Position numbers and translations under genes: made by a program
The notes under the pieces: generated by a model
What the model was told of the DNA's origin: nothing
Seen by the model: only the letters and a program-made list of their open reading frames with translations
The model's database searches: none
In this document: positions 1 through 64,000 of the stretch, in pieces
Layout of the letters: the number at the start of each line of letters is the position of its first letter
How positions within the stretch are numbered: position 1 is the first letter of the stretch
Origin: an uncultured Methylophaga sp.
Lineage (GTDB): Bacteria > Pseudomonadota > Gammaproteobacteria > Nitrosococcales > Methylophagaceae
Direction: 5' to 3'
Length of the DNA: 64,000 nt
NCBI GenBank assembly: GCA_913055695.1
Contig: CAJXKF010000002.1
Coordinates: 62,001-126,000 of the forward strand

Positions 1-336
1 GTCCTTAACTAGGCAGACGTGATTTTGCCTGCTCCGGGCTGTAAAAAAGGAATCATTATCGTATGAGGAGGAGGAGTAGTCAATACAAATCTAAATGCGA
101 TACAGTATCATTAACAATAAATATTTGGCAGTATTATTAAATCAATATTGCGGTTTTATGAGATGTATTTCAGTGAGAAGCTGGTCAAAAGGCTAGATGC
201 AGAGTGCTTAGCTTCAAAAGACAACAATAGAGTAATCAAAAGCCTTGCTCGAAGAACAAGCAAGTGTAATGAGCCATACTGGCTTCAAGTCATGCTTATT
301 ATATTTTCGGAATCAGGCGTTTTGGCAGGAGATAAA
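1..336. other. Intergenic stretch with no supported gene
   Basis: No convincing gene is visible. A 74-codon open frame starting at 148 runs into the sodC terminator hairpin and ends inside it. It has no good Shine-Dalgarno and no recognisable domain, so it is treated as chance. The left edge of the window may lie between genes. Confidence 0.5.
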
Positions 337-366
337 AAAGAACCGGCCAGTTGGCCGGTTCTTTGT
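337..366 (-). terminator. Rho-independent terminator of sodC
   Basis: A 12-bp GC-rich inverted repeat (AAGAACCGGCCA with its complement, 338-363) lies 12 nt past the sodC stop. Read on the minus strand it is followed by a run of six T. The plus-strand side has only a short T-rich tail, so it mainly serves sodC. Confidence 0.8.
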
Positions 367-377
367 GTTTAAACGGC

Positions 378-893
378 TTATTTAATCACGCCACAGGCGA
401 GTCGGGCACCGCCACCCCCAAGTGGCTTGGGGTGGTCAGAGTAATTATCACCATTGACGTGTACCATCAGTGAGCGGTTATGTAATTCTTTGAGTACCAG
501 CTTGGGTGCCAGTACCGGTTGTGTAGCCATACCGTTCTTATCTACGTACAAGGCAGGTAAGTCGCCTGCATGACCGTGAAGGTCCCACGGTTCGGCATGA
601 AGACCGGTGTTAGCCGGATCATAGTGACCGCCGGCAGCACCACCGGGCACCAGTTCCCCATTTTTTTGCTTGGGACCGCAGGACGGAATCTCATGCACAT
701 GGAAACCGTGATTGCCGGTAGAAAGGTTTTTCATATCCGGTGTAAACACGGCCCCGAAAGGGTGTTGGCTGATGGTGACCGTACCAGCCGGTTCTCCGGT
801 TTGCAGGTTGGTCATGTTAACGATTAGGGGTTCAGCGGCGAAAGCGCTGGATGTCAGTAATAGCGATGAGAGCAGGGCGAGTTTTATCTTCAT
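378..893 (-). CDS. sodC: Periplasmic Cu/Zn superoxide dismutase
   Basis: Dismutates superoxide to peroxide and oxygen in the periplasm. The 171-aa protein begins with a classical signal peptide ending at AFA-A near residue 19. It carries the SodC signatures: the copper-ligand segment GNHGFHVHEIPSC with the disulfide Cys, the zinc-loop segment AGGHYDP followed by HAGDLPAL, and the C-terminal GGGGARLACGVI with the second disulfide Cys. Length is normal for bacterial SodC. The ATG at 893 has an AAGGAG Shine-Dalgarno just upstream on the minus strand. It is a single-gene unit with its own terminator and faces away from the EF-hand cluster. Identification is firm. Confidence 0.96.
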   Translation of the reverse strand: MKIKLALLSSLLLTSSAFAAEPLIVNMTNLQTGEPAGTVTISQHPFGAVFTPDMKNLSTGNHGFHVHEIPSCGPKQKNGELVPGGAAGGHYDPANTGLHAEPWDLHGHAGDLPALYVDKNGMATQPVLAPKLVLKELHNRSLMVHVNGDNYSDHPKPLGGGGARLACGVIK

Positions 894-1291
894 ACAATCT
901 CCTTTTATGAGTCTTCATGGGTTATTAGTCTGGACTCTGTCAAAGGAGAGATGTTCCAATCACACAAGCTTTGCCTGATGAAGTCAAAATTAACGAACTA
1001 AAGCTGGCATACCCTCAATGCGATTTAACGCATCTTCACTATTCTTCTGAGTGAGAACTGTCCCGGTTTTGGATGGGAGGTTTTCCTGCTCAAGCCAAGA
1101 TTGGCTCATAAAATCTATCAGTAAAAATACGGCGCCATGCATCTTCAGTTTTTGCCTGTAAAGCGGTACTCAAGCTATGACTTGGTTTGCGCCTTATCAG
1201 AAATACATTTTATCCGCTGTGAAACAGAAAAATATTATGAATCAGTTTCTTGATTGAGAGCGGTGGCGTTATTTGCATCACGTTTAACTGT
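894..1291. other. Intergenic region between sodC and the first EF-hand gene
   Basis: It contains the divergent promoters of sodC and of the EF-hand gene, which cannot be placed with confidence. A small hairpin (ATGCG/CGCAT, about 1018-1033) is visible. No coding frame with support was seen. Confidence 0.4.
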
Positions 1292-1452
1292 GATGTTAGC
1301 GTGAAAAACAGACAGGCAAGAACGGCATGCAACTACTTTTTGTTGCGACCGTTGTTCCGAAAATCTGAAGAGTGCTTGGACTTGAATTGATTGTCTGTCT
1401 CGAGAGAACTTTCTTCAAGCAACACCAATCACTCAAATGAGTTGAAAGGAGT
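1292..1452 (+). promoter_or_regulatory. Structured pseudoknot leader RNA, copy 1 (candidate riboswitch)
   Basis: First of five related leaders. The conserved block GATGTTAG is at 1292-1299. Segment A AGACAGGCAA (1310-1319) pairs with A' TTGTCTGTCT (1391-1400). The B hairpin is AACGG (1321-1325) with CCGTT (1349-1353), extended by GCAAC (1329-1333) with GTTGC (1342-1346). C GAGTGCTTGG (1370-1379) pairs with C' CCAATCACTC (1425-1434) with one mismatch. C lies inside the A-A' loop and C' outside it, giving a pseudoknot. C' is nine nt before the GAAAGGAG Shine-Dalgarno. A competing hairpin ACTCA/TGAGT (1431-1442) overlaps C'. Confidence 0.75.
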
Positions 1453-1457
1453 TAACT

Positions 1458-1865
1458 ATGAAATTTCTCAACAATCAAAATATGACATTCCGTAAAACTA
1501 CTCTTGCTTTAGGCGTACTGTTTGCCCTGGGTAGTGGTGCTGCAGCTGCAACAACCTTTGCTACTGCTGATACCAACGGAAACGGAAAAATTTCCAAGGA
1601 TGAGTATTATGGTTATGTAGGTGATGTTGGCATCTATGGTGATTGGGATCTCAATGACGACGGTCTGTTAGATGAAGATGAATGGACCGATGTCGATTAT
1701 AGCTACGATTATGACTATGACACCTGGGATCTCAATGACGATGGTTATCTGGACGATGATGAAGTCTACGTCGGAACCTTCGATACCTTTGACGTCGATG
1801 ATGACACCTACCTGGATAATGATGAATGGGATGATGCCGGCGATGAAGGCTGGTTTGATGTCTAA
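1458..1865 (+). CDS. Secreted acidic EF-hand protein A (four loops)
   Basis: A 135-aa protein of unknown role, probably a periplasmic or exported metal binder. Residues 1 to about 31 form a signal peptide (hydrophobic LALGVLFALGSG, cleavage near AAAA-TT). Four 12-residue EF loops follow at 38-49, 64-75, 91-102 and 112-123. Each starts with Asp and ends with Glu; loop 4 has Thr in place of the central Gly. Loops 2-4 have Asp at position 9. Loops are only 9-15 residues apart, unlike the roughly 24 of calmodulin. It is strongly acidic and rich in D, Y and W. GAAAGGAG precedes ATG 1458. It is closest to the copies at 2388 and 15972. Calcium or lanthanide binding is inference. Confidence 0.85.
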   Translation: MKFLNNQNMTFRKTTLALGVLFALGSGAAAATTFATADTNGNGKISKDEYYGYVGDVGIYGDWDLNDDGLLDEDEWTDVDYSYDYDYDTWDLNDDGYLDDDEVYVGTFDTFDVDDDTYLDNDEWDDAGDEGWFDV

Positions 1866-1913
1866 GGACTAAAACCTGGATAGAGACATTAACATTCATC
1901 TCTCTTAAGTAGA

Positions 1914-1943
1914 TAAAGCCCGGCACTCGCCGGGCTTTTTTTT
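1914..1943 (+). terminator. Terminator of EF-hand gene A
   Basis: Hairpin AGCCCGGC (1917-1924) with GCCGGGCT (1929-1936), loop ACTC, followed by eight T. The same stem and loop occur after EF-hand gene B. Confidence 0.9.
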
Positions 1944-2226
1944 GACAGGTGACCCTACATTCATAGCCGCCAAAAACTTCATCGATAAACGACTTCATGG
2001 CTTGCATAACAGGAGATATTCCTTCTGCAGACAAGATAAATTCATTCAGGAAATAAGTAATATGCCAGCTGAATGGACGGGCTCGGGTTTACGCTTCATG
2101 GCTAATCCTAGGGATGCCGGTGGTTAGCGCATGATAAGAATAAATTTAATCAGGCGGTTAATATAAAACTATTTGTAATCATATGCTTATCAAGCGTTGT
2201 GGATGGGTTTTAAAAACCGGCGGAGT
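1944..2226. other. Spacer between EF-hand genes A and B
   Basis: No gene is supported. The short open frames here lack Shine-Dalgarno sites and domains. The downstream part merges into the leader of EF-hand gene B. Confidence 0.4.
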
Positions 2227-2380
2227 GATGTTAGTGTCAAATACAGACAGGCAATAACGGTTGGTGAAGATTAAAGACAACCGTATTTCCGAAAACCTGA
2301 AAGTGTTTGGATTTGTTTTGACTGTCTGTCTCAAAGAGCTTTCTTCAAGCAACACCAATCACTTTTTAAATTGAAAGGAG
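2227..2380 (+). promoter_or_regulatory. Structured pseudoknot leader RNA, copy 2
   Basis: GATGTTAG is at 2227-2234. A AGACAGGCA (2245-2253) pairs with A' TGTCTGTCT (2323-2331). The B hairpin ACGGTTG (2257-2263) with CAACCGT (2278-2284) is a perfect 7-bp stem whose sequence differs from copy 1. C AAAGTGTTTGG (2300-2310) pairs with C' CCAATCACTTT (2355-2365) with one internal mismatch. The outer bases of C and C' changed together relative to copy 1 (G-C to A-T). The Shine-Dalgarno GAAAGGAG starts eight nt after C'. Confidence 0.75.
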
Positions 2381-2387
2381 CTTAATT

Positions 2388-2804
2388 ATGAAATTTCTTA
2401 AAACTGACAACATGACACTTCGAAAGACTAGTCTGGCGCTGGGCGTTATGCTTGCACTCGGCAGTGGTAGTGCTTTAGCCGCTACATTTGATACCGCTGA
2501 CAGCAATGGGAATGGAAAAATCTCCAAGGATGAATACTACGGCTATGTCGGTGATATTGGCGTCTACGGTGATTGGGACCTGAACGATGATGGCCTGTTG
2601 AGTGATGATGAATGGGCTGAAGTCGATTACGATTTTGATTACGACTATGACAGTCTCAGTGCGTGGGATGATGATGACGATGGTTTACTGGACGATAACG
2701 AAGTCTATGAAGGCACCTTCGCTGATTTTGACCTCGACGATGATGATTACTTAGACGCTGATGAATGGGATGATGCCGGTGATTCAGGCTGGCTTGATGT
2801 CTGA
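2388..2804 (+). CDS. Secreted acidic EF-hand protein B (four loops)
   Basis: A 138-aa paralogue of the protein at 1458, sharing the MKFL start, the signal peptide (cleavage near ALA-A, residue 31) and the segment around DEYYGYVGD. EF loops are at 38-49, 64-75, 94-105 and 115-126. Loops 3 and 4 have Asp at position 9 and are almost entirely acidic. Loop 4 has Asp where Gly is usual. GAAAGGAG precedes ATG 2388. Leader, coding sequence and terminator are all similar to gene A, so the whole unit was duplicated. The function is not known; a buffer, store or sensor of divalent or trivalent cations outside the cytoplasm is the likeliest reading. Confidence 0.85.
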   Translation: MKFLKTDNMTLRKTSLALGVMLALGSGSALAATFDTADSNGNGKISKDEYYGYVGDIGVYGDWDLNDDGLLSDDEWAEVDYDFDYDYDSLSAWDDDDDGLLDDNEVYEGTFADFDLDDDDYLDADEWDDAGDSGWLDV

Positions 2805-2856
2805 GGAACCAATCTCGGATAAATCCCATTAACTTTCATGTCTTTTCTGGACGCTT

Positions 2857-2883
2857 AAGCCCGGCACTCGCCGGGCTTTTTTT
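2857..2883 (+). terminator. Terminator of EF-hand gene B
   Basis: AGCCCGGC and GCCGGGCT around an ACTC loop, followed by seven T. The hairpin is identical to that of EF-hand gene A. Confidence 0.9.
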
Positions 2884-2921
2884 AAGCTTTGGTTGATAGA
2901 TATCAGCCTGATCAGGATTCA

Positions 2922-2962
2922 GCCGCTTGCTTATTCATATTGAATGTACAAGCGGCATTTTT
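2922..2962 (+). terminator. Second hairpin with T-rich tail
   Basis: GCCGCTTG (2922-2929) pairs perfectly with CAAGCGGC (2949-2956). The loop itself can form a short ATTCA/TGAAT stem. ATTTTT follows. It may be a back-up terminator or the 3' end of a small RNA. The remaining sequence to 3226 shows no other feature. Confidence 0.45.
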
Positions 2963-3226
2963 CCAAACTCAGCATTGAATCAGGGGATGTTTCTGTTTTA
3001 GGCTGGGAGCGTCTCATCACTGCTCCTTTTGCATAACGGAGTCAGTGCTCATGGCAATTGTATTTGCCCTCTTTCCTATCGAAATGCCATGTGAATTCTA
3101 TGGCAATGCCAAGTTTGAGATCCGGTTTACCATCATGGATCACATCAAAACAGTCTGAAATAACATCAGTCTTCGCTTGAGTTTGCTGGCTGCTCACAGG
3201 GCATTTCACTTTATCTGGAGGTTGCG

Positions 3227-3940
3227 ATGATTAATTTATACAGCTGGAGCACCCCTAATGGACAGAAAGCCTCAATCATGCTGGAAGAACTGGGGCTGGA
3301 TTATTGCGTCACTGCCATCAATATTGGCAAAGGCGAACAACATCATCCGGAATATCGACGGATCAGTCCGAATGGCAAGATCCCGGTCATTACAGATCAA
3401 GAATTGCAGGACGAATCCGGCGAACCAGTGAGGATATTTGAGTCAGGCAATATTCTTATCTATCTGGCAGAAAAATCAGGTCGTTTATTGCCTTCCCGCT
3501 GGGAAGAGCGAGCCGAAGTGCTGGCATGGTTATTCTTTCAGATTGGTCATCTCGGTCCCATGGTCGGACAGTGGCACTGGTTTGACGATAGTGCCCCAGC
3601 CGAAAGTGAGTTGGCGATAAAACGTTATCGGGAAGAAACCCTGCATCTGTTGGAAGTGCTCAATGGTCGACTGGGTGAAGCGCCTTACCTCGGCGGAGCA
3701 GAATACAGCATCGCCGACATAGCTAATTTCACCTGGGCTAAAGCCGCGGTAGAGCAAATGAAGGACGAAGAGCCGGATGCGATTGCCGCGCTGGAACCCC
3801 TACGAGACTGGCTTAAACGCGTGGGTGCGCGACCGGCAGTTCAACGCGGTCTGAATGTGCCGTCTGAGGAGCAGAAACAGCGGGCAGCAGAGGCCGAGCG
3901 TATTCCCGGGCCGGCAGGTGGCGGCACGGTTCTGCCCTGA
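3227..3940 (+). CDS. Glutathione S-transferase family protein, YghU/YfcG (nu) type
   Basis: Probably a glutathione-disulfide-bond reductase or transferase in the cytoplasm. The 237-aa protein has the thioredoxin-like N-terminal domain with YSWSTPNGQK (the active-site Thr-Pro-Asn region of nu-class enzymes). NGKIPVI carries the cis-Pro, FESGNILIYLAEK is the gamma-glutamyl binding site, and an all-helical C-terminal domain with YSIADI follows. Length and motifs fit E. coli YfcG and YghU. The ATG at 3227 follows TGGAGG. It is a single gene between EF-hand units with no functional partner. The C-terminal tail rich in Pro and Gly is typical of YghU-like members. Confidence 0.88.
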   Translation: MINLYSWSTPNGQKASIMLEELGLDYCVTAINIGKGEQHHPEYRRISPNGKIPVITDQELQDESGEPVRIFESGNILIYLAEKSGRLLPSRWEERAEVLAWLFFQIGHLGPMVGQWHWFDDSAPAESELAIKRYREETLHLLEVLNGRLGEAPYLGGAEYSIADIANFTWAKAAVEQMKDEEPDAIAALEPLRDWLKRVGARPAVQRGLNVPSEEQKQRAAEAERIPGPAGGGTVLP

Positions 3941-4090
3941 GTCTGAGCCGGAAAACCCAACTTCATTAAATGTATCAGCAGCCTTAACGCTGAATGTCTG
4001 TGATGCATGCATCTGAAAGCATCTTCTGATATCAGCATCGCTGTCTGAAGATCCTCCCCCCTAAGTAAGGGGAGTGTATCCACACTTAAT
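3941..4090. other. Spacer upstream of the third leader
   Basis: Only a short inverted repeat CTCCCC (4054-4059) with GGGGAG (4069-4074) was noticed. No gene is seen in this stretch. Confidence 0.4.
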
Positions 4091-4249
4091 GATGTTAGGG
4101 TGACAGTCAGGCAGGCAAGAGCGGTCATCGAATATGTCAGTATGACCGTTGTTCCATTATTCACTCGGGGTGATTGGACTTACTCTCACTGTCTGTCTTG
4201 ATAGAATTTTCAGCTAAGGCCAGTCACTCGTTAAGAAGTTGAAAAGGAG
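4091..4249 (+). promoter_or_regulatory. Structured pseudoknot leader RNA, copy 3
   Basis: GATGTTAG is at 4091-4098. A AGGCAGGCA (4109-4117) pairs with A' TGTCTGTCT (4190-4198) using G-U wobbles. The B hairpin CGGTCAT (4122-4128) with ATGACCG (4142-4148) is perfect and differs in sequence from copies 1 and 2. C GGGTGATTGG (4168-4177) pairs over all ten positions, with two wobbles, with C' CCAGTCACTC (4220-4229). The Shine-Dalgarno GAAAAGGAG is at 4241-4249. Confidence 0.75.
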
Positions 4250-4256
4250 CCTAACT

Positions 4257-4973
4257 ATGAAATTTCTGAATCACCAGGAAGTACAATTCAAAAAGACAAC
4301 GCTAGCGCTGGGCCTGATGTTTGCCTTGGGCAGCACTAGCGCCTTTGCCAACAGCTTTTCGGATGTTGATGCAAACGACAATGGCAAAATTTCCAAGCAG
4401 GAATATAAAAACTATGTCGATGACAGCGGCATGTTTGATGATTGGGATGACAATGATGACGATCGTCTCGATAAAAACGAATGGCAGCAGGCAGATAAAG
4501 AAGCCAAACACTTCGACAAGTGGGATGACGATAACAACGGCTATCTGAGTAAAGACGAGTTCAACGAAGCCAGCTTCCAGGAACGCGACAAAAACAGGGA
4601 TGATTTCTGGGACGTTTCTGAGTGGGATGAAGCCAATGCGGAAGCGCTCGCCGAAGTGAATTTCTCCACCATCGACGACAACGACAATGGAAAAATTTCT
4701 CAGAACGAGTATTCACAGTACATCGAGAATGAAAACATCTTCGATGACTGGGACGAGAACAATGACAATCGTCTGGATAAAGATGAGTGGGATGAAGCTG
4801 ACCACAAAAACAAGGATTTCAGTGCCTGGGATAGTGACAACAATGGTTATCTCAGTCAGAAAGAGTTTGAAGAGGCCAGCTTTAGTAAATATGACAAGGA
4901 TGATGACGACTTTTGGGACGTTTCCGAATGGGATGAAAATATCGCAGATTGGTTTGACGACGTGTTCAGTTAA
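4257..4973 (+). CDS. Secreted EF-hand protein C with eight loops
   Basis: A 238-aa protein with a signal peptide (cleavage near AFA-N, residue 31) and eight EF loops at 38-49, 64-75, 90-101, 111-122, 140-151, 166-177, 192-203 and 213-224. The second four repeat the first four at a distance of about 102 residues, so the gene arose by internal tandem duplication of a four-loop ancestor. The fourth loop of each half (ending FWDVSE) lacks the central Gly. ATG 4257 is chosen over the in-frame TTG 4239 because it follows GAAAAGGAG and matches the MKFLN start of its paralogues. It is rich in D, N and K and less Tyr-rich than A and B. Role unknown. Confidence 0.85.
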   Translation: MKFLNHQEVQFKKTTLALGLMFALGSTSAFANSFSDVDANDNGKISKQEYKNYVDDSGMFDDWDDNDDDRLDKNEWQQADKEAKHFDKWDDDNNGYLSKDEFNEASFQERDKNRDDFWDVSEWDEANAEALAEVNFSTIDDNDNGKISQNEYSQYIENENIFDDWDENNDNRLDKDEWDEADHKNKDFSAWDSDNNGYLSQKEFEEASFSKYDKDDDDFWDVSEWDENIADWFDDVFS

Positions 4974-5008
4974 TTTCAAACGCTAAATGTGGCTGTTCAG
5001 CCAATAAA

Positions 5009-5037
5009 GAAGCCCGGTTTCTTGCCGGGCTTTTTTT
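5009..5037 (+). terminator. Terminator of EF-hand gene C
   Basis: AAGCCCGG (5010-5017) pairs with CCGGGCTT (5025-5032) around a 7-nt loop, followed by a T run to 5037. Confidence 0.9.
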
Positions 5038-5052
5038 ATGCCGTCAGTACTG

Positions 5053-5301
5053 TCAGTCACCGCATTGATAAGGGCTCTCAGCGTCGTAATTCTGCCCTGT
5101 TTCCGCATCAATAATGACAACGGTGGCATCAGGATAGCCCTGACAGAGCGCATTTCTGGCTGTGTAAATGCCTGATCCCTGCGCCATCACATTTGTGGGC
5201 AACATGGTTCCATCAGGCAATATGGCGGATACCGTGTAGTTACCCTGGGTAGTAATGCAGGCAGAGAGAAAAATAAATGATAGAAAAACGACGTGTTTCA
5301 T
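5053..5301 (-). CDS. Small predicted lipoprotein
   Basis: An 82-aa protein whose N-terminus ends in a lipobox (LSAC, Cys at residue 15), so it should be lipidated and anchored to a membrane facing the periplasm. The mature part is about 68 residues with two further Cys residues (ALCQGYPDA and the terminal YQCGD) that could form a disulfide. No family is recognised. The region around ATVVIIDAETGQNYDA is beta-rich. ATG 5301 is preceded by a GGAGGG Shine-Dalgarno. It is convergent with EF-hand gene C and has no obvious partner. Confidence 0.7.
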   Translation of the reverse strand: MKHVVFLSFIFLSACITTQGNYTVSAILPDGTMLPTNVMAQGSGIYTARNALCQGYPDATVVIIDAETGQNYDAESPYQCGD

Positions 5302-5515
5302 GGGCCCTCCATAGCGAAAAATTGATGTCGTTTACAGCTCACCAGCAATGTAAAAGAAAATATTGAGGTCATTTCATCCCGGAAATGACAGCTTGCTGAG
5401 CTTTGCAAATCATAACAGAAGATTTTGCGTGCTCATGATAAAGGACGAAGTTATTGTGAACAGGAGCACATTAGACTTTAATGCCTGCACGCGCACTGCA
5501 GTGGGGTGGTGCTAT

Positions 5516-5941
5516 CTAAGGTGATGATTTTTTCTGCATTTCTCTGATTCGCATCGGCATCGAATCTATCTCATCAAATAGGCTCTCAAGTGACAGCAAA
5601 TCGCTAGTCTCTTTCACGCCGCCATCTTTGCCGATAAGAATGACCGGTTCAGCGATAGACGAGAACTGACGGCTGATCGTCGCCGCAAACTGGTTAGAGA
5701 CTTTGCCATCATAGTTGGTGATCGTTTGATTGCCATCAATAATAAACCAGACAATATCCCTGTCTTGAATCTGAGCTTTGGCGTCTTCCAGGATCGTTTT
5801 CTGATGTTCGGGTTGAGTGGAGAACACCAGAATGATGCGGTTCTGCCAGAGCAGGGGGGAGAGATTATCAAGCGTCGACCGGTTTTCAGACATGGCATTG
5901 AATGGCATTAGAAAAGTTATCAGCAAAGCTAAAAATTTCAT
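5516..5941 (-). CDS. Exported DUF4174-like protein
   Basis: A 141-aa protein when started at ATG 5941, which gives a clean signal peptide (MKFLALLITFLMPFNAMS). The frame stays open to 6013, but that extension would bury the signal sequence. The mature part has the pattern LSPLLWQNRIILVFS, then WFIIDGN, and VILIGKDGGVKET near the C-terminus. This is a thioredoxin-like fold pattern seen in DUF4174 proteins, but without CxxC, so it is not a conventional reductase. It is divergent from EF-hand gene D. The function of the family is not established as far as I can tell. Confidence 0.7.
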   Translation of the reverse strand: MKFLALLITFLMPFNAMSENRSTLDNLSPLLWQNRIILVFSTQPEHQKTILEDAKAQIQDRDIVWFIIDGNQTITNYDGKVSNQFAATISRQFSSIAEPVILIGKDGGVKETSDLLSLESLFDEIDSMPMRIREMQKKSSP

Positions 5942-6133
5942 CGTTGATCCAAGTTGAACACTAACGACTGTTTCTGACCACCCCAAAGCGGCTTTGACTG
6001 TGGCGATATACAAGATTTTTTTGAGTTTACATCCAGCGCTTGAGCCGTGACGGGACTTAAGGAAAACTCAACTTTTCAATTATCGGGGTGTCGTAATTCA
6101 ACACAATGCCATCAATAGTCTTTTGGTATCAGA

Positions 6134-6281
6134 AGGTGGCAATTAGGCAGGCAAGAACGGTCATCGATTATTTTTCAGGGCCGTTGTTCCATTATTCACT
6201 TGGAGTGATTGGACTTATTCTAACTGTCTGTCTTGATAAAAATTCAGGTGAGGCCAATCACTCTCAGCAGTTGAAAAGGAG
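6134..6281 (+). promoter_or_regulatory. Structured pseudoknot leader RNA, copy 4
   Basis: A AGGCAGGCA (6145-6153) pairs with A' TGTCTGTCT (6225-6233). The B hairpin is AACGGTC (6156-6162) with GGCCGTT (6179-6185). C GAGTGATTGG (6203-6212) and C' CCAATCACTC (6254-6263) are perfectly complementary over ten bp, the cleanest case of the long-range pairing. The Shine-Dalgarno GAAAAGGAG begins ten nt after C'. The GATGTTAG block of the other copies is not recognisable. The rest of the 5942-6133 spacer shows nothing else. Confidence 0.75.
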
Positions 6282-6288
6282 CCTAAAC

Positions 6289-6696
6289 ATGACATTTTTT
6301 AATGCCGATAAAATGATGTTCAGCCAGGTATCGCTGGCATTCAGCATGATGCTGGTACTGGGAAGCGGAAGCGCCCTGGCAGATCCATATTCTTCATTAG
6401 ACTCAGATCAGGATGGAGATGTTACCCAGCTGGAGTACAACAGCTATATGCAGGATGACACGCGCAGATATGAAGGCTGGGATCAAAACAAGGATATGCG
6501 TCTTGATGAAAGTGAATGGAATGATGCTAATCCTGACCACCGTAATGATTTCAACAGCTGGGACTCAAATCAGGATGGCTATCTCGATAATAATGAGTTC
6601 TATGATGGCAGCTTCAACAGTTATGACAACGATAACGACGGTCTCTTGAATGAAGATGAAGTCGGCAGTGCTGCCGATGATGGCCTGTTGGATTAA
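6289..6696 (+). CDS. Secreted EF-hand protein D (four loops)
   Basis: A 135-aa protein. The signal peptide ends near ALA-D (residue 31). EF loops are at 38-49, 65-76, 92-103 and 113-124. Loops 1, 3 and 4 are canonical with Gly at position 6, while loop 2 (DQNKDMRLDESE) has Met there. Loops 2 and 3 have Asp at position 9. ATG 6289 is chosen over an open frame reaching back to 6106 because that extension would translate the structured leader, and because GAAAAGGAG is correctly spaced before 6289. Sequence is closest to the copy at 16590 (both start the mature part with PYS). Role unknown. Confidence 0.85.
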   Translation: MTFFNADKMMFSQVSLAFSMMLVLGSGSALADPYSSLDSDQDGDVTQLEYNSYMQDDTRRYEGWDQNKDMRLDESEWNDANPDHRNDFNSWDSNQDGYLDNNEFYDGSFNSYDNDNDGLLNEDEVGSAADDGLLD

Positions 6697-6717
6697 GTTG
6701 TCCTGAACAATTCTCTT

Positions 6718-6743
6718 AAAGCCCGGGTCCAAACCGGGCTTTT
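6718..6743 (+). terminator. Terminator of EF-hand gene D
   Basis: AAAGCCCGG (6718-6726) pairs with CCGGGCTTT (6734-6742), with a short T tail. Confidence 0.8.
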
Positions 6744-6752
6744 AATCATGCA

Positions 6753-6825
6753 GGTTGGGCTGAGGCACGAAGCTCAACTTTAATGATGAGCGCGGTCCTT
6801 GGGCTTCATGGGGTTCAGCCCGATC
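6753..6825. repeat. Two inverted copies of the TTGGGCTGAGG intergenic repeat
   Basis: A GGTTGGGCTGAGG unit ending in GAAGCTCAAC occupies 6753-6778. A copy in the other orientation (TTGGGCTTCATGGGG then TTCAGCCCGATC) occupies 6799-6825. Each unit is itself an imperfect hairpin. The second copy lies within the open frame upstream of the GspE-like gene, which argues that this part is not translated. Confidence 0.7.
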
Positions 6826-6911
6826 TGCCATCGTTTCATCGCTTTTTTGCAGTCGCTGCAAAAGTCTCAATTGAAACAATGAGAGCGCTTAGTCTTTCGG
6901 AGGAGTCAAGC

Positions 6912-8213
6912 TTGAGCCAAGATACGCGAGAAAGCCCGCAACAACATGCCCAACGTCGCTTTGGTCGCCGCCTGCGCGAACATATTCTGGTCGAGTTTCG
7001 TGAGCTATTCGCCGACCATGACGACTATGAAGACGATGAAGGCCTGGGCGTCCATGCACTGTTACGCGATGCCGTAAAAGCCAGAGCGTCAGATATACAT
7101 ATTGACCCGTTTCCCGGCCACTATCAGATTCGTCTCAGAATCGATGGTGTCATGATCGATGTTATCGAGATTAGCCCTGAGCAGGGGCAGCGTCTCGCTC
7201 ACCAATTCAAGGTGCTCGCGAATATCGACCCCTTACCCAGCGTGAACTGCGATGAAGGCCGTTTCAGTTATGACATGAACGAACAGTCGCTGGATTTAAG
7301 GGTCACAGCCGTGCCCTGCGTGTCTGGTGATAAGCTGGCCATTCGTGTTTTATCCCCACCACAAGCTGTTAAGGAAGTGCGTCAACTCGGCATCCATCAC
7401 AAAGGCGTTGAATCCATACGGCGCTGGATGGACGCGAATGGCAGCATGTTTCTGGTGGCAGGCCCCACTGGTAGCGGTAAAACCACAACTCTCTATGCCT
7501 TGCTGCACGAACTCAAATTGAATGACAGTCACGTCATTACCCTTGAAGAGCCAGTGGAATACGAAGTGCCGGGTATTAACCAGATTCAGGTGAATCCGAC
7601 GCATGACCTCACATTCGCCAATGGCAGCGAAGCCATGCTGAGGCTCGACCCGGACTATGTGCTTATTGGTGAAATCAGAGATGTCCCCTCAGCCCGGGCG
7701 GCGGTTAATATTGCCACCAGTGGCCGGGCTTTGATGGCGACGCTGCATAGCCGGGACGCGGTTGGCACCATTACGGCTTTGCGAAATATGGGGCTGGATG
7801 ATTACGAAATCTCAAGCAACCTCGGGTTGGTGGCCGCACAAAGACTGGTTCGCATGTTGTGCCCGGAATGCAAAGTCGAAGATAAGCCTGACGATATTGA
7901 GACAAAATGGCTTCAGGAGCAGGGACGCGAAGTGCCTGCTAAAGTCTGGCGTTCTGAAGGCTGCCCCGCTTGTAATGATCTGGGTTACAAAGGTCGTCTT
8001 GGCATCTTTGAAATCTGGCAGCCGACCGAGCAGGACTTCGCCATGATCCTTAACCACGAGGATGAACACTCGCTGCGTCATGCCCTGATTGAGCGTGGCG
8101 AAATGCTGATGCTGGATGATGGTCTCATCAAAGTCGAAGAGGGCCTGACCACCTTGCGTGAGTTGCTGCAGACCGGCATGTCACTGCCGGGTTACCGGCC
8201 GCAGAAATCATAG
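6912..8213 (+). CDS. Orphan GspE/PilB-type secretion ATPase
   Basis: A hexameric traffic ATPase of the type II secretion/type IV pilus family, expected at the cytoplasmic face of the inner membrane. The 433-aa protein has an N2-like domain with ASDIHIDPF, Walker A GPTGSGKTT (about 184-192), the Asp box, Walker B near LDPDYVLIGEIRD, and a four-Cys zinc site (CPEC about 316, CPAC about 350). It lacks the N1 domain of full-length GspE. TTG 6912 is chosen because GGAGGAG lies six nt upstream; in-frame ATGs at 6783 and 6879 lack such a site and the first would read through a repeat. No pilin, secretin or inner-membrane platform gene is adjacent. Confidence 0.85.
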   Translation: MSQDTRESPQQHAQRRFGRRLREHILVEFRELFADHDDYEDDEGLGVHALLRDAVKARASDIHIDPFPGHYQIRLRIDGVMIDVIEISPEQGQRLAHQFKVLANIDPLPSVNCDEGRFSYDMNEQSLDLRVTAVPCVSGDKLAIRVLSPPQAVKEVRQLGIHHKGVESIRRWMDANGSMFLVAGPTGSGKTTTLYALLHELKLNDSHVITLEEPVEYEVPGINQIQVNPTHDLTFANGSEAMLRLDPDYVLIGEIRDVPSARAAVNIATSGRALMATLHSRDAVGTITALRNMGLDDYEISSNLGLVAAQRLVRMLCPECKVEDKPDDIETKWLQEQGREVPAKVWRSEGCPACNDLGYKGRLGIFEIWQPTEQDFAMILNHEDEHSLRHALIERGEMLMLDDGLIKVEEGLTTLRELLQTGMSLPGYRPQKS

Positions 8214-8214
8214 C

Positions 8215-8300
8215 GTAGGTTGGGCTGAGGGACGAAGCCCAACATCACATCAGCAAGGTTCAGACCAGTCAGTAGCTTGGGATGAGGCATGAAGCCCAAC
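8215..8300. repeat. Two direct copies of the TTGGGCTGAGG repeat
   Basis: Units at 8215-8242 (perfect stem TTGGGCT with AGCCCAA) and 8272-8300 (TTGGGATGAGG variant) lie just after the GspE-like stop codon. The 8301-8381 remainder shows nothing further. Confidence 0.75.
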
Positions 8301-8381
8301 ATTGATGTTGAAGTGTCTGTTTGGTTCATGGCAATCAACCCAACTTACGGCTATGAAAATGGCGAGCAAGGCGCTTTTAAA

Positions 8382-8963
8382 TTACCTCTTGATCCATTCA
8401 TATTCCATCTGTCTGGCTGTTTTTTCAGCCAGCTCAGGCCCAAGAAAGCGGGATACCAGATGAAGGCTCATATCGATTCCTGCTGATATACCGCCTGAGG
8501 TAATGAACTTCCCCTCATCAATCCAGCGCTCACCATCAATGACTGTCAACTCGGGGTAGTTTTCCCGGAGCGCATCAATATCTTCCCAGTGAGTCGTGAC
8601 CTTTCTGCCAGCCAGCAGACCTGCTTCAGCAAGAATAAACGCACCGGTGCACACAGAAGCGACGACCTTCGCATTCTCAGTCATTCTGGCTAACCAGTTT
8701 ATGACATGGGTTTTCTGCAGTTCCCGGGAGTGCATGCCGCCAACGACAATAAGCAGATCAATGTCAGGGTGTTGGCTCAGAGCATTGTGTGGGTTAACAC
8801 TGAAACCGCCTCTGGCAACAACAGGCGCTTTACTCTCAGCCACAAAGAAGACCTCAAAGGCATCGCCTGACTCTGCCAGACGGCTGGCAGTTGAAAACAC
8901 CTCAAAAGGGCCAGAAAAATCCAGCACCTCAGCATTTTCATAAATATAAATTCCTATGTTCAA
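8382..8963 (-). CDS. DJ-1/PfpI family protein
   Basis: A 193-aa class I glutamine amidotransferase-like protein. The nucleophile elbow is visible as ASVCTGAFILAEAGLL (Cys about 105), typical of the PfpI/ThiJ and isonitrile-hydratase-like group. An acidic residue (MNIGIYIYENAEVLDFSGP, E about 15) sits where DJ-1 proteins pair Glu with the active Cys. DLLIVVGGMHS and TTHWEDIDAL are further family marks. The length covers the DJ-1 domain alone, without the AraC-type DNA-binding domain carried by related regulators. Possible activities include isonitrile hydration or glyoxalase-like chemistry; the sequence does not decide. It stands alone. Confidence 0.8.
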   Translation of the reverse strand: MNIGIYIYENAEVLDFSGPFEVFSTASRLAESGDAFEVFFVAESKAPVVARGGFSVNPHNALSQHPDIDLLIVVGGMHSRELQKTHVINWLARMTENAKVVASVCTGAFILAEAGLLAGRKVTTHWEDIDALRENYPELTVIDGERWIDEGKFITSGGISAGIDMSLHLVSRFLGPELAEKTARQMEYEWIKR

Positions 8964-9055
8964 ATCGGGCTCTTATGGTCCTGGTGTTTGCTTGCAGTCA
9001 ATTTGATTTGTGGCATTAGTTTAAATCAACCGTGTCTGGGCCCTTGGATTAGGAT

Positions 9056-9086
9056 GTTGGGCTTCATTGCATTCAGCCCGACCTAC
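9056..9086. repeat. TTGGGCTGAGG-family repeat, reverse orientation
   Basis: GTTGGGCTTCATTG followed by CATTCAGCCCGACCTAC, an imperfect hairpin of the same dispersed family, lies immediately downstream of the lytic transglycosylase stop. Confidence 0.7.
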
Positions 9087-9094
9087 CCCATAAA

Positions 9095-10924
9095 TCACTG
9101 TGTGTAGCAGCTTGAGATATCCGGCCATTGATTGGCCTTGATGGTGCTGTAATGGTTCCAGAATGCCTTATCGATGGCCTGCAATTGGGCAGGGGTGTCA
9201 TCACGACGGTATCGTGACAGGTGCCCAGGGCCGCCGTTATAGGCGGCATAGGTTGCCTTTACCAGGTTGTCATCCCCGCCTGGCTGCTCGTGCTCACCAC
9301 GCCGGATCGCATAATCAACCATGTAATGGGTCAGAATATCGATGCCGGCATTCACATTGTAGTCGACCTCATCAACAAGACGATCCAGATCGTAGACCTT
9401 ACGCCAGACCCGGCCGTTGATCTGCATCATACCCACAGCGCCACCGGCTGAACGCAACACTTCCGGCGGACTGCTGGAACCGGCGAAATGGCGCCAGCAG
9501 GATTCTTTCCATGCTGTGGCACGAACCAGCGGATCCAATCGCTCTGCCACGCTGTCGGGTGTATTGCCATTTTTGTCCAGCCAGGCGCTGGCCTGTTCCT
9601 CCAGCAAGCTGGCGACCAGCTCAAGGTAGTTATCAAGATTACCCGGTTGTGGCACAAGCCCCTTTAAAGCTTCGGCCGGGGGAATACTGTCGGCATGTGC
9701 GACCGGTAACAGCCAGGAGCCTACACGGCCAAAGCTACCGAAGATTTGCGCTTTTAATGCGGCGCTTGTGAATTCGGGCTCGTCCTCGGAATTAAAACCG
9801 AACAAATCTCGAAACGCCGGATCGACCTCCAGGGGCAGTGGTGTAAAGCTTGGCGGCGCGGATTCAGCCAGCAGCAGGCGGGCAAGCCTGCGCAGCCCGT
9901 CACGGGTGATTTCCAAACCATATTCTGGCCCTAAGGCATCCAATGCCCGCAGCGCGTCACCACCAGCCATGAATGCGGCAAGCCTGAAATCAACTTCCAG
10001 TCCCGGCGTTTCCAGACCTTCGAGTTCGCCCATCAGTGGCCGTAAGCGCTCCCATGTTGTCAGGAACAGTTCACGAACCGGGTCGTATTCTGGATCATCG
10101 ATCGTTAGTGCCTCGGCAATGGCATGTCGCGCATCCAGCAGCACGGCGAGCAATTCAAGACGCAGAGCATGCGAGTTCGTAGACTGGGCCAGCAGCATTA
10201 TGATGGTGGTCAGAAAGCCGTCTAACTCATCTTCAAGCGTTTGCCATTGAGCTAACTCACTGGCATCGAATACAGGCTCAGGCGCCTGTTCGACCGGTTC
10301 AGGAGGGCGAACCTGGAAAGCAAGCCAGGCCCTGACGCCAGTGTCTTCAGTCTGGATGCGAGTGATGTGGGTGCGCTCAACCAGTGATGGCTCACCATCC
10401 GGTACCAGCAATTGTTCGATCAATTCATCAATGCTGCTGAGTGAGCCGGCAAGGTCAATTTTCACGCTTTTCATGCGTGGTAGCACCAGGGCATCGGCAA
10501 TGATTTTAACGGGTTTGCTCAAAAGACCGGGGCTGTTATCCGGGCGTGACAACAGAATTGAATCAGGCACAAACTCGATGCCCAGACCTGATGCCGTCAC
10601 CTGCGGCGTCAGTTTCAATGCAAGACGGCCCTGCCACGGTTTCGGCCCCCGGCAGACCCCCAGCACGTGGGCACCGGTGGTGGCAGTCAGTGCCATGTCG
10701 AGAGACAGTTTGTCACCATCGGTCACGACCTGAACATCAGACAACTCAAGCTGGTTGCAGAGATCGTTGCGGAGCGTGCTTTGTCCGTTCTTATCAAGTT
10801 CAAGGACGCGGCTGATAGCGCCCTGAAGATGGGCCGTTTCAGCCAGCAAGGGGATTTCAACGTCGCCCGCAGACAGCGCGTTCGAACTGTATAAGACGAA
10901 AAGCAGCCATCCAATGTGTTTCAT
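9095..10924 (-). CDS. Large exported lytic transglycosylase (SLT domain at C-terminus)
   Basis: Cleaves peptidoglycan glycan strands in the periplasm. The 609-aa protein starts with a signal peptide (MKHIGWLLFVLYSSNALSA). A long region of about 440 residues without a recognised domain follows. The SLT/Slt70-like catalytic domain spans roughly residues 460-590: WKESCW with the catalytic Glu, GAVGMMQING, then DYNVNAGIDIL and the conserved AAYNGGPG. The order of these blocks is standard for family 1 transglycosylases. The big N-terminal region, acidic and helical, probably sets localisation or substrate choice. ATG 10924 is preferred because it gives the signal peptide. No operon partner is seen. 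Confidence 0.88.
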   Translation of the reverse strand: MKHIGWLLFVLYSSNALSAGDVEIPLLAETAHLQGAISRVLELDKNGQSTLRNDLCNQLELSDVQVVTDGDKLSLDMALTATTGAHVLGVCRGPKPWQGRLALKLTPQVTASGLGIEFVPDSILLSRPDNSPGLLSKPVKIIADALVLPRMKSVKIDLAGSLSSIDELIEQLLVPDGEPSLVERTHITRIQTEDTGVRAWLAFQVRPPEPVEQAPEPVFDASELAQWQTLEDELDGFLTTIIMLLAQSTNSHALRLELLAVLLDARHAIAEALTIDDPEYDPVRELFLTTWERLRPLMGELEGLETPGLEVDFRLAAFMAGGDALRALDALGPEYGLEITRDGLRRLARLLLAESAPPSFTPLPLEVDPAFRDLFGFNSEDEPEFTSAALKAQIFGSFGRVGSWLLPVAHADSIPPAEALKGLVPQPGNLDNYLELVASLLEEQASAWLDKNGNTPDSVAERLDPLVRATAWKESCWRHFAGSSSPPEVLRSAGGAVGMMQINGRVWRKVYDLDRLVDEVDYNVNAGIDILTHYMVDYAIRRGEHEQPGGDDNLVKATYAAYNGGPGHLSRYRRDDTPAQLQAIDKAFWNHYSTIKANQWPDISSCYTQ

Positions 10925-11216
10925 TCGATGTTCCAGTGGTTAACAGCGAGACGACTCGCGGAGTAGGGCCAGTTCCTGAAACTGGGCTGCGATATTATCC
11001 GCGCTTTTTAAACAACTGTCATGAAATTTAGCGTTCAATCACAGTAGGATAGATTGACTTGCAGGGTAGGGCGCGGGATCAAATTTGATGTCAGGTTTTT
11101 CGATCTGAATCAAAACTGAAATTCTTGAAAGATGGTGAGTCTCAACCGCTTTCTATGATTAGGTAAGAGGACGATTCAACTTTATTAATCATGTCCGAGC
11201 CGTTGACCTCATCCAT
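10925..11216. other. Intergenic region, no gene seen
   Basis: It contains the presumed promoter of the lytic transglycosylase gene on the minus strand. No open frame with a domain or good Shine-Dalgarno was found. Confidence 0.4.
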
Positions 11217-11360
11217 GTAGGTTGGGCTGAATATATGAAGCCCAACAGCTTGAGTGGTTCTAATGTCGCTCTGCGAGTCTCAACCAAAGCAAGTTGTTTT
11301 TGTTGGGCTTCGTACCTCAGCCCAACCTACTTGCTTGCTTCATAAATCAGCCCAAGCTAC
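11217..11360. repeat. Cluster of three TTGGGCTGAGG-family repeats
   Basis: The units are at 11217-11246 (forward), 11301-11330 (reverse, perfect TTGGGCT/AGCCCAA type) and a degenerate reverse copy at 11338-11360. Forward and reverse copies face each other and could form a large hairpin. They lie just past the end of the DUF2383-like gene and may help end transcription there. Confidence 0.75.
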
Positions 11361-11363
11361 CTG

Positions 11364-11801
11364 CTAGTACGCTGCTTTGAGTTTGGTTTTTGTGTTGAGA
11401 AGATGCTCATTCAATGAATCAAGTAATTGCTTGAATTCAGTGGATTTCGAACGCAATATCGTGGTGTTGATAAGCTCAGCCAGTGCTTCATCCTGTTCCA
11501 GACATTTATCAAAAATGGCATTTTTTGAGTCTGTTGAGAACAACTTGGTCACCTTGCCTCTCAACTCATCAACAAATTCCTTATCAGCATCAGGCGCCGT
11601 CGGATATTCGTGTAAGGCTCTGACAATTTGTTGCAGTGGTGCAATAAACGACTCTCTCATATCGGCGATTTCAAACAGCCTGTGGTTCACATTATCTTTG
11701 CTGAGTGATTCACCCATTTCCCGGTAAAAGTCAGCTGTTTTGATGGTTAATCTCAGTATTTCCTGAGCATCGGCCTGTTCATCAGTGCGAATAATCGACA
11801 T
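11364..11801 (-). CDS. DUF2383-like ferritin-fold protein
   Basis: A 145-aa protein, all-helical by composition. It contains patterns such as ILRLTIKTADFYREMGE, LFEIADMRESFIAPLQQI and a C-terminal QLLDSLNEHLLNTKTKLKAAY. These resemble the DUF2383/PA2169-type four-helix bundle related to ferritin-like proteins, although the metal-binding Glu/His set is not clear. ATG 11801 is chosen because the GGAAAGG Shine-Dalgarno lies inside the end of the upstream lipid kinase gene. The kinase stop (11805-11803) is one nt before this start, so the two genes are translationally coupled. The open frame extends to 11873 inside the kinase gene. Function unknown. Confidence 0.65.
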   Translation of the reverse strand: MSIIRTDEQADAQEILRLTIKTADFYREMGESLSKDNVNHRLFEIADMRESFIAPLQQIVRALHEYPTAPDADKEFVDELRGKVTKLFSTDSKNAIFDKCLEQDEALAELINTTILRSKSTEFKQLLDSLNEHLLNTKTKLKAAY

Positions 11802-11802
11802 A

Positions 11803-12702
11803 TCAATCCTTTCCTGCGGTTGCTGTTGGAATATCGCCAACAATGGCCTCGATGGCTTTGGGGATGACCTCAAACTCTGCGGGCGTCTTCGTTTTCAACT
11901 CACCATCGGCTTCCAGAGATTTTGGTTTAGAGGTGCGAATGCTGAAGCGCTCAGCTGTTTTACAGACGATGCGATCAGACTTATGCAAAATACCATTTCG
12001 TAAACGAGGACCCAGCAAAAAAAGCTGCCACCATCGTTGCGGCTTGATAAAAAACAAATGTAACTGGCCATCCAGCAATGTTGATTTTTGATTAACGATA
12101 TTGCCGCCACCATAATAGCGACCATTACCTACCGCAAGATGAATCGCTTTGCTGGAACAATGACAGCCGTCTGATTTGATGTGTATTTTGAAGCTTTTAT
12201 TATATTTAATCGCTCTCAGAAACGCGCCGAGATAGGCAAAGACACCGAAGTGTTTTTTTCGTTCAGCGGTCAGTTCAGAAGTGACATCCACGCCCAGGCC
12301 TACGTGTGCCACATTCATAAAAAACTGTTCGTTCACCCGGGCTAGACTGATGCGTTCACGCCGGTCATCAATAATGACCTGCGCTGCTGCTGACAGGTTT
12401 TGCGGCATGCCAATTGAACGGGCAAAGTCATTTGCCGTTCCCATCGGCAACACCGCCAGTGTGCGTTGCCCCGTATAGATCGCATGCAAAGCAGAACTAA
12501 TGGTGCCATCACCGCCACCGATGATGACAACGCCATCTTTGCGATCATAATTTTCGATCAGGGAAATCATATGCTTTTCGCTTTCAGACTCCCAGGCGGA
12601 TACCTCTATGCCTGAGTCTTCCAGCAATTGCACGGCAGCTTCCAGGGCCACGCTTTGACCATTTCGGCTGTGAGGATTGATGATTAATAAGGCGTGCTGC
12701 AA
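11803..12702 (-). CDS. Diacylglycerol kinase family lipid kinase (YegS/DgkB type)
   Basis: Phosphorylates a lipid such as diacylglycerol, or a related lipid, at the membrane. The 299-aa protein has the DAGK catalytic signature GGGDGTIS (about 63-70), the N-terminal LIINPHSRNG motif, LAVLPMGTANDFARSIG in the nucleotide-binding part, and a C-terminal beta-sandwich with YYGGGNIVNQKS and SLEADGE. The start is a TTG at 12702 preceded by GGGGAA. It is coupled to the downstream DUF2383-like gene. Its first 131 nt are duplicated as a fragment at 15108-15245. Confidence 0.88.
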   Translation of the reverse strand: MQHALLIINPHSRNGQSVALEAAVQLLEDSGIEVSAWESESEKHMISLIENYDRKDGVVIIGGGDGTISSALHAIYTGQRTLAVLPMGTANDFARSIGMPQNLSAAAQVIIDDRRERISLARVNEQFFMNVAHVGLGVDVTSELTAERKKHFGVFAYLGAFLRAIKYNKSFKIHIKSDGCHCSSKAIHLAVGNGRYYGGGNIVNQKSTLLDGQLHLFFIKPQRWWQLFLLGPRLRNGILHKSDRIVCKTAERFSIRTSKPKSLEADGELKTKTPAEFEVIPKAIEAIVGDIPTATAGKD

Positions 12703-12747
12703 GTGTTTATTCCCCGCTTAGCATGGCTTTGGTTTTTGAAGGACGAT

Positions 12748-12771
12748 GATATGGTTCTGTAGAACCATATC
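12748..12771. repeat. Perfect palindromic hairpin upstream of the lipid kinase
   Basis: GATATGGTTC and its exact complement GAACCATATC flank the loop TGTA. There is no T run on either side, so it is not a classical terminator. It may be an operator or the remnant of a mobile element. The rest of 12703-13002 holds two C/G homopolymer runs and no gene. Confidence 0.6.
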
Positions 12772-13002
12772 AATAACCCGACACCAGAAACGTCGAACTC
12801 ATTGGCAATTTGGGATCGCAAAATTTAAAAATGGTCAGACACCCCCCCGAGCGGAATTAATCACAAAAGTCAGATCAGCCGAGCCAACCATTTGGTCCAC
12901 TTATTTGATTCGATGTTCCGGTGCTTAAAAGTGAGATTGCTGGTGGGGGGGGCCAGCTGTCGGACGTTATATGGACTCAATGCCTGAGCAGCTTAAAAGG
13001 GG

Positions 13003-13344
13003 TTATTTGATTGTCGAGAGCAACTGGCGAACCTCGTCAGCTCGTAAAGGCCTCACCATACGAGCCACTTCATTACCATCCTGCAGCAATATCAAAGTCG
13101 GCCAAAGCTTAACCTTGAAAAGACGCCCCAGTCGTTTGCCTCTTCCGTCATAGATTCGGATATGACGTAATTCTGAATGTTCAGCGAGTGCTTCTTTTGT
13201 AGCAGGCGTCGCAGCATGGCAATGCCCGCACCAGGGCGCGCCAAACTCAAGTAGCGTGTCACCGGATAGCTCGTGAATTTGTTCAAGTGTGAAAGGCTCT
13301 TCTGAATAATTAGCGTCAAAGCTACTCATTGGCTTATTCACCAC
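13003..13344 (-). CDS. Thioredoxin family protein, copy 1
   Basis: A 113-aa cytoplasmic thioredoxin-fold protein. The active site is WCGHC (in LEFGAPWCGHCHAAT), a variant of the usual WCGPC that resembles protein disulfide isomerase. The cis-Pro loop LWPTLILLQDG is intact. Compared with E. coli Trx, the N-terminus is short and the segment IRIYDGRGKRLGRLFKVKLWPT is basic. It is about three-quarters identical to the protein at 17117-17458, and both are on the minus strand next to accessory genes. ATG 13344 or 13329 may be used; no strong Shine-Dalgarno separates them. The client is unknown. Confidence 0.85.
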   Translation of the reverse strand: MVNKPMSSFDANYSEEPFTLEQIHELSGDTLLEFGAPWCGHCHAATPATKEALAEHSELRHIRIYDGRGKRLGRLFKVKLWPTLILLQDGNEVARMVRPLRADEVRQLLSTIK

Positions 13345-13387
13345 CGTAAATTTCTAGCATGCTCAATGAAGAGTTGTTAATGTCCGG

Positions 13388-13469
13388 AATCAAAGGGTTC
13401 AGACACCATTGATTATCCGGAAGTACTACAATTTATCTTTATCAATCGTGTGCGACCCTTACTTTGATT
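13388..13469. repeat. Palindromic mobile-type repeat, copy 1
   Basis: An 82-nt element beginning AATCAAAGGGTTCAGACAC and ending GTGTGCGACCC then ACTTTGATT, so its ends are imperfect inverted repeats. It matches 15028-15105 nearly base for base, including the internal segment CCGGAAGTAC. Such elements with TCAGAC...GTCTG ends resemble REP/MITE-type sequences mobilised in trans. No transposase is present here. Confidence 0.75.
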
Positions 13470-13561
13470 TTAACACCGCCAAAAAAGCTGTGGATATGCT
13501 TGGCTTTGTTAGGACTCATGACTTATACTTGTACGGAAATTCCGTACATAAAGGTGCCGTT

Positions 13562-13834
13562 ATGGACACAATCAGTGTAAACAAATTCAGAGACAATCTG
13601 AAAAGCGTTGTAGAACAGTTGATTAGCAGGCATGAGCCGCTCAAAGTAACACGTCGAGCTGGAGAGGCTTTCGTGGTGATAAGTGCCGACGACTGGGAGC
13701 AAGAGCAGGAAACGCTTCACGTTCTCCAAAGCAAGAGTCTCATGCAGCAGATAGCCGACTCTCTTGAAAGCCACACCCGTGGAAAAGGCTATAAACCGAC
13801 TGCCGAGCAAATGGATGAGATCACTGGTATTTGA
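13562..13834 (+). CDS. YefM/Phd-family antitoxin
   Basis: A 90-aa antitoxin of a type II toxin-antitoxin module. The N-terminal MDTISVNKFRDNLKSVVEQ and VTRRAGEAFVVISADDWEQEQETLHVLQ match the YefM/Phd DNA-binding and dimerisation fold. The C-terminal tail (about 60-90) should be the unstructured toxin-wrapping part. ATG 13562 is chosen over an open frame back to 13409, which would run through the palindromic repeat. It overlaps the toxin gene by 20 nt, as is common for such pairs. It is likely autoregulated with the toxin at its own promoter, between the repeat and the start. Confidence 0.88.
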   Translation: MDTISVNKFRDNLKSVVEQLISRHEPLKVTRRAGEAFVVISADDWEQEQETLHVLQSKSLMQQIADSLESHTRGKGYKPTAEQMDEITGI

Positions 13835-14087
13835 GGGCAACACCTGGGAAGCGTATGAGGCTATGCGCGAAAAGGACAAACGATTACACAAGGCTTTGTG
13901 CAAATTGCTCAGGGAAATGCTGCGATCAAACGACCCTTCTTCCGGCTTGGGAAAGCCTGAACCACTCAAGCACAACCTCTCTGGTCTATGGTCTAAGCGG
14001 ATATCACAGAAAGATCGTTTGATATATCGGTTCGACGATAAGTCCATTTATATCTTCGCTATTGGTGGCCACTACGATCAGCTCTAA
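13815..14087 (+). CDS. YoeB/Txe-family toxin (ribosome-dependent mRNase)
   Basis: A 90-aa RelE-superfamily toxin that cleaves mRNA in the ribosomal A site. The segment GLGKPEPLKHNLSGLWSKRI, followed by RLIYRFDD and the terminal GGHYDQL, is the YoeB signature. The catalytic set (the Glu in KPEP, the Arg of SKRI, and the C-terminal His-Tyr) is present, so it should be active. The start ATG 13815 lies inside the antitoxin gene, whose stop is at 13832-13834. The N-terminus (SLVFEGNTWEAYEAMREKD) is normal. The module sits between two palindromic elements together with a DNA ligase gene. Confidence 0.9.
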   Translation: MRSLVFEGNTWEAYEAMREKDKRLHKALCKLLREMLRSNDPSSGLGKPEPLKHNLSGLWSKRISQKDRLIYRFDDKSIYIFAIGGHYDQL

Positions 14088-14124
14088 CCAAGAACGACAC
14101 TGACTGACAAGCAAGGATGCAATT

Positions 14125-14985
14125 ATGTCAAAACTTATTCTTTTATGTTTACCCGTTTTTTATTTCACCATTCAAGCTTTCGCCGTTGAGGCAGAGACGC
14201 CACCGCAGGTGCAACTGGCAAATGTTTATGACGAGGATAATGCCAGTGACATTAGCAACTACTTGGTCAGTGAAAAATACGATGGTGTACGCGCCATCTG
14301 GACAGGCGAACAACTGCTGACCAGGCAGGGCAACCTCATATCAGCTCCTGAATGGTTTACTGATCCCCTTCCTGCGGTTTGGCTTGATGGTGAGCTATGG
14401 ACTCGACGGCAGGATTTCGATGCGTTAAGCGGTATAGTAAGAACCCAAACACCGGACGATAGCCTGTGGCGTGAAGTCAAATATTTGGTGTTTGATATGC
14501 CCGATGCAGAGCTGCCTTTTGAGCAACGTTATAAGAATTATTCACGCCTGGTCGAACAGATAAATGCTGAGCATATTCAGGCCGTCAAACAACAACGTTT
14601 TTATTCAAATCATGCATTAAGCGAACACCTGCAAACGCTGGTTGAAAATGGTGCAGAAGGTCTGATGCTGCATTTGGCAACGGCACATCATCATCCCAGC
14701 AGAAGCGATGCTTTGTTGAAGTTAAAACCTTACTTTGATGACGAAGCTGAAGTCATTGCCCATCTACCTGGCCAAGGCAAATACACTGGCATGCTTGGAG
14801 CATTACGAGTGCGTAATCTACAAGGCATTGAGTTTTCTATCGGCACTGGGTTCACTGACGCGGAGCGCGCGAACCCTCCGCCCATCGGCAGCCTGATTAC
14901 CTACAAATACCATGGCTTTACAAAAAATGGCGTGCCCCGTTTTGCCAGCTTTTTACGAGTCCGGGAGCCATATAACGAGCGTTAA
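14125..14985 (+). CDS. Exported ATP-dependent DNA ligase (LigE-like, minimal)
   Basis: Seals nicks with ATP, probably in the periplasm. The 286-aa protein has a signal peptide (LILLCLPVFYFTIQAFA) and then the nucleotidyltransferase domain. Motif I EKYDGVRA contains the lysine that becomes adenylated (about 49-56). WLDGELW is motif III, YLVFDMPD is motif IIIa, GLMLHLA is motif IV, and LLKLKPY is motif V. A short OB domain follows. There is no DNA-binding extension, as in Haemophilus and Neisseria periplasmic ligases linked to DNA uptake. It follows the toxin by 37 nt and lies between two palindromic repeats. Confidence 0.87.
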   Translation: MSKLILLCLPVFYFTIQAFAVEAETPPQVQLANVYDEDNASDISNYLVSEKYDGVRAIWTGEQLLTRQGNLISAPEWFTDPLPAVWLDGELWTRRQDFDALSGIVRTQTPDDSLWREVKYLVFDMPDAELPFEQRYKNYSRLVEQINAEHIQAVKQQRFYSNHALSEHLQTLVENGAEGLMLHLATAHHHPSRSDALLKLKPYFDDEAEVIAHLPGQGKYTGMLGALRVRNLQGIEFSIGTGFTDAERANPPPIGSLITYKYHGFTKNGVPRFASFLRVREPYNER

Positions 14986-15027
14986 TTTTACTTTGACTCA
15001 AAGTTAATGTCTCAGAATTACCTATAA

Positions 15028-15105
15028 AATCAATGGGTCAGACACCATTGATTGTCCGGAAGTACCGCAATTTATATTTATCAATCGTGTCTGCCCCCTT
15101 TGATT
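15028..15105. repeat. Palindromic mobile-type repeat, copy 2
   Basis: A 78-nt element with ends AATCAATGGGTCAGACAC and GTGTCTGCCCCCTTTGATT. It is highly similar and in the same orientation as the copy at 13388-13469. The two bracket the toxin-antitoxin and ligase genes. A fragment of the lipid kinase gene begins three nt after its right end. Confidence 0.75.
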
Positions 15106-15107
15106 CC

Positions 15108-15245
15108 TGCTTTTCGCTTTCAGACTCCCAGACGGATACCTCTATTCTCTATTCCTGAGTCTTCCAGCAATTGCATGGCAGCTTCCAGGGCCACGCTTTG
15201 ACCATTTCGGCTGTGAGGATTGATGATTAACAAGGCGTGCTGCAA
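15108..15245 (-). pseudogene. Duplicated 5' fragment of the diacylglycerol-kinase-like gene
   Basis: It corresponds to the first 131 nt of the intact gene at 12572-12702, with only a few substitutions and a 9-nt duplication-like insertion near 15142. Homology stops at the start codon on one side and abruptly next to the palindromic repeat on the other. It encodes no complete domain, so it is a remnant of a segmental duplication or imprecise mobilisation. Confidence 0.85.
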
Positions 15246-15807
15246 AAATGTATCCCTCTGTTGACCCTGCACTAGTATTCAATACGACGGAGCTGCTCCA
15301 AATCAATAGCACTGAATCTATCTTAGCGGTCTCACTGCAGGTTAACTGATAGAACTATATTCATTCTAATCAAGGTGTCTCCCGAACTCGTTTGATAGAG
15401 ACCAGTTCCGTATGTGTAGATTCTGGCAGCTTGATCGAGAGTTTGTTTCAGATAGAACTATCAAATTTGCTCGAAGCCTGACGCAGGTCGCGCTTTTTGT
15501 TAATTGAGCATGAAGCCAGCAGAATAATTCATGTAGCGAACTTATAAAAACGCATTAACCGGCAGAATGACTATTAATCACTCAGGATCCGGCCTCAAGA
15601 AAGCAGGAATGACTCCTGCTAAGGCCATGATAATCCCACTGTAATCACCGCGATTAAGCAGGGTGATAAAGGGATTTGTTTCATTGCATCTTGCTATAAG
15701 CAGTGTGAGTCAGCAGTTAGCGAGATTAGCGATTAACTTCGATGACTGACACAGATGGAAAATGAATTGATCAGCCGGATTACGGTGGGTTTGCATGCCC
15801 GGTGTGT
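15246..15807. other. Long intergenic region without a recognised gene
   Basis: No open frame with support was seen. A two-tier hairpin is present: GGCCT (15591-15595) with AGGCC (15622-15626) enclosing AGCAGGA (15602-15608) with TCCTGCT (15614-15620). It could belong to a small RNA, but no promoter or terminator was identified around it. Confidence 0.4.
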
Positions 15808-15965
15808 AATGTTAGCTTGAAATCAAGATGGGCAATTACGGATCGTAAAAATTGAATTTACGACCGTCATTCCAAAATCGAAGAGTGTTTGGGCTTGATA
15901 GATTGTCTGTCAAGGAGTAGCACTTTCTTCGAGCAGCACCAATCACTCTTTTGAGCTGAAAGGAG
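15808..15965 (+). promoter_or_regulatory. Structured pseudoknot leader RNA, copy 5
   Basis: AATGTTAG is at 15808-15815. A GATGGGCAAT (15827-15836) pairs with A' ATTGTCTGTC (15902-15911) over ten positions with wobbles. B combines ACGG (15838-15841) with CCGT (15864-15867), and CGTAAA (15844-15849) with TTTACG (15857-15862), a stem whose sequence differs from the other copies. C GAGTGTTTGG (15883-15892) pairs with C' CCAATCACTC (15939-15948) with one mismatch. A competing CTC/GAG hairpin overlaps C'. The Shine-Dalgarno is at 15958-15965. Confidence 0.75.
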
Positions 15966-15971
15966 CTTAAT

Positions 15972-16379
15972 ATGAAATTTCTGAATATTGAAAACATGAC
16001 ATTTCGAAAAACTACCTTGGCACTGGGCGTTATGTTTGCCTTAGGTAGCGGTACTGCCTTTGCGGCCACATTCTCCGAAGCAGATACCGATGGAAACGGC
16101 CAAATTTCCAAGGATGAATACTACGGCTATGTCGGGGACCTTGGCGTCTATGCTGACTGGGACCTGAATGACGACGACCTCCTGTCCGAGGACGAATGGA
16201 CTGAGGTTGACTATGGTTACGAGTATGACTTTGGCACCTGGGACCTTAACGACGATGGTTATCTTGATGATGACGAATTATTCGAAGGGACTTTCGATAA
16301 CTTCGACGTCGATAATGACTACTATCTGGATGATAATGAATGGGACGATGCCGGTGATGAAGGCTGGATGGATGTTTAG
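15972..16379 (+). CDS. Secreted acidic EF-hand protein E (four loops)
   Basis: A 135-aa near-twin of protein A (1458), although it lies 14 kb away on the far side of several unrelated genes. The signal peptide ends near AFA-A (residue 31). EF loops occur at the same positions as in A (38-49, 64-75, 91-102, 112-123). The first is DTDGNGQISKDE, and the last three are dense in Asp; loops 3 and 4 carry Asp at position 9. It is preceded by leader copy 5 and GAAAGGAG. Keeping the leader with the gene in a distant copy argues that the leader is functional. The exact ligand and role are unknown. Confidence 0.85.
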   Translation: MKFLNIENMTFRKTTLALGVMFALGSGTAFAATFSEADTDGNGQISKDEYYGYVGDLGVYADWDLNDDDLLSEDEWTEVDYGYEYDFGTWDLNDDGYLDDDELFEGTFDNFDVDNDYYLDDNEWDDAGDEGWMDV

Positions 16380-16415
16380 TCCTGAACATTGGCTTTCAAT
16401 CATGTCATTATTCAG

Positions 16416-16444
16416 AAAAAGCCCGACACCAGGTCGGGCTTTTT
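16416..16444 (+). terminator. Terminator of EF-hand gene E
   Basis: AGCCCGAC (16420-16427) pairs with GTCGGGCT (16433-16440) with A-rich and T-rich flanks. Confidence 0.9.
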
Positions 16445-16589
16445 CACCTCTGCATAAATAAGAGCACTACGTGGCTGGCGATAGCAGCAACGCTTTCCCG
16501 ACTCAAAGCCCTGTCCTTTAATCGGCCAACGATATCGCCCTGTTATCAATGCTGGCCTTTACCCACTGGAAACAATAAGGAGTTCGGTG

Positions 16590-16976
16590 ATGAAACAGAT
16601 TAATCTACAGAAAAAATGTGCCTTGGCGATGTGGGCCATGTTTGCCACAGCAAGTGGTAGTGTAATGGCCAATCCTTATTCAGATGTCGATATAGATGGG
16701 GACGGACTCATTTCCCGGGCTGAATATGATAGCTATGTCGAAAGAACTGACATCTATAAAAACTGGGACCAAAATAAAGACAGTCGTCTTGATGAAAATG
16801 AATGGAATGAACCCGGCCAAACCAATGAATTTGCTTTATGGGATATCAACAACGATGGTTATCTCGACCTTGAAGAGTTTTACAATGGCAGTTTCAGTAA
16901 CTACGACTATGACAATGATGCGATGTGGAACGAAGACGAGTTTGGCAACGCCAGAGAGGGTGTTCTGTCAGACTGA
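16590..16976 (+). CDS. Secreted EF-hand protein F (four loops, no conserved leader)
   Basis: A 128-aa protein with a signal peptide ending near VMA-N. Its mature part starts with NPYSDVD, resembling protein D. Four EF loops are visible: DIDGDGLISRAE, DQNKDSRLDENE, DINNDGYLDLEE and DYDNDAMWNEDE. Loops 2 and 3 have Asp at position 9, and loops 2 and 4 lack the central Gly. ATG 16590 is preferred over GTG 16587 because AAGGAG is seven nt upstream. Unlike the other five, the upstream sequence (16445-16589) does not contain the A/B/C leader, so this copy may be regulated differently. The role is unknown. Confidence 0.83.
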   Translation: MKQINLQKKCALAMWAMFATASGSVMANPYSDVDIDGDGLISRAEYDSYVERTDIYKNWDQNKDSRLDENEWNEPGQTNEFALWDINNDGYLDLEEFYNGSFSNYDYDNDAMWNEDEFGNAREGVLSD

Positions 16977-16997
16977 ACTTCAGTTTGCATAAATGCG

Positions 16998-17037
16998 CTT
17001 TTGATTTTGGTGTGACAGCCATTTTCGAAATCAAAAG
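16998..17037 (+). repeat. Inverted repeat downstream of EF-hand gene F
   Basis: CTTTTGATTT pairs exactly with AAATCAAAAG across a 20-nt loop, followed by GGGTCAG. It lacks a T run. The AATCAAAAGGGTCAG end resembles the tips of the palindromic repeats at 13388 and 15028, so it may be a degraded copy. Confidence 0.45.
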
Positions 17038-17116
17038 GGTCAGTTGTCATGAATGCTCTGGAAGAACTACGCTTCATATTGAGCAATCGTAAGTGATCCC
17101 TTGATATTAAATTGGA

Positions 17117-17458
17117 TCAACCTTTAGCTGATTTCGAGAGTAATTCTCGCACCTCGTCAGCCTTCAACGGCCTCACCAGACGATCGACTTCCTCACCATC
17201 CTGCAACAGTATCAAAGTCGGCCAAAGTTTGACCTTGAAAAGACGCCCCAGTCGTTTGCCTTTACCGTCATAGATTCTGATATGACGAAGTGCTGAATGT
17301 TCAGCGAGTGCTTCTTTGATGGCATGTGTGGCTGCCTGACAATGGCCACACCAGGGCGCTCCGAATTCAAGTAAAGTGTTACCAGATAACTCAGCAATTT
17401 GATCAACTATGAAGGGTTGTTCTGAGTAATCAGGATTAAAATCACTCATAGGTCTCAC
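17117..17458 (-). CDS. Thioredoxin family protein, copy 2
   Basis: A 113-aa paralogue of the protein at 13003-13344, also with WCGHC in LEFGAPWCGHCQAAT and the same cis-Pro loop LWPTLILLQDG. The central part (IRIYDGKGKRLGRLFKVK) is nearly identical between the two, whereas both ends have diverged. The pair therefore predates the more recent lipid-kinase fragment duplication. The MRPMSDFN start has a second Met at position 4; either could be used. It is a cytoplasmic disulfide reductase or oxidant defence protein by family. It lies directly downstream of the ABC-3C operon but is separated by about 90 nt. Confidence 0.85.
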   Translation of the reverse strand: MRPMSDFNPDYSEQPFIVDQIAELSGNTLLEFGAPWCGHCQAATHAIKEALAEHSALRHIRIYDGKGKRLGRLFKVKLWPTLILLQDGEEVDRLVRPLKADEVRELLSKSAKG

Positions 17459-17545
17459 CCCAGATACATCATGTATGGTTTTTTGAATGTTATAGAGCTG
17501 CTAGTGTCTAAATTAGACTCGCCAAAGAGGTCTTGGATCTAATGG

Positions 17546-19153
17546 TTATGTTCTATTTTTCCATGATTTCCTAAACGCTAACTTTTCTGGGCCGAGAGCT
17601 AAGAATTCATTATTTTTTACTAGCTTTGCGGTTCCCTTTCTAAACCTGTTGACTTTGTCGATTGCAATGAACACCTGTTTATTACTTGATGCATACTCAT
17701 CGAGAATATCTTCAATTGCATGATCCTCAATATTTGAGAATACAATTAAATCATGTATTAATACCGGTAGATAAGTTTCCTCAAGAATGCTCATATCTAA
17801 GGCAATCATATTTGCATAAGCTTTGCCTGTTCCTGAATCTTCGTTGTGCTCAAACTCATATCTGGTTTCAGAAAGCTTTATTTTAGGAGATACAGGGTTT
17901 CCCCGATAAAATTTATTAATGTATTTTTCCATCGTAGAGTTTAACTTATTCTCAATAATGGATAGTGAATTTGTCACTTTTTCAACAATTTCATTCGATA
18001 TATCACTTGCTTTATCGTCAATTGTTGACTTTACTTGACGAAACCTAATTTGCTCTCGTAGTTCTCTCTCTTCTGCAGAAAGTTCCAGCATTTTATCCAC
18101 TAGACCAGCAGGATTTCCTATGGCTCTAGCAGATTCAAGCAATATCAAGTTGAATGATGCGATTTCAGACTCTGTGGATTCAATCTGTTCTTCCAATATG
18201 GCTTTCTCTTCTCTCAGTTCAGCCTTTAGAATTGTGGTAATTCCTGAATGAAACTGATCAACCTTAGCTAATTTGTCAACATTGACGTTAGGGAAATATT
18301 GCTTCAGTTTCTCAAAATTCTTTTTATTAACCTTGTTACCGTATGTCAGATTGTCATCTATTCTTTTAAGTCTATTTTTTAAGTGGAATAAAGTACTTAC
18401 TAGAACATCTTTTTTTGACTTTATTCTCAGGTTCTCATCGTTAATAATTTGATTTGCGTTTATGGAGTAGTTCTCAAGACTAAGCTTGATTTCAGCGATT
18501 TCTGATTCGATATGATTGAGCCTAAGCTCATTTTTTTCTTTCTGCCTTTTGGTAACAGATTTTATATAACCCTCTTTAAAAGCATCTTTAAGAACCTTCT
18601 TTCGTTTCTCAATCGCAAGTTTCTCCTGTTCTAACTCTTTTAAGGCACCATACAATGAGAATAGTTTAAGTAAGTTAGGTTTAATGCTTGAGTAAGGTTC
18701 GCTAGGAAAAGAATTCAAGGGTTTATTAGGGTTGTAGTTATCTTTCCCCCATATCCTGAAGAATGGATTAACAGCAGCTCTAAAACTCGCACCATGCTCT
18801 GGAAAGTCAAAGATTTTTTTGAGGAACTTTCTGTATTCATCTAGTGATTTTTCAGGACTTCCCTCCTCACTCAAAAATGTAACCACCTTGGGATCGTTAG
18901 TACTCCTTGAAAAACTATATTTAACATCACCAAAAACGAAATCCATTTCAACAGTTACAATGCCCACATTATCGGTTACGTCAGAGCAAAGCTTGATAAA
19001 GTCATCACCAGAAAATGCAAAATCGATGAGCATTAAGACAGATGATTTTCCAATAGAGTTAGTGCCGTCGTCCGGCCCCGTTAGAGCGTTCAAGCCTTTA
19101 CTGAACTCAAGCTTCTTCTTAATTAATTGTGCACACCTTATCTCTTTTAACAT
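17546..19153 (-). CDS. ABC-3C system SMC-like ATPase (DUF2326-type)
   Basis: A 535-aa AAA/SMC-type ATPase with an N-terminal head containing a Walker-A-like segment GPDDGTNSIGKSS (about 26-38). Long coiled coils follow from about 185 to 410, rich in K, E and L. The C-terminal head half has the Walker B region LPVLIHDLIVFSNIEDHAIE, where HD replaces the usual DE. This matches the DUF2326 ATPases of three-component ABC (ABC-3C) conflict systems. Its start overlaps the end of the small middle gene by seven nt. The gene is AT-rich compared with its neighbours, suggesting recent transfer. It probably senses a nucleic-acid or phage signal and licenses the HNH nuclease. Confidence 0.82.
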   Translation of the reverse strand: MLKEIRCAQLIKKKLEFSKGLNALTGPDDGTNSIGKSSVLMLIDFAFSGDDFIKLCSDVTDNVGIVTVEMDFVFGDVKYSFSRSTNDPKVVTFLSEEGSPEKSLDEYRKFLKKIFDFPEHGASFRAAVNPFFRIWGKDNYNPNKPLNSFPSEPYSSIKPNLLKLFSLYGALKELEQEKLAIEKRKKVLKDAFKEGYIKSVTKRQKEKNELRLNHIESEIAEIKLSLENYSINANQIINDENLRIKSKKDVLVSTLFHLKNRLKRIDDNLTYGNKVNKKNFEKLKQYFPNVNVDKLAKVDQFHSGITTILKAELREEKAILEEQIESTESEIASFNLILLESARAIGNPAGLVDKMLELSAEERELREQIRFRQVKSTIDDKASDISNEIVEKVTNSLSIIENKLNSTMEKYINKFYRGNPVSPKIKLSETRYEFEHNEDSGTGKAYANMIALDMSILEETYLPVLIHDLIVFSNIEDHAIEDILDEYASSNKQVFIAIDKVNRFRKGTAKLVKNNEFLALGPEKLAFRKSWKNRT

Positions 19154-19368
19154 TTCTTTATTTTCCCTAACCCAATATCCACGTCTACTTTACCGAGAAC
19201 ATATAAGGTATCTAAGGCGTAGATAAACTCCTCCAAGCCTGAAAAGTTTCGCTTAGTATTTTTGTATAAGTCAGTGACAGATATTTCCTCAAAGTGCTCA
19301 TCCATAATGGAGTTCATTTTGAAAACTATTGAATCTTTGAAAGGAATGGTCTTACTAGGAGTAATCAT
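19147..19368 (-). CDS. ABC-3C system small middle component (MC6-like)
   Basis: A 73-aa protein linking effector and ATPase in the predicted system. The pattern SIVFKMNSIMDEHFEEISVTDLY followed by LEEFIYALDTLYVLGKVDVD is a small winged-helix-like unit, as in ABC-3C middle components. It overlaps the HNH gene by four nt (ATGA) and the ATPase gene by seven nt, so the three are translated as one tight operon. The assignment relies strongly on this context. By itself the sequence is too short for a secure call. Confidence 0.72.
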   Translation of the reverse strand: MITPSKTIPFKDSIVFKMNSIMDEHFEEISVTDLYKNTKRNFSGLEEFIYALDTLYVLGKVDVDIGLGKIKKC

Positions 19369-20132
19369 GAGAAGACCTCACAATTCTGAACAAAGAAAGA
19401 AACGAGTATTTCTGAAATCTCTGTGTTTTTACAGCCAGTGCTATTTTTTATCCAGTCTGTGAGGGCTGAAAATATTTGGGTCTGATCTAAGCCTTGTTTC
19501 TTTAGTTTCAAGTAATAGGTTTTTACCTGACTAAAGATCATATCCGATGTATATGGCTCTGACTTATCTAATTCAGAGAACTTTGATTTTATATCTGAGT
19601 AGAAGTATCTAACGTTATCTTTAATTTTTAGCTTAACCAGCCCACCTAGTGTTTTATCAGATTTTGAATCAATCTTGAGGGCCTCCAGAGACAATTCCTC
19701 CAAAGCTTCTCCCGAAAATGATGCTAAAGATGCAATGACCTTGTTTATCTCCTTATCAATAGAGTTATCAAACCAGCTTTTTTTTAGACCAGATAAACGT
19801 TGTAATTCTCTCTTAATCGAGACCATTTCACGGTAACCATCGATAGTGCGAGGATTATCAAAAATCTTATGGCAATCGCGACAAAGGGCGATCAGGTTAG
19901 ATTCATCATCAATATTTTCGCTCAGTTTTTCTTCGTTTTTTAGGAGCTCGGCTTCGTGTGGATTAGGGCTGTTGGGGTATATGTGAGCGATTTCAAAAAG
20001 CTTAATCATCTGACCTTTGCTTTTTTTCATAAGCGGCTTAGTACATTTAGGACAAATACCGCCAACTTCATCAAACAAAACAAGCCCCATATTTTCAGTA
20101 GGCTTCTTTCTCTTAGAATCTGATTTTGCCAC
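19365..20132 (-). CDS. HNH endonuclease effector of the ABC-3C operon
   Basis: A 255-aa protein whose first 100 residues form an HNH nuclease. A CPKC zinc knuckle (in GGICPKCTKPL) is followed by FEIAHIYPNSPNPHE with the catalytic His, DESNLIALCRDCHKIFDN with the second zinc pair, and the motif Asn and His. The rest is helical and ends in a region like the C-terminal domain that couples ABC-3C effectors to their ATPase. It is the first gene of the operon. Expected to cleave DNA when triggered, either of the invader or of the host in abortive defence. Its AT-rich composition points to horizontal acquisition. Confidence 0.82.
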   Translation of the reverse strand: MAKSDSKRKKPTENMGLVLFDEVGGICPKCTKPLMKKSKGQMIKLFEIAHIYPNSPNPHEAELLKNEEKLSENIDDESNLIALCRDCHKIFDNPRTIDGYREMVSIKRELQRLSGLKKSWFDNSIDKEINKVIASLASFSGEALEELSLEALKIDSKSDKTLGGLVKLKIKDNVRYFYSDIKSKFSELDKSEPYTSDMIFSQVKTYYLKLKKQGLDQTQIFSALTDWIKNSTGCKNTEISEILVSFFVQNCEVFS

Positions 20133-20245
20133 TGACTTTCCTTGTATCTTCCAATAGATTGTTGGTTAATTTTGGAACTAGGTCGAGTGTTCGCATTAAA
20201 TTGAATTCCTTTTCAACATGTTCACTTCCTTATGATTAGCTTAGC

Positions 20246-20815
20246 CTATAAAGGCTGAGGCTGTTCCTGATGTTGCCGCTTAAGTAAAACATACAAAGCC
20301 CCAGTGCCACCATCTTCAACAGTCGCACTACAAAAAGCGAGCACAGCCGAACTTTGCCGCAGCCAGTAATTGATTTTGCTCTTGAGGATGGGCTTGTTGT
20401 CTCTTGAACCCCAGCCTTTGCCGTGAATGATGCGAACACAGCGGATTTGCTGTTGCTGGCAGAGGTCGAGAAACTGGCCCAGGGCGGGTTCTGCTTTGGC
20501 GATAGTCATGCCGTGCAGGTCGAGCTCGGCCTCCAGGTGGACTTTGCCGGTGCGGAGTTTGGAGAACAGTTTGTGCTGAATGCCGGGGCCGCGGTATTCC
20601 AGGTATTCCTCGTTACCCACGGTGTCGGGGGCGAACATATCGGAAAAGGCCTGGCCGGTGACTTCATGTTCGATGCTGCGTTTACGGCGGGTTTTGACTT
20701 CCGGTTTGGGGCGCTCGACGAGTTGGCTGTTATGCCGAATCGGGGTGGCATCGCGCATTTCTTCACGAAACAGCGCAAAGTCATCTTTCTCCTTATCTTT
20801 CTGCCTGTCAGCCAT
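20246..20815 (-). CDS. Smr-domain protein (SmrA/YdaL type)
   Basis: A 189-aa probable nuclease of the Smr family. The C-terminal domain shows ELDLHGMTIAKAEPAL (the LDLH motif) and RCVRIIHGKGWGSR with the HGKG motif; both are hallmark residues of Smr endonucleases. The N-terminal 80 residues are charged and include FALFREEMRDATPI, common in the SmrA subgroup. ATG 20815 is chosen (MADRQKDKEKDDF) because the frame upstream to 21025 runs across the TPP riboswitch. It is divergently arranged with thiC. Members of the family have DNA-nicking or RNA-cleaving activity; the role of this copy is open. Confidence 0.87.
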   Translation of the reverse strand: MADRQKDKEKDDFALFREEMRDATPIRHNSQLVERPKPEVKTRRKRSIEHEVTGQAFSDMFAPDTVGNEEYLEYRGPGIQHKLFSKLRTGKVHLEAELDLHGMTIAKAEPALGQFLDLCQQQQIRCVRIIHGKGWGSRDNKPILKSKINYWLRQSSAVLAFCSATVEDGGTGALYVLLKRQHQEQPQPL

Positions 20816-20909
20816 GAGCGGGATAAAACCTGAGTCCGGGTGGGTAGTATCTGACTTATTGTGCCAGATGCTGCTTGTGTAAAAAACGGCTTTTGATTTA
20901 CTATGCCAG

Positions 20910-21003
20910 TCACTTGTCGGGGTGCCCGAGCGGAATTTTCCGTGGAGGCTGAGATGAAACCCGTTGAACCTGAAGAAGTTAAGACTTCCGTAGGAAACAA
21001 GCA
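20910..21003 (+). promoter_or_regulatory. TPP riboswitch (THI element)
   Basis: The aptamer core is readable in order: GTCGGGGTGCCC, then GGCTGAGATGAAACCC, TTGAACCTGAAG, GTTAAGACTTCC and CGTAGG, the standard conserved parts of the thiamine-pyrophosphate sensor. It lies about 110 nt upstream of thiC, which it should repress when TPP is plentiful. Confidence 0.95.
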
Positions 21004-21036
21004 GGATAGCTGCACACAGCCTCACTGTATCTGTAA

Positions 21037-22935
<1,899 letters not shown>

Positions 22936-22957
22936 GGATTTGATTTGGCTTTTTCGC

Positions 22958-23047
22958 TTACCCCCCATCCCAGCCTTCCCCCACAAGGGGGGAAGGGGCG
23001 TATTACTCCCTCTCCCCTCTGAGGGAGAAGGTTGGGGTGAGGGGGAG
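22958..23047. repeat. C/G-rich intergenic repeat between thiC and thiO
   Basis: Two hairpins in tandem: CCTTCCCCC with GGGGGGAAGG, then CCCTCTCCCCTCTGAGGGAGA continuing to GGTTGGGGTGAGGGGG. This is the CCCTCACCCCAACC-type repeat found between genes in many proteobacteria. Within the thi operon it may stabilise or attenuate the message after thiC. Confidence 0.7.
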
Positions 23048-23073
23048 CCAAGCTCAATAAACAGATCGCACAT

Positions 23074-24153
23074 ATGAATCGTTATCTGATAATCGGAAGT
23101 GGCCTGATTGGACGCCTGACAGCTTGGCGTCTGCTTCAGGCCGGCCATCAGGTCGCACTCCTGTCGAAAGATGATAAGCAGGGGAGTGACAGTGCCGGTT
23201 ATGTCGCGGCATCAATGGTGGCGCCTGCCACGGAGGCGATTAGCGCAGAACCCAGGGTGAAAACTCTGGGTTTACGCTCTCATGCTTTGTGGCCGCAGTG
23301 GCTGAAACAGCTGACCGAGCCAGTCTATTATCAGAACGAAGGTACGCTGGTAGTGGCTCATGCCGGGGATCAGGCCGATATGGCACGGTTTCAGAGGCGG
23401 GCTTCGCATGTACTCGACAGCTCAGACTTTCAGCTGCTGGATCGAGAGGCTTTGCAGGCGCGTGAACCGGAACTGGCGGATAACTTTTCGCAGGCCATGT
23501 GGTTCGAGCAGGAATCCTGTATCGATAACCGCCAGCTTTACCGGCAGTTAACGGCGCTGCTCGAAAAAGAATGTGACTGGGTGCAGACCGTTGATATTGG
23601 TGAACTCAATCCGGCAGAAATTGACCGGCTTTGTCAGCAATATCTGAACTGCAGAGCCGACCAGTTTGATGCGGTGATTGATTGTCGTGGCAACGGTGGT
23701 AAAGACAATCTGAGTAATCTGCGTAGCGTGCGTGGGGAAGTGATTCGGGTACAGGCGCCGGAAGTGAATTTCAAACATGCGATTCGTTTGATGCACCCGC
23801 GTTACCCGTTTTATCTGGCGCCACGGCCTAACAATGAATATGTACTCGGTGCCACGGTCATTGAGAGTGATGATCGTTCACCGATTACGGTGCGAAGTGG
23901 TCTGGAGTTAATGTCAGCCCTTTACAGCCTGCATAAAGGCTTTGCCGAAGCCCGCATTGTGGAGATGACCGCGCATTGTCGCCCCGGCCTGCCGGATAAT
24001 ATGCCGACCATCAAACGTACGGACTGGGGCTATATTGTGAACGGTTTCTACCGCCATGGTTATCTGTTTGGTCCCGCCGTGGTTGAAGACCTGACGCAGC
24101 TTCTGGCCGGGCAGCAGGAACAGGTGCATTTCGGAGAGTTATATGACATCTAA
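23074..24153 (+). CDS. thiO: Glycine oxidase
   Basis: FAD-dependent oxidase that makes the glycine imine used to build the thiazole ring. The 359-aa protein starts with the dinucleotide-binding motif LIIGSGLIGRLTAWRLLQAG. It then shows DAO-family features: SVRGEVIRVQAP, the FYLAPRPNNEYVLGAT block, and the C-terminal NGFYRHGYLFGPAV, where FAD and substrate residues lie. Its end overlaps thiS by 11 nt, and both products act at the same step. The Shine-Dalgarno is weak and the repeat upstream may lower expression. ThiO in place of the radical enzyme ThiH indicates an oxygen-using thiazole pathway. Confidence 0.92.
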   Translation: MNRYLIIGSGLIGRLTAWRLLQAGHQVALLSKDDKQGSDSAGYVAASMVAPATEAISAEPRVKTLGLRSHALWPQWLKQLTEPVYYQNEGTLVVAHAGDQADMARFQRRASHVLDSSDFQLLDREALQAREPELADNFSQAMWFEQESCIDNRQLYRQLTALLEKECDWVQTVDIGELNPAEIDRLCQQYLNCRADQFDAVIDCRGNGGKDNLSNLRSVRGEVIRVQAPEVNFKHAIRLMHPRYPFYLAPRPNNEYVLGATVIESDDRSPITVRSGLELMSALYSLHKGFAEARIVEMTAHCRPGLPDNMPTIKRTDWGYIVNGFYRHGYLFGPAVVEDLTQLLAGQQEQVHFGELYDI

Positions 24154-24355
24154 TCAACAACAGATTCAGTTCAACGGTGAGCCGCTGTCGATTGAGCAGC
24201 CGCAGACAGTCACGGCTTTTCTTGAGAGCCAGTCAGTCGCCGGGCGTTTTATCGTTGTTATCAATGATGAAGTCGTGCCTAAATCCAGCTGGGATCAGCA
24301 TGCCATTCAGGCGGGTGACCAGATCGAAATTATGTCTCCCATCAGCGGAGGTTAG
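24143..24355 (+). CDS. thiS: Sulfur carrier protein ThiS
   Basis: A 70-aa ubiquitin-like carrier that brings sulfur as a C-terminal thiocarboxylate to the thiazole synthase. The required Gly-Gly terminus is present (MSPISGG), as is the beta-grasp pattern with [16 protein letters not shown] 24143 lies inside the end of thiO and follows GGAGAG. The gene is nine nt before thiG. No ThiF-like adenylating enzyme is in the operon, so activation must come from elsewhere (MoeB or ThiF at another locus). Confidence 0.93.
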
Positions 24356-24363
24356 GAGCGGAA

Positions 24364-25161
24364 ATGAAAGCATCTAACTGGACAGTCTACGGTCAGGAAC
24401 TGGGCAGCCGTTTATTTATCGGTACCGCCCTGTATCCCTCACCCAAAGTTATGGTCGATGCGATTCGTGCATCGCGTGCCGAGGTCATTACCGTGTCGCT
24501 GCGTCGTCAGTCCGCCAATCAGGCCAACAGTGGCGAACAGTTCTGGCAGATGATTGAGGACCTCAACTGTCATCTTCTGCCTAACACGGCGGGCTGCTAC
24601 AGCGTTAAAGAAGCAGTGAAAACCGCCCATATGGCGCGGGAGCTGTTTGATACCGACTGGGTGAAACTGGAAGTGATGGGCGACAGCTACAACCTGCAAC
24701 CCGATCCTTTCGCACTGGTGGAAGCCACCAAAATTCTGATCGAGGATGGCTTTAAAGTCTTTCCTTACACCACGGATGATTTGGTGCTGTGCCAGAAACT
24801 GGCCGAACTGGGCTGTGAAGTCTTAATGCCCTGGGGTGCGCCGATTGGTACCGGCCAGGGTTTGTTAAATCCTTATGCCCTGAAAACCCTGCGTGAGCGC
24901 CTGCCTGAACTGACCCTACTGGTCGATGCCGGTATCGGCAAACCTTCGGATGCGGTGCAGGCGATGGAACTGGGCTTTGATGGGATTCTTTTAAACACGG
25001 CCATTGCTGAAGCGTTGGAGCCGGAAACCATGGCCTATGCGTTTGCCGATGCGATTAATGCCGGTCGTCTCGCTTATGAAGCCGGGATTATGCCCAAGCG
25101 GGATAATGCCAAACCGAGCACACCTACCCTGGATCAACCTATCTGGCAGCAGCATGGCTAA
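24364..25161 (+). CDS. thiG: Thiazole synthase
   Basis: Forms the thiazole phosphate from deoxyxylulose phosphate, dehydroglycine and ThiS thiocarboxylate in the cytoplasm. The 265-aa TIM barrel has the Schiff-base lysine in WVKLEVMGD, the [15 protein letters not shown] loop, and the phosphate-binding end [13 protein letters not shown] and [11 protein letters not shown]. All are standard for ThiG. ATG 24364 follows GGAG. The gene ends eight nt inside thiDE. Confidence 0.95.
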
Positions 25162-26596
25162 ACCCGCCGTTTTATTAATCGGTGGCCTTGATCCACAGGG
25201 TTGTGCCGGTATAGCAGCAGATATCGCCACCGTTCAGCATCATGGCTGTCACGCTTTGCCGTTGATCACGGCCATGACTGAGCAAAGCTCGGCAGGGCTG
25301 ACTGCGCTTGGAGCGATAAGCCCGGCGAAAATGATGGCTCAGTTTGAAAACTGCAGAGCCGATTTTGACATCGCTGCCGTTAAAATCGGGTTAATCCCGA
25401 ACCTGGCTACAGCTGAATCTATTAAGACTATTCTTGAGCAGCTTGATGATGTTCCGGTGGTGCTGGACCCGGTGCTTGCCAGCAGTAGTGGGGGAGAGGC
25501 TGTCTCATCCGGGGTGCAGGCTTATATCTGTACCGAGTTACTGCCAAAGATCACGCTACTGACCCCTAACCTGCCGGAGATGAGCCTGCTGACTGGTGTC
25601 ACAGGATCAGTCGAGCAGGGGGCGAGTGAACTTCGTCAAGCTGGTCTCAACGCCTGTCTGCTTAAAGGCGGACACAGTGATACTGGCTTTGCCACCGACT
25701 ACTTTGTGTTTGATGAGGCCGAGTTCTATTGCTATCAGGAAAAGCAGGACAAGCAGGTTCGGGGCACCGGCTGTGTCATGGCGTCGTCGATTGCCGCCCA
25801 CCTGGCCTGTGGTCAAGATATTCGTGATGCAGTGGTGCTGGCTAAGGCCTATGTATCGCGAGGCATTCGTCTGGCTGAACCAGTCGGGCCATATCAGGTC
25901 ATTGCCCATAGTCGTGAACCAATGCAACTGGAGGACATCCCCAAACTTTGTTATCAGCCGGATCTCATCGGTCAACAATTTGAATTCCCGGCCTGTCCGT
26001 CACGACTGGGTATTTATCCGGTGGTCGATAACAGCGACTGGATTAAGAAGCTGGTGGATGAGGGTATTCAGACGATTCAACTGCGGGTCAAAGACCGTAA
26101 TGAAGATGAAACCCGTCAACAGATTACGGAGGCCCTGTCTCACCTGAATGGCAATCGGATCAGTTTTTTTGTCAACGATCACTGGCAGATGGCGATTGAG
26201 GCCGGGGCTTATGGCGTACATCTGGGGCAGGAAGACCTGCATGATGCCAATTTACAGACGATTGCAGATGCCGGTCTCAGGCTGGGTATTTCCACCCATT
26301 CCTATTGGGAGCTGGCAAGAGCATTGGCGGTGAACCCGAGTTATATCGCGTTGGGACCGATTTATGAAACCACCAGTAAGCAGATGCCGTTTTCACCGCA
26401 GGGTATTGAACGCCTGCAACAGTGGGTGAATATTCTGAACGGGCGTTATCCGCTAGTTGCCATCGGCGGTATTAATCATGAACGTGCTCGTGAATTAAAG
26501 CCGACTGGTGTGGGTTCTGTGGCGATGATTACCGCCATCACGCTGGCGGAAGATTACCGGGCAGCTACGCGGGAACTACTGACGCTCTGGAGTTGA
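25154..26596 (+). CDS. thiDE: Bifunctional HMP(-P) kinase / thiamine phosphate synthase (ThiD-ThiE fusion)
   Basis: A 480-aa fusion of two consecutive thiamine steps. Residues 1-265 are ThiD (ribokinase fold): [15 protein letters not shown], then [19 protein letters not shown] and the anion hole RGTGCVMAS. Residues about 285-480 are ThiE, a TIM barrel: [39 protein letters not shown] and VAIGGIN. ATG 25154 (MAKPAVLL) is chosen within the end of thiG; the open frame upstream is a shadow. The fusion couples HMP-PP formation with its joining to thiazole phosphate. It closes the operon. Confidence 0.93.
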
Positions 26597-26598
26597 GC

Positions 26599-27279
26599 TC
26601 AACTGTCACTGTTGTAGTTGTCGAATTCGCCCCATTTCGGTTCCAGCTTAGGCTGGGGTGTGCTTGAGCGGCTTTCCTGATAATAAAGCGGCACATTATC
26701 ACTATTGACCAGCTGTTCATCGTTAATCACGGCATCGGGATTAGTATTGCTGAGCTGACGACTTTTGGCTTTCAGGGCTTCATTCTCTTTTGCCAGTTCT
26801 TCAACCCGTTTGATCAGTGTCTGGTTTTCTTCCTGCAGATTGGCCATTTGCTGTTGTATGGCCACCAGTTCGGACAGAATCTTCGTTGATGGCTGTGTGA
26901 CCGGACTGGTTACAGCTGCAGCGCCGGTCGCTGCCAGGCCGACAGCAGGATCGATGCCAGCGCTGGCATCGCCGGTCTCAGCAGCGCTTGTTTCGCCTGA
27001 AGGAACGTCCGGCAGGGCGATGGATTCGTCTGGTTCACTGGTGTCGGTTTCTGCCTCTGCAGTGGCTGCTTCTGACTCAGTCTGAGTCGTTGCTTCTGCG
27101 CTTTCAGAGACCTCATCGGCCGATTTAGACAGGAAAAAGAAGCTGACAATCAGGGCAATCAGCAGCACGCCGAGTCCGGCAGCAATTGATATCAGCAGTT
27201 TGTTCGATAAACCCTTCTTTTTAGTCTGGGTTTCTTCTGCGCCTTCTTCGAGAATGTCGTCTGCGGTATTTTCTGCCAT
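26599..27279 (-). CDS. Single-pass membrane protein with acidic linker and coiled coil, unknown
   Basis: A 226-aa protein with an acidic N-terminus (MAENTADDILEEGAEE), a basic KKKG patch, one transmembrane helix (about 28-51, LLISIAAGLGVLLIALIVSFFFL), and a low-complexity Ser/Glu/Ala/Thr linker. A coiled coil follows at about 135-175 (ILSELVAIQQQMANLQEENQ). The layout suggests an N-in, C-out protein with a periplasmic stalk. No family is recognised. It is convergent with thiDE, the two stop codons being two nt apart, and lies 67 nt downstream of the antiporter gene on the same strand. ATG 27279 has a weak Shine-Dalgarno. Confidence 0.7.
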   Translation of the reverse strand: MAENTADDILEEGAEETQTKKKGLSNKLLISIAAGLGVLLIALIVSFFFLSKSADEVSESAEATTQTESEAATAEAETDTSEPDESIALPDVPSGETSAAETGDASAGIDPAVGLAATGAAAVTSPVTQPSTKILSELVAIQQQMANLQEENQTLIKRVEELAKENEALKAKSRQLSNTNPDAVINDEQLVNSDNVPLYYQESRSSTPQPKLEPKWGEFDNYNSDS

Positions 27280-27346
27280 GGGAATGTTTTATCCTGCCTG
27301 TGTCCGATAGGGTTATCGGTCACAGGCAGCATAGCTTTACTTTTAA

Positions 27347-29224
27347 TCAGCTTGGCAGACGATTTTCGTCGAGGTTGCCGTTTTCATTAGTCGGACCTTC
27401 GGTCTGTGCCGGGTCGCTGTCATCCTGAATTAATGAGACCACAGTCCAGCCGGTTTCCGGTTTGGGGGAGGCGGCGGCAGTAAAGAAGCGCAGACGGCGG
27501 CGCGGGTTAAACGCAAACAGCGGTGTCACGCGGCGGCCATGCTGCTGCAGGTAGTCTTCAAAGCTGAAGTTCTCGGTCAACTTGGTTTGTTTGAGCTTGG
27601 CACCACGCGAAATCAGGCTGGCGAGTTTGGCATAGGTCACCTCATTGCCAAACAGCACATGCGAATCATGGCTGATCGCTTTACGTGACTTGGCTTCACT
27701 GCGTTCCTTGGATTTTTCTTTTTCGGTAGACAGGAAGTAAACCTGATTGGTGCCGAATTCTGATTTATAACGCAAACCGGCCAACGCATTGAGCTCACTC
27801 TGTGGCGTGAGTGACAGCACGCCGCCAAGACCGATCAGATCAAGATGACGGTCAGCATGCTCCGAGACGGCATTACCGTAATAGGTGTCGAGGCCATTCA
27901 TGCGGGCTTCTTTGACATTGGTCCAGCTGCCATCGGTGAGACGGGTGCGAAAGCCATTCTCGTTCAATGCTTTGGCCACGGTTCTGGCTACCGGGTTAGC
28001 ACCGACAATAAGAAAGCCACTGTCTTCCGGTTCAGCAACACCCAGCCGCTTGGCAATAAATTTGGCGGTGGAGCCCTGAACCAGCACCGTGCCGATAATG
28101 ATCGCGAAAGCCAGCGGGACCAGCAGGTCTGCGTTTTCCACGCCGATATCCTGCAGTCGCAATGCAAACAGTGCGGTCACCGCTGCGGCGACAATACCGC
28201 GCGGGCCAATCCAGCTGATCATGGCTTTTTCCTGCCAGCTCAAATCCGAGCCGATAGTCGACAGAAAGACTTTAATCGGACGGGCGATGAACTGGATAAA
28301 CAGAAACAGCAGGATCGCGCCCGTACCGAGTTGCAGGAAGGAGTCAAAGTTGAGCCGCGCTGCCAGCAGGATAAACAGACCGGAAATCAGCAGGATACTG
28401 AGATCTTCCTTGAAGTCGAGGATGTTCTCCACCGACACATTTTTCATATTGGCGAGCCAGATACCAAGAATAGTCACGGTCAGCAGGCCGGATTCTTCCG
28501 AGATTTCATTGGAGATGGCAAAAGTACCGAATACCAGTGCCAGCGTGCTGACATTGTGCAGATATTCAGGCAGCCAGTGACGGCGCAGCACGACGCCGAA
28601 AAGATAGCCGGCCACGGCACCGATAATCAGCCCCACAGCCACGGTTTTGGCAAACATATAGATGGTATGACCGACCGAGACATGGCCCTGTAGTTGAATC
28701 GACAGCAGGACTTCAAACACCAGTACTGCCAGAATCGCGCCCAGCGGGTCGATAACAATGCCTTCCCAGCGCAGGATATTGGCGATTTTGGCATTGGGCC
28801 TGACGGTGCGAAGCATGGGGACAATCACGGTCGGTCCCGTGACCACCATGATGGCGCCAAACAGAATCGATAAGCCCCAGGAGAAATCCAGCAGCAAGTG
28901 CGTAGCCACCGCTATCAGCGCCCAGGTAATCAACACGCCGAGGGTCAGAATATTGCGGACTACGCGCTGTAGCCCGCGTATATCCTCGAACTTGAGCGTC
29001 AGACTCCCTTCAAACAGGATCACGGCGACCGCCAGTGACACCATCGGGAATAACAGATCACCGAACAGCGCTTCAGGATTGAGCCAACCGGTCAGAGGGC
29101 CCAGTACGATACCGGCGATCAACAGGAAAACAATGGCAGGCAGTTTTATCCACCAGGCAAACCATTGGCATAGAATGGCGACGATTCCGATAACTGACAG
29201 CGCGACGACGGCTTCCTGATGCAT
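27347..29224 (-). CDS. Cation:proton antiporter (CPA family) with C-terminal nucleotide-binding-like domain
   Basis: A 625-aa inner-membrane antiporter. Roughly the first 400 residues form 12-13 transmembrane helices, with LIAGIVLGPLTG, the core segment GAIMVVTGPTVIVPMLR and the re-entrant-type WIGPRGIVAAAVTALFALRL, which resemble Na+/H+ antiporters of the NhaP group. Residues about 400-530 read like a TrkA-N/RCK domain (LIVGANPVARTVAKALNENG), which may gate transport by nucleotide binding. Exchange of Na+ or K+ for H+ is expected, useful for a marine or halophilic lifestyle; the ion cannot be read from sequence. The ATG at 29224 gives a normal start. Confidence 0.85.
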   Translation of the reverse strand: MHQEAVVALSVIGIVAILCQWFAWWIKLPAIVFLLIAGIVLGPLTGWLNPEALFGDLLFPMVSLAVAVILFEGSLTLKFEDIRGLQRVVRNILTLGVLITWALIAVATHLLLDFSWGLSILFGAIMVVTGPTVIVPMLRTVRPNAKIANILRWEGIVIDPLGAILAVLVFEVLLSIQLQGHVSVGHTIYMFAKTVAVGLIIGAVAGYLFGVVLRRHWLPEYLHNVSTLALVFGTFAISNEISEESGLLTVTILGIWLANMKNVSVENILDFKEDLSILLISGLFILLAARLNFDSFLQLGTGAILLFLFIQFIARPIKVFLSTIGSDLSWQEKAMISWIGPRGIVAAAVTALFALRLQDIGVENADLLVPLAFAIIIGTVLVQGSTAKFIAKRLGVAEPEDSGFLIVGANPVARTVAKALNENGFRTRLTDGSWTNVKEARMNGLDTYYGNAVSEHADRHLDLIGLGGVLSLTPQSELNALAGLRYKSEFGTNQVYFLSTEKEKSKERSEAKSRKAISHDSHVLFGNEVTYAKLASLISRGAKLKQTKLTENFSFEDYLQQHGRRVTPLFAFNPRRRLRFFTAAASPKPETGWTVVSLIQDDSDPAQTEGPTNENGNLDENRLPS

Positions 29225-29305
29225 TCCTTATCCTGGCTCATGCGAGCGTTACTAAAACAGTCTGCAATGGTGACATTAAATGCCCCCAGCGGAAAGGGGT
29301 AAGGC

Positions 29306-30154
29306 TTATCGAATGAGGGTAATTTCCGCGCGGCGGTTGCGGGCGCGACCTTCCACGGTTTTGTTACTGGCCGCAGGCTTATGGTCGACATAGGACTCGA
29401 CCTGAATCAGCTCCGCCGGAATTTTATGTTCTGCCAGAAGATATTGTTTGACGGCATGGGCACGGGCATCGGACAGCGGCTCGTTGACCCGTGAGCGACC
29501 ATAATTATCCGTGTGGCTGCTGATGCGGATACGGCGGATGCTGTCATCCAGCTTGACGTAACCGGCCAGGCGGTTCAGCGCTTCTTTGCTGGCGGCATCC
29601 AGCGTGGCTTTGCCCAGTGGGAAATACACAGTGAGTTTATTCACTTCCTCGAAACTGTCCGGGTGAAGGTTCTGCAGACATTGCTGAAAAGCGGGCAGAG
29701 AATCATTCAGTCTGATTGTCGACAGCATGACCTGAATATCTCTGGAAAAGGGTTGAGAGCGGTATTCGATCATCGGGAAGCGACCTTCCTGCAACTGAGC
29801 GAGGGCTTCGAGGGCGACACTGCCTTCGATTTGGAAACGGGTCTGGCCTGCGTCAGTCGGCAAACTGGTCAATATATCGACGTCGTCGCTGTTCTGCCAG
29901 GGCGCGGGCGCAATTTGAAAGCTGACCTCCCCATCTTGAGCAGGTTGCGACAGCGTGCTGAAGACCATTTTCAGAGAGGAACCATTGCGGCGATAAAAAC
30001 CGGCATTGCCATAGCCAGGAATGTTCTGGGTCAGCGAACACTCCAGTGGTGACTCGACCACTTGCCAGCGAGTATCCGTAACTGGTGCCTGAAACTGTTC
30101 GGCAAACAGGGGCTGGCTAATCAGACAGCAGAATAAAAACAGGAATTTTTTCAT
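29306..30154 (-). CDS. motY: MotY-like flagellar T-ring protein (OmpA C-terminal domain)
   Basis: A 282-aa exported protein with a signal peptide (FLFLFCCLISQPLFA). The N-terminal domain has WQVVESPLECSLTQNIPGYG and the following GSSLKMVFS, matching MotY. It ends in an OmpA-like peptidoglycan-binding domain (IRISSHTDNYG, LSDARAHAVKQYL, and the terminal RNRRAEITL). MotY forms the T ring around sodium-driven flagellar motors in Vibrio and Pseudomonas. An alternative is another OmpA-family envelope protein, but the N-terminal match and length favour MotY. Its start overlaps the apt stop by one nt, so it is coupled to apt. No other flagellar gene is in the window. Confidence 0.78.
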   Translation of the reverse strand: MKKFLFLFCCLISQPLFAEQFQAPVTDTRWQVVESPLECSLTQNIPGYGNAGFYRRNGSSLKMVFSTLSQPAQDGEVSFQIAPAPWQNSDDVDILTSLPTDAGQTRFQIEGSVALEALAQLQEGRFPMIEYRSQPFSRDIQVMLSTIRLNDSLPAFQQCLQNLHPDSFEEVNKLTVYFPLGKATLDAASKEALNRLAGYVKLDDSIRRIRISSHTDNYGRSRVNEPLSDARAHAVKQYLLAEHKIPAELIQVESYVDHKPAASNKTVEGRARNRRAEITLIR

Positions 30155-30669
30155 CAGTATTGAATCAGTGAGTGCAGAGGATAATCCGTGAGCTGTTCAC
30201 GGCCATTGAGAAAGGTCAGCTCCATCACGAAAGCGCAGGCAATAACTTCGCCGCCCAGCATTTCAACCAGCTCACAACTGGCTTTGGCAGTGCCGCCGGT
30301 GGCGAGGACATCGTCGATAAGCAGGATGCGGTCGCCGGGACTGATGGCATCAATATGCGCTTCCAGCGACGCATTGCCGTATTCCAAATCGTAATCTACC
30401 CGTTGTACGTCATAAGGGAGTTTGCCCGGCTTACGCAACGGGATAAATCCAACGCCCAGTTGCCAGGCGGCCAGTGACCCGAAGATAAAACCCCGCGCTT
30501 CCATTCCGGCGACTGCGGTAATGCGCTGATCTCGATAGGGACTAATCAGAGCTTCAACACATTCTTTGAGGGTCGCCGGATCCTTGACCAGCGGTGTGAT
30601 ATCTTTGAACACCACACCCGGCTTGGGAAAGTCGACAATATCTCGGATTTTGTTTTTTAAAGTTTCCAT
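30154..30669 (-). CDS. apt: Adenine phosphoribosyltransferase
   Basis: Salvages adenine with PRPP to AMP in the cytoplasm. The 171-aa protein has the PRPP-binding motif ILLIDDVLATGGTAKAS (about 119-135), the MEARGFIFG loop, the FIPLRKPGKLP flexible region and the N-terminal IRDIVDFPKPGVVFKDITPL, all standard. ATG 30669 gives the usual length. It is followed directly by motY with a TGATG overlap. Confidence 0.96.
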   Translation of the reverse strand: METLKNKIRDIVDFPKPGVVFKDITPLVKDPATLKECVEALISPYRDQRITAVAGMEARGFIFGSLAAWQLGVGFIPLRKPGKLPYDVQRVDYDLEYGNASLEAHIDAISPGDRILLIDDVLATGGTAKASCELVEMLGGEVIACAFVMELTFLNGREQLTDYPLHSLIQY

Positions 30670-30769
30670 CAGGCTTGCATTGAGTCCGGTCGAAGTGGCC
30701 GTTTATTATATCGGCAGCAAAGCTTGAGTTTTTAGCCCCTGTTCTATCCACCAGCTTAAAGGAGCCGTT

Positions 30770-31408
30770 TTGAAAGCACTCAGCCACGTTTTCAAACTCA
30801 TCTTGTTACTCAGTCTGACCAGTCTACTCAGTGCCTGTTTCAGCTGGGGTGGTGGCGAAGATGAGGACGAGACACCGCGCTATTACGTGGTGGATGTGGA
30901 CAGAGGGGCCGTTGCTCAGGAATTTGCTCAGGATCGGGTCTTGTTGCTCAAGCCGGTTAGAGTCGTACCTCACTTCCGCGATAAAACCATTGTGTTTCGG
31001 GTCAACGACAGCGAATACCAGGCGCAGCCACCGCATGAGCTTTTCAGCGAACCCGAGGAAATGTTTACCGCCCAGCTCAAACGCTGGCTGCAGAAATCGG
31101 GCATGTTCAGCCAGGTCGTGACCGATGAATCTGTCGAGGCGGATCTAGTGCTGGAGTCAGCCGTAACCGCACTTTATGGTGAAAAACGACCGGAATATTC
31201 ACCTCAGGCAGTGCTGGAAATGCAATTCTTCATGACTTCAGCAGAGGATCAGAAAAACCTGTTCCAGACCGGGCTCAGAGTGGATGTGGATATTGAACAA
31301 ACCACGCCGGGAAATGTGGTAACGGGATGGAAACAGGGGCTTGAAGAACTTCTCGCGACTTTGGAGCAGGATTTAAGCGCTTATTTTGCCAAAGTCGATG
31401 CTAGGTAG
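30770..31408 (+). CDS. PqiC-like ABC-transport auxiliary lipoprotein
   Basis: A 212-aa outer-membrane-type lipoprotein. The lipobox LLSAC places the lipidated Cys near residue 23. The mature part begins with YYVVDVDRG and then LLLKPVRVVPHFRDKTIVFRVNDSEYQAQP, a pattern typical of the ABC-type transport auxiliary (PqiC/YmbA) family that works with MCE-type lipid transporters. The start is a TTG at 30770 with AAAGGAG five nt upstream. No MlaD/PqiB-like gene is adjacent, so its partners are elsewhere. It is divergent from apt and upstream of gyrA by about 107 nt. Confidence 0.8.
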   Translation: MKALSHVFKLILLLSLTSLLSACFSWGGGEDEDETPRYYVVDVDRGAVAQEFAQDRVLLLKPVRVVPHFRDKTIVFRVNDSEYQAQPPHELFSEPEEMFTAQLKRWLQKSGMFSQVVTDESVEADLVLESAVTALYGEKRPEYSPQAVLEMQFFMTSAEDQKNLFQTGLRVDVDIEQTTPGNVVTGWKQGLEELLATLEQDLSAYFAKVDAR

Positions 31409-31515
31409 CAGTTAGAGATTAGCGTGCAGGAAATCGCCGTTGGTGGTAGGATTAACGCTTTGGTGGATGAGTTCACCTGTTGCAGATAGCTAAGCTTTAA
31501 CTGGACGACTAATCA

Positions 31516-34098
31516 ATGAGTGAAATTGCCTTAGAACTGGATTCGATAGGTATCGAAACCGAGATGAAGCAATCGTACCTCGATTATGCCATGAGCGTAA
31601 TCGTGGGGCGGGCGCTGCCGGATGTTCGCGATGGTCTGAAACCGGTTCACCGCCGGGTTCTGTATGCAATGCGGGAGCTGGGCAACAGCTGGAACAGCCC
31701 CTATAAAAAGTCTGCCCGTATCGTCGGTGACGTTATCGGTAAATATCACCCGCATGGTGATACCGCCGTTTATGACACCATGGTGCGGATGGCACAGCCA
31801 TTCTCGATGCGTTACATGCTGGTCGATGGTCAGGGTAACTTCGGTTCGGTCGATGGCGATTCACCGGCTGCGATGCGTTACACCGAAGTGCGCATGGCCA
31901 AAATCACCCATGAAATGCTGGCCGATCTGGAAAAAGAAACGGTCGATTTCATTCCCAACTACGACGAGTCGGAATCCGAGCCGGCCGTTCTGCCTACTAA
32001 AATCCCGGCGCTGCTGGTTAACGGTTCTTCCGGTATTGCGGTGGGTATGGCTACCAATATTCCGCCGCATAATCTGACCGAAGTGCTCAACGCCGCGGTG
32101 GCCATGATTGATAATCCGGAGATCAATGTTCATGAGTTGATGGAATATATCCCCGGCCCGGATTTCCCAACCTCAGCGATTATCAATGGCGCCCGTGGCA
32201 TTGCTGAAGCCTATGCCACCGGCCGTGGTCGTGTGCACATCCGTGCCCGTGCTGACATCGAGACAAATGAAGCCACCGGTCAACAGAGTATCGTGGTTAA
32301 CGAACTGCCTTACCAGGTAAATAAAGCCCGCCTGCTGGAAAAAATCGCCGAGCTGGTCAAAGACAAGAAAATCGAAGGTATTTCCGCCCTGCGTGACGAA
32401 TCCGATAAGGAAGGCATGCGCATGGTCATCGTGCTCAAGCGCGGTGAAGTGCCGGAAGTGATTCTCAACAACCTGTATCAGCAGACCCAGATGCAGACCG
32501 TGTTCGGCATCAACATGGTGGCTATCGTCGATGGTCAGCCGCGTACGCTGAATCTGAAAGAGGTGCTGCAGGCCTTTATTCGCCACCGCCGCGAAGTGGT
32601 GACCCGCCGCTCTATTTATGACCTGCGTAAAGCTCGCGAACGTGCCCACATTTTGGAAGGTCTGGCCACCGCACTGGCGAATATCGATGAAGTTATCGAA
32701 CTGATTAAATCTTCACCTAATCCGGCTGAAGCCAAGCAGGCACTGGTTGCCAAAGGCTGGGCTTCGGATCTGATTCAGGAAATGCTGGGCGCAGCGGGTG
32801 CTGAAGCTTCGCGTCCTGAAGATCTGGCGCCTGAATTGGGGCTGGTCGATGGTCTTTATTACCTGTCACCGGCACAGGCCCAGGCGATTCTGGATATGCG
32901 TCTGCATCGCCTGACCGGTCTGGAACAGGACAAGATCCTCGATGAATACCGTGAAGTGCTGAATCTGATTGCCGAACTGCTGGCGATTTTGAGCGATCCG
33001 GATAACCTGATGGCAGTGATTCGTAATGAATTGATTGCGGTCAAGGATGAATACGGTGACGAGCGTCGTACCGAGATTCTGGCCAATCACCTGGATCTGA
33101 CACTGGAAGATCTGATCAGTGAAGAAGAGATGGTGGTCACACTGTCTCACGCCGGTTATGCCAAAACCACTCAGCTTGATACCTATCAGGCGCAGAAACG
33201 CGGCGGTAAGGGCAAAGCCGCGACCGGCATGAAAGACGAAGACTTTGTCGAGCATCTGTTTGTGGCCAATACCCACGACACGCTGCTGTGCTTCTCCAGT
33301 TTCGGCAAGGTCTACTGGAAGAAAGTCTATGAACTGCCACAGGGCGGACGTACTGCCCGCGGTAAACCGATTGTAAATCTGCTGCCACTGGAAGAAGGCG
33401 AACGCATCAATGCGGTGCTACCCATCCGTGAATACGAAGCAGACAAGTTCATCTTTATGGCGACCGCTTCGGGTACCGTCAAGAAAACCCCGCTGGTGGA
33501 TTATTCCCGTCCGCGTTCCAGCGGCATTATTGCGGTTGATCTGAAAGAAGGCGATCGTCTGGTTGATGTCGCGGTCACCGACGGCCAGTCAGACGTGATG
33601 CTGTTCAGCTCGGCCGGTAAGGTTATTCGTTTCCCTGAAACCGATGTACGTTCCATGGGCCGCGTGTCCCGTGGTGTGCGTGGTATGCGTATCGCTGATG
33701 ATGAGCGCATCATCGCGCTGATTATCGCTCAGGAAGAGGGTGCGATTCTGACTGCAACCGAGTTCGGTTACGGCAAGCGTACTGATCTGGCTGAATACCG
33801 GGTGCAGGGTCGTGGCGGCCAGGGCATCATCTCGATCCAGACTTCCGCCCGTAACGGCAGCGTTGTTGGTGCGGTTCAGGTCTGCGATGACGATCAAATC
33901 ATGTTAATCACCAATGGTGGCACGCTGGTTCGCACGCCGGTTAAAGATGTGTCACTGGTCGGTCGTAACACCCAGGGTGTGCGTCTCATCAATCTCAGCA
34001 ACGATGAAAAACTGTGCGGTTTGGAACGGGTGATTGAAGACGAAGAAGATGCCGAACTGCCGGTGGGTGATGACGAAGACACAGCAACAGAAGAGTAA
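31516..34098 (+). CDS. gyrA: DNA gyrase subunit A
   Basis: Breaks and rejoins DNA to introduce negative supercoils with GyrB. The 860-aa protein has [22 protein letters not shown] near the start, the catalytic tyrosine at residue 122 (AMRYTEVRM), the GyrA box QKRGGKG in the wrapping domain, and an acidic C-terminal tail. In the quinolone-resistance region residue 83 is Thr (HGDTAVYD) where E. coli has Ser; residue 87 is the usual Asp. Thr at 83 occurs naturally in some gammaproteobacteria, so it is not by itself a resistance mutation. serC follows two nt after the stop. Confidence 0.98.
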
Positions 34099-34100
34099 CC

Positions 34101-35180
34101 TTGAGAGCGTATAACTTTAGTGCCGGCCCGGCCATGCTGCCGGACGCCGTGATGAAACAGGCTCAGCAGGAAATGCTGGACTGGCAGGGAACGGGCATGT
34201 CAGTGATGGAAATGAGCCATCGCGGTCCCGAATACACCTCCATCGCCCAAAAGGCCGAAGCCGATCTGCGTGATTTGATGGCGATCCCCGAGGATTATGC
34301 CGTGCTGTTTTTGCAGGGCGGGGCTTCGCTTCAATTCCCGATGATTCCGATGAATCTGCTGCGGGGCAAGAATAAAGCGGATTATTTCAATACCGGTGCC
34401 TGGTCAGGCAAAGCCATCTCAGAAGCCAAACGTTTCTGCGAGGTCAATGTCGCAACAGATTCCAGTGCCAACCGGTTTACCACGGTAGCTGATCCGAGTG
34501 AATGGCAGTTATCCGCAGATGCGGCTTATGTGCATTACACGCCCAATGAAACCATTCATGGCCTGGAAATGCATGAAGTGCCGGAAGTCGGAGATGTGCC
34601 TCTAGTGGCTGATATGTCATCCACCATTCTGTCGCGGCCGATTGATGTGACAAAATTCGGTTTGATTTACGCCGGTGCCCAGAAAAATATCGGTCCTGCC
34701 GGTCTTTGTATTGTGATTGTGCGTAAAGATTTGATGGGTGAGGTTTTGCCCGGTACACCGGCCATGCTCAATTACCGGACCCATGCTGATAACGGCTCGA
34801 TGTACAACACGCCGGCGACTTACAGCTGGTATCTGGCCGGCCTCGTATTCGACTGGCTCAAGCAGCAGGGCGGTCTGGAAGACATGGCCGAAATCAACAA
34901 GCGTAAAGCCGACAAACTTTACCGCATGATTGATGACAGCCCCTTTTATGCCAATCCGGTCGATCCACTTTATCGCTCCTGGATGAATGTGCCGTTCACC
35001 CTGGCGGACAGCAGTCTGGAGAAGACCTTCCTGCAGGAAGCCGCCAAACAGCAATTGCTGACTTTGAAAGGTCATCGTGATCTCGGCGGTATGCGTGCCA
35101 GTATCTATAACGCCATGCCGGAAGCCGGTGTTGATAAACTGATCGAATTCATGCAACAGTTTGAGCGTCAATACGGATAA
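34101..35180 (+). CDS. serC: Phosphoserine aminotransferase
   Basis: PLP-dependent transaminase of serine biosynthesis, also used in pyridoxine synthesis. The 359-aa protein has NFSAGPAMLPDAV at the start, MEMSHRGPEY, LLFLQGGAS-like and the PLP lysine in YAGAQKNIGPAGL. RASIYNAMPEAGV is near the end. The start appears to be TTG 34101, two nt after the gyrA stop, because conserved residues begin at once and no ATG or GTG lies upstream in frame before the stop. The order gyrA-serC-pheA is conserved in pseudomonads and relatives. Confidence 0.96.
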   Translation: MRAYNFSAGPAMLPDAVMKQAQQEMLDWQGTGMSVMEMSHRGPEYTSIAQKAEADLRDLMAIPEDYAVLFLQGGASLQFPMIPMNLLRGKNKADYFNTGAWSGKAISEAKRFCEVNVATDSSANRFTTVADPSEWQLSADAAYVHYTPNETIHGLEMHEVPEVGDVPLVADMSSTILSRPIDVTKFGLIYAGAQKNIGPAGLCIVIVRKDLMGEVLPGTPAMLNYRTHADNGSMYNTPATYSWYLAGLVFDWLKQQGGLEDMAEINKRKADKLYRMIDDSPFYANPVDPLYRSWMNVPFTLADSSLEKTFLQEAAKQQLLTLKGHRDLGGMRASIYNAMPEAGVDKLIEFMQQFERQYG

Positions 35181-35189
35181 GCGCTGCCC

Positions 35190-36284
35190 ATGAACGAACA
35201 AGAGCAAAAGGCCCTTGAAAAGATTCGCCAGCAGATCGATGACACCGATCAGCAAATTCAGCACCTGCTGAATCAGCGTACGGCAATGGCGCAGGAAGTG
35301 GCGCGAATCAAAATTGAAAACGGCGAGAAAGCGGATTTCTACCGGCCTGAACGCGAAGCCATGGTGCTGCGTAATGTCATGGCCCGTAACGAAGGGCCTT
35401 TGTCATCACAGGAAATGGCGCGGCTGTTCCGTGAAATCATGTCTGCCTGTCTCGCGGCAGAAAAGCCCTTGCAGGTCGCTTACCTCGGGCCGGAAGGTTC
35501 TTTCACTCAGGCGGCAGCACTGAAGCACTTCGGCGGCTCGGTGGAACTGCAGTCTGTCAGCACTATCGCCAATGTGTTTCGTGCGGTGGAGACCGAGCAT
35601 GCCTGTTATGGCGTCGTGCCGGTTGAAAACTCGACCGAAGGCGTTGTCAGCCACACACTGGATCGTTTTATATCCTCTTCGCTCAAGATCAACGGTGAAG
35701 TCACTCTGCCGATTCATCATTATCTGCTGGGACGGGCCGAATCGCTGGATGAAGTCCGCCAGGTGTTTGCTCACCCTCAGGCTCTGGCACAATGCCGTCA
35801 GTGGCTCGGTGATCAATTGCCGCAGGCGGAATTGATTCCGCTCGACAGTAATTCCGAAGCGGCCAAGCGGGTGTCGGCGATGGATGCCAGTGCCGCAGCT
35901 ATTGCCGCGAGCACCGCAGCTGCGATTTACGGTCTGAAAGTGCTGGCCAACAATATCGAAGATGAATCAGATAACACCACCCGTTTTCTGGTTGTCGGCA
36001 GGCAGAATGTCGGTCCTTCCGGCGTCGATAAAACCGCCTTGTTGGTGGCGACCAAGAACAAACCGGGGGCTTTGCAGTCTCTACTGAAACCCCTGGCTGA
36101 AAGCGGCATCAGTATGACGCGGATTGAATCACGTCCGTCGCGTAAAGGCATCTGGGAATACGTATTTTTTATTGATATCGAGGGGCATATCCAGGAGCCG
36201 GCAGTGGCAGAGGCCCTGCAGCGACTGGAGCAGGAATCCTCGATGTTCAGAATTCTGGGGTCTTATCCCAAGGCAGTCCTTTAA
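35190..36284 (+). CDS. pheA: Bifunctional chorismate mutase / prephenate dehydratase (P-protein)
   Basis: Makes phenylpyruvate from chorismate. The 364-aa protein has an AroQ-type chorismate mutase domain (residues 1-90; [19 protein letters not shown]), a prephenate dehydratase domain (about 95-275; [40 protein letters not shown]), and a C-terminal ACT domain (about 285-360; [13 protein letters not shown] and ESRPSRKG), which mediates phenylalanine feedback. ATG 35190 is nine nt after serC. Its stop codon overlaps the ATG of ispH by one base. Confidence 0.97.
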
Positions 36285-37240
36285 TGAAACAACTGGTATT
36301 GGCAAACCCCCGCGGCTTCTGCGCCGGGGTGGACCGTGCGATTGATATTGTCGAACGGGCACTGGAGCTTTTCGGCGCGCCTATCTATGTACGCCATGAA
36401 GTGGTGCACAACCGATTTGTGGTTGATGATCTTCGTAACAAAGGCGCGGTATTCGTCGAAGAACTGGATGAAGTCCCTGACAATAGCACAGTCATTTTCA
36501 GTGCGCATGGCGTTTCCAAACAGGTGCAGCAGGCAGGCACCCAGCGTGGTCTGAAAGTGTTCGATGCCACCTGTCCGCTGGTGACCAAGGTGCATATGGA
36601 AGTGTCCCGTTACGAAAAGCAGGGCATGGAATGCATTCTTATCGGACACGAAGGCCACCCGGAAGTGGAAGGCACGATGGGTCAGTACACCTCGGAAGGG
36701 GGCGGCATGTACCTGGTGGAGTCACCGGAAGATGTCGCCAGGCTGAAAGTGAAAAATCCCGAGCGGCTGGCGTTCGTGACTCAGACAACCCTGTCAGTGG
36801 ATGACACCTCATTGGTTATTGACGCGCTGCGCGAACATTTCCCACATATCGAGGGTCCCAGCAAGGATGATATCTGCTATGCCACCCAGAACCGGCAGGA
36901 TGCGGTAAAAAATCTGGCGCGAGATTGTGATCTGGTGCTTGTAGTCGGCTCCGTCAACAGCTCCAATTCCAATCGCTTACGTGAATTGTCGGAAAAGCTG
37001 GGGACTCCTGCATATCTGCTGGATAATGCCGGTGAGATTCAGGCTGACTGGTTCGAGGGCAAACACCGAATTGGCCTTACCGCCGGCGCCTCGGCACCGG
37101 AAATTCTGGTGCAGCAGGTGGTCGCCAGACTGGATGAACTGGGCGTCAAGGATGTGCAGGAAGATAATGGTTTACGTGAAGACATCGAGTTTTCACTGCC
37201 GAGAGAACTTAAGATTGATGTGAGCAGTCTCAGAAAATAA
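36284..37240 (+). CDS. ispH: 4-hydroxy-3-methylbut-2-enyl diphosphate reductase
   Basis: Iron-sulfur enzyme of the last step of the MEP isoprenoid pathway. The 318-aa protein has the three cluster cysteines in [25 protein letters not shown] and [14 protein letters not shown], the last followed by the NSSNSNRL phosphate-binding stretch. The length and TAATG overlap with pheA indicate translational coupling at the end of the gyrA-serC-pheA block. Confidence 0.96.
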
Positions 37241-37255
37241 AAATTAAGGCCCCAC

Positions 37256-38668
37256 ATGCCCTTTTTGCCCGTATTTCTCTGGACAGACATACTGATTTTT
37301 CTGCTACTGGCAGTGGTGGCCGCAGCTGTTATCTATGTCCGTCGCCGTCCGCATCTACGGGCTCCCTGGAAATCTGTGATTCAACGCCGCCGTGGCATGA
37401 TTTCGATCATGGTGCTGAGCTGTTACGTGGTCATCGGTTTGCTCGATTCTCTGCATTACCGGCCGGCACTGGAAAACGACGGCGACTCGACCAGCACTCA
37501 CTATGCCACTGAAGTCATCAGTGTATTTGATCGCATCGCACAACCGCTGCGTCAGCAGGTTGAAAAAACCTATTCCGCACCGTTTGCACATCGCTTGTAT
37601 GTGAAAGAGATGCAGACTGCGGAAGATGGGGCGCTGGTTTACGATTATCCACGTCTGAAATACGGAGCCAGCCATCTCGACAACCCGGCTAACAAATTAG
37701 AAGACATCACCAGCACTATCGTCAAAGCCACACTACTGAGTCTGTTGCTGGTGATTATCGTTTTTATTCTGCATTGTCTGTTTAACCGCAAACGACTGGG
37801 TGGCTCTGTCGTTAGGCAGGCAGCGCGAATCACGCGCGGTGAATCAACCTATCCGCTACGCACCTTCTATCTGATGCTGTTTTTGATTACCGTAACAGCC
37901 GTCAATCTGGTGATGCTGAGCGCTGACTATCATGTTTTCGGTACCGACAAAGTCGGCCAGGATGTGCTTTATCAGGCACTGAAAAGTATCAGAACCGGCC
38001 TGGTCATCGGCACATTGACCACGCTGGTGATGTTGCCACTGGCCATTATGATGGGTATTGCTGCCGGCTATTTCCGGGGCTGGGCGGACGATGTCATTCA
38101 ATACATTTACACCACGCTGAATTCGATTCCCGGTGTGCTGCTGATTGCTGCGGCCGTGCTGATCCTTCAGGTTTACATGAACAATAACCCGGAACAGTTC
38201 GAAACGATTGCCGAGCGTGCGGATATGCGACTGCTGTTTTTGTGCATTATTCTGGGTGTGACCAGCTGGACCGGACTGTGTCGAATCCTGAGAGCAGAAA
38301 CATTGAAACTGCGTGAAGCCGAATATGTGCTTGCCTCAAGATCACTGGGCGCCAGTAACTTCAGCATTCTGCATAAACACATACTGCCCAACTTGATGCA
38401 TCTGGTTTTGATTGCCGTGGTGTTGGACTTCAGCGGTCTGGTGCTGGCTGAAGCGGTGCTTTCTTACGTCGGTGTCGGCGTTGATCCGTCGATGATAAGC
38501 TGGGGTAATATGATTAACAGTGCCCGTCTAGAAATGGCGCGTGACCCGGTGGTCTGGTGGTCATTAACCGCCGCCTTTATCTCGATGTTTATCCTGGTGC
38601 TTGCCGCCAATCTGTTTGCCGATGTAGTCAGGGATGCCTTTGATCCGCGAATGCAGGGGGCAAGATGA
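37256..38668 (+). CDS. Oligopeptide-type ABC transporter permease (DppC/YejE-like)
   Basis: A 470-aa inner-membrane permease, longer than the roughly 300-340 residues of DppC. An extra N-terminal part has a membrane helix at about 7-28 and others around 47 and 160. The C-terminal 240 residues form the binding-protein-dependent permease domain: FGTDKVGQDVLYQALKSIR (the GTD-GRD motif of this family), the EAA loop EYVLASRSLGASNFSILHKH, and GLVLAEAVLSYVGVGV. It overlaps the downstream double-ATPase gene by four nt. The second permease and the substrate-binding protein are not here. Substrate unknown, probably peptides. Confidence 0.85.
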   Translation: MPFLPVFLWTDILIFLLLAVVAAAVIYVRRRPHLRAPWKSVIQRRRGMISIMVLSCYVVIGLLDSLHYRPALENDGDSTSTHYATEVISVFDRIAQPLRQQVEKTYSAPFAHRLYVKEMQTAEDGALVYDYPRLKYGASHLDNPANKLEDITSTIVKATLLSLLLVIIVFILHCLFNRKRLGGSVVRQAARITRGESTYPLRTFYLMLFLITVTAVNLVMLSADYHVFGTDKVGQDVLYQALKSIRTGLVIGTLTTLVMLPLAIMMGIAAGYFRGWADDVIQYIYTTLNSIPGVLLIAAAVLILQVYMNNNPEQFETIAERADMRLLFLCIILGVTSWTGLCRILRAETLKLREAEYVLASRSLGASNFSILHKHILPNLMHLVLIAVVLDFSGLVLAEAVLSYVGVGVDPSMISWGNMINSARLEMARDPVVWWSLTAAFISMFILVLAANLFADVVRDAFDPRMQGAR

Positions 38669-40695
38669 CGGACACCCTGCTGCAAGTCAAAGGGCTGAAA
38701 ACCTGGTTCGGTGATGGCGACAATCCCGCCCGTGCGGTGGACGGAATCGGCTTCAGTATTCGTCGGGGCGAGACTTTTGCGCTGCTCGGTGAGTCCGGTT
38801 GCGGCAAGTCAATAACGGCGCTATCACTGCTCAGACTCAATCCGCATCCAGCCAGCCGGATAGTGGCCGGTGAGGTGTTGCTGAACGGCCAGAACCTATT
38901 GCCATTGTCTGAAGCTGAAATGGAGAAAATTCGCGGCCGCCGCGTGTCGATGATTTTCCAGGAGCCGCAGAGTTCATTGAACCCGGTACTCTCTGTCGGC
39001 CAGCAAATCGCTGAAGTGTTGAACTGGCATTTCAACACTGATAAGCAGGGCACATACGAGCGCTCGATTGAATTGCTGAAGTCAGTCGGTATACCCGATC
39101 CACATCAACGTATTAAGGAATATCCGCACCAACTTTCCGGTGGTATGAAACAGCGGGTGATGATTGCCATCGCTTTGGCTGGTGAACCTGAATTACTGAT
39201 TGCTGACGAGCCCACCACCGCACTGGATGTGACGATTCAGGCGCAGATCCTGGATTTGCTGAAAGACATTCAGCAGAAAACCGGCATGGCGATTATGCTA
39301 ATTACCCATGATCTCGGTGTAGTCGCCCAGATGGCCGATCATGTCGCTGTGATGTATGCAGGTCAGATCGTTGAAACGGCCAGTCGCCGGCAGTTTTTCA
39401 ATGACACCCAGCACCCTTACACGCGCAAGCTGTTTGAAGCCCTGCCGTCAGAACAGAAGCGGGAAGAAAAGCTCACCGTCATCAAAGGCAGCGTGCCGCC
39501 ACTGAACCAGCCGTTTAACTGCTGCCGTTTTTCTGATCGCTGTGATTTTGCCTGGCAGCATTGTCATGATGTGGCGCCGCGCTGGCTGGAGTCAGAAGGT
39601 CATGGTGTGCGTTGTCATTTATATGATCCGGAGGTCTCAGCGGAGCGGGTCAAACCGGAACTTGCTGTCACCAGCTCACGTTTGTCGGAGGTGGTGCCGG
39701 CGGACAAAGCGCTGCTCAAGGCAGATCGGCTCAAAGTGCACTTCCCGATTAAGAAAGGCATTTTGCAGCGCGTGGTGGGTCACGTTAAAGCGGTTGATGG
39801 CATCAGTCTCGATTTGCGTCCGGCAGAAACATTAGCGCTTGTGGGAGAGTCAGGCTGCGGTAAAACCACGGTGGGCAAGGGCATTCTGCAACTGGTGCCG
39901 GTTACTTCGGGCGAGGTCAGCTTCAGAGGTAAGGCATTAACCAGGTTGCCTGAACGTGAGCTCAAAGAGGTGCGTTCGGCGATGCAGATCATTTTCCAGG
40001 ATCCGTTTTCGTCGATGAATCCACGGATGACCATCACTCAGGTCATTGAAGAGGGCATGCTGACCTCGTCCATTAAGGCCCCGGCGGATCGTGCCAGAAA
40101 AGTTGATGAATTGCTGCAACGGGTTGGCCTGAGACCTGATATCAAATATCGTTACCCGCATGAGTTTTCCGGCGGTCAGCGACAACGGATCTGCATCGCG
40201 CGGGCATTGGCGGCGGAACCGGAAGTGATTATCTGCGATGAACCGACCAGTGCGCTGGATGTGTCAGTACAGGCACAGATTCTGAACCTGCTGCGGGATA
40301 TTCAGCATGAATTCGGTTTGTCCTATCTGTTTATCACTCATAATATTGCGGTGGTCGATTACCTGGCGCACCGGGTCGCGGTCATGTATCTGGGCCGGGT
40401 GGTGGAAGAAGGACTCAGGGATGAAGTCCTGAACTCGCCCAAGCACCCTTATACCCAGGCTTTATTATCGGCTGTTCCCAAGATTGACAGTGAAACCCGA
40501 CAGGAATCTGTAAAACTGGAAGGCGAATTGCCATCACCGGCAAACCCGCCCAAAGGCTGTCACTTCCATCAGCGTTGCCCGCATGTGATGCCGATCTGCC
40601 GGGAGACTTATCCGGATTTAACTCAGCTCAGCCGCAGTCACACTGTTAAATGCTATTTATACGAGGATAACTATGGATCAACAGACTCAAATTGA
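38665..40695 (+). CDS. Fused double ATPase of an oligopeptide-type ABC transporter (YejF-like)
   Basis: A 676-aa protein with two complete ABC ATPase domains, equal to DppD and DppF joined. Domain 1 has Walker [10 protein letters not shown] (about 47), signature LSGGMKQR and Walker [10 protein letters not shown]. Domain 2 has GESGCGKTT (about 394), signature FSGGQRQR and VIICDEPTS. Each domain ends in the oligopeptide-transporter C-terminal region with clustered cysteines ([15 protein letters not shown] and [14 protein letters not shown]), which may bind an iron-sulfur cluster or metal. It overlaps the permease (4 nt) and the DUF1244 gene (23 nt). Confidence 0.9.
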
Positions 40696-40930
40696 ACTCG
40701 AAGCCGCGGCTTTTCGCCGGCTGCTGGAACATCTGCAGACCAATACCGATGTTCAGAATATCGATTTGATGAATCTGGCCGGCTTTTGCCGTAACTGCCT
40801 GTCCAAATGGTATCTGGCTGCAGCCGAAGAAAAAGGGATTGAGATGGATTACGACAAGGCGCGGGAATATGTTTACGGTATGCCTTACAGCGAGTGGAAG
40901 GATAAATACCAGACCGGGCCTAAGCAGTAA
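40673..40930 (+). CDS. DUF1244 family protein
   Basis: An 85-aa small cytoplasmic protein. The motif NLAGFCRNCLSKWY with two close Cys residues, followed by YDKAREYVYGMPYSEWK, identifies the DUF1244 family common in proteobacteria. No biochemical role is established for it that I can name. Its start overlaps the end of the ATPase gene by 23 nt in a different frame, and a GAGGATAA site precedes the ATG. The two conserved Cys may bind a metal. Confidence 0.85.
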   Translation: MDQQTQIELEAAAFRRLLEHLQTNTDVQNIDLMNLAGFCRNCLSKWYLAAAEEKGIEMDYDKAREYVYGMPYSEWKDKYQTGPKQ

Positions 40931-40960
40931 TACGCTGATTTCACCGATTTTTAAATAAAG

Positions 40961-41165
40961 AACCACAGAGTCACAGAGGACACAGAGTTTTTACTGCATA
41001 GCTACTGACGATTGATGGTCAGGACATAAGATAAGTCTAGTGCTGCTTTATCAAGTGTTCCAAACTGCTCTGATTAAGCCGAGTCGACTCTGGGAAGCCA
41101 TACTGTGAAGGCGATGTAAAATAGAAGCATTTTATTTCTCTGTGCTCTCTGGGCCTCTGTGGTTG
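40961..41165. repeat. Pair of inverted ACCACAGAG repeats
   Basis: AACCACAGAGTCACAGAGG (from 40961) and its approximate complement ending CTCTGTGGTT (to about 41165) flank roughly 150 nt with no gene. This tandem CACAGAG motif is a common intergenic repeat. It separates the DUF1244 gene from the convergent anti-sigma gene. Confidence 0.6.
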
Positions 41166-41195
41166 TTAATTATCCAGTGTAATCTGCGGAAAAAT

Positions 41196-41435
41196 TCAAG
41201 ACTCAGTCTTGGATATCGTCCGCAGTTTTTCCGCCAGCGCCTGGGTATCTGTCTGATGCTGTTCCTGAGGACGTAGTATCGCCACGGTGCTGATCGTCTG
41301 ACGGATCTGCTGCATGTAACGACGACAGCAGCTGCAATACACCAGGTGCAGTAACAAACCCAGCCGCTTGGCTAGTGGCAGATCGCCATCCAGATAGTTA
41401 CTGGCTTCTTCAGCGACATCTTTACATTCAAACAT
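41196..41435 (-). CDS. Zinc-finger anti-sigma factor (zf-HC2 type)
   Basis: A 79-aa protein with the anti-sigma zinc motif HLVYCSCC (His-x3-Cys-x2-Cys, about 30-37) in the context LDGDLPLAKRLGLLLHL, typical of small cytoplasmic zf-HC2 anti-sigma factors. It has no transmembrane segment. ATG 41435 is chosen; the TTG immediately before it (41438) gives one more residue. It follows the ECF sigma gene by three nt, and the two form the usual sigma/anti-sigma pair. The signal released through its zinc site may be redox or metal stress. Confidence 0.85.
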   Translation of the reverse strand: MFECKDVAEEASNYLDGDLPLAKRLGLLLHLVYCSCCRRYMQQIRQTISTVAILRPQEQHQTDTQALAEKLRTISKTES

Positions 41436-41438
41436 CAA

Positions 41439-42050
41439 TTAACTTTCCTGATATTGCTCAATACTGTGATGCAGTGCCGTTCTGGCGCGATGCAGCAAGA
41501 CTCTCGCATTAGACGCAGAGAGGTCCAGAATGTTACAGATTTCTGTCATTTCCAGACCTTCCATATCAGCCATGGTCAGAACGGCACGTTGATGAGGGGG
41601 TAAGTTCTGATAGCTGCGCTCAATGACCTGCCTGAGTTGCTCGTTTTCCAGAAGAGCTTCCGGTGTGTCGATATTCCATGGCAGCACATCATCAATCCGA
41701 TGACCGCGTTGGTTGAACTTGTAGTCCGGTTCAGCCTGCCAGCCATCATCCAGAGACAGTTGCCGACTTTCACGCCGCAGTCTGGTTTTGGCACCATTGC
41801 TGGTGATTTGCAACAGCCAGGTCTTAAGCGAAGCCCGTCCTTCAAAGCGGGGAAGTGCCTTGATAGCAGAAACCCATGCGTCCTGTACGACTTCATCAGC
41901 AAAAGCCTCACCGATGATTGCTCTGGCGACAGACAGCATGAGGCTGTGATAACGGCCGACAACGTATTCAAAGGCAGCGGCATCGCCTTCAATCAACTTT
42001 GCGATCAGCGCCTTTTCGTCCATTTGCCCGGCAGATGCAATTTTTTTCAT
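41439..42050 (-). CDS. ECF-family RNA polymerase sigma factor
   Basis: A 203-aa sigma-70 factor of the extracytoplasmic-function type. Region 2 is seen as FEYVVGRYHSLMLSVARAIIG and ADEVVQDAWVSAIKALPRFEG. Region 4 is LPPHQRAVLTMADMEGLEMTEI followed by LDLSASNARVLLHRARTAL. The open frame extends to 42128, but ATG 42050 is preferred because the longer version would translate the promoter region shared with the divergent hvfA-like gene. The pair probably controls that gene and the following DoxX/MsrPQ genes, comparable to the control of bufferin operons by ECF factors in other proteobacteria; this last link is inference. Confidence 0.87.
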   Translation of the reverse strand: MKKIASAGQMDEKALIAKLIEGDAAAFEYVVGRYHSLMLSVARAIIGEAFADEVVQDAWVSAIKALPRFEGRASLKTWLLQITSNGAKTRLRRESRQLSLDDGWQAEPDYKFNQRGHRIDDVLPWNIDTPEALLENEQLRQVIERSYQNLPPHQRAVLTMADMEGLEMTEICNILDLSASNARVLLHRARTALHHSIEQYQES

Positions 42051-42057
42051 TCCGTTT

Positions 42058-42084
42058 GTAACAATCACAGAATACAAAAGTCTA
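42058..42084 (+). promoter_or_regulatory. Candidate ECF sigma promoter of the hvfA-like gene
   Basis: GTAAC (42058-42062), a 17-nt spacer and GTCTA (42080-42084) resemble ECF-type -35 and -10 elements. They lie between the sigma gene start and the hvfA-like gene. Position and spacing fit, but no second copy in the window confirms it. Confidence 0.35.
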
Positions 42085-42148
42085 TGGTAGCAGGACTGGC
42101 TCAAGCTGGCCGGTTGTTTTTGTTTCATAACGAGAGAAGGGTATAACC

Positions 42149-42475
42149 ATGGCTACAAAAAGAACTTCAATTGCAATTGCTGCCAGTGCCGCAATGACAG
42201 CAGGTCTGGTGCTGTCACCCAGTATCGCCAGTGCAGAAAATCCATTTGCTGCTCAGGAACTGTCCAGTGGTTACATGCAACTGGCAGAACATCACGCTGA
42301 AGAAGGTAAATGTGGTGAAGCCAAATGTGGCAGTGAGATGAAGAAAGACAAAATGGAAGAAGGCAAGTGCGGCGGTGATAAGAAAGCCGAAGAAGGTAAA
42401 TGCGGCGGTGAAATGAAAAAAGAGAAAATGGAAGAAGGCAAGTGCGGTGAAGCGAAGTGTGGTGGCAACAAATAA
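42149..42475 (+). CDS. HvfA/bufferin-like Cys-rich precursor peptide
   Basis: A 108-aa exported peptide. The signal peptide ends near ASA-E (residue 30). The segment NPFAAQELSSGYMQLAEHH then leads into repeats of EGKCG (four copies) and EAKCG (two copies) separated by KK/E spacers. EGKCG is the motif that MNIO (DUF692) enzymes convert to oxazolone/thioamide groups in HvfA and bufferin RiPPs, which bind copper. The MNIO enzyme and its partner are not adjacent, although a DoxX-like gene follows as in many such loci. ATG 42149 has AGAAGGG upstream. Expected location is periplasmic or secreted. Confidence 0.83.
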   Translation: MATKRTSIAIAASAAMTAGLVLSPSIASAENPFAAQELSSGYMQLAEHHAEEGKCGEAKCGSEMKKDKMEEGKCGGDKKAEEGKCGGEMKKEKMEEGKCGEAKCGGNK

Positions 42476-42501
42476 ACCATTCGCCCGCATCTGAAGGACC
42501 G

Positions 42502-42527
42502 GATAAGGGCTCAATTGAGCCCTTATC
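42502..42527 (+). terminator. Perfect 26-nt palindrome between the hvfA-like and doxX-like genes
   Basis: GATAAGGGCTCAATTGAGCCCTTATC is self-complementary over its whole length (13 bp per arm). The following CTATTCAT is not a strong T run, so it is likely a partial terminator or an mRNA-stabilising hairpin that keeps the peptide message more abundant than the downstream genes. Confidence 0.55.
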
Positions 42528-42548
42528 TATTCATAAGGAATCAGCGCT

Positions 42549-43178
42549 ATGTCTCTGACAAAACTGGGTTGTAGCCTGAAAAACGGGCTTGATAAAACCC
42601 GCTGTGTCGATTTTCTGGCACCGTTGTTATTGCGGCTTTATCTGGCACCGGTTTTCTGGGTGGCTGCCAACAACAAATGGAATCCGTTTGATGCTGACAG
42701 CTCGCTGGAAAACACGATTAACTGGTTTGCCAATCCTGACTGGGGATTGGGTCTGCCATTTCCAGAGCTGATGGCCTATCTCGCCTGGGGCGCTGAGTAT
42801 TTCGGTGCCATTGCCTTGCTGTTGGGCCTGGCTCTGCGCTGGATGGCGATTCCTCTAATGGTCACGATGATTGTGGCTGCGGCCACAGTGCATTGGCAAA
42901 ATGGCTGGCAGGCGATACATGACAGGATGAGTGCCTTTCCTTCAGAAAATATTGACGCTGCGATGGATAGGCTGGAGAAAGCTCGCAATATTCTGCAGGA
43001 GCATGGCAACTACGACTGGCTGACTGAAACCGGCAATTTTGTTGTGCTCAATAATGGTATTGAATTTGCCGCCACTTATTTTGTCATGTTGCTGACCTTG
43101 TTTTTTATCGGTGCCGGTAAATATCTGAGCCTGGATTACTGGATTGTGCGTCAGTGCCGTCAACACCGAGGTGATTAA
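42549..43178 (+). CDS. DoxX-like membrane protein
   Basis: A 209-aa inner-membrane protein with about four hydrophobic segments. The first block LLLRLYLAPVFWVAANNKWNPF and the next LMAYLAWGAEYFGAIALLLGLALRW match the DoxX/DUF6-membrane quinone-related family often found beside MNIO/HvfA genes. Between helices 3 and 4 a longer periplasmic segment carries HWQNGWQAIHDR. It ends one nt before the msrP start codon, so the two are co-transcribed. It may pass electrons from the quinone pool to periplasmic redox reactions. That is inference from family members. Confidence 0.82.
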   Translation: MSLTKLGCSLKNGLDKTRCVDFLAPLLLRLYLAPVFWVAANNKWNPFDADSSLENTINWFANPDWGLGLPFPELMAYLAWGAEYFGAIALLLGLALRWMAIPLMVTMIVAAATVHWQNGWQAIHDRMSAFPSENIDAAMDRLEKARNILQEHGNYDWLTETGNFVVLNNGIEFAATYFVMLLTLFFIGAGKYLSLDYWIVRQCRQHRGD

Positions 43179-44138
43179 ATGTTTATCAAACGCAGAAAAC
43201 CCTGGGACCTGCCTGAGTCAGAAATCACTGACTACAAGGTCTACAAAAACCGCAGACAGTTTCTGAATACGGCTATCTCCGTTGGCCTGGCATCAGCCTT
43301 GCCTTCAGTCGGGCTGGCCAAACCGGTCGATGAGCTGAAGGTGTTTGAAACGCTGAAGAAAAGTCAGTATTCCACTGATGAGGAAAAAACCACTTTCAAA
43401 GCCATTACCACCTACAACAATTTCTATGAATTTGGCACCAGCAAAGAAGCGCCGTCTCTCTATGCCGGCGAGTTTCCCGATGAGTCCGAACCCTGGCGGG
43501 TGGAGATAGACGGAGAGTGCGAAAATCCGGGCGTATTTGAATACGACCAACTGGTCAAACCATTCACGCTGGAAGAACGTATTTACCGGATGCGTTGTGT
43601 TGAAGGCTGGTCGATGGTCATACCCTGGATTGGTTTTCCATTGGGAGAGCTGCTGAAACAGGCCAAGCCGACATCCAAAGCCAAATATGTCGAGTTCACT
43701 ACGTTGTATGATCCGGAGCAGATGCCCGGCCAGCGTCGTGAAGTGCTGGACTGGCCCTATGTCGAAGGGCTGCGTATTGATGAAGCCATGCATCCCCTGA
43801 CCATTTTGTCAGTAGGCCTCTACGGCAAGGAACTGCTGGGTCAGAATGGCGCACCGATTCGACTGGTGGTGCCCTGGAAATATGGCTTCAAGAGCATCAA
43901 GTCAATTGTACGCATTCGTTTTGTCGAGAAGATGCCGTTGACGGCCTGGGTCAAAGCCAATTCCAGCGAATACGGGTTTTATTCCAATGTGAACCCGAAT
44001 GTCGATCATCCGCGCTGGAGCCAGCGTAAAGAGCGTCGAATCGGTGAGTTTCTCAAACGCGATACACTGATGTTTAACGGATATGGTGATTATGTTGCTG
44101 AACTCTATTCAGGCATGGACCTCAAGCGCTATTTCTAG
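43179..44138 (+). CDS. msrP: Periplasmic methionine sulfoxide reductase, molybdenum subunit
   Basis: Repairs oxidised methionine in periplasmic proteins. The 319-aa precursor has a twin-arginine signal ([16 protein letters not shown], about 27-42). The molybdopterin Cys lies in [21 protein letters not shown], a signature of MsrP/YedY, followed by [16 protein letters not shown] and [15 protein letters not shown]. Length is close to E. coli MsrP. It overlaps the msrQ gene by more than 50 nt. The upstream hvfA-like and DoxX genes point to shared induction by oxidants or copper. Confidence 0.95.
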
Positions 44139-44754
44139 CAAAGACCGAAACAGCCTGATCAAGATCCGCCACCTCAAGCTAGTGTTGTTTCTGGTTTGTC
44201 TGTATCCGTTTATGTTTATGCTATGGGGCTTTTTCAGCCATCAGCTTGGTGCCAACCCGATTGATGCCGTAACGCGATTGAGCGGACTTTGGGCTTTGCG
44301 ATTTTTGTTGATAACGCTTTGCGTCACACCACTGCGATGGCTGACCGGTCTCAATCAACTGGTACGTTTTCGGCGGATGCTGGGGCTGTTCGCGTTTTTC
44401 TATGCCACCGTGCATATGCTGCTGTATCTGGGTCTGGATCAGTTTTTTGACTGGAGCGAAATCTGGCGGGATATTGTTAAACGCCCCTTTATCACAGTGG
44501 GCTTTATCAACTTTGTGGCTTTGCTGCCACTGGTCATCACCTCAACCAATAAAATGGTTAAACGCCTGGGTGGGCAGCGCTGGAAGAAACTGCACCGACT
44601 GACTTACTTTGTAGCAGCGGCGGCCTGTGTGCATTTCCTGATGCTGGTCAAAGCTGATATTCGTGAGCCAGTCATCTACATTATTATCCTCAGTGTACTG
44701 CTGGGAGTGCGTTTGCTGCATGCCGCACGTCACAAGAAGCTCAGCCACAAGTAA
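44083..44754 (+). CDS. msrQ: Heme-binding membrane subunit of the methionine sulfoxide reductase
   Basis: Passes electrons from the respiratory chain to MsrP. The 223-aa protein has about six transmembrane helices and the ferric-reductase-like histidines in [15 protein letters not shown] and [29 protein letters not shown] and [17 protein letters not shown] are further MsrQ marks. ATG 44083 is used, although ATG 44092 would also fit; both lie within msrP. It ends the island and is followed by two terminator-like hairpins. Confidence 0.93.
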
Positions 44755-44784
44755 AACTTTTCTATCGCCTGCGGAACCCTTTTT

Positions 44785-44811
44785 AGCTGGCTGGGAATCT
44801 CCAGCTTTTTT
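44785..44811 (+). terminator. Terminator-like hairpin after msrQ
   Basis: AGCTGG (44785-44790) pairs with CCAGCT (44801-44806), followed by six T. Confidence 0.55.
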
Positions 44812-44814
44812 GCG

Positions 44815-44862
44815 AAAGCCATTCTCAAGAAATTTAAGCCTTTATTGAGAATGGCTTTTGTT
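44815..44862 (+). terminator. Strong terminator after msrQ
   Basis: A 14-bp stem, AAAGCCATTCTCAA (44815-44828) with TTGAGAATGGCTTT (44844-44857), is followed by TGTTT. With the hairpin just upstream it insulates the aceE operon. Confidence 0.85.
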
Positions 44863-45006
44863 TGATAAATATTTGCCAGTAAAGATTTTTCTCAGCGCAG
44901 ACGGGCCTTCAGCCACTGTCAGCAGGGTGTTGTGAAGATGATTTCGGACAAAAACTGTTACAATGTGCCGCTGATACTCATCGCGTAATGATTAAAGAAG
45001 GTATTT

Positions 45007-47661
45007 ATGACTGATTTTGTCGATCACGATCCACAGGAAACTCAGGAATGGCTTGATGCACTCGAGTCTGTGATTGAGGCCGGTGGTGATGAAAAAGCGC
45101 ACTATATCATTGAGAAGCTCATTGATATGGCACGCCGCACCGGCATCAACCTGCCGTACAGCGCCAACACCGCCTACGTCAACACGATTCCGGTCGATCA
45201 GCAAGAACGCATCCCTGGCGATCAGGCGATGGAACATAAATTAAGATCGTATATTCGCTGGAATGCGATGGCGATGGTGGTCAAAGCCAATATGAAACCG
45301 GGTTCTGTCGGTGGTCATATTGCCAGCTTTTCATCCGCCGCCACCCTGTATGACGTTGGTTTCAACCACTTCTTCAAGGGTGACGATTACGGTAACGGTT
45401 CCGACATGGTCTTCTTCCAGGGCCACTCGGCACCCGGCATTTATGCCCGCTCATTCCTGGAAGGTCGCCTGACCGAAGAACAACTGGAAAACTTCCGTTT
45501 TGAAGTGGACGGCAAAGGTCTGTCTTCATACCCGCACCCCTGGCTGATGCCGGATTATTGGCAGTTCCCGACCGTGTCGATGGGTCTGGGCCCGATTCTC
45601 GCCATCTACCAGGCGCGCTTCATGAAATACATGCAGCACCGTGAAATCGTCGCGACAGAAGGCCGTCATGTCTGGGCCTATCTGGGTGACGGTGAAATGG
45701 ACGAACCGGAATCTCTGGGTGCGATTACCCTGGCCGGTCGTGAAAAACTCGACAATCTGATATATGTCGTTAACTGCAACCTGCAGCGCCTGGATGGCCC
45801 GGTGCGTGGTAACGGCAAAATTATTCAGGAACTGGAAGCCCTGTTCCGTGGTGCTGGCTGGAACGTGATTAAAGTTATCTGGGGTAGCGGCTGGGATCAG
45901 TTGCTGGCCCGTGATACCAAAGGTCTGCTGCTCAAGCGCATGGAAGAAGTGGTCGATGGAGAATACCAGAACTACAAGGCCAAAGACGGTGCTTATGTGC
46001 GTAAGCATTTCTTCGGTAAATACCCGGAACTGCTGGAAATGGTCTCCGATATGACCGACGAGGACATCTGGCATCTGTCACGTGGTGGTCACGATCCGCG
46101 TAAGATCTATGCTGCTTACAAAAAAGCGGTTGAGCACGAGGGACAGCCGACCGTTATCCTCGCGAAAACCGTTAAGGGTTACGGTATGGGTGAGGCCGGT
46201 GAAGGTCAGAACACTACGCACCAGCAGAAGAAACTCGAAATCGAACAGATGAAACGTTTCCGTGACCGTTTCAATATTCCGGTTTCTGATGAAGACATCG
46301 ATGAAATTCCATTCATCAAGCTCAAAGATGACAGCCCGGAGAAAAAATATCTGCTGCAGCGCCGAGAAGAACTGGGCGGCTTCCTGCCTAAGCGTAATCA
46401 CAACGCACCGGCACTGGAAATTCCTGAGCTGAAAACTTTTGATGCCGTATTGAAATCCAGTGGCGACCGTGAACTGTCTACCACCATGGCCTTTGTCCGT
46501 GTGCTGACTGCCCTGATTCGCGACAAGAAAATCGGCAAGAACATCGTACCTATCGTTCCGGATGAAGCCCGTACCTTCGGTATGGAAGGCCTGTTCCGTT
46601 CAATTGGTATTTACTCCTCTTCAGGTCAGCGTTATGAACCGGAAGATTCCGGTAAGGTGATGTGGTACCGCGAAGATACCAAAGGTCAGATCCTGGAAGA
46701 GGGCATCAATGAAGCCGGTTCCATGGCTGAGTGGGTGTCTGCAGCTACAGCCTATGCGAATTATGGCGTCAATATGGTGCCGTTCTATATTTACTATTCC
46801 ATGTTCGGTTACCAGCGTGTCGGTGATCTGTGGTGGCTGGCCGGCGATATGCAGGCCAAAGGCTTCCTCATCGGTGGAACCGCCGGTCGTACCACGCTGA
46901 ATGGTGAAGGTCTGCAGCATCAGGATGGTCATAACCTGCTGATGGCAAACGCGATTCCGAACTGCGTCAGTTATGACCCGACCTATGCCTACGAAATGGC
47001 GGTTATCGTACATAACGGTATGAAACGCATGTACGAGCAGCAGGAGAATGTTTTCTATTACATCACCGCGATGAATGAAAACTACCAGCATCCGGAAATG
47101 CCGAAAGGTGCCGAAGAAGGCATCATCAAAGGCATGTATAAACTCAGACAGGGCGGCAAGCACAAGCTGAAAGCACAATTGCTGGGTAGCGGTACCATCC
47201 TGCGTGAAGTGGAAGCGGCAGCTGAACTGTTGGAAAAAGACTGGAAAGTGGCGGCTACTGTCTGGAGCGCGACCAGTATCAACGAACTGACCCGCGACGG
47301 TCAGGAAGCAGACCGCTACAACCGTCTGCATCCGGGTGCTGACAAGAAACGCAGCTATGTATCTGAATGTCTGGATGATGAACCGGGCGTGGTGGTTGCT
47401 GCAACGGACTATATCCGTATCTATGCCGAGCAGATTCGTCCATGGGTGAAAGCACCTTATACCGTGCTAGGTACTGATGGTTTCGGCCGCAGTGATACCC
47501 GTGAGAAACTGCGTAGTTTCTTTGAAGTCGACCGCTATCATGTTGTCGTGGCTACCTTGAGCACGCTGGCAGACCAGGGCGAAATCAAGCCTGAAGTTGT
47601 CGCTGATGCAATCAAGAAATACGACATCAACGCGGATGCAGTGAACCCGGTTAAGGCATAA
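45007..47661 (+). CDS. aceE: Pyruvate dehydrogenase E1 component (homodimeric)
   Basis: Decarboxylates pyruvate with thiamine pyrophosphate and acetylates the lipoyl groups of E2. The 884-aa protein has the TPP/Mg motif YLGDGEMDEPESLGAITLAGREKLDNLIYVVNCN (GDG...NCN), the early SVGGHIASFSSAATLYDVGFNHF, and SEGTILREV-like and TDGFGRSDTREKLRSFFEVD at the C-terminus. Length matches the E. coli 887-aa enzyme. ATG 45007 follows AAGAAGG. It starts an operon with aceF three nt downstream. A possible -10 (TACAAT at 44959) lies upstream without a clear -35. Confidence 0.97.
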   Translation: MTDFVDHDPQETQEWLDALESVIEAGGDEKAHYIIEKLIDMARRTGINLPYSANTAYVNTIPVDQQERIPGDQAMEHKLRSYIRWNAMAMVVKANMKPGSVGGHIASFSSAATLYDVGFNHFFKGDDYGNGSDMVFFQGHSAPGIYARSFLEGRLTEEQLENFRFEVDGKGLSSYPHPWLMPDYWQFPTVSMGLGPILAIYQARFMKYMQHREIVATEGRHVWAYLGDGEMDEPESLGAITLAGREKLDNLIYVVNCNLQRLDGPVRGNGKIIQELEALFRGAGWNVIKVIWGSGWDQLLARDTKGLLLKRMEEVVDGEYQNYKAKDGAYVRKHFFGKYPELLEMVSDMTDEDIWHLSRGGHDPRKIYAAYKKAVEHEGQPTVILAKTVKGYGMGEAGEGQNTTHQQKKLEIEQMKRFRDRFNIPVSDEDIDEIPFIKLKDDSPEKKYLLQRREELGGFLPKRNHNAPALEIPELKTFDAVLKSSGDRELSTTMAFVRVLTALIRDKKIGKNIVPIVPDEARTFGMEGLFRSIGIYSSSGQRYEPEDSGKVMWYREDTKGQILEEGINEAGSMAEWVSAATAYANYGVNMVPFYIYYSMFGYQRVGDLWWLAGDMQAKGFLIGGTAGRTTLNGEGLQHQDGHNLLMANAIPNCVSYDPTYAYEMAVIVHNGMKRMYEQQENVFYYITAMNENYQHPEMPKGAEEGIIKGMYKLRQGGKHKLKAQLLGSGTILREVEAAAELLEKDWKVAATVWSATSINELTRDGQEADRYNRLHPGADKKRSYVSECLDDEPGVVVAATDYIRIYAEQIRPWVKAPYTVLGTDGFGRSDTREKLRSFFEVDRYHVVVATLSTLADQGEIKPEVVADAIKKYDINADAVNPVKA

Positions 47662-47664
47662 ACA

Positions 47665-49011
47665 ATGGCAGATTTGATTGAAATTAAAGTACCCGATATT
47701 GGTGACTTCGAAGACGTTGAAATCATTGAAGTGCTGGTTGCTGAGGGCGACAGCATTGATGAAAATCAGGAAGTCATTACCGTTGAGTCTGACAAGGCAA
47801 TGATGGAAATCCCGGCCGACAAGGGCGGGGTGATCAAGGAAATGAAAGTGGCCGTCGGTGACAGAGTCAGCGAAGGCACGGTCATTGCGCTGGTTGAAGC
47901 GGCCGCTGGCGCTGCTGAAGACAAGCAGGAAGAAAAACCGGCTCAAGCGCCCAAGGCAGAAGAAAAGCCTGCAGAACCGAAACAAGCCGAAGCGCCCAAG
48001 CAGGAACCGGCACCGGCGCCGACAACGGCGGAAGCGGGCAGTATCTCCCAGGAGCCGCAATTAAAGGACCCGATTCCTTATGCGCCGGACAACAAGTCCG
48101 GGATCCGCCGTGCCCATGCGTCGCCCTCGGTGCGTCGTTTTGCCCGTGAACTCGGTGTGGTGCTGACTTCGGTCACCGGTACCGGGCCTAAGGGTCGTAT
48201 TACCAAAGAAGATGTGCAGGGCTATGTCAAAAATGCCCTGACCCAGCCGGCAGCAGCGCCTGCTCAGGGCGGCAGTGCCATTCCACCGGTGCCGACTGTC
48301 AACTTCGAACAGTTCGGCGATATCGAAACCCGGGAACTGTCACGCATCAAGAAGATTTCCGGCAAGCATCTGCATGCCTGCTGGCTCAATATTCCTCATG
48401 TGACCCAGTTTGACGAAGCCGATATCACTGAACTGGAAGAGTTCCGTCAGGAAAACAAACAGATGGCGAAAGATCGTGGTGTCAACCTGACACCGCTGGT
48501 TTTCATCATGAAAGCCGTGGTCGCCTGTCTCAAAGCTTATCCGGAGTTCAATGCCTCTTTGAGTGAAGACAAAGAAAGCCTGATTCTGAAGGAGTACTAC
48601 AACATCGGTGTCGCGGTGGATACGCCTAATGGCCTGATGGTGCCTGTCATTAAGGATGTCGACAAGAAAGGCTTCCTGGAGCTGGCCGGTGAACTGGGTG
48701 AAATCAGTCAACGTGCCCGTGACGGTGCCTTGAGCGCCAAAGATATGCAGGGCGGTACTTTCTCGATCTCCAGCTTAGGCGGTATCGGTGGTCAGTTCTT
48801 TACGCCGATTGTCAATGCACCGGAAGTCGCCATTCTGGGCGTCAGCCGTCACAGCATGAAACCGGTCTGGAACGGGAAAGAGTTCGAACCCCGTCTGATG
48901 CTGCCACTCTCCATCTCCTACGATCACCGTGTGATTGACGGCGCCGCCGGTGCCCGCTTCACTGTGATGTTGAGCCAGATGCTGTCAGATATCAGGAAGG
49001 TATTACTATGA
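47665..49011 (+). CDS. aceF: Dihydrolipoamide acetyltransferase (E2), one lipoyl domain
   Basis: Transfers acetyl groups to CoA and forms the core of the pyruvate dehydrogenase complex. The 448-aa protein has a single N-terminal lipoyl domain (1-75; VESDKAMMEIPAD with the lipoylated Lys), an Ala/Pro/Glu/Lys-rich linker (about 80-125), and a peripheral-subunit-binding domain (RRAHASPSVRRFARELGV, about 145-180). The catalytic domain ends with SYDHRVIDGA, which contains the active-site His. E. coli E2 has three lipoyl domains; here the second sits on E3. Overlaps lpd by four nt. Confidence 0.96.
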   Translation: MADLIEIKVPDIGDFEDVEIIEVLVAEGDSIDENQEVITVESDKAMMEIPADKGGVIKEMKVAVGDRVSEGTVIALVEAAAGAAEDKQEEKPAQAPKAEEKPAEPKQAEAPKQEPAPAPTTAEAGSISQEPQLKDPIPYAPDNKSGIRRAHASPSVRRFARELGVVLTSVTGTGPKGRITKEDVQGYVKNALTQPAAAPAQGGSAIPPVPTVNFEQFGDIETRELSRIKKISGKHLHACWLNIPHVTQFDEADITELEEFRQENKQMAKDRGVNLTPLVFIMKAVVACLKAYPEFNASLSEDKESLILKEYYNIGVAVDTPNGLMVPVIKDVDKKGFLELAGELGEISQRARDGALSAKDMQGGTFSISSLGGIGGQFFTPIVNAPEVAILGVSRHSMKPVWNGKEFEPRLMLPLSISYDHRVIDGAAGARFTVMLSQMLSDIRKVLL

Positions 49012-50780
49012 GTGTAATCGAGGTTAAAGTCCCCGATATCGGCGATTTTGACGCCGTTGAAATTATTGAAGTGCTGGTCAGTGAAGGTGAAGAGATCAGC
49101 GAAAATCAGGACATCATTACCCTGGAATCTGACAAGGCCGCGATGGAAATCCCTTCCACAGTAAGCGGCAAAGTCGCCAGCCTGAAGGTCAGTGTCGGTG
49201 ACAAAGTCAGCGAGGGCGATGTGATTCTGACTGTAGAAGTAGCCGAATCTGAACAGTCTGCTGAAGAACCGGCTGAAGCCAAGCAGGAAAGCAAAACCGA
49301 GACTAAAACCGAATCCAAGCCGGCACCTGCACCTGCTGCTGCGCCAACAGGTGATGCTGACATGCATGCCGAGGTGCTGGTACTGGGGTCCGGTCCCGGC
49401 GGTTACACGGCGGCATTCCGCGCTGCTGATCTGGGTAAAAACGTGGTAATGGTCGAGCGCCATCAGCGTATCGGCGGTGTTTGCCTGAATGTCGGTTGCA
49501 TCCCGTCCAAAGCGCTGCTGCATACCGCACAGATCATCAATGAAGCCGATGAAATGGGCGGTCATGGTATTAAGTTCGGTAAGCCGGAAATCAATCTGAA
49601 AGAGCTGGCAGGCTGGAAAGACAGTGTCGTAAAACAGCTGACCGGTGGTCTGCAAGGGTTAGCCAAACAGCGTAATGTCAGTATCGTCCATGGAGAAGGC
49701 AGCTTCACCAGTCCTAAGACCCTGCAGGTTGAAGGTGAAGACGGCACCAAGACAATTTCATTCGATAACTGCATTATCGCAGCGGGTTCCCGCGTCACCA
49801 AGATCCCGGTTTTCCCTCACGATGATCCACGGATGATGGATTCCACCGATGCGCTGGAACTGGAAGATGTGCCGGAGAGACTGCTGGTTATCGGCGGTGG
49901 TATTATCGGTATGGAAATGGCCACAGTCTACGATGCATTGGGTTCCAAGATTACCGTTGTCGAAATGCAGGACAGCCTGATTCCGGGCGCTGATAAAGAT
50001 ATCGTTAAACCGCTGCTGAAACGGGTACAGGACAAATACGAAAATATTTATCTCAGCACCAAAGTCGCGAGCATCGAACCGCAGAAAAAAGGCCTCAAGG
50101 TTAAGTTTGAGGGCAAAGCTGCACCGGAAGAAGATACTTTCGACAAGATTCTGGTCGCGGTGGGTCGTACACCTAATGGCAAGTTAATCAACGCAGAAGC
50201 GGCCGGCGTGGCTGTCGATGACTGGGGCTTTATCGCGACCGACGGTCAGATGCGCACTAATGTGCCGCATATTTTTGCTATCGGTGATATCGTCGGTCAG
50301 CCGATGCTGGCGCATAAAGCCACTCATGAAGGCAAAGTCGCTGCGGAAGTGATTGCCGGACAGAAATCGGTGTTTGAACCGATGACTATTCCGTCCGTCG
50401 CTTATACCGATCCCGAAGTCGCGTGGATGGGGCTCAGCGAAGACGAAGCCAAGAAACAGGGCATCGACTACGTCAAAGGCGCCTTCCCATGGGCAGCCAG
50501 TGGTCGCAGCCTGAGTCTGGGGCGTGATGAAGGTCTGACCAAGGCGCTGTTCGAAAAAGAGACCGGTCGTCTGATTGGTGCCGGTATAGTTGGTCCGAAT
50601 GCCGGTGAACTGATTGCTGAAGCCACGCTGGCGCTGGAAATGGGGGCCGATGCCGAGGATATGGGCCTGACCATTCATCCGCATCCGACTTTATCGGAAA
50701 CCCTGTGTTTTGCCGCCGAAATGGCAGAAGGCAGCATTACCGATTTGATGCCGCCGCGTAAAACACTGCATTCCAAATAA
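49008..50780 (+). CDS. lpdA: Dihydrolipoamide dehydrogenase (E3) with an N-terminal lipoyl domain
   Basis: Reoxidises lipoyl groups and produces NADH. The 590-aa protein is longer than usual E3 (about 475) because residues 1-75 are a lipoyl domain (LESDKAAMEIPST) joined by an Ala/Glu/Lys/Pro linker. The E3 part begins at about 118 (VLVLGSGPGGYTAAFRAADLG). It has the redox disulfide in GVCLNVGCIPSKAL, the NAD motif VIGGGIIGMEMA, and the catalytic HPHPTLSE near the end. Fused lipoyl-E3 proteins also occur in Neisseria and some other proteobacteria. It closes the operon and has a terminator at 50818-50858. Confidence 0.95.
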   Translation: MSVIEVKVPDIGDFDAVEIIEVLVSEGEEISENQDIITLESDKAAMEIPSTVSGKVASLKVSVGDKVSEGDVILTVEVAESEQSAEEPAEAKQESKTETKTESKPAPAPAAAPTGDADMHAEVLVLGSGPGGYTAAFRAADLGKNVVMVERHQRIGGVCLNVGCIPSKALLHTAQIINEADEMGGHGIKFGKPEINLKELAGWKDSVVKQLTGGLQGLAKQRNVSIVHGEGSFTSPKTLQVEGEDGTKTISFDNCIIAAGSRVTKIPVFPHDDPRMMDSTDALELEDVPERLLVIGGGIIGMEMATVYDALGSKITVVEMQDSLIPGADKDIVKPLLKRVQDKYENIYLSTKVASIEPQKKGLKVKFEGKAAPEEDTFDKILVAVGRTPNGKLINAEAAGVAVDDWGFIATDGQMRTNVPHIFAIGDIVGQPMLAHKATHEGKVAAEVIAGQKSVFEPMTIPSVAYTDPEVAWMGLSEDEAKKQGIDYVKGAFPWAASGRSLSLGRDEGLTKALFEKETGRLIGAGIVGPNAGELIAEATLALEMGADAEDMGLTIHPHPTLSETLCFAAEMAEGSITDLMPPRKTLHSK

Positions 50781-50817
50781 TGCAGGGTTTAGCTGGCTGG
50801 TGCCAGACTGACTGAAA

Positions 50818-50858
50818 TCAGGGCATGCCTGCTTCCTATGCAAGCATGCCCTTTTTTT
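50818..50858 (+). terminator. Terminator of the aceE-aceF-lpdA operon
   Basis: GGGCATGC (50821-50828) pairs with GCATGCCC (50844-50851), followed by seven T. Confidence 0.9.
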
Positions 50859-50879
50859 GCGTGATATTCTCCCGTATTC

Positions 50880-51680
50880 ATGGCCGTCAAAAAGCAACAC
50901 ACTCATACACTGAAACCGCCACTTAAATGGGCTGGAGGTAAACGCTGGTTAATTCAGCATCTCCAGTACTATTGGCGTCAGCATAAAGAAAAACGGCTGG
51001 TCGAGCCGTTCTGCGGTGGCCTGTCAGTCGCGCTGGGCCTTAATCCCGAGCGCGCTCTACTCAATGATCTGAACCCGGCTCTGATTAACTTTTACCAGCA
51101 TCTCAAACAGGGGCTGGTGATTGATATTGAGATGGTCAATAACGAGAAGGTCTACTACAAGAGCCGTGATACCTTTAACCGTCTCAATGGTGATCCGGCC
51201 TCAAAGCTGATGGCCGCTCAGCTGTTTTATTATCTCAACCGTACCGGTTATAACGGCTTGTGCCGGTTTAATAAAAAGGGTGGTTATAACGTGCCCTTCG
51301 GTCGCTACAAGACCATCAACTATCAGGACGACTTCAGTCATTACCAGCCGGTGCTATCGCAGTGGCAGTTCAGCAATGTCGACTTTGAGCAGCTTAACGT
51401 GGCTGATAACGACTTCATCTATGCTGATCCGCCCTACGACACACCGTTTCATCAATATGCCCAGCAGGGTTTTGACTGGGACGACCAGGAAAGGCTGGCT
51501 GAATGGCTCAGTCGCCACCCCGGGCCGGTGGTGTTATCTAATCAGGCCACCGACAGAGTGCAGAAACTCTATCGCAAGCTGGGGTTTCGTCTCCGCTTTC
51601 TCGATGCACCACGGCTTATCAGCTGCAAAGGCAATGAACGTCAGGCAGTGAAAGAAGTGCTTGCGCTGAGTGGACTTTGA
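50880..51680 (+). CDS. dam: DNA adenine methylase (Dam family)
   Basis: Transfers methyl groups from S-adenosylmethionine to adenine, probably in GATC. The 266-aa protein has the alpha-type order of motifs: LKWAGGKRWLIQHL (motif X), EPFCGGLSVALGL (motif I, with CGG where FxGxG is usual), the target-recognition part with YYLNRTGYNGLCRFNKKGGYNVPFG, and the catalytic DPPY in DFIYADPPYDTPF. No restriction enzyme is adjacent, so it is likely a solitary housekeeping Dam acting in mismatch repair or replication timing. It starts 99 nt after lpdA, past a terminator. Confidence 0.93.
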   Translation: MAVKKQHTHTLKPPLKWAGGKRWLIQHLQYYWRQHKEKRLVEPFCGGLSVALGLNPERALLNDLNPALINFYQHLKQGLVIDIEMVNNEKVYYKSRDTFNRLNGDPASKLMAAQLFYYLNRTGYNGLCRFNKKGGYNVPFGRYKTINYQDDFSHYQPVLSQWQFSNVDFEQLNVADNDFIYADPPYDTPFHQYAQQGFDWDDQERLAEWLSRHPGPVVLSNQATDRVQKLYRKLGFRLRFLDAPRLISCKGNERQAVKEVLALSGL

Positions 51681-51786
51681 TACAATAGCGCCTCATTTTT
51701 AATTCAAGAAACGCGCCGGTTGACCGCTAACTGTGGTTACAGGAACAGGGTAGCCGGGCCTCAATTTACAGGAATCATTTTTGCCC

Positions 51787-52998
51787 ATGTCTAAGATTAA
51801 TAAAGTCGTGTTGGCCTACTCAGGGGGCCTTGATACTTCAGTTATTTTGAAATGGCTGCAGGATAAATATGACGCTGAGGTGGTGACCTTTACTGCCGAT
51901 CTGGGACAAGGTGAAGAAGTCGAACCGGCCCGCGCCAAAGCGAAATCGCTGGGTATCAAGGAAATCTTTATTGAAGATCTGCGCGAAGAGTTCGCCCGTG
52001 ATTATGTGTTTCCAATGTTCCGTGCCAACGCTATTTATGAAGGCGAATATCTGCTGGGGACTTCGATTGCACGGCCGCTGATTGCCAAACGTCTGGTGGA
52101 AATTGCCAATGAGACCGGCGCCGAAGCCGTAGCCCACGGCGCCACCGGTAAAGGTAATGACCAGGTTCGTTTCGAACTGGGTGCCTATGCGTTGAAGCCT
52201 GGCATCAAAGTGATTGCCCCATGGCGCGAGTGGGACCTGCTGTCACGTCAGAAACTGCTGGACTATGCCGAACTGCATGGCATTCCGGTGGAAATGAAGC
52301 AGGGCAAAAAATCGCCCTATTCGATGGATGCCAACCTGCTGCATATCTCCTACGAAGGCGGCATTCTGGAAGATCCATGGGCTGAGCCTGAAGAATCCAT
52401 GTGGCGCTGGTCCGTCTCACCTGAAAATGCACCGGATGAACCGACCTATCTGGAACTGAGCTATGAACAGGGTGATATCGTCGCCATCAACGGTGAACGG
52501 ATGACGCCGGCAAGCGTGATGAGCTACCTGAATAAAGTCGCCGGTGACAATGGTATCGGCCGTCTGGATATCGTCGAAAACCGCTATGTAGGTATGAAAT
52601 CCCGCGGTTGTTATGAAACACCGGCAGGCACGGTCATGCTGAAAGCGCACCGTGCAATTGAATCGCTGACACTGGACCGTGAAGTTGCTCACCTCAAAGA
52701 TGAGCTGATGCCACGTTATGCCCAGATGATTTACAACGGTTACTGGTGGGCACCGGAACGGGTAATGATGCAGGCAATGATTGACGAGTCACAAAAAACC
52801 GTTAACGGTGTGGTCAGGGTCAAACTGTACAAGGGCAATGTGGTTGTGGTCGGCCGTGCTTCTGAAACAGACAGTCTGTTTGATGAATCAATTGCGACCT
52901 TTGAAGATGATGCCGGTGCCTATGATCAGAAAGACGCCGAGGGCTTCATCAAACTGAATGCCCTGCGCCTTAAAATCGCCGGCAACAAGAAACGTTAA
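51787..52998 (+). CDS. argG: Argininosuccinate synthase
   Basis: Joins citrulline and aspartate with ATP in arginine synthesis. The 403-aa protein has the PP-loop motif [50 protein letters not shown] and [14 protein letters not shown] 51787 is chosen over the in-frame TTG 51781 because it gives the conserved [14 protein letters not shown] start. The 106-nt upstream gap contains TACAAT at 51681, a possible -10. It is followed 22 nt later by a GGDEF gene. Confidence 0.97.
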
Positions 52999-53020
52999 TT
53001 TAAGGTCGAGGAAAGACTGG

Positions 53021-54058
53021 ATGGACTACAACGAGTTATCAGATAAAGCCGCAGAATACATGCGGCTGGCATTACCGCTGATGCGCAAGCACGGTGTGCC
53101 GATGACGCCTGATAACTATGCTGTCTGGTATGAGCATGTCTCCGGTGCCAACGCCAAGTTGTCCGAACAAATCCAGTCTATGCTTGCGGTCAATCCCGAG
53201 CTCAGTCAGGCGCAGTGCAAAGCACTGCATGAGCAGTTTTTCAATCTGGAAAAAGATCGTCAGGAAGTGATTGAACTGCGCCTGGAGCTCGCCCGTCTGC
53301 TGAGGGAGGTAGTCAATTTCGTCTGTAGCAGCGTGGCGCATAATGACAAGGTCAATCAGCACCTGAACACGCTGATGGGCAAAGTTAACCGGGATATGAC
53401 ACCGCAGCAGATCCATGACATTGTGGATGAGATTCTCAGCGAAACGCGGATGGCCATCAATAACGGAGAACTGCTTACCGAGCGTCTCAACACGGCGATG
53501 GTTGAAGTGAACAAGCTCAAGAAAGAGCTGGAAGTCACCAAGCGCGAGGCCAAGACCGATACCTTGACCGGTCTTGCCAACCGCAAGGCTTTTGATGATC
53601 TGGTTGCTAAAGTGACTGAGGATGCCGACAGCAGTGGTCTGGATGTCTGTCTGCTGTTCTGCGATCTGGATAACTTTAAGGATATCAATGACCAGCATGG
53701 TCATCTCGTTGGCGATCAGGTGCTCAAAGTCATTGCCAATTCACTGCGTGACAGTGTTAAAGGCCGGGATCTGGTAGCCCGTTACGGTGGTGAGGAGTTC
53801 TCGATTATCCTGCTTAATACCAGTCTGCAGAATGCCAAAACCGTGGCCGACAATATTCGTCAGGAAGTCGCCTCCAAACGCATTCAGCGCAAGGATACCC
53901 ATGAGTCTCTGGGGCAGATCACGATTTCCTTCGGTGTCGCCCGATATGTGCCGACAGAAGGCGTTGAGAGCTTTATGCAGCGCGCTGACCGTGCCTTGTA
54001 TATGTCCAAGCGGAAAGGGCGCAACTGCGTCTCAGAAGCGCCCCCGCCGATTATTTAG
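53021..54058 (+). CDS. GGDEF-domain diguanylate cyclase
   Basis: Predicted to make cyclic di-GMP in the cytoplasm. The 345-aa protein has an N-terminal helical region (1-180; LALPLMRKHGVPMTPDNYAVWYEHVSG, seen in several GGDEF proteins) and a GGDEF domain (about 185-345) with DTLTGLANRKAF, FCDLDNFKDIND and the active-site RYGGEEF. The inhibitory site position reads KGRD rather than RxxD, so product inhibition may be absent. ATG 53021 follows GAGGAAAG. It has no transmembrane segment. It is convergent with the nitroreductase gene, overlapping by four nt. Confidence 0.9.
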   Translation: MDYNELSDKAAEYMRLALPLMRKHGVPMTPDNYAVWYEHVSGANAKLSEQIQSMLAVNPELSQAQCKALHEQFFNLEKDRQEVIELRLELARLLREVVNFVCSSVAHNDKVNQHLNTLMGKVNRDMTPQQIHDIVDEILSETRMAINNGELLTERLNTAMVEVNKLKKELEVTKREAKTDTLTGLANRKAFDDLVAKVTEDADSSGLDVCLLFCDLDNFKDINDQHGHLVGDQVLKVIANSLRDSVKGRDLVARYGGEEFSIILLNTSLQNAKTVADNIRQEVASKRIQRKDTHESLGQITISFGVARYVPTEGVESFMQRADRALYMSKRKGRNCVSEAPPPII

Positions 54059-54678
54059 GGCTTGTTTGTCTTACCCGGGAAGGCGTCGGTAAACAACACT
54101 TCTTCCAACGGCAATTGACCCGCCCGTGGTTTAGCGTCCTGAATTTTCTTACCAATCGTAATCATCATCACGATAATGTGATCATGGGGCAGGTTGATAA
54201 CGCGGGCGACTTTGTCGAAATCGAAACCATCCATCGGGCAACTGTCGTAACCCATTTCCCGTGCCATCAGCATAATGCTGGTCGCAGCTATACCGGCGGA
54301 GCGGATACATTCATCACGCATCCCCTGGTGGTGGTTGGTGTAGTAGTTCTCGATGGACGGCAGCATGAAGTCCTGGACTTCCTTAGGCGCATTACGCCAG
54401 TAGCGTTGCGGGTCCTTTTCCCAGGCATTCAGATCGGCGCAGAGCACCAGCAGCATGGAAGCATCGGTCACCTGAGACTGACCCCAGCTGGCAATCTTGA
54501 TCTGCTCACGCTTGTCCTTGTCGACCACATTGACGAAGCGCCAGTGCTGCAGATTGAAAGCGGTGGGCGACAGGATCGCATGCTCCATCAATTCCTGAAC
54601 CTCGGCATCGGTCATCTCATGTTCAGGGTCATAATGTTTCACAGACCGTCGGCTGACGATCGCTTCTTTCACATTCAT
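54055..54678 (-). CDS. Nitroreductase family flavoprotein
   Basis: A 207-aa FMN-dependent NAD(P)H oxidoreductase of unknown substrate. Family marks are SRRSVKHYDP near the N-terminus (phosphate of FMN), AILSPTAFNLQHWRFVNV, and the C-terminal IVMMITIGKKIQDAKPR. SAGIAATSIMLMAREMGYDSCPMDGFD matches the dimer and flavin-contacting region. The protein is related to general nitroreductases rather than NfsA. It is the last gene of the purB-side minus-strand cluster, 12 nt after the secretin-domain gene. Confidence 0.88.
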   Translation of the reverse strand: MNVKEAIVSRRSVKHYDPEHEMTDAEVQELMEHAILSPTAFNLQHWRFVNVVDKDKREQIKIASWGQSQVTDASMLLVLCADLNAWEKDPQRYWRNAPKEVQDFMLPSIENYYTNHHQGMRDECIRSAGIAATSIMLMAREMGYDSCPMDGFDFDKVARVINLPHDHIIVMMITIGKKIQDAKPRAGQLPLEEVLFTDAFPGKTNKP

Positions 54679-54690
54679 ATTAGCTCTTGC

Positions 54691-55482
54691 TTAATTGGAT
54701 AATTCGATTTTCAGATACAAAATTTGATTCTGTTCGCCGTGACTGCGGTAGCTGGTGACATTGTCACGCTGACGTTCCGCGTTTTCAGTGATACGGCCGA
54801 TTTCCAGCCATTCACCGGTTTGACCGACGACAGTGGTAATGACTTCACTGCTGCGGATATCGCCATCAACGCGCGATAGCTTACTGAAGAAAGGGTGTAT
54901 TTCAACCCTGACCTGGCCGTCCGGCAACAGGGTGGGGACAGCCTGAAAGCCATTGCTGGTACTGATATAACGTGTTTCATTAGCGACTGCGACACCACGA
55001 GGGCCGACAAAAACCAGCTGCTGCTGTTGAGGAATAGCCTCGCCCAGCGAAATCGACACCGGCTGACCGGCAATAGTGCGGGCCCGGTAATGTTGATCGC
55101 GATCATCAAGTTCCCGGGTTGACCAGCGGTTGATGCCGACTGAGGCATTGATATCGTCTCCGGCCTCAATCTCGATCCGGTCGCGACTACCACGCTGATG
55201 GGATAAGTCCCCAGTACTGCGCATTACAGTGACAATCAGGCTTTGCTGGGGCTTATCCAGTTTTTCCAGAATCTGCCGCACATTGGCGAGTGTTGCCCGA
55301 TCCGATTTGAGAATGAGCATATTGTCATAAGCGCGGATGGTCGCATTGTCAGGCAGAAAAGCTTCGACCTGTGGCAGCACTTCTGAGGCCAGACGATGTT
55401 TGAGGCTGATAGTGTGAATCTCGGTCCCGGCGAAAACCGACATGGATAACAGCATGGTGCATAAAAACAGGCAGATTCTCAT
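54691..55482 (-). CDS. Exported protein with secretin N-like domain
   Basis: A 263-aa protein with a signal peptide (ICLFLCTMLLSMSVFA). The part after it (IHTISLKHRLASEVLPQVEAFLPDNATIRAYDNMLILKSD then VRQILEKLDKP) matches the N-domain repeats of secretins such as PilQ/GspD. The second half (QAVPTLLPDGQVRVEIHPFFS) resembles a beta-rich piece of secretin C-domains but is too short to form a pore. It may be a periplasmic relative of secretins. It overlaps the upstream PLD-like gene by four nt, in a purB-linked cluster. Function unknown. Confidence 0.75.
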   Translation of the reverse strand: MRICLFLCTMLLSMSVFAGTEIHTISLKHRLASEVLPQVEAFLPDNATIRAYDNMLILKSDRATLANVRQILEKLDKPQQSLIVTVMRSTGDLSHQRGSRDRIEIEAGDDINASVGINRWSTRELDDRDQHYRARTIAGQPVSISLGEAIPQQQQLVFVGPRGVAVANETRYISTSNGFQAVPTLLPDGQVRVEIHPFFSKLSRVDGDIRSSEVITTVVGQTGEWLEIGRITENAERQRDNVTSYRSHGEQNQILYLKIELSN

Positions 55483-55985
55483 AGGTTCAGCCGCCTTGTG
55501 TTGATATCCGGTTTACTCTGGTTCCAGATTTCTTCAAATTCCTGCTGCATTTCTTTGACGGCAGCGGGCGCCTGCATTTCAACGCGACCTTCGTAGCGTT
55601 CAGCCAGCGGGCAGAACAGATAGGAACGGCCATCAACCAGCAGATACTGTTGGCGCAGTTCCCGGTGTTTATTGCCCGCGAGATGGATTTCTATGGAACT
55701 GGTCAGTTTCTGTGCCAGAGGCAGCAGGCGATGGCTGCTGATCACATTTTTCTGGGTATCAAGCACCACGATACGGATTCGTGTCCGCGGACTGCGGCGG
55801 GCAAATTCACTGAGCGCTTGTGCAGCCGAATCGTTATCGAACAGCACCGGGTCAATCAGCGGCCCGAAGAAACAGATTTCATGACGGGCCTGATTGATAA
55901 GCTCTAATGCCAGCTTGGCAGCCTGATCCCGACTGTCGAAACGCAACAGTGTGTCATTATCAGCAGTCGGGATAGTGTCAGACAT
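55479..55985 (-). CDS. Small phospholipase-D-like-fold protein, unknown function
   Basis: A 168-aa cytoplasmic protein. The order AAKLALELINQARHEICFFGPLIDPVLFD, then TRIRIVVLD and REL-RQQYLLVDGRSYLFCP, follows the beta-alpha pattern of one PLD-type half domain. However, the HxK catalytic motif is not present as such, so activity is doubtful. It starts two nt after the purB stop region on the minus strand and overlaps the next gene by four nt, so it is in the purB operon. Its role is not known. Confidence 0.65.
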   Translation of the reverse strand: MSDTIPTADNDTLLRFDSRDQAAKLALELINQARHEICFFGPLIDPVLFDNDSAAQALSEFARRSPRTRIRIVVLDTQKNVISSHRLLPLAQKLTSSIEIHLAGNKHRELRQQYLLVDGRSYLFCPLAERYEGRVEMQAPAAVKEMQQEFEEIWNQSKPDINTRRLNL

Positions 55986-55987
55986 AG

Positions 55988-57376
<1,389 letters not shown>

Positions 57377-57488
57377 TTAAGTGGATTAGTTAGAAAAGTG
57401 AGCGAAATTATATCAGAGTTCGCGGTCTCCAGATGCTTTCAGGTAAAATGCCTGCATCTGAATTTGGAAACTTTTGGGGTGACTATCT

Positions 57489-60020
57489 GTGCTGACTGAA
57501 TATCAATCACATGTTGAAGAACGTGCCCAGCAAGGGCTGCCACCATTACCGCTGGATGCTGAACAGGTTTCTACCCTGGTCGAAGCACTCAAAGCCGGTG
57601 ATGACAACAGCGAAACCTTGCTGGATTTGCTGATCCACCGTGTGCCGCCCGGTGTCGATCAGTCTGCTTATGTCAAAGCCGGTTTTCTGACCGACATTGC
57701 CAAAGGCAACACACAATGCGATTTGATTACCCCGGTCCGTGCTACCGAACTCCTCGGTACCATGATGGGCGGTTACAACGTTCAGTCCCTGATCGAGCTG
57801 CTGGATATTGAAGAAACCGCCGCTGCCGCTGAAAAAGCGCTGTGCAAAACCCTGATGGTCTATGACGCCTATCATGATGTGGTGGAAAAGGCAGAAACTA
57901 ATGAATACGCCAAGCGTGTGCTGCAGTCCTGGGCTGAAGCTGAATGGTTTACCTCCCGACCCAAGCTGGAAGATAAAATCACCCTGACCGTGTTCAAGGT
58001 GCCGGGTGAAACCAACACTGATGATTTGTCCCCGGCGACAGAAGCCTGGAGCCGTCCGGATATCCCGCTACACGCTAAAGCCATGCTGCAGAGCAAAATG
58101 GATGATCCCATTGCAGCAATCGAGAAACTGAAAGAGAAAGGTTATCCGCTGGCTTTTGTGGGTGATGTGGTCGGTACCGGTTCATCGCGTAAGTCTGCCA
58201 TCAACTCTGTGCTCTGGCATATGGGCCATGATGTGCCTTATGTTCCTAATAAACGTCAGGGCGGCGTGATTCTCGGTAACAATATCGCGCCGATTTTCTT
58301 CAATACTGCCGAAGACTCAGGCGCCATGCCTATCGAATGTGATGTGCAGCATATGGAAAGTGGTGATGTCATCACCATCCTTCCCTATGAAGGCAAGATT
58401 GTGAATGAAGCGGGTGAGACTATCAGCGAGTTCACCATGCGTCCCACAACATTGGCGGATGAAGTGCGTGCCGGTGGACGTATTCCGCTGATTATCGGCC
58501 GTGGTCTGACTGACAAGGCCCGTGAAACACTGGGGATGGACCCGTCTGATGTGTTTGTGCGCCCGGTTGAACCGGCTGATACCGGCAAGGGCTTTACCCT
58601 GGCTCAGAAAATGGTCGGCCGCGCTTGTGGTGTTGATGGCGTGCGTCCCAACACCTACTGCGAGCCGAAAGTCACCACAGTCGGTTCTCAGGATACGACC
58701 GGTGCGATGACCCGTGATGAACTGAAAGAACTTTCCTGTCTGGGCTTTTCTGCCGATTTGGTTATGCAGTCTTTCTGTCATACTGCCGCCTATCCGAAAC
58801 CGGTGGATATCAAGTTGCAGCATGAACTGCCGGACTTTATCAGCACCCGAGGCGGTGTGTCGCTGCGTCCCGGTGACGGCATTATTCACTCCTGGCTGAA
58901 CCGGATGATCCTGCCTGATACCGTCGGTACCGGTGGTGATTCTCATACCCGTTTCCCGATTGGCATCAGCTTTCCGGCTGGTTCCGGTCTGGTCGCCTTC
59001 GGTGCTGCGCTGGGCGTCATGCCGCTGGATATGCCGGAGTCAGTTCTGGTTCGTTTCAAAGGTGAAATGCAGCCGGGTATTACTTTGCGCGATCTGGTGA
59101 ACGCAATTCCTTATGCGGCGATACAGCAGGGTCTTTTGACTGTCGAGAAGAAAGGCAAGAAAAATATCTTTAACGGCCGCGTGCTGGAAATCGAAGGTCT
59201 GCCGGATTTGAAAGTGGAGCAGGCATTTGAACTGTCTGATGCCTCGGCAGAGCGCAGTGCCAACGGCTGTACAGTTCGCCTTGATAAAGAACCGATTATC
59301 GAGTTCCTCAAGTCCAACATCTCGCTGATGGAGTGGATGATTGCCGAAGGTTATCAGGATGCCCGCACCCTGCAGCGTCGTATTGATTCGATGAGAGAAT
59401 GGCTCGCTAATCCCGAGCTGCTGGAACCGGATGCTGATGCCGAATATGCTGCCGTGATTGATATCGATCTGAACGAAATCACCGAGCCGCTGCTGGCCTG
59501 TCCGAATGACCCGGACGATATCAAACCATTGTCGGAAGTGCAGGGTGACAATGTCGATGAAGTCTTCATCGGTTCCTGCATGACCAATATCGGGCATTAT
59601 CGTGCCGCCAGCAAAGTGCTGGAAAACATGAAGAGCCTGCCGGTGAAGTTGTGGATTGCGCCGCCGACCAAGATGGACAAACATCAACTGACCGAAGAGG
59701 GTGTCTACAGCACTTTCGGCCGTGTTGGTGCACGTACAGAAACACCGGGCTGTTCATTGTGCATGGGTAACCAGGCACGGGTAGCCGATGGTGCGACTGT
59801 GGTGTCCACTTCGACGCGTAACTTCCCGAACCGTCTGGGTAATAATGCCAATGTTTATCTGGCTTCGGCTGAGCTTTCTGCCGTCGTCGCCAGTCTGGGT
59901 AAGATCCCGACCGTGGCAGAATATATGGAAGCTGTGTCAGGTATCCAGCCCATGGCCGCTGATATCTACCGTTACCTGAACTTCAACGAGCTCGATGAGT
60001 ACCGCCAAGCAGCAAGTTGA
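57489..60020 (+). CDS. acnB: Aconitate hydratase B
   Basis: Interconverts citrate and isocitrate in the TCA cycle. The 843-aa protein has the B-type domain order, with a HEAT-like domain 5 first (1-160; [19 protein letters not shown]), then domain 4 (about 165-370; [19 protein letters not shown]), then domains 1-3. Cluster cysteines lie in [15 protein letters not shown] and in [12 protein letters not shown]. The start is GTG 57489, preceded by a GGGGTGA site. Length is slightly shorter than the E. coli enzyme (865). The gene is followed by a strong terminator. Confidence 0.97.
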
Positions 60021-60039
60021 TTGCACTCTTTAAGCTGAC

Positions 60040-60076
60040 AAAAGGCTGTTTTCCATAGGGGGAAACAGCCTTTTTT
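60040..60076 (+). terminator. Terminator of acnB
   Basis: AAAGGCTGTTTTCC pairs with GGAAACAGCCTTT with a one-base bulge, ending in six T. The T run directly touches the ATG assigned to the next gene. Confidence 0.85.
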
Positions 60077-60799
60077 ATGATGAACGAAAGCATTCAAGTC
60101 ATTGCACCATTCAATTTGGCACTGGCCTTTGTGCCGGTGCTGCTGGTGATTGGCATTATGTGGCGCTGGTCGCTGCAGGCCGGCAATGCGGCCTATGCCA
60201 TTGTCAGAATGCTGATTCAGTTACTGCTGGTCGGCTATATTCTGACCACGATATTTGCGGCTGAGCAGGCCTGGATCGTGGTGTCAGTGATGCTGGTGAT
60301 GGTGCTGGCGGCCAGCTGGATTGCTTTGGGCACAGTTAAGACTCATCGTATCGCCTTGTTTAAATATGCTTTTATCAGCATTTTCGCTGGGGGCGGAGCG
60401 ATTTTATGGCTGATTACACAACTTGTTATCAATCTCGACCCCTGGTTCGAGCCGCGTTATATGATTCCGCTGGCAGGGATGATTTTTGCGAATTCGATGA
60501 ACAGTGTCAGTCTGGCAGCAGAGCGGCTCGCTGCAGAACTCTCCCGTGATCTTGACTTCAGGCAGGCTCGCAATGAAGCCTTTCAGGCCGCCTTCATCCC
60601 CACCATCAACAGCATGCTGGCAGTCGGGTTAGTCTCATTGCCGGGCATGATGACCGGCCAGATATTATCCGGGGTATCACCGATTGTGGCGGCACATTAT
60701 CAGATCGTGGTGATGTGCATGATTTTCGCCTCAGCCGGTCTGTCTACGGCTTTATTTCTGCAAATCAGCAGAAAACAATTTCTTCAGCAGGCAGCGTAG
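60077..60799 (+). CDS. FetB-like ABC transporter permease (UPF0014)
   Basis: A 240-aa inner-membrane protein with about six to seven transmembrane helices. The patterns VRMLIQLLLVGYIL, MIPLAGMIFANSMNSVSLAAERL and QAAFIPTINSMLAVGLVSLPGMMTGQILSG match the UPF0014/FetB family, associated with iron export in E. coli together with FetA. No ATPase gene is adjacent. ATG 60077 directly follows the T run of the acnB terminator and has no normally spaced Shine-Dalgarno, so translation may rely on leakage through the terminator, or the true start may be further in. It is convergent with hflD (16-nt overlap). Confidence 0.83.
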   Translation: MMNESIQVIAPFNLALAFVPVLLVIGIMWRWSLQAGNAAYAIVRMLIQLLLVGYILTTIFAAEQAWIVVSVMLVMVLAASWIALGTVKTHRIALFKYAFISIFAGGGAILWLITQLVINLDPWFEPRYMIPLAGMIFANSMNSVSLAAERLAAELSRDLDFRQARNEAFQAAFIPTINSMLAVGLVSLPGMMTGQILSGVSPIVAAHYQIVVMCMIFASAGLSTALFLQISRKQFLQQAA

Positions 60800-61416
60800 A
60801 GTTCTTTGGCTGCTTCCAGGATCTTGTTGCTCTGAAACAGAAACTGCCAGCGTCGGCCGCCTTTCTGGCGCCATAAAACCGCGGCACGGATACCACTGAG
60901 CAGCAGGGCACGGACTTTATTGACGTTATCCGGTTGCTGAAGGTAATTCGGGTCGCCGTAAACCTGGATCTGCGGTTTGACTTGACTCAGCGTGCGGTGA
61001 TAAATATCGGCAAAACGCGCGATGACCTGCGGCGCCATGATCTCACCGAAGTATTCAATCTGCTGGGGTACCTGTTCCAGTTCCAGGCCGATGGTGTCCA
61101 TCATCTTCGGGTTTTTAGCCAGTTGCCGTTCCAGATGCAACAGGCTGATAACGTAACGCAGCAACACCACGTCTTTTTGTTCTTTCTTTTTCGACAGTTG
61201 CTGGTTCAGCTCCTTTAAACCGGGACGCAGGCTGCCAATGCCGCCGAATACGGCTTCGGTGGTCGGCGCGTCTTCAACCAGCAGACTCTGCAGCAGGGTT
61301 TCGATATCAGTGGCGCTGGCCTGGCCACTCTCGGCGATATGCTGAACCAGCATTGCCGACTGAACCACGGCAGCGAGCGCAATGGTTCTGTCGCGTTGAC
61401 GATCAGACAGGCTCAT
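60784..61416 (-). CDS. hflD: High-frequency-lysogenization protein HflD homologue
   Basis: A 210-aa helical, membrane-associated protein found next to mnmA and purB in many gammaproteobacteria. Family features include [41 protein letters not shown] and the C-terminal [20 protein letters not shown]. In E. coli HflD affects the lambda CII decision, but its general role is not settled. ATG 61416 is chosen because it overlaps the mnmA stop by four nt (ATGA) in the manner of coupled genes; the frame extends upstream to 61467 inside mnmA. Confidence 0.92.
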
Positions 61417-62516
61417 GGATGCACTCCAGGGGCATCTGTGGAGACAATAATGCCACCGCCCAGGCAATCATCACCCTGATAGAACACCACTGACTGGCCC
61501 GGTGTGACGGCACGCTGTTTATCATCAAATTCCACATGAATCAGGCCATTTTCATCCTGGGTGATGGTGCAGGGCTGATCCGGCTGACGATAACGGGTTT
61601 TAGCAGCAGCGCGGCAGGGGAAAGCAGGCGCTTCACCCATGACCCACGATAACTGTTCTGCTTTGAGGCTTTGGCTCCACAGCCAGGGATGATCTCCCTG
61701 AACCACGTACAGAGTGCGGGTTTCCATATCTTTACCAGCCACAAACCAGGGTTCGCCGCTGCTGTTTTTACGACCACCGATGCCAAGGCCTTGACGCTGA
61801 CCCAGCGTGTAATACATCAAACCGGCATGATCACCGATATATTCGCCTTCGGGTGTGCGCATTTCGCCAGGCTGGGCCGGGATATAACGACTGAGAAACT
61901 CCCTGAACTGGCGTTCACCGATAAAACAGATGCCGGTACTGTCTTTTTTATCATGATTGATAAAACCGGCTTTTTCAGCGATTTCACGGACTTCGGTTTT
62001 GGGCAGTTCACCCAGCGGGAAAAGAGTACGTGACAATTGTTCCTGACCCAGGGTGTAGAGAAAATAACTCTGATCTTTTTTATTGTCCTTGCCTTTGAGC
62101 AAGTGAAATTTACCGTCACGCTCCTGTACCCGGGCATAATGACCGGTCGCAATCAGTACGCCGCCCAGTTCCATCGCGTGGTCGAGGAAGGCTTTGAATT
62201 TGATTTCACGGTTGCAGAGAATATCCGGGTTGGGGGTTCGGCCGGCACGGTATTCGTCCAGGAAATGCTTGAACACGTAATCCCAGTATTCCATCGCAAA
62301 ATTGGCTTCGTGAAAGTCGATGCCCACGGTCTCAGCCACTGACATCGCGTCTTTACGATCTTCTTCAATGGTGCATTCACTTTCATCAGCAAAGTCGACC
62401 CAGTTTTTCATAAACAGGCCTTCGACTTTGTCATGCTGTTGTTTGAGCAGCAGGGCTGCGACTGAAGAGTCGACACCGCCGGACAGGCCGACGACTACTT
62501 TTTTCTGTTCTGCCAT
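61413..62516 (-). CDS. mnmA: tRNA 2-thiouridine(34) synthase
   Basis: Thiolates the wobble uridine of tRNAs for Lys, Glu and Gln, using sulfur relayed from cysteine desulfurase. The 367-aa protein has the ATP PP-loop [17 protein letters not shown], the first catalytic Cys in [12 protein letters not shown] and the second in [31 protein letters not shown] is diagnostic. Length matches E. coli MnmA. It lies two nt after nudJ on the same strand and overlaps hflD, in the conserved rluE-nudJ-mnmA-hflD order. Confidence 0.97.
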
Positions 62517-62518
62517 AG

Positions 62519-62959
62519 TCAGTTACGTAATAAATCCAAAGAATAGCGATGACCGGCCAGGTAATCCTCAAAGCATTGTAAAACCAGCGGGCTGCGGTGC
62601 TGCACCTGTCTGGTTTTGATTTCATCCAGTGTCAGCCACAAAGCCCGGTGAATATCGCCATCAAGTTCCTGCTTAGGATCATGTTGTGTCACCCGGCCGC
62701 AAAAACAATAGCGGATATAAGTTTCTTTCTTTACCGGATGGACCCAGCGGTAAATGCCAACCAGCGATTCCGGTTCAAACTGCCACGCTGTTTCTTCCTG
62801 CGTTTCCCGGATCACGGCCTCAATCAGACTTTCGTCTGGTTCGAGATGGCCTGCGGGCTGATTGAGTGTCATTTTGCCGTTGATTTCTTCTTCGACCAGC
62901 AGAAACTGCTTGTTGCGTTCGACGACGGCGGCGACGGTGGTTCTTGGTTTCCAAATCAT
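62519..62959 (-). CDS. nudJ: NUDIX hydrolase (NudJ-like phosphatase)
   Basis: Hydrolyses nucleoside or thiamine-type pyrophosphates. The 146-aa protein starts [25 protein letters not shown] and carries the Nudix box [23 protein letters not shown] with the metal-binding REXXEE core. Length and the neighbours (rluE upstream, mnmA downstream) fit E. coli NudJ. The first 140 nt overlap, in another frame, the end of the open frame of rluE; conservation of the N-terminus supports ATG 62959. Confidence 0.93.
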
Positions 62960-63518
62960 CGCGCCATTTTATCACGTCTGCTTCTTCCAACGCTCGCCAT
63001 TGTCCCGGTTGCAGACCATCCAACTGCCATGGACCGATCGCAGCCCTGATGAGTCTCAATGTCGGATGCCCGACTGCAGCGGTCATTCTGCGTACCTGCC
63101 GGTTTCGACCCTCACGGATGGTCAGTGCCAGCCACTGGGTCGGTATCTGCTTTCGTTCCCTGATGGGCGGTGTGCGCGGCCAGACAGCGGGTTCGTCAAT
63201 CAGGCTGACTTCAGCGGGCAGTGTCCGACCATCTTTAAGATCGACGCCTTGCCGCAGTTGCTCAAGTGCGGCTGCATCAGGAATACGTTCAACCTGTACC
63301 CAGTAGGTTTTCGCCAGTTTAAAACGCGGGTTGGCAATAAGCTGCTGCAACGAACCGTCGTCGGTAAGCAGTAATAAACCTTCACTGTCGCGGTCCAGTC
63401 GACCTGCCGGATAAACACCGGACACATCAATAAAGTCTTTCAGAGTCTGTCGACCCTCATTGTCGGTGAACTGGGTCAGGACGTTGAACGGCTTGTTAAA
63501 CAAAAGCAGTCGGCTCAT
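62820..63518 (-). CDS. rluE: 23S rRNA pseudouridine(2457) synthase
   Basis: Modifies U2457 of 23S rRNA in E. coli. The 232-aa protein has the RsuA-family catalytic motif [19 protein letters not shown] with the active Asp (about 43), [13 protein letters not shown], and the conserved [23 protein letters not shown]. The catalytic domain ends near residue 185. The last 45 residues are Arg-rich and overlap the start of nudJ by 140 nt in a different frame, so the tail is either a real basic extension that binds rRNA or a missing-stop artefact. Start ATG 63518 is normal. Confidence 0.92.
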
Positions 63519-63860
63519 ATTAGTCGTTGGCAGGTATTAGTGTTAGAATGCTCGCTTTTTAACGCGCAGCAACAGGCTTTATACTGGTATTCGAGTATAT
63601 CAGGCCGGCCGATAAGGGCATCGTCGTCCAGGCGCTGGCTGGTAAAAATATGACAAATCGTTCATCATTAGAACACCAGTACACAGGCTATTGCATCCTC
63701 CGGGCTGACCTCAGCCGCTGATGGGTAGTTGCTGTTTATCAGACGCTGTTTAAAACTCGCAGCCCAGCTGTGATATGGCTCAGGTCATGGGCGTCAATGC
63801 CTCAGGTTGTAGTGAATAAGCTGCAGCTGTAATCCAACACATCCAAGTAGAGGAAATTCA
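63519..63860. other. Intergenic region between rluE and the slyD-like gene
   Basis: This divergent intergenic region must contain promoters for rluE and the isomerase gene. No RNA gene or conserved regulatory element was recognised. Confidence 0.4.
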
Positions 63861-64000
63861 ATGAAAGTTGCAGAGAATACAGTCGTTGTTATCGATTACA
63901 CTTTGAAAGATAACGACGGTAGCGTCATCGACAGCTCGGAAGGTGCGGGCCCGCTGGCATACCTGCACGGTGCCGGCAACATTATCCCAGGCCTTGAAGA
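63861..64000 (+). CDS. SlyD-type FKBP peptidyl-prolyl isomerase, cut by window end
   Basis: Only the first 46 residues are present: MKVAENTVVVIDYTLKDNDG, then VIDSSEGAGPLAYLHGAG and NIIPGLE. This matches the start of the SlyD/FkpB FKBP domain, a cytoplasmic foldase, often with a His/Cys-rich metal-binding tail that cannot be seen here. ATG 63861 follows GAGGAAA. The gene runs past position 64000. Confidence 0.85.
   Translation, partial: MKVAENTVVVIDYTLKDNDGSVIDSSEGAGPLAYLHGAGNIIPGLE

Follow-up and report, generated by a model that had tools for sequence, protein, structure and literature searches.

Among the systems closest to the locus described here is HvfABCX (oxazolin) of Haemophilus influenzae. 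According to the accessible parts of two reports, thiooxazoles are installed by HvfBC with a preference for the full-length precursor, which gives the Sec signal a leader-like role (PMC13419390, PMC13097082). Under HOCl, an H. influenzae cluster of DoxX, periplasmic, UPF0276 and DUF2063 genes is reported to be RpoE2-dependent, as are msrAB and mtsZ (PMC7907618), and by our reading of its gene content this DoxX cluster is hvfX-A-B-C. Fontiphorin, gonophorin and bulbicupramide are reported as thiooxazole products, with copper binding (PMC13097082, PMC12538549). A copper role is not to be assumed, because in the accessible account of the Microbulbifer EGKCG genes the proteins were undetected with or without added copper and there was no copper response (PMC12538549). 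The survey by Antoine et al. (2025; PMC12452194), in its accessible text, describes bufferin precursors that lie away from MNIO genes and suggests their modification by an MNIO encoded elsewhere, reports oxidored_molybd and ferric-reductase genes in a few EGKCG clusters, and ties sigma factor and NrsF genes to Buf1.

The locus considered here lies in a 64,000-nucleotide stretch (the window) of a contig from an uncultured Methylophaga sp. An open reading frame at 42149..42475 (+), which a first-pass annotation had called an HvfA/bufferin-like precursor with EGKCG/EAKCG repeats and a leader, is present as described. It has an ATG start and encodes 108 aa with six KCG motifs (four EGKCG and two EAKCG; six Cys), an N-terminus that looks signal-like by eye, and the leader ENPFAAQELSSGYMQLAE, of the NPF...GY type. 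NF050137 (KCGExKCG_twice, 'HvfA family ... metallophore') matches at 39.1 bits (cut-off 19.5, E 4.2e-10), and the HvfA equivalog NF050188 aligns with residues 6-106 (E 5.3e-11) at 43 bits, below its cut-off of 95. On these matches the gene, hvfA, is assigned to the wider HvfA family of RiPP precursors and, because the NF050188 cut-off is missed, not filed as the HvfA equivalog. The HvfA half of the earlier name thus stands, and the bufferin half is imprecise: the maturase belongs to the HvfB type, and some relatives have bufferin clusters of their own. A bufferin identity (Buf1/DUF2282, BufA2) was dropped, as neither signature is among the Pfam or NCBIfam matches of the window hvfA and the genome has no DUF2282 precursor over cut-off. 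The leader motif is kept in 40/40 distinct MsrP-linked HvfAs and in 16/20 HvfB-linked ones, the four misses being short frames in L046 and L050 and divergent sequences in L074 and L078. By analogy with characterised precursors, the cysteines are predicted to become thiooxazoles and the product to bind copper. Tandem hvfA copies precede hvfX in L036 and L070; in L036 each copy has the promoter motif discussed below, and the first is down to two KCG motifs.

The gene order is hvfA-hvfX-msrP-msrQ, with an ECF sigma/zinc anti-sigma pair divergent from hvfA. The earlier statement that only a DoxX-like gene follows was right about the DoxX gene, which is an HvfX-family membrane protein (42549..43178, +; NF050144, 240.6 bits, cut-off 80), but not about "only". 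The ATG of msrP, for a periplasmic protein-methionine-sulfoxide reductase and molybdoenzyme (43179..44138, +; NF003767, 470.6 bits, cut-off 207; PF00174), abuts the hvfX stop, and msrQ, for its haem-binding membrane partner, comes next (44083..44754, +, exact start uncertain; NF003831, 183.1 bits, cut-off 130; PF01794). Both msrPQ and the sigma/anti-sigma pair had been overlooked. The hvfA-hvfX spacer (folding energy -26.0 kcal/mol) contains a hairpin, GATAAGGGCTC-AATT-GAGCCCTTATC, at 42502..42527 (+). A stem of at least 9 bp occurs in 35 of 38 distinct orthologous spacers, and 29 of the 38 are matched by at most 2 of 50 shuffles. The hairpin could possibly be an attenuator or a 3'-end stabiliser, which would leave precursor mRNA in excess over the downstream message.

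The divergent sigma factor is encoded at 41439..42050 (-), with a start at 42023 or 42050 in an open frame that extends to 42128. It matches TIGR02937 (sigma70-ECF; 81.7 bits, cut-off 42.9) and, above cut-off, Pfam Sigma70_r2 and Sigma70_r4_2, and has a homologue in 47 of 57 family genomes (E<=1e-30). The anti-sigma factor (41196..41438, -) matches NF052368 at 53.8 bits (cut-off 50) and Pfam zf-HC2 at 19.4 bits, below the cut-off of 22.2. Its C-X25-H-X3-C-X2-C arrangement is of the zinc (ZAS) type, defined by C/H-X23-26-H-X3-C-X2-C. The form C-X23-26-H-X3-C-X2-C, quoted in the accessible text of PMC7907618, is found in the window protein and in 37 of 38 distinct orthologues. Beyond the anti-sigma gene, the intergenic stretch 40953-41170 of the window has inverted ends rich in CACAGAG/CTCTGTG, and ~27-41 of its bases recur across the genome (19 matches including itself, the other 18 partial); it probably represents a dispersed palindromic repeat.

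So where is the maturase? None was found beside hvfA, in line with the first-pass annotation. In the window's own assembly (G000; 2.61 Mb, 12 contigs, 99.98% complete), the genome-wide DUF692/DUF2063 search that had been proposed yields one HvfB-HvfC pair, on contig C12. The sole DUF692 match (C12:6036-6821; profile search, E<=0.001) is on a different contig from hvfA and is HvfB by score (447.2 bits, cut-off 360), with BufB reaching only 280 against 310. HvfC follows (315.3 bits, cut-off 142), with DUF2063 and NGO1945_C domains. Over almost its entire length HvfB can be aligned with 3BWW, a DUF692 protein of solved structure (E 6.2e-75), and the stretches HGLSLS, HLS, ENxSYY, DVNN, HIAGH, DTHG and LERD, which we take to hold metal ligands, are common to both. 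The window hvfA is the only KCG precursor in G000 in a search to E 10. A maturase operon with only its own precursor had been named as grounds for rejecting action on hvfA; by eye, no KCG frame and no small Cys-rich, signal-bearing frame lies beside hvfBC. The gene that precedes hvfB, here called UP (L002:5191-5943, G000:C12), encodes a signal-bearing 250-aa protein of no known family, with no Pfam match at E<=1, no PDB relative better than E 0.26 and a chance-level NCBIfam match (E 0.083). It is conserved and apparently exported, has an invariant CxC in 42 aligned rows (its own copy is repeated among these), and could be another HvfB substrate.

The nearest named neighbours of the window HvfX are from Methylophaga, and the module is also present in records of M. 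thiooxydans (L051) and M. aminisulfidivorans (L012). The separation of precursor and maturase extends through the family, Methylophagaceae. Among 57 family genomes, a DUF692 gene is present in 51, HvfX over cut-off in 48 and a KCG precursor in 48. Good genomes (≥90% complete, ≤5% contaminated) number 36. In 35 of these the KCG precursor and the DUF692 gene occur together, and both are missing from the last, G003 (1.1 Mb), along with HvfX and the sigma factor, so that the two genes are present or absent together in 36/36. A precursor with no DUF692 match occurs in G045 and G046 (85% and 55% complete), and the reverse in G009, G018, G026, G030 and G031, all <90% complete. The 50 family HvfB regions that were fetched are all free of KCG genes. 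Eight genomes have precursor and DUF692 gene on a single contig, and there the distance between them ranges from ~49 kb (G034) to ~2.46 Mb (G037, on a contig of 3.1 Mb; ~650 kb should this be circular).

All 22 fetched family hvfA loci have the sigma factor (cut by the contig end in L114), hvfA, hvfX and msrP; msrQ is present in 21, L107 ending at a contig edge before it, and an anti-sigma gene was recognised in 20 (exceptions L113 and L114). The usual order at the other locus is UP-hvfB-hvfC-<KDPG aldolase, with UP unrecognised in 10 of 50 loci, two of them near contig ends. Of the 80 named HvfX loci, 33 combine HvfA with MsrP and the sigma factor but contain no HvfB, and 20 combine HvfA with HvfB and HvfC but contain no MsrP; at least one of these genes is missing in the remaining 27, some of them at contig ends. 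A FastTree phylogeny with six bufferin-type MNIOs as its root groups all 50 remote HvfBs in a single clade (support 0.94) that excludes the 22 HvfBs of named loci.

A promoter motif is shared by the two unlinked loci. In an unbiased scan, GTAAC-N17-GTC (equivalent to TGTAACA-N16-GTC) was the top gapped word upstream of hvfA and, separately, of hvfB. The window copy, an ECF-type TGTAACA-N16-GTCT supported by the gapped-word scan and by conservation, lies at 42057..42083 (+), and a copy ending in GTC precedes hvfB at G000:C12:5952-5977. Within 370 bases upstream, exact matches occur in 41 of 42 distinct hvfA sequences, a pool of named and family loci in which some species are counted twice; the lone miss is the second of the two tandem copies in L070. 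The corresponding figure for remote hvfB genes is 49 of 50, with one mismatch in G039. That count covers 50 of 51 HvfB-type genes, the hvfB of G009, which begins at contig base 2, being left out. Matches are absent before UP (0/40), before hvfX (0/42, in a shorter window) and before other, bufferin-type maturases (0/5), and the background in fetched family loci is 31 matches per 1,147,204 strand-bases, or ~0.01 per upstream window. Other spacings of GTAAC and GTC are rare (for hvfA, 13 in 11 upstreams and 14 in two; for hvfB, 19 in one). Between the boxes the sequence is highly variable, and therefore conservation of the motif is not mere recent identity. Within its own genome the GTC form is not enriched (5 matches, against 4 for the reversed pattern), and position and conservation were for that reason used as criteria. 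Across 24 genomes of the genus, TGTAACA-N16-GTCT has 77 sites and the reversed pattern 23. The window also has an exact GTAAC-N17-GTC match at position 8171 (-). The AAC...GTC form resembles ECF promoters. In the accessible text of PMC8315932, the ECF16 consensus is given as (T/C)GTAAC-N17-CGAA, which has the same -35 as the hvfA motif and a different -10.

The bufferin-type loci act as an internal control, in which precursors are clustered with a maturase that does not have the shared motif. Each of the five maturases counted above (L157-L161) adjoins its own Cys-rich precursors; the second MNIOs of L094 and L098 stand outside the motif scan. Profile models were run on L098, which has BufA2 (110.2 bits against 60) and BufB (393.1 against 310), and on L161, which has a DUF2282 precursor (89.9 against 22.4) and a BufB-like enzyme slightly under cut-off (289.4 against 310). 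L098, L158 and L160 are separate clusters of this kind in relatives, each with a bufferin-type maturase (identified by models in L098) that is preceded by one, two or three genes for Cys-rich precursors.

The divergent sigma factor would fit as the reader of the motif, and the co-occurrence of the two in MsrP-less loci agrees. Of the 46 named loci that lack MsrP, five have a sigma homologue, and in four of these (L062, L071, L079 and L082; not L076) the motif stands before hvfA or hvfX; it does so in 1 of the 41 where no homologue was recognised (L026). Only 2 of 21 HvfAs in MsrP-less loci have the motif, and therefore this promoter is not general to the HvfA family. Three good genomes with HvfA and HvfB (G014, G022 and G027) have no such sigma factor at E<=1e-30, and their hvfB genes keep the motif. 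The hvfA locus of G014 is broken between contigs; G022 and G027 are 99% complete, and there the motif may be read by another sigma factor or be a relic. The sigma gene itself contains a copy of the motif (window 41512, -), in a stretch that encodes conserved protein sequence. In L164 and L165 such a GTAAC-N17-GTC copy, on the strand of the sigma gene, precedes the anti-sigma start by 75-77 bases, and several other genomes have it in a like position. This copy may be a coincidence of protein sequence or an internal promoter.

The putative regulon may extend further. We followed up 20 regions from the 77 sites (recurrent between genomes or near candidate genes) and two sites of the window's own genome (L162, L163), running profile models on one example of each candidate. 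A SoxH-like PQQ-relay (quinoprotein-relay) metallohydrolase (L162:1828-2846, G000:C3; 397.7 bits against 280) has the motif 53 bp before its start and is on these grounds a candidate further member; the motif also stands before genes for similar proteins in three other genomes. Further sites lie before genes for DsbD (four genomes; L166: 575.7 against 330), a small DoxX-like protein (three genomes; L176: Pfam DoxX_2, 57.4 against 26.3) and an Slp-family lipoprotein (two genomes; L170: Pfam Slp, 141.8 against 22.5). Other regions were dropped: L163, L173-L175 and L182, where the site is within a long open frame; L178 and L179, with no downstream start of a frame ≥60 aa; and L171, at a contig end.

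We consider it highly probable that the window gene encodes an HvfA-family metallophore precursor on which the maturase HvfBC acts in trans, within an ECF envelope-stress regulon. Action in trans had been one of two options in the first-pass annotation, and is now well supported by the remote HvfB-HvfC pair, the lack of any precursor of its own seen beside it, the family-wide co-occurrence and the shared promoter motif. The model builds on gene identities, the uniqueness of the pair in the genome, the family-wide split and the fixed spacing of the motif, and adds to these a predicted sigma-promoter recognition, chemistry, export, copper binding and inducing signal. Envelope stress, probably oxidant and/or copper, would free the ECF sigma factor from its zinc anti-sigma factor (41196-42050), and the freed sigma factor would transcribe the two unlinked operons, hvfA-hvfX-msrP-msrQ and hvfB-hvfC, from TGTAACA-N16-GTC. 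In the cytoplasm, HvfC would recognise the HvfA signal/leader and HvfB, by analogy with characterised HvfBC, would oxidise the KCG cysteines to thiooxazoles before export. The modified HvfA would then bind copper in the periplasm, the same compartment in which MsrPQ would repair oxidised methionines. A link between a thiooxazole peptide and MsrPQ is plausible because MsrPQ of E. coli is reported to be copper-induced and to protect a copper chaperone (PMC9302797). The best reading, again by analogy, is that the regulon resembles that of RpoE2 in H. influenzae.

Could the remote HvfBC instead act on something else, such as UP, and HvfA remain a plain, unmodified Cys-rich periplasmic peptide? MNIO substrates are normally marked by adjacency, UP is conserved and apparently exported with its invariant CxC, and the accessible text of Antoine et al. 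(PMC12452194) allows for unmodified precursors. However, UP does not share the promoter motif, and phmmer (E<=1e-6) failed to find it next to hvfB in eight loci with ~2.9 kb of upstream sequence (L133, L140, L144, L146, L148-L151). The universal leader motif of MsrP-linked HvfAs, the HvfB type of the remote maturase and the joint presence or absence of precursor and DUF692 gene in every good genome also argue for HvfA as the substrate. An unmodified peptide with its own role, the other option of the first-pass annotation, is chemically possible and finds no positive evidence here; we regard this explanation as unlikely.

Two further explanations were weighed. HvfA might mainly be a sacrificial methionine scavenger that is recycled by MsrPQ, like MrpX/BcrX, with its cysteines and the maturase secondary: hvfA shares an operon with msrPQ and diverges from an ECF sigma gene, the window copy has Met in its repeats, and the Brucella bcrXQP operon is reported to be HOCl-induced and to have a TGTAAC -35 (PMC8315932). 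Yet Met content does not track MsrPQ linkage, with repeat-region means per 100 residues of 2.5 in MsrP-linked HvfAs (n=40, two of which contain runs of N) and 3.6 in HvfB-linked ones (n=20; Mann-Whitney p=0.48), and several MsrP-linked repeat regions are Met-free. An MrpX-type identity for the window gene was dropped on this lack of Met excess and on its MXKDX (TIGR02953) match at E 6.4, and the scavenger explanation, not supported by these data, seems very improbable. It is extremely improbable, in our judgement, that both loci are relics of a cluster that broke up, with one half decaying. The window parts are all intact open frames with model matches, the sigma factor, hvfA, hvfX, msrP and msrQ recur together in 21/22 fetched family hvfA loci (with the sigma gene of L114 cut by a contig end, and L107, the exception, cut before msrQ), and the motif is conserved on both operons; in favour of decay are the broken gene order relative to contiguous hvf clusters and the reduced genome G022, where HvfX is in two pieces with in-frame stops.

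Action in trans on HvfA, our preferred reading, bears on how RiPPs are found. Genome mining seeks precursors that adjoin their enzymes, and here a neighbourhood search would yield an orphan precursor and an orphan maturase. Precursors with no MNIO neighbour, their possible modification from another locus and the occasional molybdo- or ferric-reductase gene in EGKCG clusters are already in print, in the accessible text of PMC12452194. What appears to be new is a fixed, family-wide split joined by one promoter, together with a divergent zinc anti-sigma system and msrPQ, of which no earlier description was found in the literature searched (subscription journals mostly lay outside it). A whole bacterial family thus separates precursor from maturase, apparently tying both by promoter, and the question left by Antoine et al., whether precursors with no MNIO neighbour are modified from elsewhere or never, becomes a testable case of one precursor and one maturase. 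The module joins a probable copper-binding thiooxazole peptide, methionine repair by MsrPQ and a zinc anti-sigma sensor.

More speculatively, and with low confidence, the operon might be a quinone-fed periplasmic redox buffer, in which thiooxazole-bearing HvfA would serve as a sink for oxidant (HOCl) and copper and be regenerated by HvfX and/or MsrPQ. The ECF regulon (HvfA, HvfX, MsrPQ and HvfBC, and in some species DsbD, the small DoxX, the Slp lipoprotein or the SoxH-like metallohydrolase) would then be a dedicated envelope sulfur-redox response, with RiPP maturation a trans-acting service and not a gene cluster.

How does this arrangement compare with the known systems? In the ECF16-type mrpX (bcrX)-msrPQ systems, the peptide presumably has no KCG repeats, and we take the anti-sigma factor to be of the NrsF type, unlike the ZAS of the window. 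As reported for Azospira and Brucella, these systems are like the window in bringing together an ECF sigma factor, a small periplasmic peptide and MsrPQ, and in a TGTAAC -35, whereas their peptide is Met-rich and their -10 is of the CGAA type, in place of GTC (PMC8315932). The fontiphorin, gonophorin and bulbicupramide clusters resemble the window in their EGKCG precursor, MNIO and DUF2063-type partner; in the accessible text of the reports their precursor and enzymes are in one cluster and msrPQ goes unmentioned, whereas the Methylophaga system is split and has msrPQ (PMC13097082, PMC12538549). Stand-alone Buf_EGKCG/oxazolin precursors are also covered by the survey of Antoine et al., whose accessible text describes for EGKCG precursors neither a conserved lineage-wide split nor a common promoter nor a divergent sigma factor of the sort seen in Methylophaga (PMC12452194). 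With HvfABCX of H. influenzae the window system has in common the precursor family, HvfB, HvfC and HvfX, and with the RpoE2-HrsE regulon an ECF sigma factor with a ZAS-type anti-sigma factor and a link by regulation to methionine-sulfoxide reductases (PMC7907618, PMC13419390). Assignment of the window pair to the RpoE2/HrsE, SigE-like class is by the ZAS pattern and does not imply orthology to RpoE2 or SigE. As far as the accessible reports describe it, H. influenzae has the four hvf genes in one cluster and msrAB and mtsZ elsewhere, whereas Methylophaga has hvfA-hvfX with msrPQ and the sigma/anti-sigma pair, and hvfBC at a remote locus.
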